Below are positions 1 to 64,000 of a stretch of DNA of 64,000 nucleotides, one piece after another. The position numbers were made by a program, and so were the translations under genes. Below the pieces are notes generated by a model. The model ran no database searches. It worked only from the letters and a program-made list of their open reading frames with translations, and was not told the origin of the DNA. The first letter of the stretch is position 1, and the number at the start of each line of letters is the position of its first letter. The DNA is from Chlorella sorokiniana (Eukaryota > Chlorophyta > Trebouxiophyceae > Chlorellales > Chlorellaceae), in assembly GCA_025917655.1 (NCBI GenBank), contig CP084619.1, forward strand, positions 4,321,001 through 4,385,000, written 5' to 3'.

Positions 1-266
1 GGGGAGCGAGCTGTGCTGCGAGCAACGGTGGCCACCCCTCAGGTGCCCCGCTTTTTGTGCACATTGCACAGCTAGTGTGCACTTGCTTATTTCAGCAGCA
101 GGGCCAGCGCAAACAGATTGTTGGGAAGAGGGCTGATGGCTTCCCTTGGCCGCCTTAGAGTGCGGGCAGGCATGGTGCCTGGTCATCTCCCTGGATGCCA
201 TGATGTCGCAGCCACCAGCTGCCCCTCCCATGAGACCCCTTCCAGCCTTTCTCCACCTGCACGCAG

Positions 267-1491
267 GGCCCCCTGGTGGTCTACAACGCCCATCTGGAGG
301 TGTTCTGTGGCCTGCTGGCCCGCATCGCGCAGCTCTCCGACATCTTTGCAGACGCACGCCGCCAGGCCGACGCCGGCCGCCCCCACCAGGCCATCCTGGG
401 TGCGCCACGGTGGGAGCGTCGCTCTTGTCAAGCTGCGGACAAACACACGCGGCAATTACAGCCCGCGGCGAGTAAACAAGCTCAACTGGGGTCGGGGGTA
501 TTTGGCGGTTGGCGGCCCCTCAGTGCCCTCTCTTTGCTTGCCATCTGTGCTGACAACCCCACCCTGCCTCTCTTGCCTCTCCCCCTCCCCCGCCAGGCGA
601 CATGAACACCATGGCCCACGGCATCGCCCGCCTGTCGCCCCACTACTGCTGCGACATATGCGGTTCAGGCGCGTGGCCGCCGCCGCTGCAACGTGCTGGC
701 AGCGCCGAGTCCATTAAACACGTAGCGTGCACAGCATTCAGCACCTGCTGATCGCGAATGCAGCTCCTTCCCCCGTTTGCCTGGCCCTTCCCTGTTTCCG
801 TCGAACCCCTGGTTTACCTAAATCGCTTTGCACTCTTGCAGGACTCTGGGCCTGGATGAGGCCATGGTGTGGCATCGCCACGTGCTGCCGGTGCGGGACT
901 CTCGCTACGCCGGCCACAGCGGCAGCAGCAGCAGTGGCCGCAGTGCGGCAGCCGCACCGTCGGACGCAGCAGCAGGGGGTGCAGGGCCGCCGGGCACGGC
1001 ACCATCAGCAGCTGCGGGAGATGCAGCAGGAGCGGCTGGCGGCCGCGACGCTGAAGCGGCGGTGAACCGCCAGCTGCAAGCCTGGGGCCTCAGCCGGCAG
1101 GTTGCCAGGGACGCAACCAACCCGGGCTTCTCGGGTGGGGCGCAGCAGCTGCTGGGGCACTTGAAAGCCGAGCAGGGAACAGATGCGGAGCTCCCTGCCC
1201 GCCCAGAGTTGTTGCTGCCTGCAGGATGGGGAATGCGCCGCTTGACATTCCCATACTGCACACATGTAGTACTGCATCAAAAGTTTGCTCCCTCCTTGCT
1301 GCAGATCCCTTCGACCCTCACACCGTCACGCTGGACAACCCCGCTACCGCTGGTTTGGGCTCAGCCTGATGAAGGGCAAGCTGGACTGGTTGCTGCTGCG
1401 TCGCTTGCGTGTCACCACACAGGCAACAGGCAACCACGGCTACGAGCTGTCAGACCACAAGTGGCTGGCGGCCGAGGTGGCCTTCAATTGA
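267..1491 (+). CDS. Endonuclease/exonuclease/phosphatase (DNase I-like) protein, 5' part outside or unresolved
   Basis: Member of the EEP fold family, closest in my reading to the plant DNase I-like proteins; the substrate is unknown. Exons I can support are 267-399, 597-668, 842-1134 and 1305-1491. In order they give VVYNAHLEVFCGLLARI, then GGDMNTMAHGIARLSPHY (the GD-x-N metal/nucleotide motif of the family), then RTLGLDEAMVW and VNRQLQAWGL, then MKGKLDWLLLRRL and the terminal ELSDHKWLAAEV, which carries the SDH catalytic motif. The intron after 668 uses a GC donor. An apparent missing C in the run at 1339-1342 breaks the last exon, and one base also seems missing near 655. The start and N-terminal third are not resolved; possible coding sequence before 267 was not firm enough to call. 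Confidence 0.75.
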
Positions 1492-1876
1492 AGCGGCAGG
1501 AAGACTGTTCAGTGCAGCGCCCATGCAGCAAGGAAACACGAATGGCCTTTCATGCAAAGCACGTGACCTGCTGTTCAGGCCAATGCTGTGATGTTGACCA
1601 TGCAACATTACCAAAGGGCTTCAGCTACATTACAAGGAACACAGACTGGGACGAGATCAGGCAACTGGACAACAGCAGAGAGGGACAGCTGGGTGCAGAA
1701 CTCCGCAGAAGGTTTGCAAGCAGGCAGTTTCTGGTTCTGGATTTTGAGGCAAAAGGTATCATACATTCCTGACCAAACACCTTTCTGGCAAGAGACTTAG
1801 CAAGAACTCGCAATCGTTGCTGGTGTGCTGCTGGGTTGCTTCGGAGGACAGCACGCCGCACGGTGTCGCCAGCACA

Positions 1877-4800
1877 TCACTCCTCGGAGGTGGAGGCAGC
1901 GGAGAGGTTGCCGGTGGTGCCGCCGCCGTTCAGTGGCAGTGCCAGCACCGCCTCCCGTATGCGCGCCACCTCGTCCTCTGTCAACCGCCCGCCCGGGGTC
2001 AAAATTCGCTCGCGGGCGGCCTGCAGGGGCATGTGGGTGGGCACCGCGATGCCTGCCATGAACCTCCTGCCGTGGACCTGGCATGCAAGGTAACAGCTGG
2101 CAGCCTCCCAGGCCCACCAGGCCAGAACCCCTCCTCCCTTCCGGGGCACAAGCCCGGATGAAGCTGCGCAGCACCTGCACTGCAGGGTCTATGTTGCGAT
2201 AGGGCACCGCCACCCAGTTGTTCTGGTTGTCGCCGTCCATGCGGGTGGGGAGGTTCGGGCGTATCCCCACCTGCCATCCTGCAGAGCAAAGCAATGGAAT
2301 GGTGTCACAATCGAGTGAAGAGGCCAACCAACCTGCACGCTGCCGTGCAGATGCGAAGAGGGCCCTGAAACATTGCCACACAGGGTCCTCCACATCTCAA
2401 CACCCATGGCAAGCACCCCTCCTGACGCCCCCCCCCCCCCCCGCTCACAATCACAAACTTGAGCTGGTAGGTGCCAGGGGGAAGGCTGCGGGTGAGCAGG
2501 AAGCGGTGGGGGAAGCGCGGGTCGGGGCCCATGGACAGCTGCTGTCCCCACCCCACATCCAGCCCTGCCACCTGGCAGCAGGAAAGGCCAGGGAGGGCGT
2601 GTGAGCAGGAGTGTGGGTGTGAGGGGGGTGAGGTTGGGTTGGTGGTGATGATGGGCGTGCGAGAGTGTGTGTGTGGGTGGGGGTGGGGGCGGGCTGCGTG
2701 GGGGCATGGGCCCCATGGCACCCTCAGCGCATAATTCCATTCAGGCAAGGCCGCGATCCCAGGGCGCAAAGAGCTGGCCAGCGGGCGCCGCCGTTGACAG
2801 CCCGCAACAGCCAACCCATCCTATGAGCGGTCAGACCGCTGCTGGTGCTGGTCCAGCTCGCGCCGCCGCCGCACCTGAGGCACGCCCTCAATGCCGTAGC
2901 GCGGCAGCGAGATGGTGACGGGGGTGGGCGGCTCGCCATACAGCACGTCGGCGGCGGCGTTGCGGATGGCCTGCGCGTTGGGCTTGCAGGCGCGGATGCC
3001 TGCGGCAGGGAGGGGCATCGGCAGTTTGCAAAGTGGAGGCGGGAGCGAGGGACCTGCCATAGAAAGGCCCAGCCGGCGTGGAGCTGGTGCCAGGTGCACG
3101 ACGCCTCCCCGCCGATGGGTCGTGCAGCCACTTTGAGCCACAGGCCATACCCAAGCCTGCTAAGACAGCTTCGGCAAAAGCTGGCCGAAACCAACCTTAG
3201 TGTACCGCGCCACCCCACCCTTCCCACGCCCACTGCCCACGTCCACCTGACCCTCAGGCACACACACACACACACACACACACAAACACTCCAAAGGGCG
3301 CACCCGTCAGGTGCTCGTACGCGTCCTCCAGATGGAACCCCTTGAACCACCACATGTAGGCGAGGGCGGTGGCGGGAGCGCGCCCCAGACCGGCTGCAGC
3401 AGCAGGGCCAGCGTTACGGCGGTCGCTTCAAGGGCGGCGGCAGCCGGGACAGAGGGATAACCGGAGCAGGCTGCATCAAAGGAGGTCCCCGGCCGGCGTG
3501 CGCCAACAAACCGGGCGGGCCAGTGGCGGCGGCAGCAGCGAGCTCACCGGTGCAATGCACGTAGGCGGTGCCGCCGTTGGCCTGCGCGCTCTGCGCCAGC
3601 GCCGCCACCGCGCCGGGCAGCTCCATGCGCAGAGAGAAGGGGTCGAAGTCGCTGCGGGGCCACGGTGCGGGGCCAGGGGACAGGAGGTGGGTGGTCCTGA
3701 CCTCTTGCCGGGCTACGGGCACAGCCGCGGCCGGGTCAGGCAGAGCATGCGAAGGTACCCAGCGGCTGCCGCACGCAGCACACATGAGAGGCCAGAAGTC
3801 GGGCTGCTGGCGGCGCACCGGATGCGGTGCCGCACGTGTCGCACGTCCCCCGCTCCCCAATGCGCTCCAGGATCGGGGTGAGATCCTGTAGGACCGAGAA
3901 TGGGCCCCCAAAGGGAGCGAATGAGTGAGGCAGCGCAGCCTGCCAGGGGCGTGGCACGCAGCGTGCGTCACGCCCCTGCGCCCGCTCAGGGCAGCTGCAC
4001 ACGGCGCTGCCGAGCCTGCTGCTGTACCGCACCAGGTCGAAGTACGCCATGTCGCTGTCCTCCTGCAGGCACACCACCGTGCGCACGCCCTCCCCCTCGG
4101 CCACCCTGCACGCCGTGGAAACGGCACGCAGGGCTCGGCGGCGGGGCCCCTCCCCCACAATGCACTGGCCAGGGGCCCCATGTGCTGCGCTGCTCTTTTC
4201 CCCTCTCGAACTGACCGCCCACAACGGCGTCACCGTCAAGAGAGCTGCGCTTGCCGGTGCTGGCTCCTGCGCTGGGCCTGCAGGCAGCAGCGGCCGCGCT
4301 TGCCTGTCGACGTCTTGGGGGTTTGCAGGCAGGAACCTACGACGAGGTCATCGAGGATGCGGTTCCAGTTGGTGCCGTCCTCGTGGCGATACGTCAGCGT
4401 GGCGGAGCCCATGCGCTGCTGCATCACGTCGGTGTACTTGTCGCTGAGCTCCTCCGTGTCTGCGAGGGGGCTCGGCAGTGTGAACAGAGGCAGGCAGCGA
4501 CGGGCGCTCCAGTGGCGGCAGCAGGCGAGGGTCAGCGGAGCTATGGCCGGGACGGGTTGTCGCGATCGTATCACGCTGATCAGGCTGCAGACAGCCTTGA
4601 AGCGATTCAGCCTGGACAGATGGTGCTGCGCGTTTACCTTCACTAACAGTCGGGGGCGCCTCGGGCTCCGCGTCAGCATGCTTCGATTGGACACGCAACG
4701 CGCGTCGCCCTGAGATCGTGTTAGGCTGCCGAACAGCAGCACCGCCACGATGCCGCCCTTGCACGAGATGTGCGCCTCTCAAAGCGAGGGCCAAAGTCAT
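1877..4800 (-). CDS. SEX4: Phosphoglucan phosphatase SEX4 (dual-specificity phosphatase plus CBM48), plastid
   Basis: Dephosphorylates phosphorylated starch glucan in plastids so that amylases can work (family knowledge). Exons: 4800-4638 (ATG at 4800, plastid-type leader), 4459-4304, 4105-4033, 3885-3819, 3651-3548, 3393-3304, 2999-2875, 2571-2449, 2278 to about 2130, and about 2085-1877. Seen in order: [44 protein letters not shown] with the catalytic-acid Asp, the CX5R loop [11 protein letters not shown] split across the 3548/3393 junction, [19 protein letters not shown], then the CBM48 start [13 protein letters not shown] and [13 protein letters not shown]. Domain order matches SEX4, not LSF1 (no PDZ) or LSF2 (no CBM). 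The second intron has a GC donor. One base seems missing from G/C runs at 4317-4321, 3847-3851 and 2257-2259. The last short intron (about 45 nt) is uncertain. Confidence 0.9.
2428..2442. repeat. Poly-C run of 15
   Basis: Lies just inside the intron after the first CBM48 exon of the SEX4 gene (on the sense strand a poly-G right behind the 5' splice site). Its true length may be wrong in this assembly, given how G/C runs behave elsewhere. Confidence 0.9.
3259..3285. repeat. (CA)n microsatellite
   Basis: About thirteen CA units within an intron of the SEX4 gene; on the sense strand (TG)n following the exon that ends at 3304. Confidence 0.95.
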
Positions 4801-5360
4801 GCTTGTGCCGATCGAAAAGCGTCACAGTCGACGAGGAGCCACGGAAAGATTTACGGATCGCAAGCTGGCACCCCTGCAACTGCAGCAAGGGTTGTGAGCG
4901 GCGACATGCTGGCAGGTTGCTTGAATTCGTGATGTTGTCTGCCTTTGATCAGATCGCTGAAACTGGAATTGAGAAACTATCCAACCTTGTAATTAGCTTG
5001 ACAGCTCTGGCCACATGAATGTCTTGCCCACACATGCCGATGCCGCTCTTGCGGCGAAGGTGCGCTGGCACGCTGGGGCAGGCGCGGACCTGAAGGTGCG
5101 CTGGAGGGCAGCAGCAATCCATTCAGTACTACCTCTATATATCAATTGGCATATGCGATCGCGAGTTTCCTGTCTGGGTTTGTCAGGCGACTAGGTGGGC
5201 CCCAGGGCTTTGTCGACAGCGAGTCGCCGTATTCTCTAGACCGGGCGAGCATAACTCAACAGGTGATGATAAAGCAGCGCCCACCATCAATACGAGAAAC
5301 TCCTGCTCGCCACCAGTGCTGCCGACGCCCGCCCGGCGCCTGCGTCAGTCTGTGTGCAGG
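4801..5360. promoter_or_regulatory. Intergenic region between SEX4 (-) and SppA (+), possible divergent promoter
   Basis: No convincing coding exon. It is less GC-rich than the flanking genes. A TATA-like stretch (TATATAT, 5136-5142) lies about 220 bases before the ATG chosen for the SppA gene. Since the two genes diverge from here, promoters of both are expected in this stretch; that is inference, and I see no other named motif. Confidence 0.35.
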
Positions 5361-7358
5361 ATGGGCTGGCTGGCTCGCTGGAGCGTGATGGGGCGCAGGG
5401 ACTACAACGAGGCCCTCATAACGGTGGTGAAGCTGACGGGGGTGCTGCAGGCGTTCAGCGGGCCAGCCCGGGCGCCGCAGGCCCGTCGCCTCTTGAACCT
5501 GGACAGAGTGGGTGAGGCGCCAGGCTGGCTGCACATCATCGACTGCCAAGTGTATCGCTGCTGCAGCTTTAAGACCCTTTGGAGCGCTGGCAATCGACCA
5601 AATGTACAGCTGCAGACAGCCGGCCAGCTGCTGGAATGCTTGGGCGCACGCTCACAGTGTGGGCTTATGTGCCCTGCCACCACACGCAGAGAAGTGGTTT
5701 GCCCGAGCGTTCACCAAAGGCCTGAAACCCGCGGCCTGTGCAGTCGCCATCAACAGCCCTGGTGCGTGCATCAGAGCTGCCGCCGATGTCGTTTTGTGTA
5801 AAAGCAAAGTGGCAGCAAACCATGCTGCCACTGCCTGCCGGGTCTTCCTCTGCGTAGCTCCCACCCCCTGTCGCCTGTGTTTCCTGCATGAAGGCGGCTC
5901 GCCGGTGCAGGCTGACCTCATTTACAACCTCATACGCCGCTTGTCCAAGAGCAGCGGCATCCCTGTGTACACCTTTGCTGAGGACGTGGCGGCCAGCGGC
6001 GGCTACTGGCTCTTGTGAGGCCACACTGCCCCTGTGGCGGGTGTGACCAGGCGCAGCCCCTTACTGCCACCGACTGCATTTGACGCCACCCAACTGCGAC
6101 ACCCAATGATGCAGGTGTGCCGGGGACAAGTCCTATGCCCTTGGGGTGAGGTGTAGGGGCGGTGCGCTTGTGGCTGCATCACAGCATCCGCTATCTTTTG
6201 CAGCAGTGCTGAAGGCTCCCTGTCCAACCGGTTGGCAAGCTCCCCTGCGCTGTGCCCTCCATTTTTGCTCCAGACTTCCCTTGTGGGCTCCATCGGCGTG
6301 ATCAGTTCCACATTTGGAGCCACAGAAGCTGTTAAGCGGCTGGGCATTGAGCGGCGCGTGTACACTGCAGGCGAGGCCAAGCTGCAGCTGGACCCCTTCC
6401 TGCCCGTGCAGCCAGAGCAGGTGAGCGGCGGGGAGCAAAAGGGCGGTCAAAGATGGAACACTAGTGGAAGGACTAGGCTCTTGCCAGGTGGCCAACGGGC
6501 AAGCACAAGTGCGCCCTGGCCTGGCACGGTTACTGTCTAGGGCCTGCCACGCGCCCTCCTAACATGCATCCCCAGCACCGCTCGCCCCCGCTTCTGGTCC
6601 ACTGCAGGAGGCGCGGCTGCGCGACCTGATGGCCGACCTGCACGAAGCATTCAAGGAGCGGGTGAAGGGCTCGCGGCGCGCGCCTGGCGGCGGGGCAGGA
6701 CGCTGAGCTCTTCTCGGGTGCGTCAAGCGCCGGCTCTCGAGTTGCTGGTCCCTGTCAAGAGTGTGCGCAGAGCCCAGCTGTGCCAGCCAGTCGATGGCAG
6801 GAGGGCTGGCTGCAGGCTGCAGGAACGCAGTGGCCCACCTCTTGCCTGTCTCTAGCTTCGCCGTCTGTGGCCTGGCTGGCCTGACAGCGGACAGGAAATG
6901 CATCAGCTCAGCCTTGCGAGCCATGCTGGCCTGCCTGCCGTGCAGGCCGCGCGTGGACGGGGCGCCAAGCGCTCAAGCTGGGCCTGGTGGATGGGCTGGG
7001 CGACATGCGGGGGGTGATGCGCGAGCAGTTTGGCGACAAGGCGCGCTTCCTGCTGTGCTCGGAGCCACCGCAGCCCAGCGTGCGGGACCTCTTTGGCCTG
7101 GGCTCCCTCCTGCGCGGCACCGGCACCAGCGATGGCTCCCTCCTGAGCGCCAGCTCAGTGGTCGGCGGCGGCAGCCAGTTTGCGGCCAGTGGCGGCAGCG
7201 GGGGCGCGGAGAACGTGCTCGACCGCGTCGCCGCGCGCCTGGCTGGCGGCGGCGCCGCAGAGGCGGCGGCGTATGCGGCCTGCAGCGGTGCGCTGGAGGC
7301 GGCGCTAGATGAGGTAGAGCAGCGGGCACAGTGGGAGCGCTTCCGTGTGCGCGTCTGA
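5361..7358 (+). CDS. sppA: S49-family serine peptidase (SppA/SohB type)
   Basis: Membrane-associated peptidase of the signal-peptide-peptidase (S49) family; plant SppA is thylakoid-bound. Exons 5361-5511, 5690-5761, 5894-6014, 6115-6145, 6274-6420, 6608-6717, 6946-7358. Seen: RLLNLDRVEKW across the first junction, AVAINSPGGSPVQADLIYNL (oxyanion-loop region), DVAASGGYWLLCAGDK, TSLVGSIGVISSTFG with the catalytic Ser in VGSIGV, YTAGEAKLQLDPF with the candidate catalytic Lys, then GRAWTGRQALKLGLVDGLG. The tail of about 110 residues is Gly/Ala/Ser-rich. It corresponds to the single-domain SppA with the Ser-Lys dyad in one unit. The N-terminus is probably incomplete, because the chosen ATG leaves no clear leader and could lie behind an upstream splice acceptor. 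A two-base shortfall in the GC repeat at 6674-6682 breaks the sixth exon. Confidence 0.85.
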
Positions 7359-7593
7359 GGCTGCGAGAAGGGGCGCCACCCCCACGGGGGGACAATGGCC
7401 TCACTGTGGCCCAGCCTGGCAGGCCATGGCACCTTGCTGAAGTCCTTCGTGTGAAGCGCATTACCTTGTGAAAATTGGAGAACAAGATATGAAAAACAGC
7501 AAAAGAATGGGATCCGGGAGGAAGCAACAGCAGATGGTACAGGGCTGCACGGGCAGCAGGGGAGCGAGCGATGTCAGCGGGCTGCGTGGGATG

Positions 7594-8168
7594 TCACAAG
7601 CTTGGAGGCGCGTCCTGGCCCGTAATCTTCCGTTTGAGCACCTGCAGCAGATTGGTAGGCACCAGCGCAATCATGGTAGCTTGAGGCACTTGGCAAGCAG
7701 AGTCAGCAGATTGCTGGCCAGCTTGTTATCAGTTGAGGTGGGAGCCACGCTCACCTCCCGCTCCCGCTGCCTGCGCTCCTCCTCTGCCTTTTCGGCATCG
7801 ATCGCCGCCTGCCGCCGTTGCGCCGACAGAAAGATGCGGGCCCAGAACAGGATAGGCGGGGTGGCGGCGCAGGCAACGGCAACGAGGATGGCAGGGCCTG
7901 GCATCTGAGCCTCAAACGTAATCTCCTCAGCCAGACCACCAGCCGCAGCCAGAGACGCCAGCACTGCCTGCCCACCAACATCTGACGGCAACGCCTGCGT
8001 GCATTGGCAGGCTGCACGCTGCTGCGCGGTGCTGTAAAGTGGCATGGCCCCAGGAAGGCGCGCGTTGCGGCGTGGCGGGCAGCACCCGGGCGTGTGCCGG
8101 GCTGCTGTCGCCGCCGCTGGAGCTGACCCGCCAGTCAGGGCGGCTGCACAACCCTGCTGAGGCTTCAT
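7594..8168 (-). CDS. Small plastid-type single-span membrane protein, unrecognised
   Basis: Two exons: 8168-7755 (ATG at 8168) and 7641-7594, joined in phase 0 at a clear GTGAGC donor and CTGCAG acceptor, about 153 residues. The first 75 or so residues are rich in Ala, Ser and Arg, as in plastid transit peptides. They are followed by one hydrophobic segment (AILVAVACAATPPILFW), a basic turn (SAQRRQ) and a charged helix of Glu, Lys and Arg (AEKAEEERRQRE). The protein ends VLKRKITGQDAPPSL. It lies tail to tail with the SppA gene, about 235 bases apart. I do not recognise the family; a thylakoid or envelope protein with a stromal charged tail is a guess. Confidence 0.6.
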
Positions 8169-8434
8169 CGTGGGAAGCACGAGTGATCAAGGGCTGTGAC
8201 TGGCTCTATAGGCTTACAACCGGGTTCCAAGGCGGGAACGAGTCGAAGGCGTGGAGGTTCGTCCGATAGTCGTTTAAAGTCGCGTCCATTGTGGGACGCG
8301 TTTTCAAGTGACAGAGAGCCGCAGGCTGAATGGCTGCTGCGCTGCGCAGCAGGCAGGGCGCCACGACTTATTGCTCGACGAATGGCTCAGCTCGCCTTGG
8401 CATATGCCAATTGTTCTCATAACTTTCGCATGTC

Positions 8435-9029
8435 ATGGCAGCGGCAATGCAGGCAGCGGACTCCCCTCCGGCGAGTTTGACTGCAGATGACAGAGAGCTT
8501 GTTGAGAAGCTGAAGGCCAAGTACAGCAAGGGGAACTCGCAGGGTATGTTTAAGTGCATAACTCAGGTGCAGTGATATTCGCAAGTGGCCCTAAGCAACT
8601 GTGCTCTGCCTGCCGCAGGAGCGGCGGCTACCAAGTTTGATCCAGCCAGCATTCCCAGAGGCGAGCAGCGCCACACCAGTAAAACTTTGCAGGTCGTGTG
8701 GCGGCAATGGCTTCATCAAAGAATGCTACGACTGCCGTTGCATCAGCAAGCCATGCCAGGCATGCAGCGGCGCCGGGACTACAGCAGGCACTGCTGCCCT
8801 GAAGCCCAACAACGATGGCCCTCCTGCGGCAAAGCAGAACTTGCTGCGGCTCATCACCAAGTACGAGGCGGAGGAGGAGCAGGAGCAGGAGCGAATGATC
8901 AACAGCACCAGTGAAGAGGAGCGGCAGCTCCGTGCCGAGCTACTCAACCAGCTGCGGCGGCGCACGGCCAGCCTGCGGCAGCGCTACCACCAGCGTGTGC
9001 CTCCGTACGGAAGAGGCGAAGGTGCCTGA
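8435..9029 (+). CDS. Small Cys-rich (DnaJ-like zinc finger) protein
   Basis: Exon 1 is 8435-8543 (MAAAMQAADSPPASL, then a charged helix RELVEKLKAKYSKGN); exon 2 runs from about 8620 to 9029. The centre holds a CxxC-type finger: LCRSCGGNGFIKECYDC, then SKPCQACSGAG, resembling the CxxCxGxG repeats of DnaJ and of small plant zinc-finger proteins. The C-terminal half is a long acidic/basic helix (EEEQEQERMINSTSEEE), likely coiled coil. The frame set by exon 1 and the frame of the Cys motifs differ by one base near 8655-8660, so the true splice phase or a base in that C run needs checking. Function unknown. Confidence 0.6.
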
Positions 9030-9133
9030 CCACTCCTTTCATTCTTGTTTGCACGTTTGCCAATCTCAATTATGCCAGTAAAATGTGCGGTGCGCAGGTG
9101 GTCCAAGTCAACGCAGGAACTCGTAGCACGCAC

Positions 9134-10202
9134 TCAAAGCCGCTTCCACAGCAGCAGCAGGATGGGTGCGGCGGGGCGGTTGAGCAGCCGCGTCTCTGAG
9201 CTGACCCACGAGGATGGCGCCAGCTCCGCCACCACAGCTTTGACCGCCTCGTACTCCTCCAGGCCCCCTGCGCAGCCAGCACAGGGAACGGAAAGCAGGG
9301 CGCTTGCTCAGGAAGGCCGCAAGAAAAGAGGGCCACATCCCCGTGCATTTTCCACGCATCGCCGCGAAGCGCAACTATGGCAACCACCCTGCGCCCCTAG
9401 CACCCGCCTGGATGCCCGGTGTAGCAGAGGATTGAGCAGAGGCCCCCTGGCTGCAGCACGTCGCACGCCGCTTGCACCGCTGCCAGCGTGCTGCCCGTCT
9501 GCGTGGTGGTGCCCCTGTCGCTGCCTGGGAGGTACCCAAGGTTGAACATCACCACGCGGGCAGCGCAGCTGCCCACCAGCTGCAGCATGTCGGCGTGCGA
9601 AGCCAGGTGGCAGCGCAGCGTGGGCTGCAGCTCCGCGTGCAGGCTCTCCGCGACGCGCAGCTGCATCGCCTCTATTGCGGCAGGCTGCACGTCAAAAGCA
9701 TGCACCACGCCGCGCGGCCCGACAGCTGCTGCGAGGAAAGCTGTGTCGTGGCCGTTGCCGCATGTTGCGTCGACTGCTGTGTCGCCTGGGCGCAGCACTT
9801 GCCCGCAGAGTTCTTGGGCGATGTGCGTCAGCCGCGCGTGCTGCATCAGCTGCTCCAAGGGTGATGTATCGCGCTGCTGATGCAGCTGCTGATCATTTAT
9901 CTTATGGGCACTGCTTGCTGGCCGCTGTGATTCCGCCTGCTGTGCAGAGGCTGAGGCTGCAGCTGCAGCACACTGCCTGTCCGCCAGACGGCGGTGACCA
10001 AGCCCCGCGGCTGACAGCCGGCGGTTTCCATTTAAGCTTCTCAACCAATCTTTCACAACCGATCTCTGCACAGTGAGCAGCCGTTCATTCACGATGGGCT
10101 GCAGACATGCAAAAGCACGTCGAAACAAGCTTGTTCAAGCGGCTGACTCACATTTACCTGTGCAGCAGTACAGCATGTTCGCAAAATTGTCGATTGAAAC
10201 AT
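9134..10202 (-). CDS. Class I SAM-dependent methyltransferase, YtqB/rRNA_methylase type (PF06962-like), organellar
   Basis: Exons 10202-10158 (ATG at 10202, MFQSTILRTCCTAAQ), 10098-9404 and 9267-9134, all phases consistent. The first 70 residues are basic and Ser/Ala-rich, as in organelle leaders. Seen: motif I VDATCGNGHDTAFLAAAVG, the acidic motif II FDVQPAAIEAM, then FNLGYLPGSDRGTTTQT and LCSILCYTGHPGG. The N-L-G-Y-L-P-G and Y-x-G-H-P-G-G signatures are diagnostic of the family to which Bacillus YtqB belongs. The last exon (GLEEYEAVKAVVAELAP) completes the fold. Members methylate RNA, but the exact substrate here cannot be read from sequence. This is one of the few genes in the window with no apparent frame break. 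Confidence 0.85.
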
Positions 10203-10371
10203 CTCCGAAACCGCCTGTCTGGTGCTTGCAGGGGTCGCGAGAATTATAGTCGAAGTGGCAGTCACGTTTACAGGATACATCAAGTGCACAAGCAGAGAGG
10301 AATGGAATGCACATGCATGTGGGAGAAAGCACACTCGCGCTTCAGGAACACCGCTCAGGTGAGGTGGCGCC

Positions 10372-11514
10372 CTACTCCGCCAGCTGTGCCGCACTGCCGC
10401 TGGGCATCAGGGATGCCAGGCGCTCGTCCCCAGGCTCACCATCTATCAACCTCGACACAGACTTGCAGCTGGTGATCTGCCCGCCCTTGGTGACGTTGAA
10501 CACGGCCAGCACGCGCACCTCTGCCCGTCCGCCGCCCTTCTTGACGGCCTTGAGATGGTACACGGCCCCCACAGAGCCCCGTGCACTATCACCTCTTTGA
10601 CCTCCACCTCCAGCCCAGCCAGGCATGCCTGCATGGCAGGTGAACGCCGCAAGTGGTCTGCCTGTACGACGCACCAGCATGGGGCTGGTGACGAGGACAG
10701 TGCCCCGGTCGCTCCACCCCACCCGGTTCCGGTGCACCACCCCGCCCCACCTGCAGCGCGGCGCAGTGCTGGCGCAACGCCGCCAGGTCGAAGTCCGTGC
10801 CATCGATGTGGCCCTGGAAAGACGGGGCCCAGTGCTCCCCAGGGTCGCCTGCATGCGCTCCAGGTCTGCCAGGCCCTCCAGAGCCGTGTGCACCGCCGCC
10901 GCCATGAGCGCTTCGGAGGAGCTCATGGCCAGGTCGTCGCCCGAAAAGACGCGCAGCACCTGCCAGCACTGGTCGCCCGAAATGATCTGGAAGAGGCGGC
11001 AAGAGGGCAGGGGGATGGCCGCTCAGGTGTAGGGCCGGCAAGGGAGCGGCAAGGGGCACGCGCGGCACCAGCCTTGTTCCCCAACGCGAAGGCCAGCGAA
11101 GAGCAACCTTTCCTCAGCCCTGCCGCCCACCTGCCCGTCCTTGATGCGCCATACGTCAATGAGCACCACCCCGGGGCCAGGGTGCCCTGCTTGGTGGTGA
11201 GCGAAGCGACGCGCCACGCGCCGACGCAGTCGCCGCTGGGGAAGATTTCCTTGAACTGCACTTGCGCCTCAGTCAGGCGGGCCTGCATGCCAGCGAAGAC
11301 CCACTGTGAGGCAACAAGTGGACTGCCCCAACATGCTGGTGAGTAAAGGAAGAGCTCACACCTGCCGCTGCTTGAACATCTCCATGCTGGAGGCCCGGTC
11401 ATATGTTTCACCATTAGAGCGCAGCGTGAACCCAGGGGCCCAGTACTTGGCGGCCTTCGTGGGATGCAGGCTTTGCAGCGCCTCTAGCGCGCTCCTGGCT
11501 ACCTCGACCGTCAT
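10372..11514 (-). CDS. NTF2/SnoaL-like fold protein with two related halves
   Basis: Exons 11514-11362 (ATG at 11514, MTVEVARSALEALQSL), 11303-11131, 10986-10751 and 10628-10372. The first half reads WAPGFTLRSNGETYDRASS, WVFAGMQARLTEAQVQFKEI and VVLIDVWRIKDGQ. The second half reads HWAPSFQGHIDGTDFDL, GLEVEVKEVIVHGALWGAVY and VRVLAVFNVTKGGQITSC. Both have the helix-then-curved-sheet pattern with a W-A-P-x-F entry typical of SnoaL/NTF2-like domains, so I read it as an internal duplication (inference). No catalytic residues can be assigned. Three one-base shortfalls, in C runs at 11169-11172, 10837-10840 and 10566-10570, interrupt the frame, the clearest cluster of that artefact in the window. 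Confidence 0.65.
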
Positions 11515-12109
11515 TAGTCAATCTGGCGGTGGCAGCGGCGGCGGGCGAGGAAGCCAACTGGCGTCAACGAAGGCGGGGCGCTGCGGATCCGTGCAATGCA
11601 GCGAGTATAAGCAAGTGCGAGAGCACCAAGTTTCGGAAGTTCAGGATACAGGAGGACTCGTAAAGGTTTGCGAGCTTCAACGGGAATGCACCAAGCGTCA
11701 ACCGTCTAGCACGCAGGCCCCAAACTAATGCTAGAATGCGCTGGAGATAATCATTAGAAGCTCACATAAGTGATAGAAGCACCCTAGGGACAAAAATTGT
11801 GCCCCCTGCCACCTGGCAGGGCCCCATGTTGGCCTCTCGCGGGCAACTATTGTTGATTGGCTTCGCGCAATTGCAAGGATCAACGCGCCACCCGGCACGA
11901 GAAGGCGCCTCACCCGCCACCCACTGTAGCATTCAATTGAGCGAGTCAGAAGCTGCAAACCCTACCTATGTACTGAAATTTAAGTTGCCGCAGCCTTGGA
12001 AGGATTCAGGCTTAGAGCCGGGGCCCGCGCCTTAAGGGGGAGAGGGCTCCCAGGCGCAGCTGAGGGCCGTTGCTGCGCCGCTTCCGCGCCGCTTCTGCGA
12101 TCAGCGACC
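11515..12109. other. Intergenic region between divergent genes
   Basis: No exon found. It is noticeably less GC-rich than its neighbours and lies between the NTF2-like gene (-) and the hydantoinase fusion (+), so it should hold both promoters. I see no named motif. Confidence 0.5.
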
Positions 12110-15100
12110 ATGCCTTTCCTGCGCGTCGGCATCGACTGCGGTGGCACCAACACCGATGCTGTGGTGCTTGGGCCTGATGACCGTGTGCTGGGCTGGGCAA
12201 AGCGTCCTGCCAGCCACGACGTGCTGAGCGGCGTAGTGGCGGCGCTGGCTGCCGCGCTTGAGCACGCGCGGCAAGGTGCGCTTGCTGCGTGCACTCATGC
12301 AAGGGGTGATGCAAGGCTGGAGCGATGCGAAGATGGCGGGAGCTTTGAAGTAAACTGCGCTGTTCCTGTGGAAGCTTGTGTGTGTCAGACTTGTCCGTGG
12401 TTGTTGAGGCTGCCTGCTGCCGCTGCCCCTCCGCTCTGCAGACCCCTCAGCAGTGGCGGCAGCCATGCTGGGCACCACGCAGTTTGTCAACGCCGCCACC
12501 CAGCTGCAGGGGCTGGAGCGTGTGGCCGTCGTGCGCCTGTGCGGCCCCGCCACCCGCGCCCTGCCACCCTTCTGTGACATGCCCCCGCCCTGCGCACCGC
12601 CGTTGGGGGCTGCTACATCCTCGCCGCCGGTGAGGCCCAGCGGGCGGGGAGCTCACTTGCACAACAATTCTGCTGTTGCGCATGACTCCCATGAAACAAC
12701 TCTCTGGTTAATCTACAGCTTCAATCCGTTTTTAAACCACCCAAGCCCCCACAGCAGGAGGGTACGAGTACGACGGCCGCAGCGAAATCGCCCCCATGGA
12801 TGAGGCCCAGCTGCGCGCCGCCGCCCGCCGCATCGTGGCCGCCGGCATTCGCTGCGCCGTCGTGTCGGCCGTGTTCTCCCCTGTGCGGGCCGACCAGGAG
12901 CAGCGTGCGGCAAGGGTGCTGCAGGAGGAAGCGGCAGAGGCGCTGCGGGAAGCAGTGGCAGGGGGGCCTCAGAAGATGGGACGGCGTCCTGCTCGGCTTT
13001 GCCTGCGGGTGCCAGCCACGGCTCAGAGGCGCGTTCCGAGTTTTTCGTGTGCCAGAGCCATGAGGTCGGCCAGCTGGGCTTGCTGGAAAGGGAGAACGCG
13101 GCGGTGCTCAACGCGGCGCTGCTGCCGCTCGCGCGCCGCATCGTGCCTGCCTGCACCCGAGCGCTGGCCGCCGTCGGCATCGCGGCGCCGCTGCTCTTCA
13201 GCGGCAACGACGGCACGCTGCTCACCGCGGAGCGAGCCCTGCAGGCGGGTCGATGCCGGGGCCAGCGGGGGCGTGCAACGGTGAAGGGCAGCGGGCCGGG
13301 CCGGCTGTGCTGTGCCGCCCCTCACCTGCAACACCCCGTAAGTGCCGGAGCTCCCTGGCGCTCTTAAGCCTGTAAGTATCCTGGTTTTTCCCTTGCAGTT
13401 CCCCATCGCCACCTTCCAATCGGGCCCCGTTAACAGCCTGCGCGGCGCCGCGCTGCTCAGCGGGCTGCGGCACGCCGCCGTCGTCGACATCGGCGGCACC
13501 ACCACGGACGTGGGGGTGTTGGTAGGAGGCCTGCCGTGCCCCGCGCCCCGCACCCTGCGCTTTGCCGGCGCCCCCACCAACTTCCAGGCGCCCGACGTGG
13601 AAAGCATCGGGCTGGGCGGCGGCTCTCGCGTGCGCTTCTCCAGAGGCGGCGGCGGCGGCGGCGGCGGCGGCGAGGGTGCAGACACAGACCACGGCAAGAA
13701 AGGTGCCGCGGCAGCAGCGCAGCGCCTCACCGCAGCAGCATCATTGCGTCATGAGGAGCCCGCTGTAGGGGCTGAGGCACTGGGAGCAGCTGCATGTCGG
13801 GAGGCTGAGGGCTGCTCCGTGGGGCCTGACAGCGTGGGGGCTGCCCTGAGCAGAGAAGCGCTGAGCCTGGGCGGCGGCACTTGCACCGCCTCCGACGTGG
13901 CGGTGGTCCTGGACAGGATGCAGCTGGGCAGCCGCCAGGCAGCTGCTGCGGCGCTGCCGCCAGAGCGGGCGGAGGCGGCGTGGCGGGTGATTCAGCGGCG
14001 GCTGGAGGAGTGCCTGGATTGCGTCAAGACGCATGCAGGTGGCCATGAGTGCACTCATGAAAAGAAAACCGTGCACTCCTTGCCCACTGCTGCTGACCGG
14101 GCGCCCTTTCTGTGGTCTTGCGTTAGCTGCATGATGGCTGCTGCTGTTTGCTGTTCCTGCTGCCTCGTGTCTCAACCACCCCTCCCACCTCTGGCAAGCA
14201 GGGGACGTGCCAGTCGTGGTGGTGGGCGGCGGTGCACCGCTCTGCGGGGAAACCCTGCGCGGCGCCTCCACCGTGGTCGTGCCGCCGCATGCCGCCGTCG
14301 CCAATGCTGTGGGGGCAGCCGCCGCACAGGTCAGCGGTACCGTGGACGTTGTGCGGGACATGGGCGGTACAGAGGCGAGCCGCATCGTGGTGATGGAGGC
14401 CGCCGAGCGGGAGGCGGCGCGGCGGGCAGTTGCCGCGGGGCGCGGCTGCAGGCAGCTGCTGGGTGGCTTCCCGGGAGGAGGTCCCGCTCGCTTACCTGCC
14501 TGGCAACACCAGCAGAGTGACCGTCAAGGCTGTGGGGGACCTTGACCTGGCCTCCCTCCAGCGCACGGAGCGAGGCGGCAGCGGCAGCCCTTCGCCCGAC
14601 CGCGAGGGTGAGGAGCAGGCCAGCGGCGAGGCCAGCACGCCCCTGGCCCTGCCCCCTTTTGCAGCTGAAGAGCTAGAGCTGCTGCCTGGGGGGCACAAGC
14701 CAGCGGGAGCGCCCGCGGCGGAAGGCTGGCCTCCCCTTCCTGGCCGCGGCGAGGACCCCACCTCCGCTCAGCTGGCAGGCTGGAGGCCGCAGGTGGCGGC
14801 GAGCGGCGCCTGGCTGCTGCATGAGCCCGACCTGCACCTCATCGCCACCGGCGCCGGCATTCTGGGCTGCGGCGGCGGCGGCAGCCCTGGCAGGGCCCTG
14901 CTCAAGGCGTTGATGCAGCTGAAGGGGTGAGCCGTCTTTAAACCTGGACCCCGGCCCCCCGTGTCTGCTCACCTCAGAAAACACAGGAATGCTGGGGTTG
15001 CGGAGCTCCTCTTCAGCCGAGTTTGCAGCGGGCTCCTCTTGCTTGTTGTGTCGCACTGGTGAGTCGCAGCGCACTGAAACCCTGCCCGAGACCTGCTCGG

Positions 15101-16929
15101 CGGGCGCTGGCGCCTGCAGGGCGGGGTGGGCAGCATGCGCGTCGTGGCCCCTGCTGCCGTGCCAGACGACGCGCTGGTGGCTGACGCCGGCTACATGGGG
15201 GCCCCCACCGTGGGCCTGGAGAAGCTGGACTCCAACCAGGCGGAAGCTGCGGTACATGCGGTGCTGGAGGCATACCGCGGTACCGTCCCCGCGCTTGATG
15301 CGGACACTGCAGCTGCTGGCGGCCAGAGGGCGCCAGGCGGACGCAGCGGGGACACAGCAGGCGTGGCGGCGATTGGAGAAGGGCCAGGAGGGGCGGTGGC
15401 TGCCCCCGCCGCCTCAGCTGCGCCGCTGCACCTGGCAGCGATTATGGCGGGGGAGGTGGGGGCGGCAACGGGCTGGAGCCGCTGGTGGTGGGCAGCCGGC
15501 TGGGGCTGCCGGTGGTGGATGGGGACTTGATGGGGCGAGCCTTTCCGGAGCTACAGGTGGGGCGGAAGCTGCTTTTGCTCTCTTTGTTTGCTCTCTTTGT
15601 TTGGAACCTTCTTTGATGGTTTGGAGGAGGGGGAAGAGGGCCAGGGACAGCTGCACTGGGAGCAGCCGCAGCAAGTGGATCACATGTAGCCCTGCCAGCG
15701 GCAGCCACGGCGGCGCAGCAGCAGCCCGTGCGCATGCATGCTGCCAGCCTGAGGAGGGTCTGTCAGCTTCAGAATCAGGGTCTCTCATGCATCGTGTGTC
15801 GGCACGACTTGCGGTTCGATGTGATGAAACGCTTCTGCAGATGATGACAACCGCCATCCACGGCCTGCCCATCCTGCCGGCGGCCGTGGCGGACGAAAAG
15901 GGCTGCGCGGTGGTGGTGCAGCGCGCCCCTGGGCCCGCCTGGCTGGAGCGCCTGCTGCGCCCGCTGTGCACCGAGATGGGCTGCAGCGCCGGCTTCTCCT
16001 GCCGCCCCCTCACCGGCAGCCAGCTGCGGAGCGCGGTTGTGCCCCACTCCCTGAGCCTGGCGTGGCGCCTGGGAGCGGCGGCCGCCGCCGCGCTGCACGA
16101 GAAGCGCGACGCCGCGGCGGCCATCGCGGCGGCAGGCGGGGGCGCGTGCTGTTCAGGGGTGCGATGCTCGGCAGTGCCTGCGGGGTGTGCCTTGCGCTGG
16201 GCAGACCTGTGTGCGTCAAATGAACATGGCTCTGACCAGACTCACGGCCGGCAGGCAGCAGCAGGCGGGGGTCTGTCTGCGCTTTGGTGGCTGAGGAACG
16301 CTCTCGCACGTGCAGTTCCCCACCGCCGCCCCGCCCCTGTGCAGGCAAAGTGGCGGATGTGCAGCGTCAGACGACCCGGGGCTTTGCCCGCGGCCGGCTG
16401 CTGCTGGAGGGCGGCGGCGCCCACGCCGGCACCCGCCTCCTCATCGACTTCCAGAACGAAAACCTGGTGGCGGCTGAGCAGCCCTCTGGGCGCGTGCTGG
16501 CTGCGGTGCCTGACCTCATCTGCTGCGTGGAGGCGCAGAGTGAGAGCGGGGGCTGCCGCTCTTTTGTGAGCAGTGCTGCTGACTGCGCTGTGCATCCTCT
16601 ACTGCTGATGCGCATCCCAGCCTCTCCCCGCAGCCCTGCTTGCCCCACTTGTTGTCAGGATGAATGCTTTTGCTCTCTGCTTGCCGCGCTGCTCAGGCGG
16701 GCAACCCGTCGCCACCGAGGAGCAGCGGTACGGGCTGCGGCTGGCGGTACTGGCGCTGCCGGCCCATCCGTTGCTCACGACGCTAGAGGCGCTGGCGGTG
16801 GTGGGCCCCGCCGCGTTTGGGCATGAAGAGGTGCGGTACGTGCCGGTGGCACAGTACGTACCGCCGAAGCCCATTCCTGTACATGTACTGCCGGCCGCGC
16901 CGCAGGCGGGGCAGCAAGCCCAAGACTGA
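12110..16929 (+). CDS. Hydantoinase A/5-oxoprolinase fused to DUF917 (S-methyl-thiohydantoin desulfurase-like) domain
   Basis: ATP-dependent opening of hydantoin or 5-oxoproline rings is the usual role of the N-terminal family; DUF917 proteins are now linked to thiohydantoin processing. Exons: 12110-12275, 12442-12629, 12758-13244 (GC donor), 13399-14038, about 14203-14926, 15120-15556, 15841-16158, 16345-16539, 16697-16929. Seen: MPFLRVGIDCGGTNTDAVVL (phosphate loop of the acetate/sugar kinase fold), LGTTQFVNAATQLQGL, FSGNDGTLL, HAAVVDIGGTTTDVGVL, SIGLGGGSRVRF, GTCTASDVAVVLDRM. From about residue 720: LIATGAGILGCGGGGSPGRA (DUF917 entry), VADAGYMGAPTVGLEKL, VVDGDLMGRAFPELQ, FQNENLVA. Order matches fungal two-domain fusions. 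At least seven one-base shortfalls lie in G/C runs (12582-12586, 12961-12966, 14437-14440, 14470-14472, 15458-15462, 16138-16142 and near 14924). A poly-Gly tract lies at 13644-13671. Confidence 0.85.
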
Positions 16930-17250
16930 ACAGCCTGATTTTTCATGAGCGCCTCACCAATCTGTATTGCAAGGGCTGCATGTACAGCAGGCGTAAGCCA
17001 GCGCTCGAAGCAGGCGGAGCTTTCAAAAGAAGGGGGCGCAAGCAGAAACAACAAGGTTACAGCACGAGTGAAATGAGTCAGAACAGAAGGAAATTGATGG
17101 TCTCAGGGCCAAAAGAGCAGGCATGGCATACAAGACGCGGCAAAACATGGGTGGACTGAGAGGGGGTGGTCACCCAGCTGCTGCGCACGCAGGCGCCGCC
17201 GACGCCACACCTCCCGGCGTGTTGCCTCACCTCCAGCCAGCCTCAGCGTT

Positions 17251-19583
17251 TCAAGCAGGGCAACAGGACACCTGCAGCGCCAGCGGCGGGCCGGGCGGCG
17301 GCGCCAGGCTGGCGCCGGGCATCACATCTGACGCATACCCGCACTCCAGCACGCTTTCCTCCTCGCCGCTGCACTCCAAATCCGACACCCACACTGGCAT
17401 GTACACGTCCGCGGCTTCCGCCACCGCCGCTGCGGTTACGTTGCCCGTGGGGGCGCCCAGCTGCCGGCAGATGACCTGCGGGCGTTTAGGAAGCGGCAGG
17501 GTCGGCGGCGGGTGGCATTGTGGCCACCAGGCTCCTATGCAGGAAGCAAATCGGCATCAAGCTTTCACGCAGCAGCTTGCAACTGCAAAGAGGAGGCGCG
17601 AAGCAGCGATTACGTCGCCGGCGCGGCCAGGGCCCTCACCTCGCCGCCGCTCCGTGCCAGCTCCTGCGCCTCTGCCTCGCCGCCGCCCAGCGCAATGCCG
17701 CCCCAGAAACCGTCCACCCTGATCTGGGCCTGGCCTGACACGCAGCCGTCCCCGTCGTCGGCAGGCCGCAGCGAGAAGAGGCGAACTGGGAAGTCGCCGT
17801 CGCCGGAGGTCTCTGCAGGGCGTGGGCAGCACGCTGAGCAGGCGCCCCACCCTCAGCACCGGCACCGGCACCGGCAGCGCACGGCGAGGCGCTGCGCGTG
17901 TGGCCAGCCAGCTTCACAATCTTGTGTTGTGATGCACTGCAGATCGCCCTCGGTGCCCCATTTCTGTGCGAGAAAGGCGGCGGCCGCACCTGCGGCGGCG
18001 TCAGACTCGTTGAAGGCGTCTGGGCAGAGCAGCAGCGGAAGGGAGGGCCCGGTGAACAAGCTGAGGGAGCCCTCCCGCTGCACGTAGTCAAAGTAGGGGG
18101 TGGGCGGCAGCGGCGGCACGGTGCGGTACACACACTCTGCCAGCGCCTCCTCCGTGCCGTTGCAGCGCATGCCGGCGAGCGCGGGGGGCGGCGCCGCGGG
18201 GCGGTAGCCCAGCCCAGCCCCGGACAAGGGGTTCCCCACCGCGGCGGTGCCGCCCTCAAAGCCGGCCTCGCGACACAGCACCACTGCGGGGGCGGCCAGG
18301 CGGGGGCAGGGTCCGAAGTGAAAACAAAACTCCGGCCCTCGTGGCCCAAAAATCACGTGGCCAGGCCGTGCAGAGCACGCAGCCAGGCCATACAGAGCAC
18401 GCGGCCAGCAGGGACAGAGCAGGGCATCGTGGCGGCAGCCCCGCCGCGGCCGCAGGCAGCCCCTGCCGGGCGCGCACCCGCCACCCGCGGCCCAAACTGC
18501 CCCGCTGGGTAGCCCCAGAAGCCGTTGGCAAAGGCCTCCACCACCCGCCCCCGCCCGTACAGCTCGTCCACAGCGCTGGCGGCGGGCGGAGCGGGCGGAA
18601 GCGCAGCTCGCCCGGCTCGCCTGCGCGTGTGGCAGAGTTTGGGGGGTTCGTGGGATGTGTGGGGTGCAAGGGATGCGGGACAGCAGCTGCTGTTGCTCAG
18701 TGTCGCTTGGCGGACGTAATGACTGCGGGCCCACGCGCCCCACCCCGCTGCACTGCCGCCACCAGGGCTTGTCGGCGCGCTTGCCCAGCCGCGGCAGCTG
18801 CCAGCCAGCGGCACCCACCTGGGTCTTGTGCGCACTCGATCACCAGCCTTGCCCTGGGCGCACAGCCCGTGAAGTTGGCCTCCACGCGGGTGAGGTTGCA
18901 GGCAAGCACCCCTGGCTCGGTGCCGTCGCAGGCCAGCGCGCTCAGCGCAACGCCGCTGTCGCCGACGGCGGTGGCGTCGGCGGGTGGCGGCGCCCCGCCC
19001 GCGCGTGCCACGCCGCGCCACCCCAGCGCGCGGCACGCCACCATGGCCGCGAGCGGGGGTTGTCGCGCGCGTGCGCACACACCACCCGTGCTGTTGCTGC
19101 GGTTGGGCACCTGGAGCCAGCCGCGGGCGGCGCCGCCGTCGGCGCTCGACACGTTCTCGCCGGGCAGCGGTTCCAGGAAGAAAGGGAGGTCGCGGCCGCT
19201 GTACAGTGGGCCTGCGCCTTGTTCTACCGTCACATTGATGCCTGCAGGATGCAATTGCACAGGGGACAGGGTGAAGCCTGTGCTCACGCGACACGCCAGC
19301 AGCCTGGCGGGCGGGGCGGTAGCTCCAGGTGGCGGCAAAGGGTGCTGGTCGACATCCGCTGCGCAACCCATCCTTGTAGTGAGCCATCCTCGCAATGAGG
19401 GGCGCAGTGAGCACCAGCGAGGGGCCCTGCCCGGGCCCAACGCGCTTCAAGCCAACAGCTCCCGGCTTGCCGCTCGTAGGATAAACCGCACTGCTCAGTT
19501 ATCGCTCCGTTCTTCACACCTAAAATGAACAGCGGCGTCGCCAAGCCCACCAGGACTGCCAGAAGTCGTCCGCTAGGAGACAT
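17251..19583 (-). CDS. Secreted SRCR-domain protein
   Basis: ATG at 19583 opens a clear signal peptide (SGRLLAVLVGLATPLFIL). Exons: 19583-19520, 19241-18819, about 18575-18486, 18283 to about 17930, 17812-17640, 17475-17251. Three scavenger-receptor Cys-rich units can be seen: one with MVACRALGWRGVARAGG, LACDGTEPGVLACNL and a final Cys; a second with FANGFWGYPAGQFG, LCREAGFEGGTAAVGNPLSG and MRCNGTEEALAECVY; a third with VDGFWGGIALGGG, VICRQLGAPTGNVTAA, LECSGEEESVLECGYASD and the terminal VSCCPA. Several N-x-S/T sites are present (NVT, NRS, NST, NLT, NFT). SRCR proteins are expanded in green algae and usually bind extracellular ligands; no transmembrane segment is evident. Exon borders of the middle unit are approximate. 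Confidence 0.75.
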
Positions 19584-19987
19584 GGTGCAGCATGTGTGAC
19601 CAGCCAGTATAGTCTACGCAATTTGCTTTTGCAGCCTTCGTTTCTGAAAGGTTTGATGAGTCATCACGACATTCAGCTGGGCGCCAGCGCCAAAGTCTCG
19701 ACAGCGCTTTGAGGCGGTCAATCCTCTCGTGTTTATTCCTCACAAATTATTTGTGGTCTCAACGCAAAAATATTGCAATGGCAAGACACGCATCATGGTT
19801 GTCTTTATCGGCTGCTTGTATTAGCGGTCTTCAGCTGTTTCGGTAACTGCAAGGGCCCAGTCCTGACATAGATGGCTCATGCCATCATCGGACATCCAAA
19901 CAAACGTTCGCTGAAGACACAAACTCGAAGTACTGTAATGTATCTTCTGTACGGCAGCTGTAGGTTTTGACAGTCGTCCTCAAAGCA

Positions 19988-20920
19988 ATGGCCAGGCGAG
20001 CATTGCGGTCCGCCATGAGCCTCACGTGTGTGCACAGTGCCTCCCCATGGGTACCCTGCGCAGTTCAGCAGCAGCCGAGTTGCAGGACAGGCGGTCGCAG
20101 CCCTACCCCTCGCTTTGACAAATTGGACGGAACGCCTGCAAGGTATAGAGCACGAGTTTGCTGCAAGCGCAACAGCGGCACCAGCAAGGAAGCATCTGCC
20201 GCCTGTCGTGCGCTGCGCAAGGCAGCGCTCGGCGACTTGGAGCAGCTTGTGGAGCTTGAAGCGCTCACCAACAGCAGCTGGGCCCCGCAACAAATAGAGG
20301 TGCACCATTCAGAAAGGTTGGGTCATCCCGGCCTCCGCACTCATAGCTTGCAAGAAGCACTTCCCACGGGGCGGCCCGCCGAGACCGCTTGCGCCTGCCT
20401 CCTCCGATGCGGCTGCAGGCAGAGCTGCACCGGCCGCGCTCCACCGTGCTTGTGGTGGACGAGGGGGCTGGCCCTGTGGCCTGGGTGGTGGGGTGGGCAG
20501 TGCCGCAGGAGCTGCACCTGATGAATGTGGCGGTGCACCCTCGGCACCAGCGGCGCGGCCACGCTCGGGCGCTGCTCACCGCGCTCTTTGATGAGCACAG
20601 GTGGGCATCGCAGCAGCCCTACGCGCCCCTTGACCTGCAGCCTTTCACTCCTTCGTCGCGGCCGCCCCGGTTCCTTGCCGCCATGCAGCGCGGCCCCTCG
20701 CCTGCCGTTCCCCGCCCCTCCTCTGTGCGAGGCTTGTGTGTCGTTCTGCAGGCACGATGCGGAAAGCGTGCTGCTGGAAGTGCGCGCTTCCAATGAACCC
20801 GCCCAGCGCCTCTACGCCTCCCTTGGCTTTGAACGGGTGGGTGTGCGCAAGCGGTACTACGGCGACGGCGAGGATGCAGTGCTCATGACGTTGCTGCTGC
20901 GCCAGCGCCGCATGCAGTGA
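19988..20920 (+). CDS. GNAT N-acetyltransferase, RimI-like
   Basis: Exons 19988-20299, 20419-20600 and 20752-20920, phases consistent and frame intact. ATG at 19988 starts an Arg/Ser-rich leader of about 70 residues (MARRALRSAMSL), suggesting plastid or mitochondrial import. The catalytic domain reads LRKAALGDLEQLVELEALTN, WAPQQIEAELHRPRS, LHLMNVAVHPRHQRRGHARA (acetyl-CoA loop R/Q-x-x-G-x-A), LLEVRASNEPAQRLYASLGF and RVGVRKRYYGDGEDAVLM. The N-E-P-A-Q-x-L-Y-x-x-L-G-F and R-x-x-Y-Y motifs fit RimI/NAA10-type protein N-terminal acetyltransferases; in bacteria RimI acetylates ribosomal protein S18. The precise substrate is inferred, not seen. Confidence 0.85.
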
Positions 20921-21722
20921 CGCCCCTCTCTGCACTCATCGTTGTCAAGGTGAAACATGCAAGTCAGGACCGCACCACGAAGCAGAGGAATGCAACCGGA
21001 CGGCAGCGGGTGCAGCACCGCCGTGGGCACCGCCCACTGGAGTGCTGTTCCAGCCGCCATCTTTCAAATCAAAAGTAGCCAGGTTGTTCATCAGCACCAT
21101 GTTGGGTAGTCTTCCGGCTGTGCTGAAGGTGTAAGGACTCTTCAGCCGTGATCAGCTCCCAATCAGTGGACGTGGAGCGACGTTCCTGTGGCGGGAAACT
21201 GGCTGGCAGCCGAGGGAGACCCTTTATGCGCAACCAAGGTCACCTCTGCAGCCCCTCGACAACATATTGATCTCGATGAGGCATGCTGCAGCGCGGCTAG
21301 ACCCAAAATCAGCCACTGAGGTCGGGCCGCATGTGGGCACGGCGGGTTGCAGTTCCCTTTGCTAGCCATACCGCATCTACACAGAGATAAGTAATGAAAG
21401 GACAGCGCTGCAGAACTCAATCTTGCATGGTATGCTCCGGTTGGGCATATAGGGAGGTTGGCCAATCAAAGAAAGCGACTTCCGGCCAATCCAGGAGGCG
21501 AAGCGTTATGATGACACTAATTCCACGGTCGAATAAATCCTAACGCTGCCTTGCGCTGCCAAAGTGTGCCGGAATATTAGAAGCTCCCCCTCCTCTTGAG
21601 CACTTGGGTGGACACTTTCCCTGTCTGACTTGCTCCCGTGCATGGGCCTTTACGGAGATACAGGCGGACACGTGCCCCGCGCCGCTCTTCTCGCCGCTGT
21701 GGTCAAGCGACCAGTCTGAGCC
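20921..21722. other. Intergenic region, no gene seen
   Basis: Two codirectional genes flank it. Short open frames lack splice signals or recognisable motifs, and the base composition is lower in GC than the exons. Expected content is the acetyltransferase 3' UTR and the promoter of the CAP gene. Confidence 0.5.
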
Positions 21723-24700
21723 ATGCCGAGCTTCCTGCTCTTCCTGTTCCTGTCCGTGCCTCTCAGTGTGGAAGGTAGGCATGTTGCAACAGGAGGGGAA
21801 TGACCCTGCGTCGCATAGGCCTGGTGGGAGGCACCATGTGACCCGCCGCAGGCGTTGCCGCAGCCCTGCAGGGCGCAGCTGCCATCGGTCACACGACACG
21901 GTCGCCAATCTCGCTTGCGCATTGGCCCTTTGCAGCCCTGACCGCCTCCAAGTGCACCAACCCTACCGCAAGCCAAGGCGTCCTCACGACCGTGAACAAG
22001 ATTCGAAAAGACCACGGGTGAGTACTGCGTGGCGGCGGCAGCATCGGGTCATACGTCGCGGCACGCCCCCTGCTGCACAGCGTCAGGCTGGCATGCTGCA
22101 GCGCCATTCATTGTTGCCCTGGAGTCTGGCAGCACGCCAGCTGGCTTGTGGGCGAGCCTCTCCTGCGTGCCCTTGCTGCCCCGCAGCTCCCCCGCTTGTG
22201 TGGAGCGCCGCCCTGGCCTCCCGCGCCCAGGAGCACGCCAACAAGTGCCGCTTTGAGCACACACCAGACCTGCTGAACAACCGGGTCGGCGAAAACATCG
22301 TGCGTCGCTGCCGCAGCGCGATTTGCACGGCGGTACCGCCGCCACCGCCTGCCCTCACCTCCTAGCACAGCCTCGCTGCCGCCCTGCGCCCTGCTGCCGC
22401 ACCGTTCTGGGCTGGCCATGCTCACCCTCGGGAGCTTTGTGATGCTTGTACCGCGTGTAACCACCGTGCTTGTTTCTACCGCTTCTTCTGCAGTTCTACA
22501 CCTGGGGCTGGCAGTACCCAGTTGACGGCTACGACCCATGCGGCTTTGCCGACGTGGTCTGGGCATCCCAAGTGGCGGTGAGGGCACGCAGCCGCGGCGC
22601 AGCTTCTTGTCGTCGGGCAGGGGCAGAAAGACGGCTCCAGCCGCCGCTGTCGCAGAACGCCAGCGCAGCGCTGCAGCCAGGGGTGCCCTGTTTGGAGGCT
22701 GAGTGGGCTAGGCTGGGAGGCTGGGTCCTGTAGCTCTGCCATACCTGGGCATTGTCGCTCCCTGAGCGCCGCCTCTCCGCTGCCCACCCTGCAGAGCTAC
22801 AACTACGGCAGCCCGTTCACCAGCCGTGACGGCGGCATCACCGTCCACTTCACCCAGCGTGAGCTGCATGGCTGGCAGCTGCAACCCCTGGCGGTTGCCA
22901 CGCAGGCCTGGCCCCCCCCGCACGGCGGCAGCGGTTGCTCAGGGGCAGCCAAGTGCCTGCGCATGCCGCTGCTGCTGGTGTCCGGGGCTCACCCTTCCTC
23001 CCATTCCAAGGCCGGGCTCCTTGCCCCTCTGTCGCCGCAGTGGTGTGGGCGGACTCGCGGCAGGTGGGATGTGGCTACGCCCGCTGCCCCACCCTGGCCA
23101 ACGCTGGCGCGCCTGCCGGCACAGCTTCCGACTTTGTTGTCTGGTGAGCTGCTGCACGCGATGGCCGGCAGCAGGCCACCTCCCTGTGTGCGGTTGTGCC
23201 ACGCTGTGCCCGCTGTGCTATGCTGCGCTGGGCTGCGTCGGGCCAACGTGACCGCCCCTGATGCCTTCCTCATGCTGCAGCCAGTTCTTGGAGCCAGGAA
23301 ACTGGCAGGGCGACCTCTTCTACAAACAGGTGGGCCCCACGCCGCCAGCTGCCTCGAGGCTGCAGCCCCCTCATTGAGCATCCGCCACCACAGCCCACTG
23401 CAGCGTGGCAACACCGCCCGGCCAGAGCTCACGTCATGTGCACCATCCTGCATCCCCCCCCCCCCCCGGCCGCCCCCACACACACGCACTCCCACCCCTG
23501 CCCCTTTATACACACACTCATGCCCCCCTCCGGCCCCCCTCACACACACACTCCGTTCCCGGCTTGCAGAATGTGCTGCGCACCGAGTGCCAGAACAAGA
23601 CCAGGGACGATTGGTGCTCCGCCTGCAGCGTCAGCGGGGCCAGCGCCACCTGCACCGCCTGCTACGGCCGCGGCATCAACTCGGGGCTCAGGGCGCGCCC
23701 ATCAGGCTGGACCCTACCACCAAGAAGGCGAGCGGGGCTGTGGCCCCTGCTTTCTTTTCGTTGATCCTTGTCAATACCAGACACGCTGCCTGGCATCAGC
23801 AGGCCAAGCTGTGCACAGCTGAGCCAGCAATCGGGCGCTGCGACCCGCACGGTGCTGTGCCGGGCAGCACAGCAGCGGCTTGCTCCAGCTCACATGAGGC
23901 TTTCCTGCTCCTAATGCCGTCCATGCTGCAGTGCGTGTCCACCTGCCCCGCTTCTGTCACCGGCTGCAAGTCTGGCTGCAAGGCCGACGGCAAGTGCGCT
24001 GACGGCGCGGCTCAGCCGCCCACTGGTGCATCTGCCGGGCGATCCTGCCCCACAGCCCCCACCGCAGCCTCAGGCGTGCTCACGATCATAAATGGCTTCC
24101 GGCGGCGGCACGGGTGAGGCGCATGCAGCGCTTGTGGAAAGTGTAGAGGTGGTGCGCTGAGGGTGACGCAGGGACAGCAGCCGCTGGCGGTGTTGTGCGG
24201 CGCCAGGCAACCGGGCATCTGCAGCCCTCCTACTGCCCCCCCCGCCCCCGCCCACCTTCTACCCCCCCCGCCCTCCTCTTTTAATTCAGTGTGCCTGCGC
24301 TGCGTTGGAACGACACAATGGCGGCGCGTGCGGTCGCCCAGGCGGGCAAGTGCACTTTCGCCAACTCCCCGCAGTCCTCTCGCGGCACCGACTCCGAGCT
24401 CATTGTGAGCCTCCTCATGCTTCGCTGGTTGCGCTGCTCGCTTGTGAAGCAGCGCTGTGGCAAAAGCTGCCCCCAGCCTCATCTGCTGCAGGGCCAGCGC
24501 CAGCGGCAGTTCAGCGGCAGCTGAGGGGGCTAACCCCAGTATCGCCGGAATGCCAAGTCACCAGCTCTCCCCGCCTGGCCCGCCTCCTTTCCCATTTCTT
24601 TGCGGGTATAGCTCAGGGGTAGAGCGGCACCTTGCCTCCCAATCCCCCCATGCAGTTCCGCACCGTGGGCCTGACCTACCCACGCAGCGGTGTGGACGCC

Positions 24701-26217
24701 TGCGGCTTTGCTGCTCGGGACTGGTACAGCGAGGGGGCGGTGAGCTGCGCTGCTTGCTGTCGGCGCAGCATGGAAGAGGATGGCATGGGGGGTCAGCGAG
24801 TCAAGGTCCATGCCTCCTCACCCAACAATCTTTGTGCCGGCTGCCAAGCTTGTTCGGGGTTGGTGCTGCCAACCCCCGCCCCGCTTGCTCATGGCTGTTT
24901 CTGGCTGCGCCCTTCCCCCCGCTGCCCGGTGCTTCCTGCAGAGCTACAACTGGGCCAGCCCCTCAAAGAGCCTGGACTGGGGCACAGTCACCGACTTCAC
25001 ACAGCGTGAGCACTGGGGGCCCCCTTGCGTTTCGCTCTCGCATCGCTTCCTGCCAACGACTTGCAAGCAAAGCTGCAGCTCAGCCTGCTCTGTACGCCTG
25101 GCAGCTGCGCCAGGGCAGCACGGCTCCCGCCCGCTGCGCGCTCGCCTGCCAACAGGGCAATGCGAGAGCGCAAGGTGGTGCTTGCCGGCCCTCGCGGGCG
25201 TGTTGCCTGAGTCCTGCTCCTGCGTCGTTCCCCGCAGTCGTATGGAAGGGCACCACCCAGGTGGGGTGCGGCTACGCCTCGTGCTCCGGCATGGCGCTGG
25301 TGGTCTGGTGAGCTGCCGAACACACGCAGCTGCTGCTCTCCTTCACGAAGCTTGAGCTGCCTGCCGCGTGTGGTGGCAAGCCTCCCGCAAACTGCACTTA
25401 CCTCAGCAGAACCTTCTGGGGGCCGTGAAGGGCCATGCCCCTTACTGCAATGAAGCTGACGAGCGGCGTGGCCGCCGCCCTTCTCCATGCCCTCCTGCAG
25501 CCAGTTCAACCCCGCTGGCAACAAGGGCGGCGCGAGTGGCTTCAGCAACAACGTGAAGAAGGCAGCGTGCGCCACATCCGCGGGCGACAACTGGTGCAGC
25601 GCGTGCAGCGGCAGCCGCTGCACAGCGTGCATGTCGCGTGCCGCTTACTCCTCCGGCGGCGTCACCGATCGAATCAGCTTGGACTCAGCCACCAAAAAGG
25701 TGTGTGAGGATGAGGGTTGTTGGGCCTGTGTAAGCGTGCTGCGCTGGAGCTGCAGCAGAGTGTGGTTGGGCCTGTGTAAGCGTGCTGCGCTGGAGCTGCA
25801 GCAGCAGCAGCGCCGCTTGGGGCCCTGGTCATTCGGGAGAGGCATATCTTGGCAGCACCGATTTGCGCTAGGCCGTGCCTTACATGTGCAGCCGACATGT
25901 GATATCCTCCCTCCCCCCCTTCCCATCAACTGCAGTGCATCAGCAAGTGCCAAGTGGGCGGCTCCAAATCAGTCAACTGCGCAGCCTGCACTGCCACCGG
26001 CTCATGTCTGCGCTGCGCAGCCGGCTGGTCCAAGGATGCTGCAGGCCGGTGCCTCGCCCGCAACTGCCCCGCCCTCTTTGGCGCCGGCTGCAGCTCGTGC
26101 ACTGGCATCGCGTGCCGCTCCTGCGCCACTGGGTACACGCTCAACGCGGCGCGCACCGCGTGCACAAGGAGTCAGCGGCGGCAGCTGAAGCTGCTGGGAA
26201 GGTGGGAGGTGGCCTGA
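21723..26217 (+). CDS. Secreted protein with two CAP (SCP/PR-1) domains and Cys-rich tails
   Basis: Signal peptide SFLLFLFLSVPLSVE at 21723. Exons: 21723-21774, 21936-22017, 22187-22299, 22494-22577, 22795-22858, 23041-23143, 23281-23329, 23570-23727 (GC donor), 23932-24113, 24290-24404, 24656-24739, 24942-25005, 25238-25307, 25501-25699, 25936-26217. First CAP: GVLTTVNKIRKDHG, LVWSAALASRAQEHANKC, FTQLVWADSRQVGCGYARC, CQFLEPGNWQGD. Second CAP: GVLTIINGFRRRHG, LRWNDTMAARAVAQAGKC, FTQLVWKGTTQVGCGYASC, CQFNPAGNKGG. Each is followed by a Cys-rich unit (DDWCSACSVSG and DNWCSACSGSRCTAC) ending RLDPTTKK or SLDSATKK, then a furin-like Cys-rich C-terminus. Intron positions and phases repeat between halves, so the gene arose by internal duplication. 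A missing G is likely in 23683-23686, and the phase at 22017/22187 is also off. Such proteins act outside the cell. Confidence 0.85.
24602..24636 (+). pseudogene. 5' half of a tRNA-Gly(GCC), organellar/bacterial type, inside an intron
   Basis: The bases from GCGGGTATAG through the D-arm CTCAGGGGTAGAG and the anticodon-stem strand GGCACC to TTGCC match the first half of a bacterial or plastid tRNA-Gly with anticodon GCC, then stop in the anticodon loop. What follows is the C-rich tract and CAG acceptor of the CAP gene exon at 24656. No 3' half (T-arm) is present, so it cannot be a working tRNA. Likely a fragment of organelle DNA inserted in the intron, or one end of a retroposed half tRNA (inference). 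Confidence 0.6.
25718..25804 (+). repeat. Tandem duplication of about 40 bp, 46-bp period
   Basis: Two near-identical copies of a block beginning GTTGGGCCTGTGTAAGCGTG and ending in CAGCAG, within the last intron of the CAP gene, separated by AGTGTG. Followed by extra CAG units. A recent local duplication by appearance. Confidence 0.85.
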
Positions 26218-26479
26218 TGGACATCCTTCCATGCCGAAGACCACCCCGAGCCCTTTCATGCAAGCACCTGGGTGATCATTATTAATGTGCACTTCCCTGC
26301 TGTTATCTGATGAACATGCTCCTCAACTCCTTGACACACCCCGGCTGCCTCCCTCTCATTGCTCTGTTGTCCTTGCTGGCTGGGCCCGCGCTCATTGAAG
26401 TGCACCAGCCCAACTGTTTTGTTCGTGATGAACCTCCAGTTTTCAACCATACCTGCAACACTGCACTGCTACTCTGGCA

Positions 26480-26745
26480 TTTCAACAGCGTCCTGCGGCC
26501 ACTGCAAGCCTGTTTGATGAGCGGAAAACGAGGAGCTTGGGCTGCCAAGCGGATGCATGAACAGGCTTGCGAACACAAGTTGGTGGATGCCGTTCCACAG
26601 GCATTTGAAGCACGACGGCACATGCTTGTGGAAGGGCATCCACCAGCTCGTCTTTGCAAGCCTGTTCATGCATCCGCTTGGCGGCCAAAACTCCTAGTTC
26701 TCCGCTCACCAAACACAAGCTGGTGGCTGCCCTTCCACAGCTGAG
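26480..26745. repeat. Long inverted repeat (foldback) 1
   Basis: The left arm (about 26480-26604) and the right arm (about 26624-26745) are imperfect reverse complements, about 85% alike by eye, with a loop of about 19 bases. Shared cores include CAAGCGGATGCATGAACAGG and TGGTGGATGCC. Open frames on either strand are consequences of the palindrome, not genes. No terminal repeats or target-site duplication recognised. Confidence 0.75.
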
Positions 26746-26782
26746 TGTGCTTCACTTGAGCGGTCGCCGTGCCGCTGGTGCC

Positions 26783-26975
26783 GACCATACCGTCGCTGCA
26801 CGGCATGGCTCGTGGAAGAAGTCCAGCAAGTCGCAGTGGTCAATGACAAAGGCGCACTCAAGAGCGAGGGCCGCGGGCGGTGAAGCCTTCGCGCTCGAGC
26901 GTGCCTTTGTCATCATTGACCGGTGCGACCTCCTGGACATCTTCCACGAGCCATGCCATGCAGCTGCAGGCGGTG
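26783..26975. repeat. Long inverted repeat (foldback) 2
   Basis: The left arm at about 26783-26867 contains GGCATGGCTCGTGGAAGA, GTCCAG and GGTCAATGACAAAGGC. The right arm at about 26890-26975 carries the reverse complement with few differences. The loop is about 22 bases, GC-rich. Its sequence differs from foldback 1, only 40 bases away. Confidence 0.75.
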
Positions 26976-28082
26976 AAGCACTAGTGCCGATCAGTGTTTG
27001 GCTCGCTGCAAGGGAGAGGCAGCATGGCTCAGTGTCCATTGAATTTGTGGGCTGGGCGGAGCAGCTAGCGGTGCGGCGTGCGGTGCGATGCGGCTGGCGA
27101 CAGTGGCTTTGTGCACTGGCCTTGCACCCCCAAAACACGCGGCCATCGCAAGCGGCTCATGAACTCACCAGCCCCCTTGGTCCACTTGTGGAAGGTGTGG
27201 AGTCTCTTGGCAGCCGCCGATCGCGAGTTCAGCGCTGCACGCTTGTCACGCTAAGAAGTGCGTAACGGCAGAGTCTGCAGGCAGCAGTTTGCTGCGCATC
27301 AGGCAGAGCGTTTAATCCAGATGTTGGCTAGAGAGGGAGGCAAATGCCGTCGAAGCTGTCGGTGTCGTAGTCTCGAAGCCGCCCCCGCCGCCGCCGCGGC
27401 AGGCGCTGCTGCTACGTCTCCAGGGCAGTCGCTGCCGCTGATGCTGGGAGAGGCTGTGAATTCGTCGTCCGCGCACTTGCCACTGCCTTAGGAACCAAGG
27501 CAGAACAGCGGAAAGGTAAGGCGCACTGTGATCATTGCGACGTGGACTGCACCTCGTTGCGAAGTGGGAAGCATTTGTAGGTGCAGCACGACACTTGCGA
27601 ACTGTGAAGGCTGCCTGCGTTACAATCCGCCATCCCATATGATGGGATGGATCCAACACGCAAGTACTGTACAGCCACCATTCTAACTACAAAGCGACTG
27701 CAGTGCCCCGCACTCCCTATAGCATAACCTCTACACATCCTGCTGGTGCACCCGACTGCATGCGCAGTATGGCGGCTCAGGCAAGGGTGTAATCGGTCGG
27801 TGGCACCTTGGACCCTGCTTCACCACGAACTTGGCAATATAATAGCCAATCGAGTCGGTGGGCGGGTGGCTGGGGTGGCAAGTGGGGTGGCAAGGGCGAT
27901 TGGGGGTATAGCGGTGGCGGCGTATGCACAGCAAAGCATTCCTGTGCCTCCCCCTCCCCCACCACCCCGGCCCCCTCCTCCTCAAAAACACTCATCCACT
28001 GTGGACTCATCCCCCTGCCTGCACTATCAAATTTACCAACACATGCGTTCTTGGACCCAGCTCACCACATGACGGCCGTCCC
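26976..28082. other. Gene-poor stretch
   Basis: No exon, RNA gene or element that I can support. It includes a purine/pyrimidine-biased segment at 27850-27980 (G-rich, then C-rich) and moderately AT-richer sequence at 27480-27720. Open frames here are Pro/His-rich by composition only. Confidence 0.4.
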
Positions 28083-28710
28083 GACGGCTGTGTTGCGAGG
28101 TGCTGGCGGCCGCCAGCTGGAGCACCGCAGGCCCAGGTGACCCACCTCCTTTGGGCGTTTATCTGGCATGACGGCTTGGGGACAGGCTGCCCACAGGGCT
28201 GCTAGGACAGCAGGGAAAGCTGCTCACAGGGCCAGCAGCTGCTGTGGGGTTGGCCGTGCAATGCAGGCCTGCAGCGGCCAGCCCAGCCGTAATGCCACCA
28301 GTCTGAGAGGGTGTGCCCTCCCAGCGGATGGTCATCAGGTACACCTGGCCCCAGTTGGCTTCATTGCGCGTGGGGCTCACCACCCGAGCGGTGGTCGCCA
28401 CGCCTGGCGGCGGCGGCGGCGGCGGCGGCAGCGTCGGCGTGGGGCTCACACGTGCAATGCAGCTGCGTGGGGGCATCGGCTGGGAGGGCACACCCGCGCA
28501 GACTGGTGCAATCACGGCCGCGCTTGCCCATGGGCGCCTGCCTTGCGCAACACCCAACAGCAGCTGTGGGGCCTGTGAGCTGCTTTCCTTGCTGTCCTGG
28601 AAGCCTGTCCCCAAGCCATGGAAGTCGAGGCCGCCAGAGGTGCTGAATGGGTGGGCACCCGGGACTGCCGGTGCTGGCTGTATGGCCGCCAGCACCTAGC
28701 ACACAGCCGT
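28083..28710. repeat. Long inverted repeat (foldback) 3 with (CGG)n loop
   Basis: The left arm 28083-28330 and the right arm about 28475-28710 are imperfect reverse complements with several indels. Shared blocks include ACGGCTGTGT at the outer ends, GGCTTGGGGACAGGCT, AGCTGCTCACAGG and GGTGTGCCCTCCCAGC. A second inner pairing (28355-28384 with 28437-28465) brackets a (GGC)n tract at about 28409-28430. About 630 bp in total, so a transcript would make one very long hairpin. Confidence 0.8.
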
Positions 28711-29258
28711 GGGGACAGTCGGCATATGCCGAGGCAGGCCAATAACGCCTGTGTTGGAACAGGGAAACAATTTGCACCCAGATCCAGCTTTTGTGTGTGT
28801 GTTCAAAGTCGAACATGGTCTCTTGTCAAGCCTCCACGAGCCTCCATGATGCCCTGTGCCTTGTCGCCTGCCTGCAATGCCCTCGGCCCGTGTCCCTTCA
28901 TGATGATTGCTGCAGTGCTCCTACACTCCCAGCACTTTCCTCGCTGTGCCCCGCGCGCCCCCCTTCAGCCCCCCACCCCACCACCACCACCTTATCTGGC
29001 GTGCAATTTGCACAAGCGTTGTTTCATGAACTGTTACAGACGGGCATGAGAGATCAAATGCTGAGGGGGGCCCGCAAAGCAAGGTGCAGGACTTATGGAA
29101 GCATATGGTACAGCGAATGAATTGGCAGGGGGCGGCAAGCGCGCGCGCGCGGGCGTATGCGACAATGGCAGCAAAGCAGCATTTTGCTGAGGGTTCATAA
29201 CGTTTGGCAAGGTAGGCAGCAGTCAGGCTGAGCCACAGCCGGAGCAGCTGGGCGGCCG
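28711..29258. other. Intergenic, no gene seen
   Basis: No supported exon. It includes a (GC)n run near 29140-29152. Part is presumably 3' UTR of the EamA gene, which ends at 29259 on the minus strand. Confidence 0.4.
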
Positions 29259-31374
29259 TCACTCGGGCTTGGCCCCGCCGCCGCCGCCGCCCTTCTGCGG
29301 CTGCGAGTCCGGCTGCTTGTTGATCAGGGCCACCGCGCCCAGGGTGACGGTGGCCCCTGCCAGCTGCAGGGGCGTCAGCGTCTCGCCGAGGGCCACGTAG
29401 CCGCCCGCGGCGGCAAACATGGGGGTGAGGAAGGTGAGGCTGCTGAGCGCGGTGAGGTTGCCGCGGGAGGCATTGTAGAAGAAGACGCCGTAGCTGGCGG
29501 CGGAGCCCAGCAGGGAAATGTAGAGCAGCAGCAGCACATCGCCACCTGTAGGCAGCAGAAAGAAAAGGGGCATGACGGGGGAACAGGGCGCACGCTCAGC
29601 AGTCTCGACCTCTGCACCGATGCGGTGCGCGTCTGCCACGGCACCCCAACAGCCCAGAGGCGGCCAGCTTGCAGGGTTTCGCAGCCCCGCGGGCCCGCAT
29701 CCACCCACCGGTGAGCTGCGCCAGGCGCTCGGGCGCCTCGGCGCCCTCCTGCACCGCCGCCAGCGCCAGCAGCGGCAGCCCGCCCAGCACCATGTGCCAG
29801 CCTGTGCAGGACATGCGCATGCGGGGCCGAGTGAGGGTTGAGAAAGGCTCGCAGTCCTGGTCAGGCAGGCAGCCGGCCCCACAAGAGCCGCTTACCCCAC
29901 CATTCAGCCCACCGCCAGCACTGCGGCGCCCGTCCCACCAAAAAAGCAGCAGCAAGGGGGTAGCGGAGGGCGCATGCACCGCAGCATGCAGGGCAGGCGG
30001 TTGCCTCACCTGTCGCCACCACGGGGTCGCAATACTTGGCCACCCACCGCACCATGACCGTCCCCACCGCCATGGACTGCGCCGCCAGCAGCATCCACCA
30101 CTCCCCGCTGTCCCACAGCGACCAGCCGCCGCCGCCTGCCGCCGCCGCCGCCGCCGCGGCGCGGGCGCCGCCGCCGCCCGCCGCCAGCTGCAGCGATGTG
30201 CTGCCCAGCGTATCGGGCAGGGAGGCCAGCATGGAGGGCGGCAGCTCCAGCAGACACAGGCCGAACACGCCGAGTAGGAGCCCCGCCGCGCCGCTGGCAC
30301 CCAGCCGCTCGCCAAACAGCAGCGCCGCCAGCAGCGCCACGGTCAGCGGCTGCGAGTCGATGATCACGCTGCCCAGGCCGGCAGAGGTGCGCTGCAGCCC
30401 CTCAGCCAGGAATCCCTGCGGCGAAAGTGAGGCGGGGGCGGGCTGGGAGCGGGCCATGCAGCTGCATGGAAAGCACAGCTGTGCCCCAGCTGTGCTGTGA
30501 GGCAACATGCCGCAACCCCCCTTCCCGCCCCACCTGGAACGCTGCGCCGTCCACCAGCCCAAACAGCGTCACCGCCAGCCAGGCCATGGGCTCGGTCGGC
30601 GTCTTGCGCCCGACTGGCGCGCCCACAGCAGCAGCGCGGCGCCCGCGGGGATGAGGCGCCACGAGGCCACCAGCAGCGGCGTGGTGTGCGGCGCCAGCTG
30701 CTTCATGGCCACCATCGAGGTGCCCCAGAAGAAGAAAGGAGAGATGAGCAGCAGCACGTCCAGCAGCGAGGTGGGGCCTGCACGTTGGTGAGTTGCGCGC
30801 GACAGTTCAAACAGGCGGCGACGCAGCGGCGTGCTTTTATTGTGGGCAGCGCATGCCGCCCTGCCGCGCTCCGAATTGGGCAAGCCGACGCTCAGCATCA
30901 TGCCCTGAAGGCAGTGTCCTTGGCACAACAGATGCTGCACTCGCTGCCCCTGCTATGGACAGATCAAACGCAGCCGTCGGCAGGGCTGCAACAGGCCTCA
31001 CCAGAGTGTGGAATGTGCTGCTCCGCTTCCAACATCGCTTGGGCCTCCTCCTCAGGGCTGGCCACCGCCACATGCTCTGGACCTTCCGTCATTATCGTGC
31101 AAGAAGCTTCCATGCCGGTGCCAATGCACTCCATATGCGGTGCTGCGCTGGTGGCCTTCTCAGGCGGCAGCGGCGCGGCTGCCGACGGCGGCGCTCGCTT
31201 GTCATTCACTTGCTGCGCTGCTGCAACAAGCCGGTGGCCGCTATGCTTCTGCTGCTTGTGCGGGAGCCGAGCCAGGGGCCGCAGCAGGGAAGGGCGGCCA
31301 AGGTGGGCCACAGGCTTGAGCCATCCAGGGCTGCTGGCAGCGACAATGGGTGTCGTGCATTTACAACACAACAT
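29259..31374 (-). CDS. EamA-type (drug/metabolite transporter) membrane protein, plastid envelope
   Basis: Orthologue of the plastid EamA proteins of land plants (Arabidopsis At3g02690 type); the substrate is not known. Exons 31374-31002 (ATG at 31374, Ser/Arg-rich leader then an acidic stretch EGPEHVAVASPEEEAQAM), 30777-30534, 30415-30010, 29801-29709, 29545-29259. Highly conserved blocks: LLLISPFFFWGTSMVAMKQ, VASWRLIPAGAALLL, GFLAEGLQRTSAGLGSVIID, SQPLTVALLAALLFGE, GEWWMLLAAQSMAVGTVMVR, YISLLGSAASYGVFFYNAS, LSSLTFLTPMFAA. Ten transmembrane segments in two EamA repeats are expected; the Ala/Gly linker (30120-30190) sits between them. The exon 30777-30534 loses frame at a C run, 30609-30611, where one base seems missing; restoring it gives SGRKTPTEP. 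Confidence 0.9.
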
Positions 31375-31695
31375 GATGGCAATGGGTGGCAGTGCGCTTC
31401 CCGGCACAGTAATGGGCGAGGGCTGTGCCAGGCGATCGACGCTTTGCCAGGTTTGCACGAACTCCTTCAAAGGCACATGCCTCCAGTGATGTTGTTTCTG
31501 ACAGCAGCGATCACAACCCCAGCGGCCTGCTGAGCTCCACCGCAGCAGGCATCATTGCAAGTAGCACCCCCTCTCTGACGTTGACGTGACTCTTTTTTTT
31601 ATTTCTATCGAGACCATGACCCCGAATATCACTTATAGTTTCCCGCAGATCGACCACCACAGCAGGCTTTGTTCTTCTAGATCACGACCGCGGCC
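31375..31695. promoter_or_regulatory. Divergent intergenic region between EamA (-) and GST (+)
   Basis: 321 bases, no exon. Contains a T-run (about 31592-31600) and AT-richer sequence. It must supply promoters of both genes; no specific motif recognised. Confidence 0.4.
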
Positions 31696-32972
31696 ATGAC
31701 CAAGCCCACTGTGGTTTACTTCCCAATCCGGGGTGTGCAAGCGTATCGAAGTCGAAAATGCGCTGGCGATTGACAGCACCTGGCTGCCCTGCAGAGTGTT
31801 GCGCCGCTGGTACCACCCGCTGCGCTTGCGCTGCCTTTGTGCAGGCCGCGGCGAGGCCATCAAGCTGGCACTGGCAGCCAAGGGCGTCGATTTCGACGTG
31901 CAGGATGTCGACTATGCGGAAATGAAGAGCGACCTGTCCAAGTGGGTGCTGTGGGGTGCGCGCGCGGATGACGGCGGCCACAGCGTCGTGAGGCTTGCGG
32001 CCACGACCATCACCACTCCCTGCGTTGGCTTCCGCCGCTGCAGGTTCCCCTTGCCCAGGCCCCGAGATTTGTGGACGACGACTGCAACATTGTCCAGTCC
32101 AACGCCATCCTGCGGCATCTGGGTGAGCCGCTCTTGAACGCTGCGGCGCCTCTTCACAAGTACATGTGGCACATGTGCTTGCGTGCAGCAAGGTGCAGCC
32201 GTTCATGTGCTGTCCATCCATGCATGTCAGTAATTCTTCGCTGATGGGTTGCCGGCACGCACGCTTCTCTTTTTCAGGCCGCAAGCATGACATGTACGGC
32301 GCGGGGCTGAGGGAGGCCGCGGCGGTGGACATGCTTGTGGACGGCATCGAGGTGAGCTCAGCCCCCGTATTGGCTGGCAGCTCGTGCCTGTGCCCGCACG
32401 TCGCACCCTCCTCACCATCGCCCATCGACTATGTTTGGTGCAGGACCTCACGAAGAAGTACTTAGCCCTGATCTACCAGGACAAGCTGGTGGGTGCACCC
32501 TGAGGTTGGCGTCCCATTGATGCATGCTTTTGCGGCCTGCAGGGAAAGAACAGGAACACATATGTGCTGTTTGTGGGACCAATAGGCCTTGAAAATTTTG
32601 CTTGCTTTCCACCTGCACACTCTCGACCACACCCATTGCCTGCGGCAGGCGGATGAGGCCAAGGCTGCCTACTGGACCGCTCACTGCGACCCAGCCACCA
32701 TTTCCAGTGCCCGCGGTGGCGCCCACTTCAAGTACATCGCGCTGCTGGTGGAAACTCACGGCTCCGGCTGGGCGGTGGGCGGCGCGCTCAGCATTGCCGA
32801 CGCCGCGCTGTTCAACATTGTTGACCTCCACGTGCGCATCTTTCCCGACTTCAAGGCCGCGTATCCCGACCTGGCGGCGCACCATGACAAGTTTGCGGCC
32901 CTGCCAGGTGTCAAGGCATACCTGGAGGGCCCGCTGCACCAGCCCAAGGTGAACAACAACTCTCTCGGGTGA
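31696..32972 (+). CDS. Cytosolic glutathione S-transferase (sigma-like)
   Basis: Conjugates glutathione to electrophiles or reduces peroxides (family knowledge). Exons 31696-31732, 31845-31945, 32044-32122, 32278-32351, 32444-32488, 32649-32972, all phases agreeing and frame intact. N-terminal thioredoxin-like domain: TKPTVVYFPIRGRGEAIKL with the candidate catalytic Tyr, then PLAQAPRFVDDDCNIVQSNA carrying the cis-Pro and the Gln-Ser that grips the gamma-glutamyl group, and LRHLGRKHDMYG. The helical domain follows (DMLVDGIEDLTKKYLALIY, LSIADAALFNIVDLHV, FAALPGVKAYLEGP). About 220 residues, the normal length. No leader, so cytosolic. Confidence 0.9.
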
Positions 32973-33272
32973 CAAGTTGCAGCTCTGCAGAGTGCTCACT
33001 CCCGCCTGCGGGTCCCACTGCGACAGCCCCCTCGAATAGGAAAACCTATGTCGCCCATCGTGTTATGCGTGATTCGCCCTTTTGGTTCTGACTGTTTTTG
33101 AAGCATTGCATCCTCCATCTCGCCATGATGTGTTGAAAAACCGACAACCACTAGAGCTCTTGTGGGCGGACGACAGCAGCCGCAGCGCCGCAGCCCGTGC
33201 CCGCAGCTACATCGATCAATGACCCCAGCTCCCGCCGATCGATAGCGCAGTTAGGTCGGCATCCACGTACAT
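32973..33272 (+). other. 3' UTR of the GST gene and upstream region of the next gene
   Basis: No exon. Short and AT-richer than the flanks; the start of the next gene is uncertain, so part may be its 5' UTR. Confidence 0.4.
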
Positions 33273-36200
33273 ATGCAGCAGCGCTGTCACCGTGCAGCAG
33301 ACTGTCACGAGCTGTCTGAAGATGGAGACAGTAGCGTTGGAGCTCTTCTTTTTCCTGGAAACAATGTTTCAGTTGCCCTACACGTGAAAGTGGACGGGAC
33401 ACCCTGCAAATCGTTCGGGTCGCCCCTGTCCCGCGGCTCCGCATCCTCGCCAACAGCCTCGGATGCGCAAAGCAGCATGCCAGACATAAACACGACGGAT
33501 ACCAATGTCAAGACTGATGTATGCGGTGTTCTGCAGCTCGGGGGAGCGTATGCTACAACTGGCGGTGGCGATGGCGGCAGCATCGGCAGCGGCGGCAGCA
33601 GCCAACACTTGGACGAGCACTTACTGACAAGCCAGCAGGAGCCTGGGTTGGTATCCAGCCCTGGAACGCAACAAAAGGAAGTCTCAACGCATGATCCAAG
33701 CTATGAAAGGCAGCCGCAGGCGGCGGAGGGCGTGTGCAATGGCAGCCTGTTGGAGCCCAGCAGCAGCTTGGAGGCAGCAGTGGCGGCGCCTGGCAGCACC
33801 CTTGCTGCAGAACTTGTTGTGCCTGACAGTCCCGCAGCTGTCCCACCAGCCACGGCCGAGCAGCTGCATGCGGCAATGGAGCAGGCAAAGTCGCCGCCTC
33901 AAGCAGCACCCGCAGGGCCGGCATCGTCACCGCCGCCAGCAGGCGACGCTGGCGCTCTGGACGCTGTCATGGGCATGCTGCAGCAGCTGCTGGCGGGCCA
34001 GAACCAGGGCATCGCGCTGCAGCTGGCCGCGTCCAACCCGGCGACCGCGGCGCCGCCAGGCCAGCAAGACAAGCTTTCTGCCGCGCCGCCGTCGCCGCGC
34101 TCCCTGCGTGCGGCGGCGGCGGGCGCTGCCCGGCGGTGTGGAGAAGCTGCTGGCACTGGAGCTCGAGGTGGTGCAGCTGCAGCAGAGCCTGCAGATTGCG
34201 CAGTTGGAGTTTGAGGCGCGCACGGTGCAGCTCCTCTCCCTCAAGCAGCGCGCCGAGCAGGCGGAGCAGCGGCGGCGTCCGCTGACGAGCGCTCGGCTCG
34301 GCTTGGCCAGCAGTCGGCCGCAGCGGAGCGCGCCGCCGCCGAGCTGCGCTTCCAGCTGGGCGAGGTGGCGGCGCGGCACCAGGCCGAAGCGGTGCAGCTC
34401 CGCTCGCAGCTGGCAGACGCCGCTGGCCGGGCGGCGGCAGCCGAGGCCGCAGCGGCTGAGCTGCGGCAGGCACAGGCGTCTGCCGAGGATGCGCTGGCAG
34501 CGGCGCAGCGGGAGCTGCGAGAGGCGGCGGCGGCAGCGGCTGAGCTGCGGGAGCAGGCGGGGGCGCTGAGGCAGGACAACCAGCAGCTGCGGGTGCACGT
34601 CACTGCGGCGTGCGGGGCTCTCAAGGCGCTGGGCATCCCCATTCACAGGGTGTGCGCGAGTTGGTTGTGCTGCTACCTAACCTTGACTGCAATCCTTGTC
34701 ACACAAGAGAGCCTCAGCCCCAGGGCATGTCGGCCTTGCAGCTTGCCTTCCTCAATAGCTCACAAGCAGCCCACTTCAGTGTTTGCCCACTCCTGCTTCG
34801 TGTGACGCCCGCAGGTATTCAGCCAGTCGGCGCTCGCGCTGGCGGGGCACTCGGCCTCGCTGGGCGGCCACTCGTCGCCCAGTCGCCAGCTGGCGGCGCC
34901 GGCGGCGACTCAGTCTATCACAGCCCTGCGTCCGCCTCTGCCTCTGAGACCGCCTCCCCTCACGGCGTCTCTGCCGGCTGCAGCGCGGCCCCCACGTGCC
35001 TCGATTGCAGCTGTCCAGCGTGAGCCTTGAGCAGCTGGCGCAGCACGCCGCACCGCCGGCCGTGGCGGCGGCGCCTGCCTCGGCGCGGCAGCAGGGGCCA
35101 GCTGCGCTGGCGCCTTCGCAGCAGGGCAGCCGCTGTGCTGCAGAGCGCAGGCAGGGGAGGCGCTGCAGGGAGCAGCATCCTCGGCTGCAGTGACCGTGCA
35201 GCCAGCAAGCGCCGCTGAGCGCCAGCCTTTCCTCGCGGCGGGGCAGCCGGCCAGCGCGGAGAACGACCACCTGCAAGGGCCCCTTCCTCCCGCCCCGCCG
35301 TCGCCAGCAGATACCACCGCGGCCTCCCCCGCCCCGCCTCTCGCGGGCGGCCGCCGCGCGTTTGCGGCGCTGCCGCCGCTGCAGCTGCCGGCGACGGAGG
35401 CTGCGGATGCGCCGCCGCTTCTGACCGCGCGGCGGGCAGCGGTGTCTCCGGCGCAGCAGGAACTGCTTGCCACGGCTCGGCAGTGGCAGCTGAGCGCCCG
35501 CTCGGCTCGTTCAGCGGCTCCAGAGCCCGTTGATGCAGCCGAGGAGGAGGGCGCCGGCCTCATCCCCGCCTACCGCCCCCACGCCCCCCCGCCGCCGCCG
35601 CCCTGCTGCCCGGGATTGCGTCGGCGCGGCGGGCCCCCGCCACCGCACGCCCGCGCGGCTGGCTTGTGAGGCCACGCCGCCACGGCTGCGGCGTGCGCCC
35701 GCCTCTGCCAACAGCACGCCGGTCGGTAAGGCGGGCATGCAGCGGCGCACATACGGCCAGGAGCCGGGCTTCCGTGACATCAAGGAGGCTTACAACGCAG
35801 GTGGGTGGTGTGGGGGTGGGGAAGGTGTGGAGCGCGAGTAACCTGGAAACGGAGGCCGTGTCCTATGCACGCCTGCACCAGCAGGCCTTTCGCCACGCCT
35901 CTCCGCTGCGCAGCCCGAGCACCTGCCGCCGCTCTTTGCCCCGCCCTGCTTCACCTGCTTTTTGATTCTTCCTGCCGCGCATTCCTCCACCAACTATGGT
36001 GCTTTCCTTTACCGGACCACACCCACCACACCCATCACCACAACCACACGCCCCCGTGCGTGCAGTTGTGGCGGCTGAGGCCGCCGATCGCGCGCGCTCT
36101 TGGGCCCGCTCCGCCTTTTCTTCTGCCAGCGCGGTGGAGGCTGACCCGCGGAAGGTTGAGCCCGTGGTGCAGGTGGGAAGATAAGTTTCTCTTTCTTCTC

Positions 36201-36635
36201 TTTCTTTTGGTGGGGAGCGGTCCTGCGCATCTTTCCTCTTGTGTGTGGTGCTGGTGTGGGGGCGGGCGTAAGGCAGCGCGCTCGCGCTGGCGTCTGCCCT
36301 GCGCAGCAGCGTGGGTGCCCGGCTCGCCAGAGTGGCATGGAAGCCTGAGGGGTGGCGGGCCTGCACCCATGCAGCAGCTGGCAGGGCAAAGTCCGCCTGC
36401 AGACCGTGCCCAGCCCCCGTGCCCCGTCTTCCTGCTGCAGGGCCTGCTGCAGCTGTTTGCCGACAACGGCGTGGCCATCCCACTGGCCAAATGCGGGCCA
36501 GCGCAGTACCGCCTCGGCAGCGCCAAGCTGGCGGTACGGCTGGTCAACGGCCGCCTCGTGGCGCGGGCGGGTGCCGGGCAGACCACAGACGTGCTGCACT
36601 GGCTCGAGCGGCAGCCCGTGCAGCCGCTGCGCTAG
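33273..36635 (+). CDS. Coiled-coil protein with a Gas2-like C-terminal module, otherwise unrecognised
   Basis: The start is taken at the ATG at 33273 but is not certain. Exons: 33273-34649, 34815 to about 35800 (perhaps with a further intron ending near 35010), 36066-36172, 36441-36635. The first 280 residues are low-complexity Ser/Gly/Pro/Gln. A long coiled coil follows (VEKLLALELEVVQLQQSLQI, VAARHQAEAVQLRSQLADAA, AQRELREAAAAAAELREQAG), then a disordered Pro/Ala region, then RRTYGQEPGFRDIKEAYN. The last exon, VAIPLAKCGPAQYRLG then KLAVRLVNGRLVARAGAG, resembles the Tyr-then-R-L-V-x-G-x-L-x-x-R-x-G-x-G pattern of Gas2-related microtubule-binding domains (inference). One base seems missing at 34121-34123 and near 34270; the Pro-rich part has several further frame changes. 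Confidence 0.5.
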
Positions 36636-36854
36636 CGGCCTGTGTGCAGTCCTTCAGCAGCGTCAGCACAGCGACGCCCACCAGGCTGTGCTGCTGCGCC
36701 TGTCGCTTCCTGGGCACCAGACCAGGCGTTGACAACACAGCCACTTGACCACACTGTTCTGATTTCCCTGAGCATTGCACACTGTTGTCCGGCTGTCCAA
36801 GGTTGTGAACCCAAACAGTTGATGCCTATTTCGCCGAACACGAGGGATTCCAAT

Positions 36855-38796
36855 TCAAGCGGCCGCCACGCACAGCGACACAGCCATCGCGTCCTGGCGG
36901 GGCTGCCAGTCCCGCTTGTACCGCTGCTCCACCTCAAATAGCGTGCCCACCAGCCGCGTGCGGTACACCGCTGCACTGCCGCTGCCCTCAGACGCCGTTC
37001 TTGCTTCACTGCCACTCTCCGCGCCCCATTGCAGGCCCGCAACATCCGCCTCTGCCGCCGCCGCACCTGCAGGGACGCCAGGTCCAGGGCCGCTGCCGCC
37101 ACCAGGCCCTGCCCCGTGCTGGCGGCCGTTGCGTCGGCGCCGACGTGCGCCAGGTAGTCGGGTGCGCGCCGGGCACCAGCACGTTGTCTGCCAGCACCAG
37201 GCTGCCGGGGGCCACCAGGCCCAGCCGCTCCATCGCCAGCAGGTCGGGCAGGTAGCACTGCGCGCGCAGCGTGGGGAAGGTGGGGTGGGTGGGTGTGGTG
37301 GGGGTGGTGGTGGGTGGTTGTGGTGGGGGTGGTTGTGGGTGGGTGTGGTGGTGGTGGTTGGGTGGGGGACACGTGGTGTGGTGAGGGAGTTGCGGCAGGG
37401 GTATTGGCGAGGGAGGTGGAGGCGGAACGAGTGTGTGTGGATCAGGGGAATGTGCCGCGAGGAAGGCCTGTGTGCCAAGAAGGTGAGTTCCTGGCCCCTC
37501 ACGTGCTCTACACCACCCAATCGCCCGCCCACCACACACGCCGCACCGCAACCACACAGCTCGGACCACGCTCACCGGCTTGCAGTGGTCGAGGAAGACG
37601 AGGTCGGCAGGCTGCCCGGCTGGCAGGCCCGCCAGCTGGCGCAGCGCGGGCAGCACGCCGCCCGACAGCCCCGCCGCCACCTGCACGCGGGCGCCGGGGC
37701 CCTCCCCACCGCCACGCCCGCCAGCCGCAGCACCTCGCGCGCCACGGCTGCCTGCGGCGTGCATTGCAGGGAGGGGCGGCAGGCGCAAGGGGGAAGTCAG
37801 GGCTGGAGTGGCGCAGCGGACGGCAAGGTAGGTGTGTGTTTGTCGAGGCAGGACGAAATTGAGCTCGACGCGGTTCCACATAATGGAGGGCTTGCTCGGC
37901 GTGGCACCCGGCAGCAGCGCCCAAACAATCTAAACAGAAGGGTCCCAGCGCTGGAGTGAAGTGTTGACGCATCGGCACTCGATCAGCCAGCGCTGCTGCT
38001 TTGGCGCTCTATTCGGCGCGCCCCTCCCACCCCCTCCCATGCCCACAGGCGCGCCCCACCTGCTCCTGGCTGCCCTCCACCGACACCAGGCGCGCGCCAG
38101 GAGGCAGCGACCGGGCGATGCGTATCGCTCCGTACCCCACAAACGTCCCAAGCTCCAGCGCAAGGGCGGGCCGCCGCTGCGCCACCAGCCCCTCCAGAAT
38201 GGCGCCCTTCTCGGGACCGCAGCTGCGTGGCCGGTTGTGGGGGTGGTGGGTGTGTGGGGGAGGGGATGAGTGGTTGAGGGCTGCAACGACATGCGTGGCT
38301 TGCTGCATCGCACAAGCCCAACCATCGCCCCCGCGACAGCTCCCTCCCCCTCCCCGGCTCACCGATACATCGGGTAATAGCTCGCAAAGCGGTCGATGGC
38401 CGCCAGCACCGAGTCGGTGTCTCCCGGGGTGGCGGTGGCGCGCAGGTATGGAAGGATGTCGGCGGGTTCCAAATACGGCCAGCGCGAGTAGAAAGCAGGG
38501 TCCCGATCTTGCGCTGCTTCTTGCGCTGCGTGAGCCGGGGACGGCCGGGCGTGCAAGGCGGCCGCGGCAGCCAGGAGGGCCGCGGTTGCGTGCCGCCGGG
38601 GTATGAGAGAGGGCTGCAGCATCGGCGGCGCTCCGCCCGCCGCCACCTGCTCCCGCGGCGCCGCGCTGGCGCGCGGCTGGCGGTCGGATGTTCTACATTG
38701 TGCTTCGATGCCGCGGTGCGCTGTCAGAGCGGGTATGTGAGTGCGGCGCAGAGGAAGCGCGGGTTGTCGCCAAAAATCCTTGGCCTGAATACTCAT
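36855..38796 (-). CDS. COMT-like O-methyltransferase with thylakoid-lumen type leader
   Basis: SAM- and Mg-dependent O-methyltransferase of the catechol/caffeoyl-CoA type. Exons: 38796-38363, 38222-38060, 37751-37576, 37257-37067, then a 3' exon to the stop at 36855 whose 5' border is unclear. Seen: FASYYPMYRCGPEKGAILEG, LALELGTFVGYGAIRIARSL (motif I), ARLVSVEGSQEQV, LVFLDHCKP, YLPDLLAMERLGLVAPGSLV, then LADNVLVPG (Mg-binding D-N) and DYLAHVG. The leader is bipartite: an Arg/Ser-rich part, then RRHATAALLAAAAALHARPS followed by PAHA, a twin-Arg hydrophobic signal with an Ala-x-Ala site. If translation starts at the second ATG (38622), only the lumen signal remains. One base seems missing in C/G runs at 37704-37707 and 37160-37162. 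Confidence 0.8.
37273..37369 (+). repeat. G/T-rich imperfect repeat (GGTGGT/GGGTGT units)
   Basis: About 95 bases of GGGTGGTTGTGGTGG-like units in an intron of the COMT-like gene. On the plus strand it could form G-quadruplexes; the transcript of this gene carries the C/A-rich complement. Confidence 0.85.
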
Positions 38797-39069
38797 TTGG
38801 AAGCTCAATCGGTTGAAATGCACATGAAGCAGATAAAGCAGCAAAATGAATGCCGCTTTCAGGTCGCCCACAACCAGTCCATTGGTCTAATAGCGGCGCG
38901 ACCTCCAGTCCATTGGTCTAATAATGAAATTAAACGAGTATGCAAATGAATCAGATGGACATCAAAAGAGGGATTCCTACAGCAGTGGTCAATGCAAACT
39001 AAATGGGTGAGGAGGGTGTGCTGCCTGCCGCTTTGAAAGGCAGCACGGCTCGCAGCGCGGCCCCCGCCT

Positions 39070-41550
39070 TCAGCCACCGCTTGCGCGCGGCTGCTGGCCC
39101 AGCCTGGGCTCCCGCCGACAGCTGGCTGTTGCTGGGGCGCGCTGCACACCGTTTGGAGAGCTGAGTTCCCCAGCAGATCCGCCAGGTTGTGGGGATGCTC
39201 CGCCGTTTGCTGCGCCGCCACTTGCTCCAGGGTCTTCTGCCCCGCTAGTGGGCCCCCGCTGCGGCAAGCCATCCTGCTGAACTCTTGCCGCCGATGCTGC
39301 CGTGTCCATTGTCGTAGTTGCGAGCTTCGGCAGGCGGTTGCTCCGTTCGCAGGCTGTCTGCTGCGCCGGCGCCAGCTCGGCAAAGCACGCGTGGCAGATG
39401 CACTGGCTCTCCAGGCCGCAGCCGCCGCGGGGCCGTGGGGGCTCACCCGCGTGTGCTGCAGGCAGTACACTCGCTGACATAGCGTGCAGTAGTGGCTCTG
39501 CGCAGGGAGGGAGGCATCAACATGGTCGATCACGCCGCAGCTGAGGTTTTGTAAGCCGTGCTGGTGTGCCCACCAGCACGATGTGAGCTGGCGGACCCGC
39601 CGGCGAGCAAGCGCCGCCGTGTGCCGGCCCCTCCCCCTCACCTCCAGCCGCCGCCGCATGTCCCGCAGCCGGTCGAAGCGGCGGTGGCAGCCGGGCGGGC
39701 GCAGCGTGCGCCTCGCTGCACCGCCTGCTGCACCTCCTCGTCTGCCTGCTCCTCTGCCGCCTGGCGCGCTGCAGCAAGGCCTGCCTCGTCCCATCCAGCT
39801 GGCAGCTCAGTGCCCGTGCCGCCCATCTGGCCGCTTGCCTCCCCCGCCCCTGCAAGCAGCTGCAAGCTGCTGCTGCTGTGCAGCATGCCGCTGCTGCCGG
39901 CAGCGGGGCCCATCTGCAGCGCGCCGCTGCTCCCAGGCACCGCTGCAGCCTCGTCACCGCCGCCCAGAACAGCGCGGCTGCTGCCCGCCCTTTGGAGAGG
40001 AGCAGCAGCAGGCGCGCCGCCAGCGCCCGGCCTGCTGCTGCGCCTGGCTGGTGGCCGCTTCTCCGGCGGTGCTTCCTGTCGCTGGCGGGCCCCGCAGCCA
40101 GGGCAGCCGCGCGGCCAGCCAGCGGCAGAGCGCCAGCAGCACGCCTCCCACCCTGAGCTGGCTGGCTTTCAGCAGGATGGTGAGCGCCACCACCGCCGCG
40201 CTGCTCGCTGCCGACAGAGACCAGGCTACGCTGGGTGCGGCGCCGCCGCTGTGTGCATGCCCGCCCGCCGCGCTGGCGTTGCCTGCCGCCGCCACCGCAG
40301 CCAGCAGCGCCTGCACCTCGGCGGGGGCCAGCTGCATGGGCGCCGCAGGGCGCCGCGCAACAGCACGAACTTGGCAGGAGCCGCCGGAACCATCGTCGGT
40401 GACGGCGTGGGAGGAGTGTCCAAAGGCGCTCCAGGCGGTAAGGCGGTACCGGTAGCTTCCCTTTGCCGGTGGAAGGTCCACCCAGGCAGTATCCTCGTCA
40501 TCAGGCTCACCCGCCGGCTCCCACCGTCCCTCGGCCGCAGCGGGATCCCCGACCGCACCGTCCCCGCCAGCCCGCTGCTGCCGCTGCAGCACGTACTTGT
40601 GGAAGGGCGGGTGGCCGGGCTCGGCTGGGGGCTGCCAGCTGAGGCGCACCGCCGAGCGGTTGGCAGCAGCGCACCGCAGCTGCTGCGGCGGCTCGGGCAC
40701 CTTCCCCAGCCCCAGGATCAGCCGCTTGAGGCCGCGCAGGATCTGCAAGCACAGCAGCCGCCAGCGGGGGTGATCACAGCATAGGCAGCCGCAGTCAGCA
40801 GCAGGATGGCATGCCAACAGCGCGATGGCATGCCAACAGCGCGGTGGGACGCCAACAGCGCGGCGGGCAGAGCGCAAACGAGCAGCACCAGATGCATGTC
40901 AGCATGTATTAGCACCCACCTGCTGCTGGTGCAGCTTGCTGGTCACGCCCAGCTCTGCTGCCAGGCTGGCGCCGTCGTCGGCCGCGAGGAAGGGGAAGTC
41001 GAGGGCGGTGATGGCGGCAGCGCGGAAGGCGGCGGCGTGCTGGGGAAGATTGAGCCCGTGGCTGACCCAGTCTTCGACACGGTGGTCCTGCGAGAGTGTG
41101 GGTCAAAACCGCTGGTCAACCTTGGGCAGGGTGCGCAAAACGACTTGCAAAACAGTGGTCCTGGCCCTCAGCTTCCATAACAAGTGCCTGAGGGCAGCGG
41201 GGCCCGAGCGTCACCTGCAGCAGGGCCACGAGGTGGGCCGCAAGCTCGGCCTCGCTGACGGTGGCGCCGGCGTCGGGGCCGTCCAGGACAGCCCGGGAGG
41301 CTGCCTGGGCCGCTTGAGCGCTCCATCCCTCCTGTTTCAGGTCTAAACTGGCGGCTGCGAACTGTGCAGTCTCCAGCTCGTCCAATTGCCCGTCCGCATT
41401 TTTGTCGATATCGCGAAACAGCCGCTGCAATCCGGCTTGCTGATCTGCGAGACTGTGAGCTGGCTTGCCGTCCACCGGAAGAACGCAGGCCAGCCAGAGC
41501 AGCGCAAACAGGAACAAACGTCTCAGAAGGGGGTCATTACGACGGGGCAT
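39070..41550 (-). CDS. Type I membrane protein: luminal EF-hand, SAM and FN3 domains, one TM, cytosolic coil and FYVE-like zinc finger (STIM-like layout)
   Basis: Exon 1, 41550-41215: signal peptide (PLLRRLFLFALLWLACVLPV), then a canonical EF loop DIDKNADGQLDE and a degenerate second hand (LDGPDAGATVSEAELAAHL). Exon 2, 41087-40920, with the start of exon 3: a SAM domain, VEDWVSHGLNLPQHAAAFRA, LGVTSKLHQQQILRGLKRLI. Exon 3, from 40742: FN3 domain (VPEPPQQLRCAAANRSAVRL, then SYRYRLTAWSAFGHSSHA), a linker, and a hydrophobic span AWSLSAASSAAVVALTILL. Downstream is a Glu-rich helix (ARQAAEEQADEEVQQAVQRG). The last exon ends at 39070 and holds HYCTLCQRVYCLQHT and CGLESQCICHACFAEL, the second half of a FYVE-type finger. 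Exon borders between 40080 and 39650 are not resolved. One base seems missing at 39429-39432. Role inferred: ER calcium sensing coupled to a cytosolic module. Confidence 0.75.
40806..40864. repeat. Three tandem copies of a 19-20 bp unit
   Basis: Unit ATGGCATGCCAACAGCGCG, two perfect copies and a third with changes, in the intron between the SAM-coding exons of the EF-SAM gene. Confidence 0.9.
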
Positions 41551-41749
41551 GCCGCTGCATGGCTTGAAGATGCAGAAGATAGAAGAGTGAGCTTCCAAGA
41601 TCCCTAAACGCTCAGCACCGACCTTCGGGCCACCTCAGCAATTTGCAACTTTGACGTTCACGGCATGGAATGTGGGTACCTTGGCAGCATCGTGCAGATG
41701 ACATTACTCGACATCATATAGTGTGAGTTGCAGCCATCCAGGGCACCCA
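41551..41749. promoter_or_regulatory. Short divergent promoter region
   Basis: Only 199 bases separate the start codons of the EF-SAM gene (-) and ARP7 (+), so both promoters must lie here or overlap the 5' exons. AT-richer than the flanks, with TATAGTG-like sequence near 41718. Confidence 0.5.
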
Positions 41750-43482
41750 ATGGACGTCGCTGTAATTGACATTGGCAGCCGGTTCCTCAGGGCGGGCAAG
41801 GCCGACCCTTTCCCAAACGATAAAGAGCCCTGGGTGGTGAGACTTATGCTGCAACCTACCTTGCTCCCCTGCAGCCTTGCGCCTTTCGTGGGGCCCCTCA
41901 GTTGTTGCGCCTGCCCTCCTTGTACCGCAGATCACTGCCACAGAGGCCACAGTTCGCGATCCCAGCGCTCCGCCGCCTGCCACGCCCGCCAGCAGCGGCG
42001 CCGCTGCCAACGGCGTTGCCGCAAGTGAAGCAGCCGGCCGGGTGGTGTGTCCTGTGGAGAAGGGCACGATTTCAGACTGGGATGCCTTGGAAGCATGCTT
42101 GGATCATGTGATCTACGACCGAGTGAGCAGGATCAGTGCATTGCTGCTGGCGGGCGCTGCTGCTGCTTTGCGCACCTGCTGTGCTGTCAGCACCCTCCCG
42201 TGCTGCTGTACCCGGAGCGCAAGCTGGCACAGCAGGCGCCCCTGGGCAGCACCCACCAGCGCCCTGCGAACTGCCAGTCATGCGGTGCCTGCTGCGCATG
42301 CTGCCTGCAGATTGGGTGGGCCCGCGGCCGCGAGGGCGGCGCACTGGTGGCCGAGCCCAACTTTCTGAGCCGCTGCGGCGCGAGCGCCTCTGCCAGCTCA
42401 TGTTTGAGGTGCTCAACCTGGCTGGCTACTACGCCGCCGACCAGGCGGTGCTGAGCCTGTACGCCATCGGGCGGCTCAGCGGCACAGTCGTCGACATCGG
42501 CTATGGCAAAACAGGTGGGCCTTGCGGCGGCTGCGGCTGCACCCGCATTCGTGGCACAGGCCGCGTTACTGCCTGGCCAAGCAAGTGCATTCGAAGGAGT
42601 CCTGCCTGCTTTGACGGCGTCCTTACGGCTGCCTGTCGCCTGCTGCCTCGCAGACATTGTGCCGGTGCTGGAAGGCCAGGCGCAGCCCTCCACCGCGCAG
42701 CGGCTGCCCTACGGCTGCCAGCAGCTGGCGCAGCAGCTGGAGAGCCTGCTGGCGGCTCGCGGCATCAGCCTTGGCGGCGGCAGCGGCGGCAGCGCAGCGG
42801 CGGCAGCGCGGCCTGCAAGCGCGCCACCCTTGGAGGGGCTGGCCCGCAGCATAGTGCGGGTGGCGGGCAGCGCGGAGGAGGCGGCGGCGGCGGCGGCGGA
42901 CCCCTCCACGCACACCCTGCCCGACGGCCAGACCATCAGCATCCAGCGGGAGGGGCTGCAGCTGGGGGAGGCCCTCGTGGATGCCTCGCTGCTGGGCCTG
43001 GATGTGGCGCCGCTGTCTGCAGCGGTGCACACAGCGGCGACGGCTCTGGGCGACAAGGACACACGCAAGGTGCGGCCGCAGGGAGCCACGCCGCACCTCC
43101 CAACCCTCTGCAGGGTTGTTCGCTGGCCCAGAAATCGCACAGCGGCCAGCGTGGAGGGTCCAAGCCAGCTCGCACTCACGCCCGTCCGCCCCCCCCCCCA
43201 CCCCCAGGCCTGGCTGGAAGGCCTGATGCTGTGCGGCGGCGGCAGCGCGCGCCCGGGCTCGGCCACCGCCTGCTGCGGGAGCTGCGCTCGCTGGCGGGAC
43301 AGCAGGTGGCGCCCGCGCTGTGCGCCGTGCCCGACTACCTGCCCGACGGGGCGCTGCGCCACGCGGCGTGGATGGGCGGCGCCGTGCTCGCCCGCGTCGC
43401 CTTCTCGCAGGCAGGCGGCTTCATCACAAAGGCGGACTACGAGGAGCAGGGGCCCGCCGCGGTGCTGCGCAAGTGTGTGTAG
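41750..43482 (+). CDS. ARP7: Actin-related protein 7 (nuclear, chromatin-remodelling type)
   Basis: Plant ARP7 is a nuclear actin-related protein of SWI/SNF-type complexes. Exons 41750-41836, 41931-42122, 42311-42514, 42654-43069, 43208-43482. Matches to ARP7 run the whole length: MDVAVIDIGSRFLRAGKADP (phosphate-1), CPVEKGTISDWDALEACLDH, RERLCQLMFEVLNLAGYYAA, DQAVLSLYAIGRLSGTVVDI, GYGKTDIVPVLEGQAQ (phosphate-2), HTLPDGQTISIQREGLQLGE, LEGLMLCGGGS, PDYLPDGALRHAAWMGGAVL, and the actin-like C-terminus KADYEEQGPAAVLRKCV. Gly/Ala-rich insertions of 10-25 residues replace loops. One T seems missing at 42362-42364 (giving EPNFSEPLRRE) and one G at 43255-43257. Confidence 0.92.
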
Positions 43483-43519
43483 CGCGCCGCTGCCAGCCAA
43501 CACCAGCTCTCTTACACCG

Positions 43520-43524
43520 TGTAA
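43520..43524 (+). terminator. Candidate polyadenylation signal TGTAA
   Basis: TGTAA lies 38 bases after the ARP7 stop codon. TGTAA is the usual poly(A) signal of chlorophyte algae such as Chlamydomonas. Position fits; no transcript evidence. Confidence 0.5.
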
Positions 43525-43710
43525 TCTGCCCTGGTTCTATCAAGTCCACGAGGCTTGTGACGCTTGGTGCATGGCAAGTTACAAGGAAGCCCACAAGCCC
43601 TGGAGAGAAAGTGCAGGATGTCAGAGAAGTAGAAGAGCACGCGTTTACAGCGGCAGCAGGCGGTGCAGGGTGTATGTCATCGCTTTCTGACGGCAAAGAG
43701 GCAGCTTGGC

Positions 43711-44567
43711 TCAGGCCAAGCAGCAATAGGCGCTGTAGGCCCTGGCATGGGACGGACAGTGCGGCACGGATGCGCCGACCGCGGCTGCACGCGCCGCCGC
43801 GCCCGACTGCGGCTTGAATGGGGTGCCTGGCACCTCTTCTTCGCCTGCTGCCACCGCCTTCAGCTTGCCCCTGCACCCGGAGGAGAGAAAGGCAGTAAAT
43901 GAGCGGAGAAGCATACATTGTCCGGTTTGCATGCCGGCACCGGCAGCCATGCCAGCACTGTGGAGGCGGGTGTCGCCCGAGAGCAGCCCACGCTGAGCAC
44001 GCTGCGCAGCGCAGCTGACCGTGGGGTGAGAGGGGCAGCTGCCGCCTCCAGCTTAGCGCCGTCGAGGAGCAGGCTCTCCTGCACAAATAGCAAGCCAGGG
44101 AGGCTCTACACCGCGTGGCAGGGCGCGGGTCCAAACATCACGGCGGTTCCTGAAGGGGATAAGCTTCAAACACCACCATGGCACGGGAGCAGCGGGAAAG
44201 CAATGCAGCCGGCAAGCGGGGTCCACCTGGAACAGCCAACAGGCCGCATCCACTAGCCACTCCGCAGCGGCAGCCAGGGCGCGGTCCAGGCCCCCAGCAG
44301 CCAGGGGCTGCGCCAGGCCGCCCACAGCGCCAGCGCCGCTCCCGGGGGCAGCAGGGTCGCCTGCGCCCAGGCGGCGGGTGCTGTTGGCTGGGGCAGGGAG
44401 GCTTGGAGCTGGCGACAGGCGAAGCAGTGGAGTGCAGCCGCAACGTGTGCAAACACCAACAAGCGTGCACTATGGGGCTCGCCTGCGGCGCGCACGCCGC
44501 CTGATGCCAGGCTGTGCTTCCCATCCTGCAGCGGAGCGGGCCTCACCACGGCGGCAGCCATAATCAA
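43711..44567 (-). CDS. C-terminal exons of an unrecognised, probably membrane-associated protein
   Basis: I do not recognise the family. Exon-like blocks with good splice signals are: 43870-43711 (GKLKAVAAGEEEVPGTPFKP, ending YSAYCCLA), about 44087-43921 (ESLLLDGAKLEAAAAPLTPR, ending LAWLPVPACKPDN), and about 44534-44230 (DGKHSLASGGVRAAGEPHSA, then a hydrophobic LLVFAHVAAALHCF, and RALAAAAEWLVDAACWLF). Exon-like sequence upstream (TPFPVLAFLPARCVPACARI near 45040-45110, and HYVLWLKGLTAAQADFDYG near 44560-44620) probably belongs to the same gene, whose start I could not place. At least two frame changes resemble the one-base G/C losses seen elsewhere. Confidence 0.4.
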
Positions 44568-46028
44568 AGTCTGCCTGGGCTGCTGTTAGCCCCTTCAACC
44601 AGAGCACGTAGTGTTGAGCCGCAGAGGCATGGCACCCAACCCTGCCAAAAGTAGTCCCCACTGCTAAGCCCCCCCAACCCACCCCAGTTGTGATACCAAA
44701 TGAGAAAACACACACACAGGCAGCGACAGGGGTGCAGCGGGCGTGCACTGGGCGTGCGAGGTGCTGTTGGAGTCGAACCAACTTAATCCCCTTGTGGAAC
44801 AGAGGGGCGCCTTCCGATCGGCCAAACACCAATCGCCAGGCTTGCGAGCACGCACAGCGCTGCCAGAGCACAGCATGCACAGCGCTGCAAAAACACAGCG
44901 GCGAGAGGATAGGCCCAGCCCTTCCCACCCCTCCCGTCCTGTGCCACAGCAAACCAGGACCATGCGCCCAACGGTCGCTTTCCGCGCCCTTGGCCACAAG
45001 GGCACGTGCTCACCTCCACCGCGCCCAGAGCTGCAAGTTGGTGCAGGATCCGGGCGCATGCAGGCACACAGCGGGCCGGCAGGAAGGCCAGGACGGGGAA
45101 GGGTGTCTGCCCTGCTGCAGTGGCTGCAGGGAAAGAGGGCGGCACGGCTGGGCAGCGCAATGCAGAAAGCGTGCATGTGCACTGCTGTCAAGGTGAGAGA
45201 GGGCGTTTGCTGCCTCGGCATGGTGTACGTGACTCTCTGCTGTCGCCCTCCCAGGCCCGTCTGCCGACACTGTTCAAACGACGGACAGCTGGTTGCTGGC
45301 GCCTCACCGGGCTCGGCGGCCGTTGGCAGCGAGGAGGCACTGCTGCTCACGTTGTCTGTGCAGCCTGCGGTCTGTAGAGCCTGGGAAAGGTCCCGGCAGA
45401 CTGTTGGGGTACAGGGCAACGTGAGGTTTCCGCGGTGGGGGAGTGGGGAAGGTGGGGACGCAGAGGCAACCAACGGTCGCTGGCAAGGCTGCGGCGGCAA
45501 CACCACTGCAAGCGTCAAGCCTATGGGCGCGCACCCGTAGAATACGAACGGTCTGGCATGCCTTCCTCGGCCTGGATGGGCCCGGCCTTGTGAGGAGGAG
45601 TCTGAACGATGTGCGGATGCATTGCGAGGCGGTGGAATTGAGGTGGCACAACGTGCGGAGGAGAGGCAGAGCGCGCTTGGAGAATGTGTGGCTCCAGTGG
45701 TGCAGGCGGTTTTAAAAAGGGGGCCGCATTGTGATTGTGTACCGGCAGCAGGTACCCCCGTTGAAGCATTAGACGCTCGATTTGCCTGCGAACTTCAATC
45801 CCTTTACTTTCAAACAGTTTGCAGTGAATCCAGGAAAAGTTCATAGACAACAAATCGCTCAATCGGAAGTTGTCTTCCGCAAGCTCATCCCCCGCGTTGA
45901 CCACGGCATTCGCTCCTGCATAACGATCATCACGGAGTTTCCAGTTGCCTGACGCAGCAGGTCTGCGGCATCGTGACCGGCGCACGAGAAACTTGGTGTC
46001 GCCTCTCCGTCTTCAGCCTGCGACAGCC
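44568..46028. other. Poorly resolved region upstream of the minus-strand gene
   Basis: Holds the exon-like pieces mentioned for the preceding entry, the tRNA-like sequence at 44760-44830, and an open minus-strand frame at 45985-45521 (NFRLSDLLSMNFSWIHCKLF, then VRRQIERLMLQRGYLLPV) in a stretch of lower GC. That frame has no ATG at its head and no family I know; it may be a true exon or read-through of a 5' UTR. Confidence 0.3.
44760..44830 (-). tRNA. tRNA-like sequence with intact A- and B-box, anticodon unclear
   Basis: Read on the minus strand, 71 bases give a 5' strand GGTGTT paired with AGCACC, a D-arm (GGCCGATCGGAAGGC, matching the polymerase III A box), a perfect T-arm (GTTGG TTCGACT CCAAC, with B box GGTTCGACTCC) and a stem CCCCT/AGGGG. 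The loop of that stem has ten bases instead of seven, so the anticodon cannot be read with confidence. Either a decayed tRNA, a tRNA-derived element, or a gene affected by base-calling errors. Confidence 0.4.
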
Positions 46029-46476
46029 ATGCTCACCCAGTGGAGACCCAGCTCCGCAGCCTGCCGGCCGCGCCACGCGCAAAACAGCAGCAGCAGTAGC
46101 ATCCATTGTCAGCCAGCTGGTTCCGATCCCGCGGGCCAAGCGCCCAGGCCAAGCGCTCCGGCGACACACCCCAGAGCCGGTGAGTTACGTACCCACACCT
46201 CAGCGCAGCCTCTACCGTTGCGTCTGCTGACAGCCTCTGCTGTGGATGCAGGGAAAGGAGCCACCTGTCAGCAGCTACATGAAGAGGCGAGCCAAGACGA
46301 AGAAGGCCAAGGAAGCTGTGGCGGCCATGCGCTTGGCGGCCGCTGCTCTGCGGCAGGCGGCCGCCGGCCCTCCCCCGACCACGCAGCGGGCGGCGCTGGA
46401 AGTGGAGTGCTGCGCACCGGCTGGCGCTGCGGCAGCCATATTGTGCATGCTGAAGGCAGCCTCGCTCATCAAGTGA
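46029..46476 (+). CDS. Small basic hypothetical protein, two exons, weakly supported
   Basis: A first exon from about 46029 to 46178 ends at a good donor (CCG then GTGAGT); the second is about 46250-46476 after GATGCAG. The second exon reads KEPPVSSYMKRRAKTKKAKE, then a long Ala-rich helix (AAMRLAAAALRQAAAG), ending AILCMLKAASLIK. The ATG at 46029 is in a different frame from the best-joining reading (LVPIPRAKRPGQALRRHTPE), so a base may be missing in exon 1. No family recognised; small size, basic patch and Ser-rich start would suit an organelle protein, but that is a guess. Confidence 0.3.
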
Positions 46477-46710
46477 CTGCTTGTTGAGCCGCCACGGCAG
46501 CCAACACGTGCACTCCCTGCTCCTTTCTGTCACGCTGCTCATGCTGCCTCCTTGGCTCAGGTTGTTCAACTTTGCATTGTGCTAAGTTGTACATCAGATG
46601 AAAAATTGCTGCTTGCTTGTAAGAACCGTGAACCAAACTTGCCGAGCAAAAGATGACATACGGGCCTACGGGCCAAACCAAGTGGGGCCAGCGAATGCTG
46701 CGTGCTACGC

Positions 46711-48322
46711 TCAGCTTGCGTCAGCCGCCGCCGCCGCCGCCAGCGCCTTGTCCAGCGCTGTTTCCAGCTGCTCAAAGCTCTGCTCGCCCACCAGCTGGCT
46801 GCCGTCGGGCATGACCCAGGTGGGGAAGCCGGTGAGGCCGCCGGGCGCAGCTGCACACACCTCAGCCAGCTTCGTGTCCTGCTCAAACGGGAGGCGGAAT
46901 GGGTCGGAAGGCGGGATGAGGAGGGAAAGGGGGCAAGGGGACACGAGTGGCATGAGTTGCGCCTACGTGCACACATCCGCTGGCTGCTCGCCGCTGCCAC
47001 AAGCCGCTGTTTGGGGGTTTGTGGGTGCACGTGGGCGCACCTTGTGCAGGCCGTCTGGGTAGCACTCGACATAGGGGAAGGCCTGCATGGCCTCCGCCCC
47101 AAACGCCTGCTTCTGGTCGTAGCAGTGGCTGCACCAGAAGGCGCCGTACATGCGGGCGCCGCCGTCGCGCAGGCGCTGCGCGAGCGCCACGCCCTGCGGG
47201 GTGCTGCTGGTGGTGACGGCTGGCAGCGCATAGTCCAGGTCGTAGCCTCCCGCCAGGCTGAGGTCCGGGCTGCCCAGGCCCAGGGAGAGCAGCAGCAGCG
47301 TGGTGGCGACGACGCCGGCCCGGGGGCGGCGGCGGCGCCCAGCTCGCGGGCGCGGAAGCCGCTGGCCGCCAGCGCAGCGATGGCAAAGGAGCAGGCGGCT
47401 GAGGCGAGGCAGTAGGGGCACAGCGCGCCGTCGAACCTGGTGGCCAGCAGCCACAGGAGGACGGCGGAGCAGGAGGCGAGGGCGAGGCCGCCCGCCAGCA
47501 CAGCGGTGCGCAGCGGCGACTCGGCGGCCTGCTGCGCCGCGCTGGGCTCGCCGCCGCCGCCGCCGCTGCTGGAGGCTTCTGCGTCTGCGAGGGCCCCTGT
47601 GCCTGCCTGCCGCGTGCCTGCCAGCGCCAGGGCCGCCACGCCGCCGTATGCTAGCATGCCCCAGCCGACAGCGGCACCACCCCAAACAGGGTTGCGTACT
47701 CTGAGCTGAGGATGTCGCTGCAGCCGGCGGCGCCGCCGCCCAGCGGGCACGCGGGGGCCAGATTCAGCAGCTTCACGGCGGTCAGATAGGCAGAGTCTGC
47801 GAAGCCAGCTGCCGCCAACGCAGCGATTGCACGATAGGGCATCTGCGCAACAGGAGGGGCTGTGAGCGGCAGCCTTGGCAGGGGCAGCGGCGGTGTGACA
47901 GGTGAGGGTTGGAACGTGCAAGCAGAATACTCAGTTCTCCTGCAGCCTGTCAACTGCAACGTGCCCCCACTGCTTGCCTGCTTAAGGGGCGGCAGGTCCG
48001 AGGCGGCGCGGCCAGAGGGCCCCGCCTCCTCGCCGTCTGCGGCGGAGCAGCGAGGCAGCCTCAGGGGCTGGCAGGGGGCCGTCGAGGCGCTAGACCGCGT
48101 TTTACGGCTGCTTGAGCCGTGCTCAGCGGCTGAGAGGACAAGGACAGCAGCATTCTCCGAGCACAGGTGCGCGAGGAGGGTTGGCCAGCACGTCGGGAAG
48201 CGCGGAGGTGAAGGGCAATTGACGTCTGCAACCCTCCCATGCGCTGGTTGCTGCTTCAATCGGCGCCAGCGCTCGCCTTCTTCAGCATTGTCCCCAGCTG
48301 GACTCCCCAAGACCTCCTCCAT
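46711..48322 (-). CDS. LTO1: LTO1: thylakoid VKOR-thioredoxin fusion thiol oxidoreductase
   Basis: Forms disulfide bonds in thylakoid-lumen proteins using quinone. Exons: about 48322-47979 (plastid leader, ends at a GC donor), 47842-47041, 46878-46711. VKOR part: AALAAAGFADSAYLTAVKLL, then the paired loop cysteines (APACPLGG and AAGCSDILSSEYATLFG), WGMLAYGGVAALALAG, and the active site DGALCPYCLASAACSFAIAA (C-x-x-C). Thioredoxin-like part: RMYGAFWCSHCYDQKQAFG (second C-x-x-C), then VECYPDG and GGLTGFPTWVMPDGSQLVGE with the cis-Pro. Length and order match plant LTO1. Start codon uncertain: the leader exon could be shorter. One base seems missing near 47668 and in the G run 47322-47326. Confidence 0.92.
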
Positions 48323-48626
48323 CACGAAAGGCCAAAACCCTGACTGGACCCACCATCTTATTTCCTTCTCCTTTTCCTTACACGCGCTGCCGAAACAGCA
48401 CAGGTCGCGCCTGGAGAGTCTTCGCGTGCCTTTGGGTGTGGCTGAACGGATCAGCGCGGCTATGACTGCCCGGAGCGGACTCTGAACATGCCAGCGCCGT
48501 CTAGGCGCCCGAACAGCCCCCAGCAGCAGGTCGGGAGCAGCAGGAGCCAGGTCCCTTGGGCCCAGCGCCTATGGGCGCGCAACTAGTGCCCCAGCAACAG
48601 CAGCAACTACGCGTCGGGGGCAAGAA

Positions 48627-51600
48627 ATGCCCCCGCACGAGCCCTCGAGCCTGCCGGGCGAAGCGGGAAATGCTGTGCGGCCACCTTCGCTGTTGAAGGC
48701 CTTGCAGGCCAACTCGGGCCTGCAACCGGCAGAGGCAGCCGTGCATCGCCAGCAGAACGGCGCAGCGCCCCCTTCCAAGGATGGCGCCGCCGGGCGGGTG
48801 CGCCATCGGCCATGGCCAATGGTGCGCCAGCTTCCGCCCCGCAACAGCAGCAGGAGCCGCGCAGCGGCCAGCAGACAGCAGTGCCCACGCTCGCGACGCA
48901 GCCGACACCCGCAAAGCCGTCGGCCCCGCCGTCTGCTGGTGCGGGTGCTGCGCGCGCCGCCGCCGCCGCCCGCGCAGCCGCCACCCGCGGCGGATGCGCC
49001 GCAGCAGGCTGTGGGCGACCTAGAAACCATGCTGGGCCGTATCATGAACCTAGACATGGAGGGCTGGTTCCGCCACCCGGTGCGCGACTGTGACGCACCC
49101 AACTACTCAAAAATCATCCGCCGCCCGATGTGCTTTGAGGTGAGGTCGCGCAGCCTTGCCTTGCACCCACTTTCCCGGCCGGCTCCTCCTCGTCCGGCCT
49201 CGCACTGCTGCCGTCGATACTGTCACAGCCGCACTCTTTCTTGGTTTCTGCTTTCCACAATGCCTCAATGTTTTGCTGCCGGTTGCCCTTGCTGTCTGCG
49301 CCTGCTCTTGCGCAGGTCATGCGGGGCAAGATCCGCGCCCGCCAGTATGTCAACTGGAACGAGCTGGTGCGCGACTTTGAGCTCATCTGCAGCAATGCCA
49401 TGAAGTACAACCAGCGGCGCTCACGCGTGCACAAGCAGGTGGGCCGGCCCCCTGCAACGCTCTCACTGCTGTTGTTGCTCTTGGCCAGCGTATAGCGCAA
49501 AAGCTGGCAAAGCAAGCCGGCGCTCGGGAGGGTATCTGCAAGCGTTGAACGCCGAGTGCGTCGTGGGTTTGCAGGCGCTTGTGATGCTGCGGGCGGGGAA
49601 GAAGCTGCTGGTGGAGATGGAGGCTGAGGGGCGGCGCGCGGTGGCGGCGCTGGCACGCGGCGGCCCGGCCGCTCCCGCTCCCGCTGCCGCAGCGCAGCCT
49701 GGAGCGGCGGACGGTGGCGCGACGCCGTTGAGCCTGCGCTGCGGGGGCAGCACGCCAGCGATTGCGCCGCTGCGCTGCGCCTCCACCGCCGACACTGCCA
49801 CCACGACGGAGGCGGACTCCGAGGCGATGCAGGTGGACTCGGGGCGGCAGAGCCAGCGGAGGCCGACCCGGCTGGCTACAGCTCTTACGAGGCGACTGAT
49901 CTAGACAAGGAGGAGGAGGATGGGGAGGGTGCCAGCGAGCGCCAGCAAGCGGGCGGCGACGGCGGCGGCGACGCCGCCACGCGGCAGCGGCTGCTCGAGT
50001 ATGCTCGCGACGCGGTGCTGGTGCAGCGCTGGGGCAGCACCGGCGGCCTGCTGCAGCCTGCCGCCGATGGGCAGCGGGAGGAGCAGGCAGAGCAGCAGCA
50101 GCCAAAGAAGGAGGAGCAGGCGGGTGCCGCCCCGCGCAAGCGCACTCGCGCGAGTGGAAGGCGGCGCGGCGCGGCGTGGAGTGGCGCTGCCGCTGGCTGG
50201 AGCTCCGCCTCACGGAGCTGTCGCGGCAGCGGCAGCGCTACGCTTCGCGGCTGGCGGCGGAGGCGGCGCGCGAGGCGGCCGGTGGCAGCGCGGCACCGCC
50301 GCACGTGACGGCGCCGCCGCTGCCCCGCCTGCAGCTGCCCGACCTGCAGCTGCCAGGCCTGCTGGAGCACCCCTTTGTCGCGCAGCACTCCGGGCTGGGC
50401 AGCGGCGGCAAGCTTGCGGCGGCGGCGGCGATAGCGGCCGCCCCCACCCCGCCGCCGCCGCCGCCATGGACAGCGCCGACTTCCCGGCGGAGGCTCACGC
50501 GGCTCTGGAGCTGCTGGACCAGCGCCTGTCCTCCCTGCGCCGCCAGCTGGTGGCCCTGCAGAAGCCTGCGGGCGGCGGCATGCTGGCCCGCCCCGCCGCG
50601 GTGCGCGTGCCCGGCTTCCGCGGCCGCCCGCGCGGCGGCGGCGCCACGCCGCGCGGCACCCCGCGCCGGCTCCTTCTCGCGAGACCCCTCCCTGGCCAAG
50701 CGGCGCCGCCTGCAGGTGGGGGCTGCCCTCCAGCAGCATTCCATCCTGGTCCGCGCTGACCCGTCGGTACTCTCCTGGTGGAGCCCTTCCTTCCCGCTGT
50801 CCTGCTCTGCCTCCAACATGCTCAAGCTGGCTCGCCCCTGGTCCCACCCGGGCCGCGTTCCTCCCGGCTTGCTCGCCTTTTTGCTGGTGACTTCTCACCA
50901 GACTTGCCCACCAGTGTTTCCGTACCGCCCCTGCCCGCCGCGCGTACCGCAGGAGTACGACATGAGCGAGCTGGTCACCCCGCTGGGCGCCCCCAAGTTT
51001 GTGGAGCGGGCGCAGGTGAAGACGATCGACACGCCGCGCGTGCGCACCCTGCCCGCCGCCGAGCTGAAGAAGCGTCAGGCGGCGGTCGGCGCTCGCCGCG
51101 CAGCTGGGCAAGAAGGGTGAGCCGCCGCACGCCGAAGCTCGCCGCTCACGCCGCCGCTTCTTCTGTGCACCATCCGCTGCTGCCGGCTAGTGGACGGCTG
51201 GCGGCCGTGCGCACCTTGGAACGCAGTCCCTTGCCGCCCGCCTGTTCTGCTCCCGACCACGCCATTATGGCCCTCGCTGCTCCCCGCTGTCCGCAGGCGC
51301 CGCCGCCAGCTCTGAGGGCAAGGCGGCCCTGGAGGCCATCGCTTCGTTGTGCCCCGGGAGGGCTCCAGCGACGAGGACACGTCAGGTGAGGGCCCCTTGC
51401 AGCAAGCAAGGAGCGCTGCCTGCTGCTCTCCCAGCGGCAGCCGCCGCTGCTCCCGGGACCAGCGCTGTTGCCTAGAGGCGGCTGCTTGAGTGCCTTTGTC
51501 AACCACCGGGCCCCCCGCACGCACACTGCTGCCCGTGCATGCACTTGAAAGGCTTGCTGTCTGGCTGCTGCTGCGCTCTTACGATTGCTGCCGACCGTCA

Positions 51601-52876
51601 GGCAGGCTCCGCTCCTGTCGCTGCTGCTGCTGGCCTGCCTTGTCTGACGCCCTTGCTCCCCCCTTCGTGCTGTCTATGCGCTGCCGCAGACGAGGCCTAC
51701 CTGTCGCGCCACGAGGAGAAGGAGAAGGAGGAGCGGGCGCGGTACGAGGCGGTACTGGGTGAGCAGGGCGGCCTGCTGCACCGCCTCGTGCGGTGCTGTT
51801 CAGAGTGTTTCAGCCGAGCCGTGGCTTGCTGCCCGCCTGCACCGCTGCCCTGGCCCGCGCTGTGGCTGTCAGCAGCGACTGGTGGTGCTCAAGGCAGCAG
51901 GCCCTTCTGAGTCAGTATGAGGCCGAGGCAACTGGGGTGTGTTGTGAAGCAGAGTTTTATGCCTCACCCGCGGCTGCCCCCCTCCTGGGCTGCAGGCGCA
52001 GCTGTGAACAAGAACAAGCTGCAGGGGAAGGTGGGCAAGGAGCGGACCAAGCACTGCACCGCGCCCGGCCCAGCGTGTCTCGCGCGCTGTCGGCACCCGC
52101 GTTTGTGGGCGGCGGCGGCGCCACCCGCCTCCTCAGCAGCTTCGCTGGCGGTGGCCGCGGCCGCCATCCCCAGAGCGGCCCACCCGCAGCGCCGCCCCTG
52201 CGGCGGCCTCCGCGCCGGCAGTGCCTTCTGTGGCACCGGCAGCGTCGAAGCCGCCCGCAGCTCCTGTGCTTGCGTCGGCTCCGACTGCCCCCGCGGCGCT
52301 CGGCGGGGGCCAGGCGGCGGCGGCGGACAAGGCAGCAGGCAGCGCACCCAGCAACGCAAACGGGCCTGCAGGGGCTGGCGCCAACGGCAGCACCAAGCCC
52401 CCTCCACCTCAACGCCGGGCCTGACTGGCCCCAACGGCTTGCCCTTGGTCATGATCCCCATGAATGCGGCGATGGCGGCGCACATGGCGCAGCAAATGGT
52501 GGCGGCCGCGGCCGCCGCCAACGCCGGCAAGGCCGGCGGCGCCGGCGGCAACGCGGCAGCTGCGGCGGCAGCAGCCGCCGCCACCTCCACCGCCATGCTG
52601 CGTCCGCCCTTCACGCTGACGCCCGCCATGGCGGCTGCCATGGCTGCAGCCAGCGGCAACCCGCTCGCGGCGGCGGCGGCGCAGCAGGCCGCCATGCGGC
52701 AGGCCAACGCCGCGATGGCGGCTGCCGCCGCGGCAGCTGCAGCGGACCAAGCCAACGGCCTGCCCCCTGCCCTGCAAGCCATCATCCCCGGCTCCCAGCC
52801 GCCAGCCAACGGCAGCAGCGGCAGCGGCGCGCGCCGGGGGCGTCCAGCGCGGCACGCGGGCCGCCCGCGGCGCTGA
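48627..52876 (+). CDS. Bromodomain-containing nuclear protein
   Basis: Binds acetyl-lysine in chromatin (family). Exons: 48627-49139, 49316-49438, 49575-50714, 50953-51116, 51297-51385, 51690-51758, 51996-52876. The bromodomain spans three exons: METMLGRIM-like helix Z (DLETMLGRIMNLDMEGW), HPVRDCDAPNYSKIIRRPM, VMRGKIRARQYVNWNELVRD and FELICSNAMKYNQRRS with the conserved Asn, then LVMLRAGKKLL. Downstream are an acidic stretch, a basic helix (VEWRCRWLELRLTELSRQRQ), EYDMSELVTPLGAPKFVERA, an acidic SSDEDTSDEAYL block, VNKNKLQGKVGKERTKH, and a long Ala/Met-rich C-terminus (GLPLVMIPMNAAMAAHMAQQ). The low-complexity regions show several frame changes; an upstream ATG at 48488 is an alternative start. 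Subfamily not identified. Confidence 0.75.
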
Positions 52877-53857
52877 CCCCCCGCCCCTCCCAGTCGTCCA
52901 ATGGACAGCAGCACTGCAATGCCCCCGCCAGACATGGCGGCCTCTGACGTCCGCGCCGCCGCCGGCTGCTGGGCCCTAACCGCTCCGGCGGCGGCGCCTG
53001 TGTACCCTGCTGCGATGCAGCCGCCCTCACGCCCCACCCCACCTGCTCTTGCCGCCCCGGGGGTCGCCGCCCGGGCACCCGGCCCCTGTTTTGGTGCATT
53101 GTTGACCCGCTTGTCACCCCGTATCTCGACCCCACGACCTTGGTTTTTTTTTCTTGCAGCCCCGTGCCTCTCTTTCCTCAGTGCGCGTGCATGTGCTGCG
53201 CCGCGGCGCTCACGGTTCCACCCATCCCGCCCGCTCCCCTCGCGTCCCTCCAGGCCTGGCCCTCCCGCTCAGTGTGTGCCTGATTTCGCTACCTGTCCTC
53301 CCGGCCTCTCTTTACAATCCATTTGCGTTCCTGCTCCCTCGCCACCTCCCCCGTCCCCGTACCTCTTCTTTCTTCCCTACCAGCCATCCCGCGCCTCCAA
53401 CCCCCCCCTTTTTCTCTCGCCAGCCGCGTTGCGCTGTTCTACCGCTGCCCTCCCTTTGCTAATCAGAAGCGGCGGACCGAACTGTGACAGTCGGGGATGT
53501 TGCACACAGGGCAGCGCCAGGGCGGCGAAGAGGATTCGTTCAATGCTTCCAGGTTGGGATGCGGAGCGGAAGGGGGAGTGCATGTGAGGCAATCAAATTG
53601 GGATGGGAGAAGGTTGGGAGGAGAGGGCAGGAGAAAACTGGAGGCAGGGGGTGTGCCCATGGGGGTCATGAGTTGGGTGGGGGCATCCGATCAGAGGGGA
53701 AGGGGCTGGAACGGCTCCCAGCAAGGACAGCACGTCAGCCCGCAGACAATAGAGCGCATACAGCGCTAATGCACAACGCGCGTACAACAATGGGGGTCGG
53801 GGCATGGGCGGTTGGGTGTACACAACGACGGGTTTCAGGCCGCAGCGACAAAACCGT
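52877..53857. other. Convergent 3' region, pyrimidine-rich
   Basis: The bromodomain gene (+) and the sigma-like gene (-) both end into this stretch. It holds long C/T-rich sequence (53140-53460) and no exon that I can support, so it is read as the two 3' UTRs plus spacer. Confidence 0.5.
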
Positions 53858-56800
53858 TCAGCGGGAAGCCAGCCGGCGTTGCCGCTGCGCGGCGCGGCCA
53901 AACTGGGGCCACGCCGCCGCCACGGCTGCGTTGGCGACCGAGGCCGTGCTGTCGCCGCCATCCGCGCCGCCATCTGCGCTGGATCCAGCTGCGCCCGGGC
54001 CGTGCACCTGCGCCCGCCGCGCAGCATTGAAGCTGCGACGCGGCGCCGGATTGGAGGCGGGCTGAAGGGGCGGGTCGCCGCTGCGCTTAGTGCTGTGCTT
54101 GGCGCGGCGCACTGGCCGCTCGTGACCCGCCCGCGGCCCCGATAGCCGCCGCGCGCGTCGGCCGCGGCTGCGAGTGCAGCTGCGCGCCAGGTGCGCCTGC
54201 CAGGCCCGCTGCTGGCGCCCGCTGAAGCGGAAGCGGAGGGGCTCCAGGCTGGGATAACCCGCCGCCTGCAGCCACGCCCGCAGCACGCTGTCTGCGCGCT
54301 GAAACAGGCGGCGTGCCGAGCCGCCTGCAAGGGCAGGCAGGTGGGGTGGTGGTGGTGGGTGTGTGCATGTGGGGTGTGTGCATGGGGTGGGGCGATTTGG
54401 GGCAGGGTGCGTGCGCCCCTGCGTGAAGCACATGCTCGAGGGCAGAAAGCACCACACGCTGCCAGCTCCGACGACCCCTGCCAGCGACGCTGAACGTCAA
54501 TGGGCGCCACACCGGGAGCTGGCCTGGAGCTTGAGCTGCGCCCAGCCCGCTGCCCGCCCGTCCACACCAACAAAGCCTCAGGCGCCCCCCCCTTCCCCCG
54601 GGCCGCAGCCCTTGGTCCCATCCGCCCGCTCATTTCACCCCTCCCTGTGCCGCACCTGCTCGATTCATGCGCTCGCCGGCTGCAGCAAAGCTGGCAGGGG
54701 TGCCATCCACCCATCCATACCGCAGGGCCACCACCAGCTGCTCCTCCAGCTTCAGCCTGTACAGCAGCAGGTGTGTGCACAATGGTGGGAGCGCGAGGGT
54801 GGGTGGGAGTGATGGCGAGCTTGTGCATGTGCAAGCATGTGCAAGCGTGTGTGGGAGGGAGGGGTTCAGCAGCGCCCGAGCACCGCCACAGCGATGGGTG
54901 GTCAGCCCGAACGCACGCAGCAGCTGCGGGCTGGCCGGACGGCGGACACCCCCCCCCCGCTTCCAGGAACCTCCCGGGCTCTCACCCTGCCAGCGCTTCC
55001 TGCAGCGCCGCTGCACCGCCTGCACCCACTCCTGGATCCGCCAAGGGGGCCTCCACCTGAGCTGCCGCGCAGGTGCCGCCGCCGCCGATGAAAGCCTGCA
55101 GTTTGCGCTCCGCCAGCCGAAACTGGTTACCTGCCCAGCTGCCTGCAACAGGAGGAACGGGGAGGGCCATATGTTAGAGGGGCACGGAGCGCAACCACCA
55201 ACAACTAGCCTGCGGTCGGCAAACTGATAGAGGGCACGCTCACACAGCGCAGCGGTGGCCGCTCTCCCCTTCTTGCACTTTTTCGCACAGCTGGATGAGC
55301 AGCGCCCACAACGCCCACACCATCGAGACATGCTGGCAAAATTGCGATTGGTCAAAAAATTGCTTTGCCAACCAAAGCAGCCAAGCTCACCGCTGTACCC
55401 GAGGGCATCGCCGATCTCCTGGAAGGGCGCATGCCGCCCTCCCCATCCAGCCCGTACCTCATGACCACCACAGCCGCCTGCTGCGGCGGCAGCCTGCAGC
55501 GCAGCGGGGGCACAGCGAGCGGGAGCGGCGATGGATTAGGGAAAGCCGGCTGCCAGGCGGGATAGAAGGGAGAGGGGGCGCTGCGGTGTGAGCGGCGCCG
55601 CATGCGTCGAGCGCACACCGCAGCCGGGCGGCGGTGGCGGAGCAGCGGCGGAGCAGCGGCGGTGCAGCGCTTACGCCGCCAGGCCCGGCGCAGCTCCTCC
55701 CGCAGCATCCAGCCGGCCTCCTCTGCCGCCAGCGCGTCTGTGGGGCCTTCCTCAGCCTCCCTCTGCTCCTCCTCCAGGTTCGAGCCGCCCTGCGCCAGCG
55801 CAGCAACCGCGCAGCGTGGGTGGGTGCCAGCGCCCGCGGCAGGTGGATAAAGGGTGCCGCGCAGAACGTTGGACAGACCAGGCGGGCTGTGGAAGCGCCT
55901 GAGCAGTCGCCCAACACCCCGCGGCTCCCCAGCTGCCACGCATGCAGCCAGCTGCGGGCGGGTCTCAGCCCACCTGGAGGGCCAAGGCGTCGTCCGCGGC
56001 CTCCTGCCACCCGTCTGCCGCCGCCGCCAGCTGCCCGCGCGGGGCCGCTCGCCATGGCGCGCAGCAGGTGCGCTGTGTAGCTGCAGCAGGGGGACATCAC
56101 AGTAAACAACAAGTCGAGACGAGACTGGGCACACATTCTGCACTGCCCACATGGACTGCGCAAGGCCTGCAGCGCAAGCTCGACATTGCAGCGGCCTGGT
56201 GTCCAGAAGCTCGGCTGCCCGGCAGCCCGGTTGGCGCGAGGGCAGCCGCAGCAGCCGTGGGATGGCCGCACGAGGGTGCCTACCTGACGGTGAAGCCGCA
56301 GGCCGCTGCTACCTCCTCACAGCGCGGCTGCCGCGCAGCTGCTGTGGTCAGTTCCAAGGTGGCGAATCGCACCCGGGACATATCTGTTGGGCGGGGAGGG
56401 AGAGAGGGAGGGAAGGCAGAAGTGCCGCATGGGCACAAGGCGCAGACCAGAACGGTTCGACCGGGGCCATGCCAGCGCAGCTGTGCAGGCGGGGCATGCA
56501 GAGCACACAGCCGCCGGCCGCCCGCAGCCGCGGCTTTTGCAGGAATCAGCGGCCCCCGGGCAGCCGCAGCCTCGGCAGAGAACTGCACCCCGGGCAGCTG
56601 CAGTCTCAAGGCCAAACACGTACTGTTCTTACACGTACTGTTCTTGCTACTCTCTCACCCGTGTAATGATGCACCGGCAGCCGGATGTTGCGTGACTGCG
56701 TGTGCACAGCCCGCAGCATGCCCTGAGGGGAGGGAGGAGCGGCAGAGGCGAAGGGTGAGGGGGTGCGCGGCACGGCTGCAAGGGCGGCTGGCGGCAGGCC

Positions 56801-57700
56801 TCGGGCAGCAGCTGCGTGCTGGCAGGGTGGCATTCTTGCCAGGGCCCCATGACCGCCAGCCACGGCGTACCCACACGCCAATGGAAAAACGCAAGGAACT
56901 GCACAAGAGGATCATTCAATACCACGGGCAACGCAGTACCCCTGCATGACCCACATTGTACACCGCCTTGGCAGCAAATGTGCCAAAGCGGGCGGGGGCT
57001 CCTGGGAGACGCTCGTAGCGCGCCGCCGCCCGCTCCAGCGCCAGCATGCCCTCGGCCACGAGGTCCTGTGGATAAAAAAAGAGCAGGAGGGGTGCAGGCG
57101 GGGGAGGTCCAGCGGATTGGCGGGTGTGGGGCCGTGCGAGGCCGGGCGCAGCGGTCTACTGAAGACTGACGTGAGAGGGCAGGAAGGCGGTGGCTGGCAG
57201 GGCGCCGCTCTCACCTCCCGATCAAGGCCTCTGCCAACGAAGCGGTTGGCGAAAAACTGCACCAGCCGGCGGTTGGCGTCCACCAGCACGGCTGCGGCAT
57301 GCTGGTCCCCTTGCCCGGCAGCCAGAGCAAGCTCCTGCTGCTCGAGGACGCTCAGCGTCCGCTTGCCGCCGCTCCGAGGCGACTCCTCCCCAGCATGGCC
57401 CACGGACCGTGCCCGTGCCGTGGCCCCTGCCCGCACAAGCCGGTGCCGCCGGCGCTGCCGCACAAAAGCCACCGCTGTGCCGGCTGCTGCGCTGCCGGCG
57501 GGCAGGGCTGGCGGCGGCAGACACCTGGCGGCGCCGGGCTGCGGCGGCGGTGGCTGCTGCTGCTGCTGCTGGGCATCTCGCGGTGCCAGAATGGCTGGTA
57601 TTTGCAGCAGGCTTCGCCGGAGCGCTTGTGGACGCGTTGGCTGCTGGCGCTGCTCCAAATGGGGTAGTAGGGTGGCAGGCCGTGGCGCAACAGCTGCCAT
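53858..57700 (-). CDS. Sigma-70-like factor B, plastid type, with two region-4 modules
   Basis: Sigma factors direct the bacterial-type plastid RNA polymerase. Exons: 57700-57215 (ATG at 57700, leader), 57065-56955, 56722-56659, 56383-56284, 56080-55974, 55780-55675, 55493-55391, 55142-54986, 54756-54656, 54324-53858. Region 1.2/2: LSVLEQQELALAAGQGDQHA, DANRRLVQFFANRFVGRGLD, EDLVAEGMLALERAAARYE, FGTFAAKAVYN, MLRAVHTQSRNIRLPVHHY. Region 3: RQPRCEEVAAACGFTVSYTA. Region 4 copy 1: LPPQQAAVVVMRYGLDGEGG, PFQEIGDALGYSG and GNQFRLAERKLQAF. Copy 2: KLEEQLVVALRYGWVDGTPA, AAAGERMN and ARRLFQRADSVLRAWLQ. The region 2.3 tryptophans of ordinary sigma factors are absent. A basic tail of about 120 residues follows. 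One base seems missing at 55425-55427, and exon phases near 55675 and 56000 are off. Confidence 0.8.
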
Positions 57701-58517
57701 GGGCGGAAGCACGACGGATGGATTCAATGTGATTGGCTGGTGATTCTTCAGGCTTAGCGCCGGTTGTGACGAACACTTCCGAGTGATGTTAATAGCGACA
57801 CCTGTGCTTTGCGCCTATGGTTCTGCAGCCACAGAAAGTGATCAGATTGCGGAAATGGTCAAAGCCATCCCGCGGTGGACCTCTCTGGGTGGGCTGCTTT
57901 GTTGTCTACATGGCGCACAAACGGCGCCGCCACGCACATCACAAGCCATGCTCGCCCGCAGTGCACGACCGTCTGGTCATTGCCAGACCCTGTCAGGCAG
58001 ATACTTGTGCGTGGTCGGTGCACTGGAGAAAACTCTACATGTAATAAGCGTGAGGGAGAGGTCTTGCGCATTACACAGTTTCGGCATGGAAGCGAGGCTC
58101 ATGAAAACAGCACGGAGCGCGACCCAAGTCATATGAATTACAACAGAGGAGGCGCGCCCGAAAACTTCACAAAATACACGAAATTCCAGTGCAAATGAAC
58201 GACGGCATGTGCAGGCGGGAGGCAGAGGCGCTGCAGCTGCGCTACATAATGAAACACTTGCCGGCTGGAGGATGTTGCGTGCCGAGGGGATCATTTGTGG
58301 ATGAAACTAGTCAGATAAGATAAAAATCGGCAGTAGGCCATGCTTGACAGCGATAAAATTCGATTCGATGCGAAAACGCGAGCGGAGCAGGCTTCCGCCG
58401 CGCAATGATAAAAGACGGTTTGGTGGAGCGAACTGCACGCGCCCTTACTTAGCAAACGCCAGCCGTGCTGATGGTTTGCGCTGAGAAAAAGTGCGTGCCT
58501 GCAAGAAGGAGAGGTTG
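57701..58517. other. Intergenic region between the two sigma-like genes
   Basis: No exon found. Lower GC than the genes; it should contain the promoter of sigma B and the 3' UTR of sigma A. No named motif recognised. Confidence 0.5.
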
Positions 58518-61300
58518 TCAAGGACGGCCACTGGCGCGAGCAGCGGCACGGCGCTCGTGTGCCGCAAGCTCCTCCCGCCACTCGCGGTCCAAGTCAATCG
58601 CATGCACGGGAGCTGTGCCGTCGCTGCTCCTCTGCGTGAACACCTCCAGGCCCTCCGGCAGCGAGTCTTCCAAGCAAGCACTGGGCCCATGTGGCGAAGC
58701 GGCAGCAGCGGCGGGTGGGCCCAGGGCAGCGCCGAGCTCGCTCATCACACGCAGCAGGGCGCCACGCTGATGCGGGCTCAGCTGCACGCCCTCCAGCACG
58801 GCAGCCGACAGCGGCTCTGAGGCCGGCAGCGCAGCCCGCAGGCTGGCCTCCGCCTGCTTGCAGGCCGACGTGGCCCAGGTGGCTGCAAGGCAGCGGGAGG
58901 AAGCAAAGACGGCACAGTTGGCAGGGGGCCAGCACACACCTGGCAGCGCCCGACAATCAAGCTGGGGCAACAGAGCGGCCAGCCGACGGCGAGGGGGCGG
59001 CAGGCCAGGGGGCAGAGGCGGCACTCACTGCTGGCACCCATGCGCAGGCCAATCTGGCGGTAGGTCAGCTTAGGGCCCAGCCAGCCGTGGCGCAGAGCCA
59101 TCGCCAGGCGAGCCTCCGGGCTCAGGCTGCGGGGGGTGGGGCCGATGACGGGTTAGGTGGGGGCGTGATGGTGAGTTGGTTTTAGCATTCAGACCACAGC
59201 AAAACAGCTCCCTTTCAGGTTTGGAGCAACAATACGGGGTTGTAGCAGCGTGGGTTTGTTGATTGAAAACCGGCAGCCCACCTTGCCACCGCCGCCAGCA
59301 GCGAGGGCGAGCCCCCGCGGGCAGCTCAGCTTGGCGCTGCAGCTTGAGTGTGGCGCGTTTGTACTGCTCCGCGGCCCAGGCGCCTGCGGTACGGCGGCGG
59401 GGAACGCTTGGAAACAGATAAACGGCTGTGCAGGCGGCGGTGTATCCAGTGGAGAGGTTGGGATGGTTGCAAGGGGGCGCCTCAGGCTGGCTGTTGCAGG
59501 CGGTCCCCGAGGCGCCCCCACACCGCCCCCAGCATGCTCGGCGGCAGCCTGCCAGCTTGGCCACAATGCAAAGCGTCCAGCAACGGGCGGCGCAGCTCAC
59601 CGGTGCAGCCCAGCCGCTCCCAATCTCCTTGAAGCTGTGGAGGCGCCCGTCCCGGATGCCGTGCCGCAGCGCCACCACCTCTGCCTTGCGGGCATCCAGC
59701 CTGGGGGGGGAGAGAAGAGGCAGGCGGAAGCAGCAGGTTGGCAGCGTGCACTACGGGCAGTACCTCCAAATCAAATGGGTGCAGCAGCAAGGCATGGGGC
59801 CCTGTAATGGGCAGGCCTGAGGTTTGCAATCCCGCCCCACCGCACTGTGATCGAGCAGCCCCCGGCAGCCGCAAGCCCCACTCCAAGATGCCGCGACTCA
59901 CTGCGACAGCCACAGCGCCAGCTGCTCCTTCTGCTGCAGCTCCGTGTCCAGGGCCGAGGCATCCTCCTGCTCCCCCTCCGACTCCAGCTCATCGATTTCG
60001 ACCGCCTCCACCTCGCCCTGCGCGCCGGCGCCTCCCGGCTTCCAGGCTGGACTGGCGGGCGGGAGCCATCGCGCGCAGCAGGTGCCAGGTGTGCCTGCAG
60101 GGGGCCGACAGGGGAGGCAAGCATGCAGCCAAATGTGGGTGCGGCGCGCTACTTGCGTGGAGCGTTGAAGCTTGGCCCAATCCAGAAGCACCGCGCCGAC
60201 AGCAAAGATCAAGCAGCCAGCCGCGAGGTGCTGGCAGGCAAGGGGGGCTGCCTCACGTCACGGAGAAGCCGCACTCCTGGGCGAGCTCCTCACAGCCCGG
60301 CTGCCGGCCCAGACGCTGCGCCAGATCCGCCATGGCCCTCCGCGCCCGCGCCATGTCGCGGTAGTGGTGCCCCGGCAGGCGTACCGCGCGCCCCTGGGTG
60401 CGTACCGCTCGAGACATGCGCTGCGACAACGCGGAGGCGGGTGGCGAGCAAGTGGGAGGGCGCGGGTCAATCAAGCTGGCCATCAAGAACAAGGGATGCA
60501 TCCAGAGGGGACGGCAAGAAGCAGCAAAGAGGGAAGCACCCCTTCCTCGCCACCCGTATGCGCCTCTGCTTTATGGGCCCCCGCTCCCGCCAATGCAACC
60601 CCTGCTCCTGCCATTGGCCCATGTGAACCCAGCCTCACGTTTGATATGGCGGCAGCAGCAAAGGTGCCAAAGCTGGCCTCCCGCGTGGGGTCGTAGCGCG
60701 CCGCCGCCCGCTCCAGCGCCAGCATGCCCTCGGCCACAAGGTCCTGGGTGGGGCGAAGGCAGGGAGACAGGGTTTATGGAGGCAGGGGAGGCATATGCTG
60801 CGCGCGCTCAGCTGCGGTGCCGTAAGCGCGGCCACGGCGGAGGCTGGCTGTTGCATGCGGCGCCCAGTGAGCGGTGCACCCCTCCTGAGCCTCCTGCAGC
60901 CCTCCGGGCCCCCCGCAAGTATGCACACCTGGGTCTCCAGGCCACGGCCTGCAAATCTGGCTGCCAGGAAGTGCACGAGGCCCCGGTTGGCATGGGCCAG
61001 GAGGGCCGCCGCCCGCGTGTCACCCGCGGCGGCGGCGCGCGCCAGCCGCGCCTCCTCCGCCGGAGTCAGCTGCCGCGTCTGCTTGGCCGGCTGCTGCTGG
61101 GGTGGCTGCGGGCGACGAGGGTCTGCTGCCGAGGGCTGCGTGCCGCTGGATGGCAGGGCTGGAGCGTACATGGGGCGGCGGTGCCGCCGCTGCGCTATCG
61201 CCGTCGCGGAAGGCGCCACACTGCGCAGCAGAGCCTCGTGCTCATCATAACGGCCTGCAGGGCTGCCTACCCTGGGTGCGGTCCTGGTGCAAAAGGGCAC
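58518..61300 (-). CDS. Sigma-70-like factor A, plastid type, with two region-4 modules
   Basis: Paralogue of the adjacent factor B. Exons: to 60929 (start unresolved, between 61300 and about 61440; leader then LTPAEEARLARAAAAGDTRA and ANRGLVHFLAARFAGRGLE), 60743-60639 (DLVAEGMLALERAAARYDPT, FGTFAAAAISN), 60420-60257 (RMSRAVRTQGRAVRLPGHHY, RARRAMADLAQRLGRQPGCE), about 60092-59903 (HLLRAMAPA, then an acidic helix), 59700-59600 and 59383-59282 (region 4 copy 1: ARKAEVVALRHGIRDG, FKEIGERLGCTGAWAAEQYK), 59126-59029 and 58882-58518 (copy 2: LSPEARLAMALRHGWLGPKL, RQIGLRMGA, then WATSACKQAEASLRAALP). The C-terminus ends REELAAHERRAAARASGRP. Intron positions match those of factor B. One base seems missing at 59618-59620 and 59319-59321; the exon near 60040 has a further phase problem. 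Confidence 0.8.
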
Positions 61301-62121
61301 CGAGTTGTTCAGGCCTGAACCGCCGCTGCTGGGCCGAGGTGCGGCTGCGGGCGAGTTCCGCCGCCGCTAGACGCAGTTGGCTGGTACGCGCTTGTCGGGG
61401 CGGTAACGCCTTGAATCCGAGCTCGTCTTTCTGCTAATGCTGCATGCTGTCGGCAGCTTGCGGGGGCCTGGACTTGACTGACGGCAGGCTGGTGGGTGCG
61501 AGCGCCAAGCCCAACAAAGGTCAACGGCGCAAACATACAACTTCTGTGATAGAAAATGGGAGAGAGGAGCGCCAGCAGCCCGTTTGGGTGAGAGTATGTG
61601 GTGCGCGAGAGTGCAACGCAGCGAACAAGCGGCTTTCGACGCTGTTACTTGCGAAACGCTTACGGTGATGATCAGAGGGACACAACAACAGACACAAGAA
61701 AGATGCGTGGGTAGTGAGGGCATGCTTGATGCAACCCTCCAGCTGGCTACTGGTGGAGCTCCGGTGCACACCAGTGGTGGCGTGGATCCCAGTGCGTCTC
61801 CCATCACCCTCAACCCCATTTTGCCAGACATTGCTGCAGAGGGCAGGGTCTGAGCAGCACGGCGCGGAGCTCTGCAGGCGAGCCATGCCCTGATTGGGTG
61901 CTGCAATAATGGGCGGTTGGGATGGGCACGTAATACGGCAGCGGCGGTGTGTTGCCAGATGTCTGCAGAATGATGCCAGAGGTGGCAAACAAGCTTCCTG
62001 GTCCGATGAGAGCTCTTAAAGAGATTCAGAACACGCCTGAGGTGGAGACGGTTGCAACAGTGCCCGCAGATGACCAAGTCTGTTAGGGTCGGCTGTCCTA
62101 CTGCTTGGCCAGCAACATCCG
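61301..62121. other. Upstream region of sigma A and spacer
   Basis: A probable N-terminal exon of sigma A lies near 61311-61380 (LRLAAAELARSRTSAQQRRF on the minus strand) but I could not join it. From 61440 to 62121 I see no exon; it is AT-richer, likely promoter of sigma A and 3' UTR of the gene on its other side. Confidence 0.4.
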
Positions 62122-64000
62122 CTACTTCTTGCCAGGCTTTGCCGCTCCTCCTGAATCAGACCCGGCCTGTGGTTCCTCCCTGCGCGGCTTTTTGGCAGCG
62201 GCTTCGCCTCCCCACCGCCGCCTGGCCCCTCCTGCGAAGCTGGCTGCTCGTCCTGCGACGCTGGCACCAGCCGGCTGCTGCGCCGCCGTACTGTCCCGGC
62301 GCCCTCGCCGTCAGACGTGCCCGCCTTGCCCTTGCCGCTCTCCGGCAGGGACTTCCCGGGCTCTCTGAGCGGCTGCTGCTGCTGCCGCTGCGGGAGCGGC
62401 TGCTGAGGCTGCTGCTGCTGCTGCTGCGGCGGCGGCGGCGGCGGCTGCTTCTGAGCGGCCTCCCGCTGTGCGCCATCGCTGGCCCGCCTCCGCTTCTGCG
62501 GCGGTTCTGCTTTGCCGCCGCTGCCGCCTTTATCTGCCAGCGGAAGCTCGCCACCCGAGGGCTTGCCAGTGGGCTTGCCTGCAGCGGGGCCCTTCTTCTC
62601 AGGCTTCCTCTCCTCCTTTGGCTGCTTGGGCTTTCTTGTCGCTGCGTCGTCGCCCTGTTTGCCCTGCGCTTCGTCTGCTTTGCGCTTCTTGCCGGGTTTG
62701 GCCGCCACCACGCCGCTGGGTCCTGCCGCCGCGCCGACGGTGGCCGCTTTGCCAGGATTGGCAGGCAACGACTTGCCGGAGGGCTTGCCACCGCCGTCCC
62801 TTCCACCCTCGGCCTTCTTCTGCTGCTTGGCCTCGCCGCCCTTGCCGTCGCTTGCCTGCCTCTCCTTGTCCTTTTGGTGCTCCGCTTGGTTCTGCTGCTG
62901 CTCGTGCTGCGGTGAGCTCGAACCCTCTGCCCCCGCCTCGGCAGCTGCCTGCCGCGCTGCAGCGGCGCCTGGCGCGGCGCTGGGCGACAGCTTGGCGGCC
63001 GCGGCGGCTGCTGCTTGCGCCTGGCGAGCGCGGGCCAAGGCCCCGATCTGCTGCTTCTGAAGCGCCGCCAGGAACTGAGGCGACATGCTGTACACGCCCA
63101 CGCCTGCAGCAGGCCAAGCGGGGGCAAGCAAGAGGGGCAGCAAGCTCCTTCGGCTGGGGATGCTCAACGATCCGTCGATGCTGGCTACGCTGCGATCAAT
63201 CACAACCCATTTATTGCGTTGCCAGCTGACCGGCTACCCTTGGCACAGGCAAACCAGCATGCCCTCGGTGCTGAGGTGGCAGCTCTCACCCGGCACGCCG
63301 CCCTGCATCGCAGCCGGGTACGCCCCAGCGGCCATCATTCGCTGCATCTGGGCCATGGCAGCCGCCATTTGCTCCTGGTTCATAGTCGGCACTATCCCTA
63401 CAAGGAAAAATGGGGGGGGGGGGGAGAGGTGGGTATGTAGAGGGATTGAAGCAGCTGGCGCTGATGGGAGGGCAGTGCCAGAGCTCAAGCGGGTGGCCAG
63501 CAGGCTGCTCTAGCATCGCTGCAGTGCTCGGGAATCCATCCAGATGCCCCCGGCAGTCGCCGCACCTGGCCGAATGCCTGCCGCTGCCATGTTGGCGGCC
63601 ATGGCGGCCTGCCAGGCAGCTGGGTTGAACACAGGGACCATCGTGGTGGACCCTGAAACTGGTGTTCCCACTGCGCTGGTGGCCCCAACTTGAGCGCCGC
63701 TGCCCGGCGACGCGCGTGCCGCAGCCGCTGCCGCCGCCGCTGCCGCTGCCGCTGCCGCGGGAGACATTGCAGGCCGCGCGCCCGCGGCTGCGGGGGCGGC
63801 GGCAGTGGCTGGGGGAAGGGGCAGCCTGCATACGAGGGCGGCAAGGTGAGAAGACCAGCGGTCACGAGGTGTGTTTCGTGTGCGGCTCAGGCAGCCAAGC
63901 ACGCCATACAATGCGGCCTTTGGACGGCGACGTAGCCGGCAGACAGCAGAGCGACACTCACTTGAGGGCAGCCTCCTTGAGCGCATCCAGGCTGGTCTCA
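62122..64000 (-). CDS. Disordered basic Ala/Met/Gln-rich protein, 5' part beyond the window
   Basis: Exons in the window: 64000-63962 (TSLDALKEAALK), 63825-63566, 63396-63290, 63103-62122. Composition changes along the chain: poly-Ala with Met (AGARPAMSPAAAAAAAA, then VPVFNPAAWQAAMAANMAAA), Met/Gln-rich (MNQEQMAAAMAQMQRMMAAG), VYSMSPQFLAALQKQQIGAL, then a long Lys/Gln/Pro-rich disordered part with putative nuclear-localisation clusters (AAKPGKKRKADEAQ, PPQKRRRASDG), poly-Pro/Gln, and a basic C-terminus AAAKKPRREEPQ to AKPGKK. Such composition is usual in nuclear, chromatin or splicing-associated proteins, but I do not recognise a family. One base seems missing from the C run 62210-62213, without which the true C-terminus is out of frame. 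Confidence 0.55.

Follow-up and report, generated by a model that had tools for sequence, protein, structure and literature searches.

A trebouxiophyte membrane protein with EF-hand, SAM and FN3 domains and a FYVE-like finger, in a genome that also encodes Orai

The closest described counterparts of the algal protein reported here are animal STIM1 and STIM2 (PDB 2k60, 2l5y and 6pw7). The animal and the algal proteins have in common a predicted signal peptide, a canonical and a putative degenerate EF-hand, the same SAM span, one predicted transmembrane (TM) span and a basic C-terminus. The algal protein differs in having an FN3 domain between SAM and the TM span, and a FYVE-like finger, and in that neither SOAR nor a long coiled coil was found in it. 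According to PMC11506743, a SAM domain combined with two EF-hands outside the cytosol is the STIM arrangement, and PMC7016017 places STIM at the metazoan accretion. Outside animals and choanoflagellates, Orai-bearing groups (early plants, green algae) are described in the accessible text of PMC11085791 as having no STIM1 homologue, and a different protein of similar function is expected there. Similarly, the accessible text of PMC8318260 gives Chlamydomonas one Orai, with STIM appearing to be missing. Both sources state what the preliminary description of the locus had given as established knowledge, namely that a STIM partner is considered missing in green algae. Store-operated calcium entry in embryophytes is posed as a question in the excerpt of PMC11894410, that of PMC4820453 reports neither STIM nor Orai in nine oomycete genomes, and those of PMC7935092 and PMC2894845 leave the picture unchanged. 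In the titles and abstract openings of the literature searched, which lies mostly outside subscription papers, an algal STIM-like protein is not named; no paper in that literature combines 'STIM-like' with Orai and algae, and none brings the sterile alpha motif and the EF-hand together with green algae and the endoplasmic reticulum.

The gene lies on the minus strand of a 64,000-nucleotide stretch of the Chlorella sorokiniana genome (G000:C2:4321001-4385000; assembly of 38.8 Mb in 15 contigs), hereinafter the window, in whose positions all features are given. Reading of the strand and its open frames gives four exons, running from 41550 to a stop codon at 38999. Exon 1 (41215-41550) encodes the signal peptide, EF-hand 1 and the degenerate EF-hand 2, with a GT donor after 41215; exon 2 (40920-41087) encodes the first 56 residues of the SAM domain; exon 3 (39642-40742) begins with the last SAM helix (ILRGLKRLILGLG, 40704-40742), which is in the same open frame as FN3 and the TM span; and exon 4 (38999-39497) contains finger, variable linker, basic tail and stop codon. 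The GT and AG of introns 1 and 2 were checked, and the splice sites of intron 3 were read by eye. The JGI protein P0001 covers everything in the gene from the last helix of SAM onwards. A tblastn search with P0001 recovers identical peptide pieces in shifting frames, with four breaks in the window frame. Placed by eye, these are a single inserted base near 40030 and single-base losses near 39692, 39430 and 39137; the single-base indels near 40030 and 39692 fall in exon 3, and all four sit in GC-rich short runs. They are probably residual assembly errors, with a strain difference as the alternative. The frame-breaking indels account for the difficulty that the preliminary description had with the exons between 40080 and 39650.

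Relatives were collected in protein searches with 22, 24 and 4 matches, six of which carry an organism name. The search needs shared 5-residue words, and about 8000 candidates were scored for the 22- and 24-match sets. All parts from signal peptide to finger follow each other in the same order in P0002 (Chlorella vulgaris, 670 aa), P0003 (Micractinium tetrahymenae, 728 aa), P0023 (Micractinium conductrix, 907 aa) and P0024, a model with retained introns. Beyond the finger, the P0023 model continues into the O-methyltransferase downstream and hence has no tail. The preliminary description had suggested looking for the domain order in other trebouxiophytes, where it was found. P0015 (Coccomyxa viridis) and P0028 (C. 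elongata) start in the hidden EF-hand and continue through SAM, FN3, TM span, finger and tail, while P0029 (Myrmecia bisecta) starts at SAM and has the tail and no finger. All six named relatives belong to one algal class, the trebouxiophytes (the class was looked up for three), in which we take the Chlorella relatives to be included. Among the named proteins in the three match sets, which are few, none comes from outside this class, and Chlorophyceae or streptophytes may still have relatives. Mean pairwise identity over five rows is 70% for SAM, 68% for the finger, 50% for FN3, 46-48% for the EF parts, 43% for the TM region, 28% for the cytosolic linker and 18% for the second linker.

These models bear on whether the EF-SAM exons and the FN3, TM and finger exons come from separate genes that were joined by mistake. 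The gene is known here from genomic predictions, and the broken window frame would suit such an artefact. However, the end of SAM, FN3 and the TM span share one open frame. Moreover, the content of exon 1 is joined with SAM in the gene models P0002, P0003 and P0023, in which the whole domain order recurs, and P0015 and P0028 each carry hidden EF-hand, SAM, FN3, TM span, finger and tail in a single predicted model. We therefore reject the artefact as highly improbable.

Several other features surround the gene. Directly downstream on the minus strand is an O-methyltransferase gene (38692-36855; Methyltransf_3 at 20.4 bits, below the cut-off of 22), and the order of the two genes is conserved, because the same pair is merged in model P0023 of Micractinium conductrix. 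Just past the stop codon, two copies of a direct repeat, ATTAGACCAATGGACTGG, were seen by eye (38935-38875, minus). A divergent actin-family gene (41750-43490, plus; one ORF matches Pfam Actin at 4.3e-5, short of the cut-off) begins some 200 bases from the EF-SAM start codon and, by its sequence, probably encodes an actin-related protein. A tRNA-Gly (TCC; 44758-44831, minus) is the only window tRNA found by ARAGORN with the bacterial code setting, and an Rfam search of the window gave no family at gathering score.

The predicted luminal part starts with a signal peptide (residues 1-28, MPRRNDPLLRRLFLFALLWLACVLPVDG, 41467-41550), its hydropathy reaching 2.05 within residues 6-30. The N-terminal threshold is also reached in P0003, P0023 and P0024 and missed in P0002. 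The canonical EF-hand loop (DKNADGQLDELE, residues 49-60, 41371-41406) has the ligand pattern D1, N/D3, D5, E12 in 5/5 sequences having the region, from which a calcium site is predicted. The signal peptide and the perfect EF-hand loop of the preliminary description are thus both borne out, the former as a prediction. The degenerate, or hidden, EF-hand 2 (41227-41322, around DGPDAGATVSEAEL) aligns to the hidden EF-hand of STIM with phmmer and hhalign. It forms a helix-loop-helix in the predicted EF-SAM model, partly at pLDDT below 50, and contributes almost nothing to the STIM score. Failure of a profile to score the SAM segment had been set beforehand as a refuting outcome; Pfam SAM_2 matches residues 113-176 of the window protein over the cut-off, matches all four members of the algal alignment A1, and is over the cut-off in P0028 and P0029. 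The FN3 domain (40350-40700, minus) that had been proposed was recovered in the fold test.

The EF-SAM unit is similar to that of STIM in sequence, SAM length and predicted structure, in agreement with the STIM-like luminal layout first suggested. Specifically, phmmer against all PDB chains ranks the C. elegans STIM EF-SAM first (2.3e-4), with residues 41-170 in one stretch. An algal EF-SAM profile of seven rows, of which two lack EF1 and one of those two lacks EF altogether, matches the three STIM EF-SAMs across both domains at 3.8e-5, 5.8e-5 and 1.1e-3 among the best 60 of 109 matched chains, and in the same best 60 three EF-hand calcium-binding proteins outrank the STIMs on the EF part alone. 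Profile against profile, hhalign gives a probability of 96.6 and an E of 5.8e-10 over 130 columns. With a STIM profile, 9 of 30 algal proteins are found, among them the window protein and P0002 at 9.5e-7 each, whereas at E 1 the 531 ORFs of the window and 2000 shuffled sequences gave no match. Comparison of a predicted EF-SAM structure with STIM, which the preliminary description had proposed, also pointed to STIM: the solved EF-SAMs of STIM are the best matches to the model, which is of low to middling confidence, and rank 1-3 over 123-140 residues. The full-length model (A6) has a mean pLDDT of 51.7 and a pTM of 0.30, and FN3 entries take up its list of structural matches, which therefore does not bear on EF-SAM. 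Among the SAM chains retrieved by the algal profile itself, which form the whole comparison set, the SAM span is like that of 3/3 STIMs, whereas the remaining 20/20 chains, from roughly nine protein families, are 3-5 residues shorter; cytosolic SAM proteins such as Shank, SARM1, tankyrase and Eph receptors match on SAM alone. Pfam EF-hand_STIM1 reaches 12 bits at best against a cut-off of 32.2, and a genome search with it gave zero matches, as in control genomes. Because neither this profile nor that of SOAR reaches its cut-off, we do not class the protein as STIM.

The single TM span (40161-40229, minus) is predicted from hydropathy, 1.82 over residues 340-362 of the window protein, and from a positive-inside flank, which upholds the hydrophobic span noted before. 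The hydropathy threshold at this site is reached in four of eight sequences (window, P0003, P0015 and P0029) and missed in P0002, P0023, P0024 and P0028; the structure model of P0002 has one long helix (350-393) at the site. In the window protein the 40 residues that precede KASQL have a net charge of 0, and the 40 that start with it carry +4. Similarly, 14 sequences with this motif have a net +1 to +6 from KASQL on versus 0 to +3 before it, the charge after being higher in 13 and equal in one. The spliced window protein has two sequons before the TM span and none after. With the TM placed in 15 of 17 sequences tried, sequons occur before it in 12 and after it in 6, which makes the sequon evidence for topology weak. 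Taken together, a signal peptide and a single TM span with a luminal N-terminus are predicted.

On the cytosolic side, the FYVE-like finger is encoded in two parts on the minus strand, 39642-39705 (CARPGCHRRFDRLRDMRRRLE in P0001) and 39372-39497 (SHYCTLCQRVYCLQHT...CGLESQCICHACF in P0001), the second with the indel near 39430. Its Cys/His columns are invariant in all six rows of alignment A4, and it shares the C-x2-C-x4-C-x2-H and C-x2-C spacing of the FYVE zinc finger (PF01363), whereas its first pair is C-x4-C. RRHHCR and WxxD are FYVE motifs; the algal finger is without both, RRHHCR being absent from 6/6 rows, and Pfam FYVE matches four of the six rows at E up to 10, with a best E of 0.15, below the cut-off. 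Against PDB nothing scores better than 0.097, and FYVE of Vps27 comes at 0.77. The FYVE-like finger of the preliminary description thus has support in its zinc-ligand spacing, whereas lipid binding by it is unsupported. Elsewhere in the genome, L009 (G000:C1:3472496-3472855) has a FYVE domain over the cut-off at 50.4 bits, in a search whose listed matches do not include the present finger. The basic C-terminal tail (ARKRWLKAGAALRAVLPFKAAG, 39020-39095, minus) has a pattern found in 11/29 proteins compared, many of the other 18 being partial models; these 11 have a net charge of +3 to +8 and a maximal hydrophobic moment of 0.27-0.66. The preliminary description had a Glu-rich helix and a coil on the cytosolic side; no long coil was found there, and the SOAR/CAD coiled-coil profile PF16533 was unmatched in the proteins, and in the genome at E 1. 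A short conserved MRRxGSSxxSL, of a consensus type phosphorylated by basophilic kinases, lies in the otherwise variable cytosolic linker, for example at about 425-432 of P0002 and in P0011.

The co-occurring Orai gene that had been suggested as something to look for is present in the same genome. Pfam Orai-1 (PF07856) matches one place, L004 (G000:C3:2593540-2593788), with 70.4 bits for a single exon, no join being involved; the joined protein, with one join guessed, reaches 124.5 bits and covers model positions 6-168 of 173. Its first TM aligns without gaps to that of fly Orai up to the pore Glu. In Orai1 numbering, the algal protein keeps the residues aligned to G98 and V102, and Asn stands in place of Arg91. 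The selectivity-filter Glu is replaced by Gln, with a Glu two residues on, and from this sequence its ion selectivity may differ from that of Orai1. The IP3 receptor profiles PF08709 and PF01365 have zero matches in the genome; this blank is uninformative because control genomes are blank too.

Most likely, the gene works like the luminal sensor of STIM, and we put the probability that its product is a STIM-like luminal calcium sensor of trebouxiophytes at about 0.5. Sequence and models predict a type I single-pass protein in which the two EF-hands, canonical and hidden, are united with SAM in a luminal STIM-type EF-SAM unit, linked via FN3 to the TM span, with finger and basic tail in the cytosol. 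When calcium in the store, most likely the ER, drops, the EF-hand would empty and EF-SAM would open; the SAM domains would then cluster and gather the cytosolic tails. The basic tail, perhaps with the finger, may then keep the protein bound to lipids of the plasma membrane, which is the role of the polybasic tail in STIM. There the protein would act on a partner, for which the Orai of the genome is the obvious candidate, and such coupling would need something other than SOAR. The ER location, the signalling to the cytosol and the coupling to Orai are what we infer from this layout.

As the preliminary description had cautioned, the layout may be convergent: the same parts could also have been assembled by joining an ordinary algal SAM to an ordinary EF-hand, independently of animal STIM and without a shared EF-SAM ancestor. 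The EF part scores weakly and domain order barely affects the STIM score, which weakens the joint EF and SAM score as proof of common descent; generic SAM_2 gives algal SAMs 24.0-35.4 bits, comparable to the 28.1-30.6 bits of STIM SAMs, and the named relatives come from a single class. Against this, the SAM span is STIM-like in length, the two other over-cut-off SAM genes of the genome have a shorter first loop as judged by eye, phmmer and hhalign find a similar spacing, and EF and SAM match jointly in the predicted structure. We regard such convergence as possible, though on balance doubtful; it may still be compatible with calcium sensing and does not exclude the luminal sensor.

Two further readings concern what the protein does. 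It could be a cell-surface or vacuolar receptor or adhesion protein, with EF-hand, SAM and FN3 outside the cell or in the vacuole, a structural EF-hand and no store sensing; as part of this, finger and basic tail would dock to a membrane or to cytosolic partners. A signal peptide, FN3 and single TM span fit a surface protein too, the topology evidence suits any secretory-pathway membrane, an ER retention signal was not recognised by eye, and Orai is reported more widely than the relatives of the EF-SAM protein. We nevertheless consider a surface or vacuolar role rather unlikely, given the non-cytosolic combination of SAM with two EF-hands, the STIM arrangement in PMC11506743, and the first ranks of the three STIM structures. 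It is likewise unlikely that the protein is mainly a tether between ER and plasma membrane, or at endosomes, which binds lipid through finger and basic tail, is tuned by luminal calcium and does not have Orai as its partner. The finger is about as conserved as SAM, the basic tail is conserved and SOAR was not found, all of which a tether would explain; on the other side, the finger falls short of the FYVE lipid motif and profile, and the P0029 model keeps the tail without it.

Because published surveys say that green algae are without STIM, the protein is a candidate for the missing sensor, and a conserved EF-SAM membrane protein in trebouxiophytes would run against such statements. A more far-reaching possibility, which we advance as quite improbable at present, is that the EF-SAM store-sensing unit predates animals and choanoflagellates, and that its true homologue in trebouxiophytes would control the algal Orai at contacts between ER and plasma membrane, with finger and basic tail replacing SOAR; store-operated calcium entry would then exist in the green lineage. 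The trebouxiophyte EF-SAM protein offers a concrete gene for testing store-operated calcium entry beyond animals and their closest relatives.
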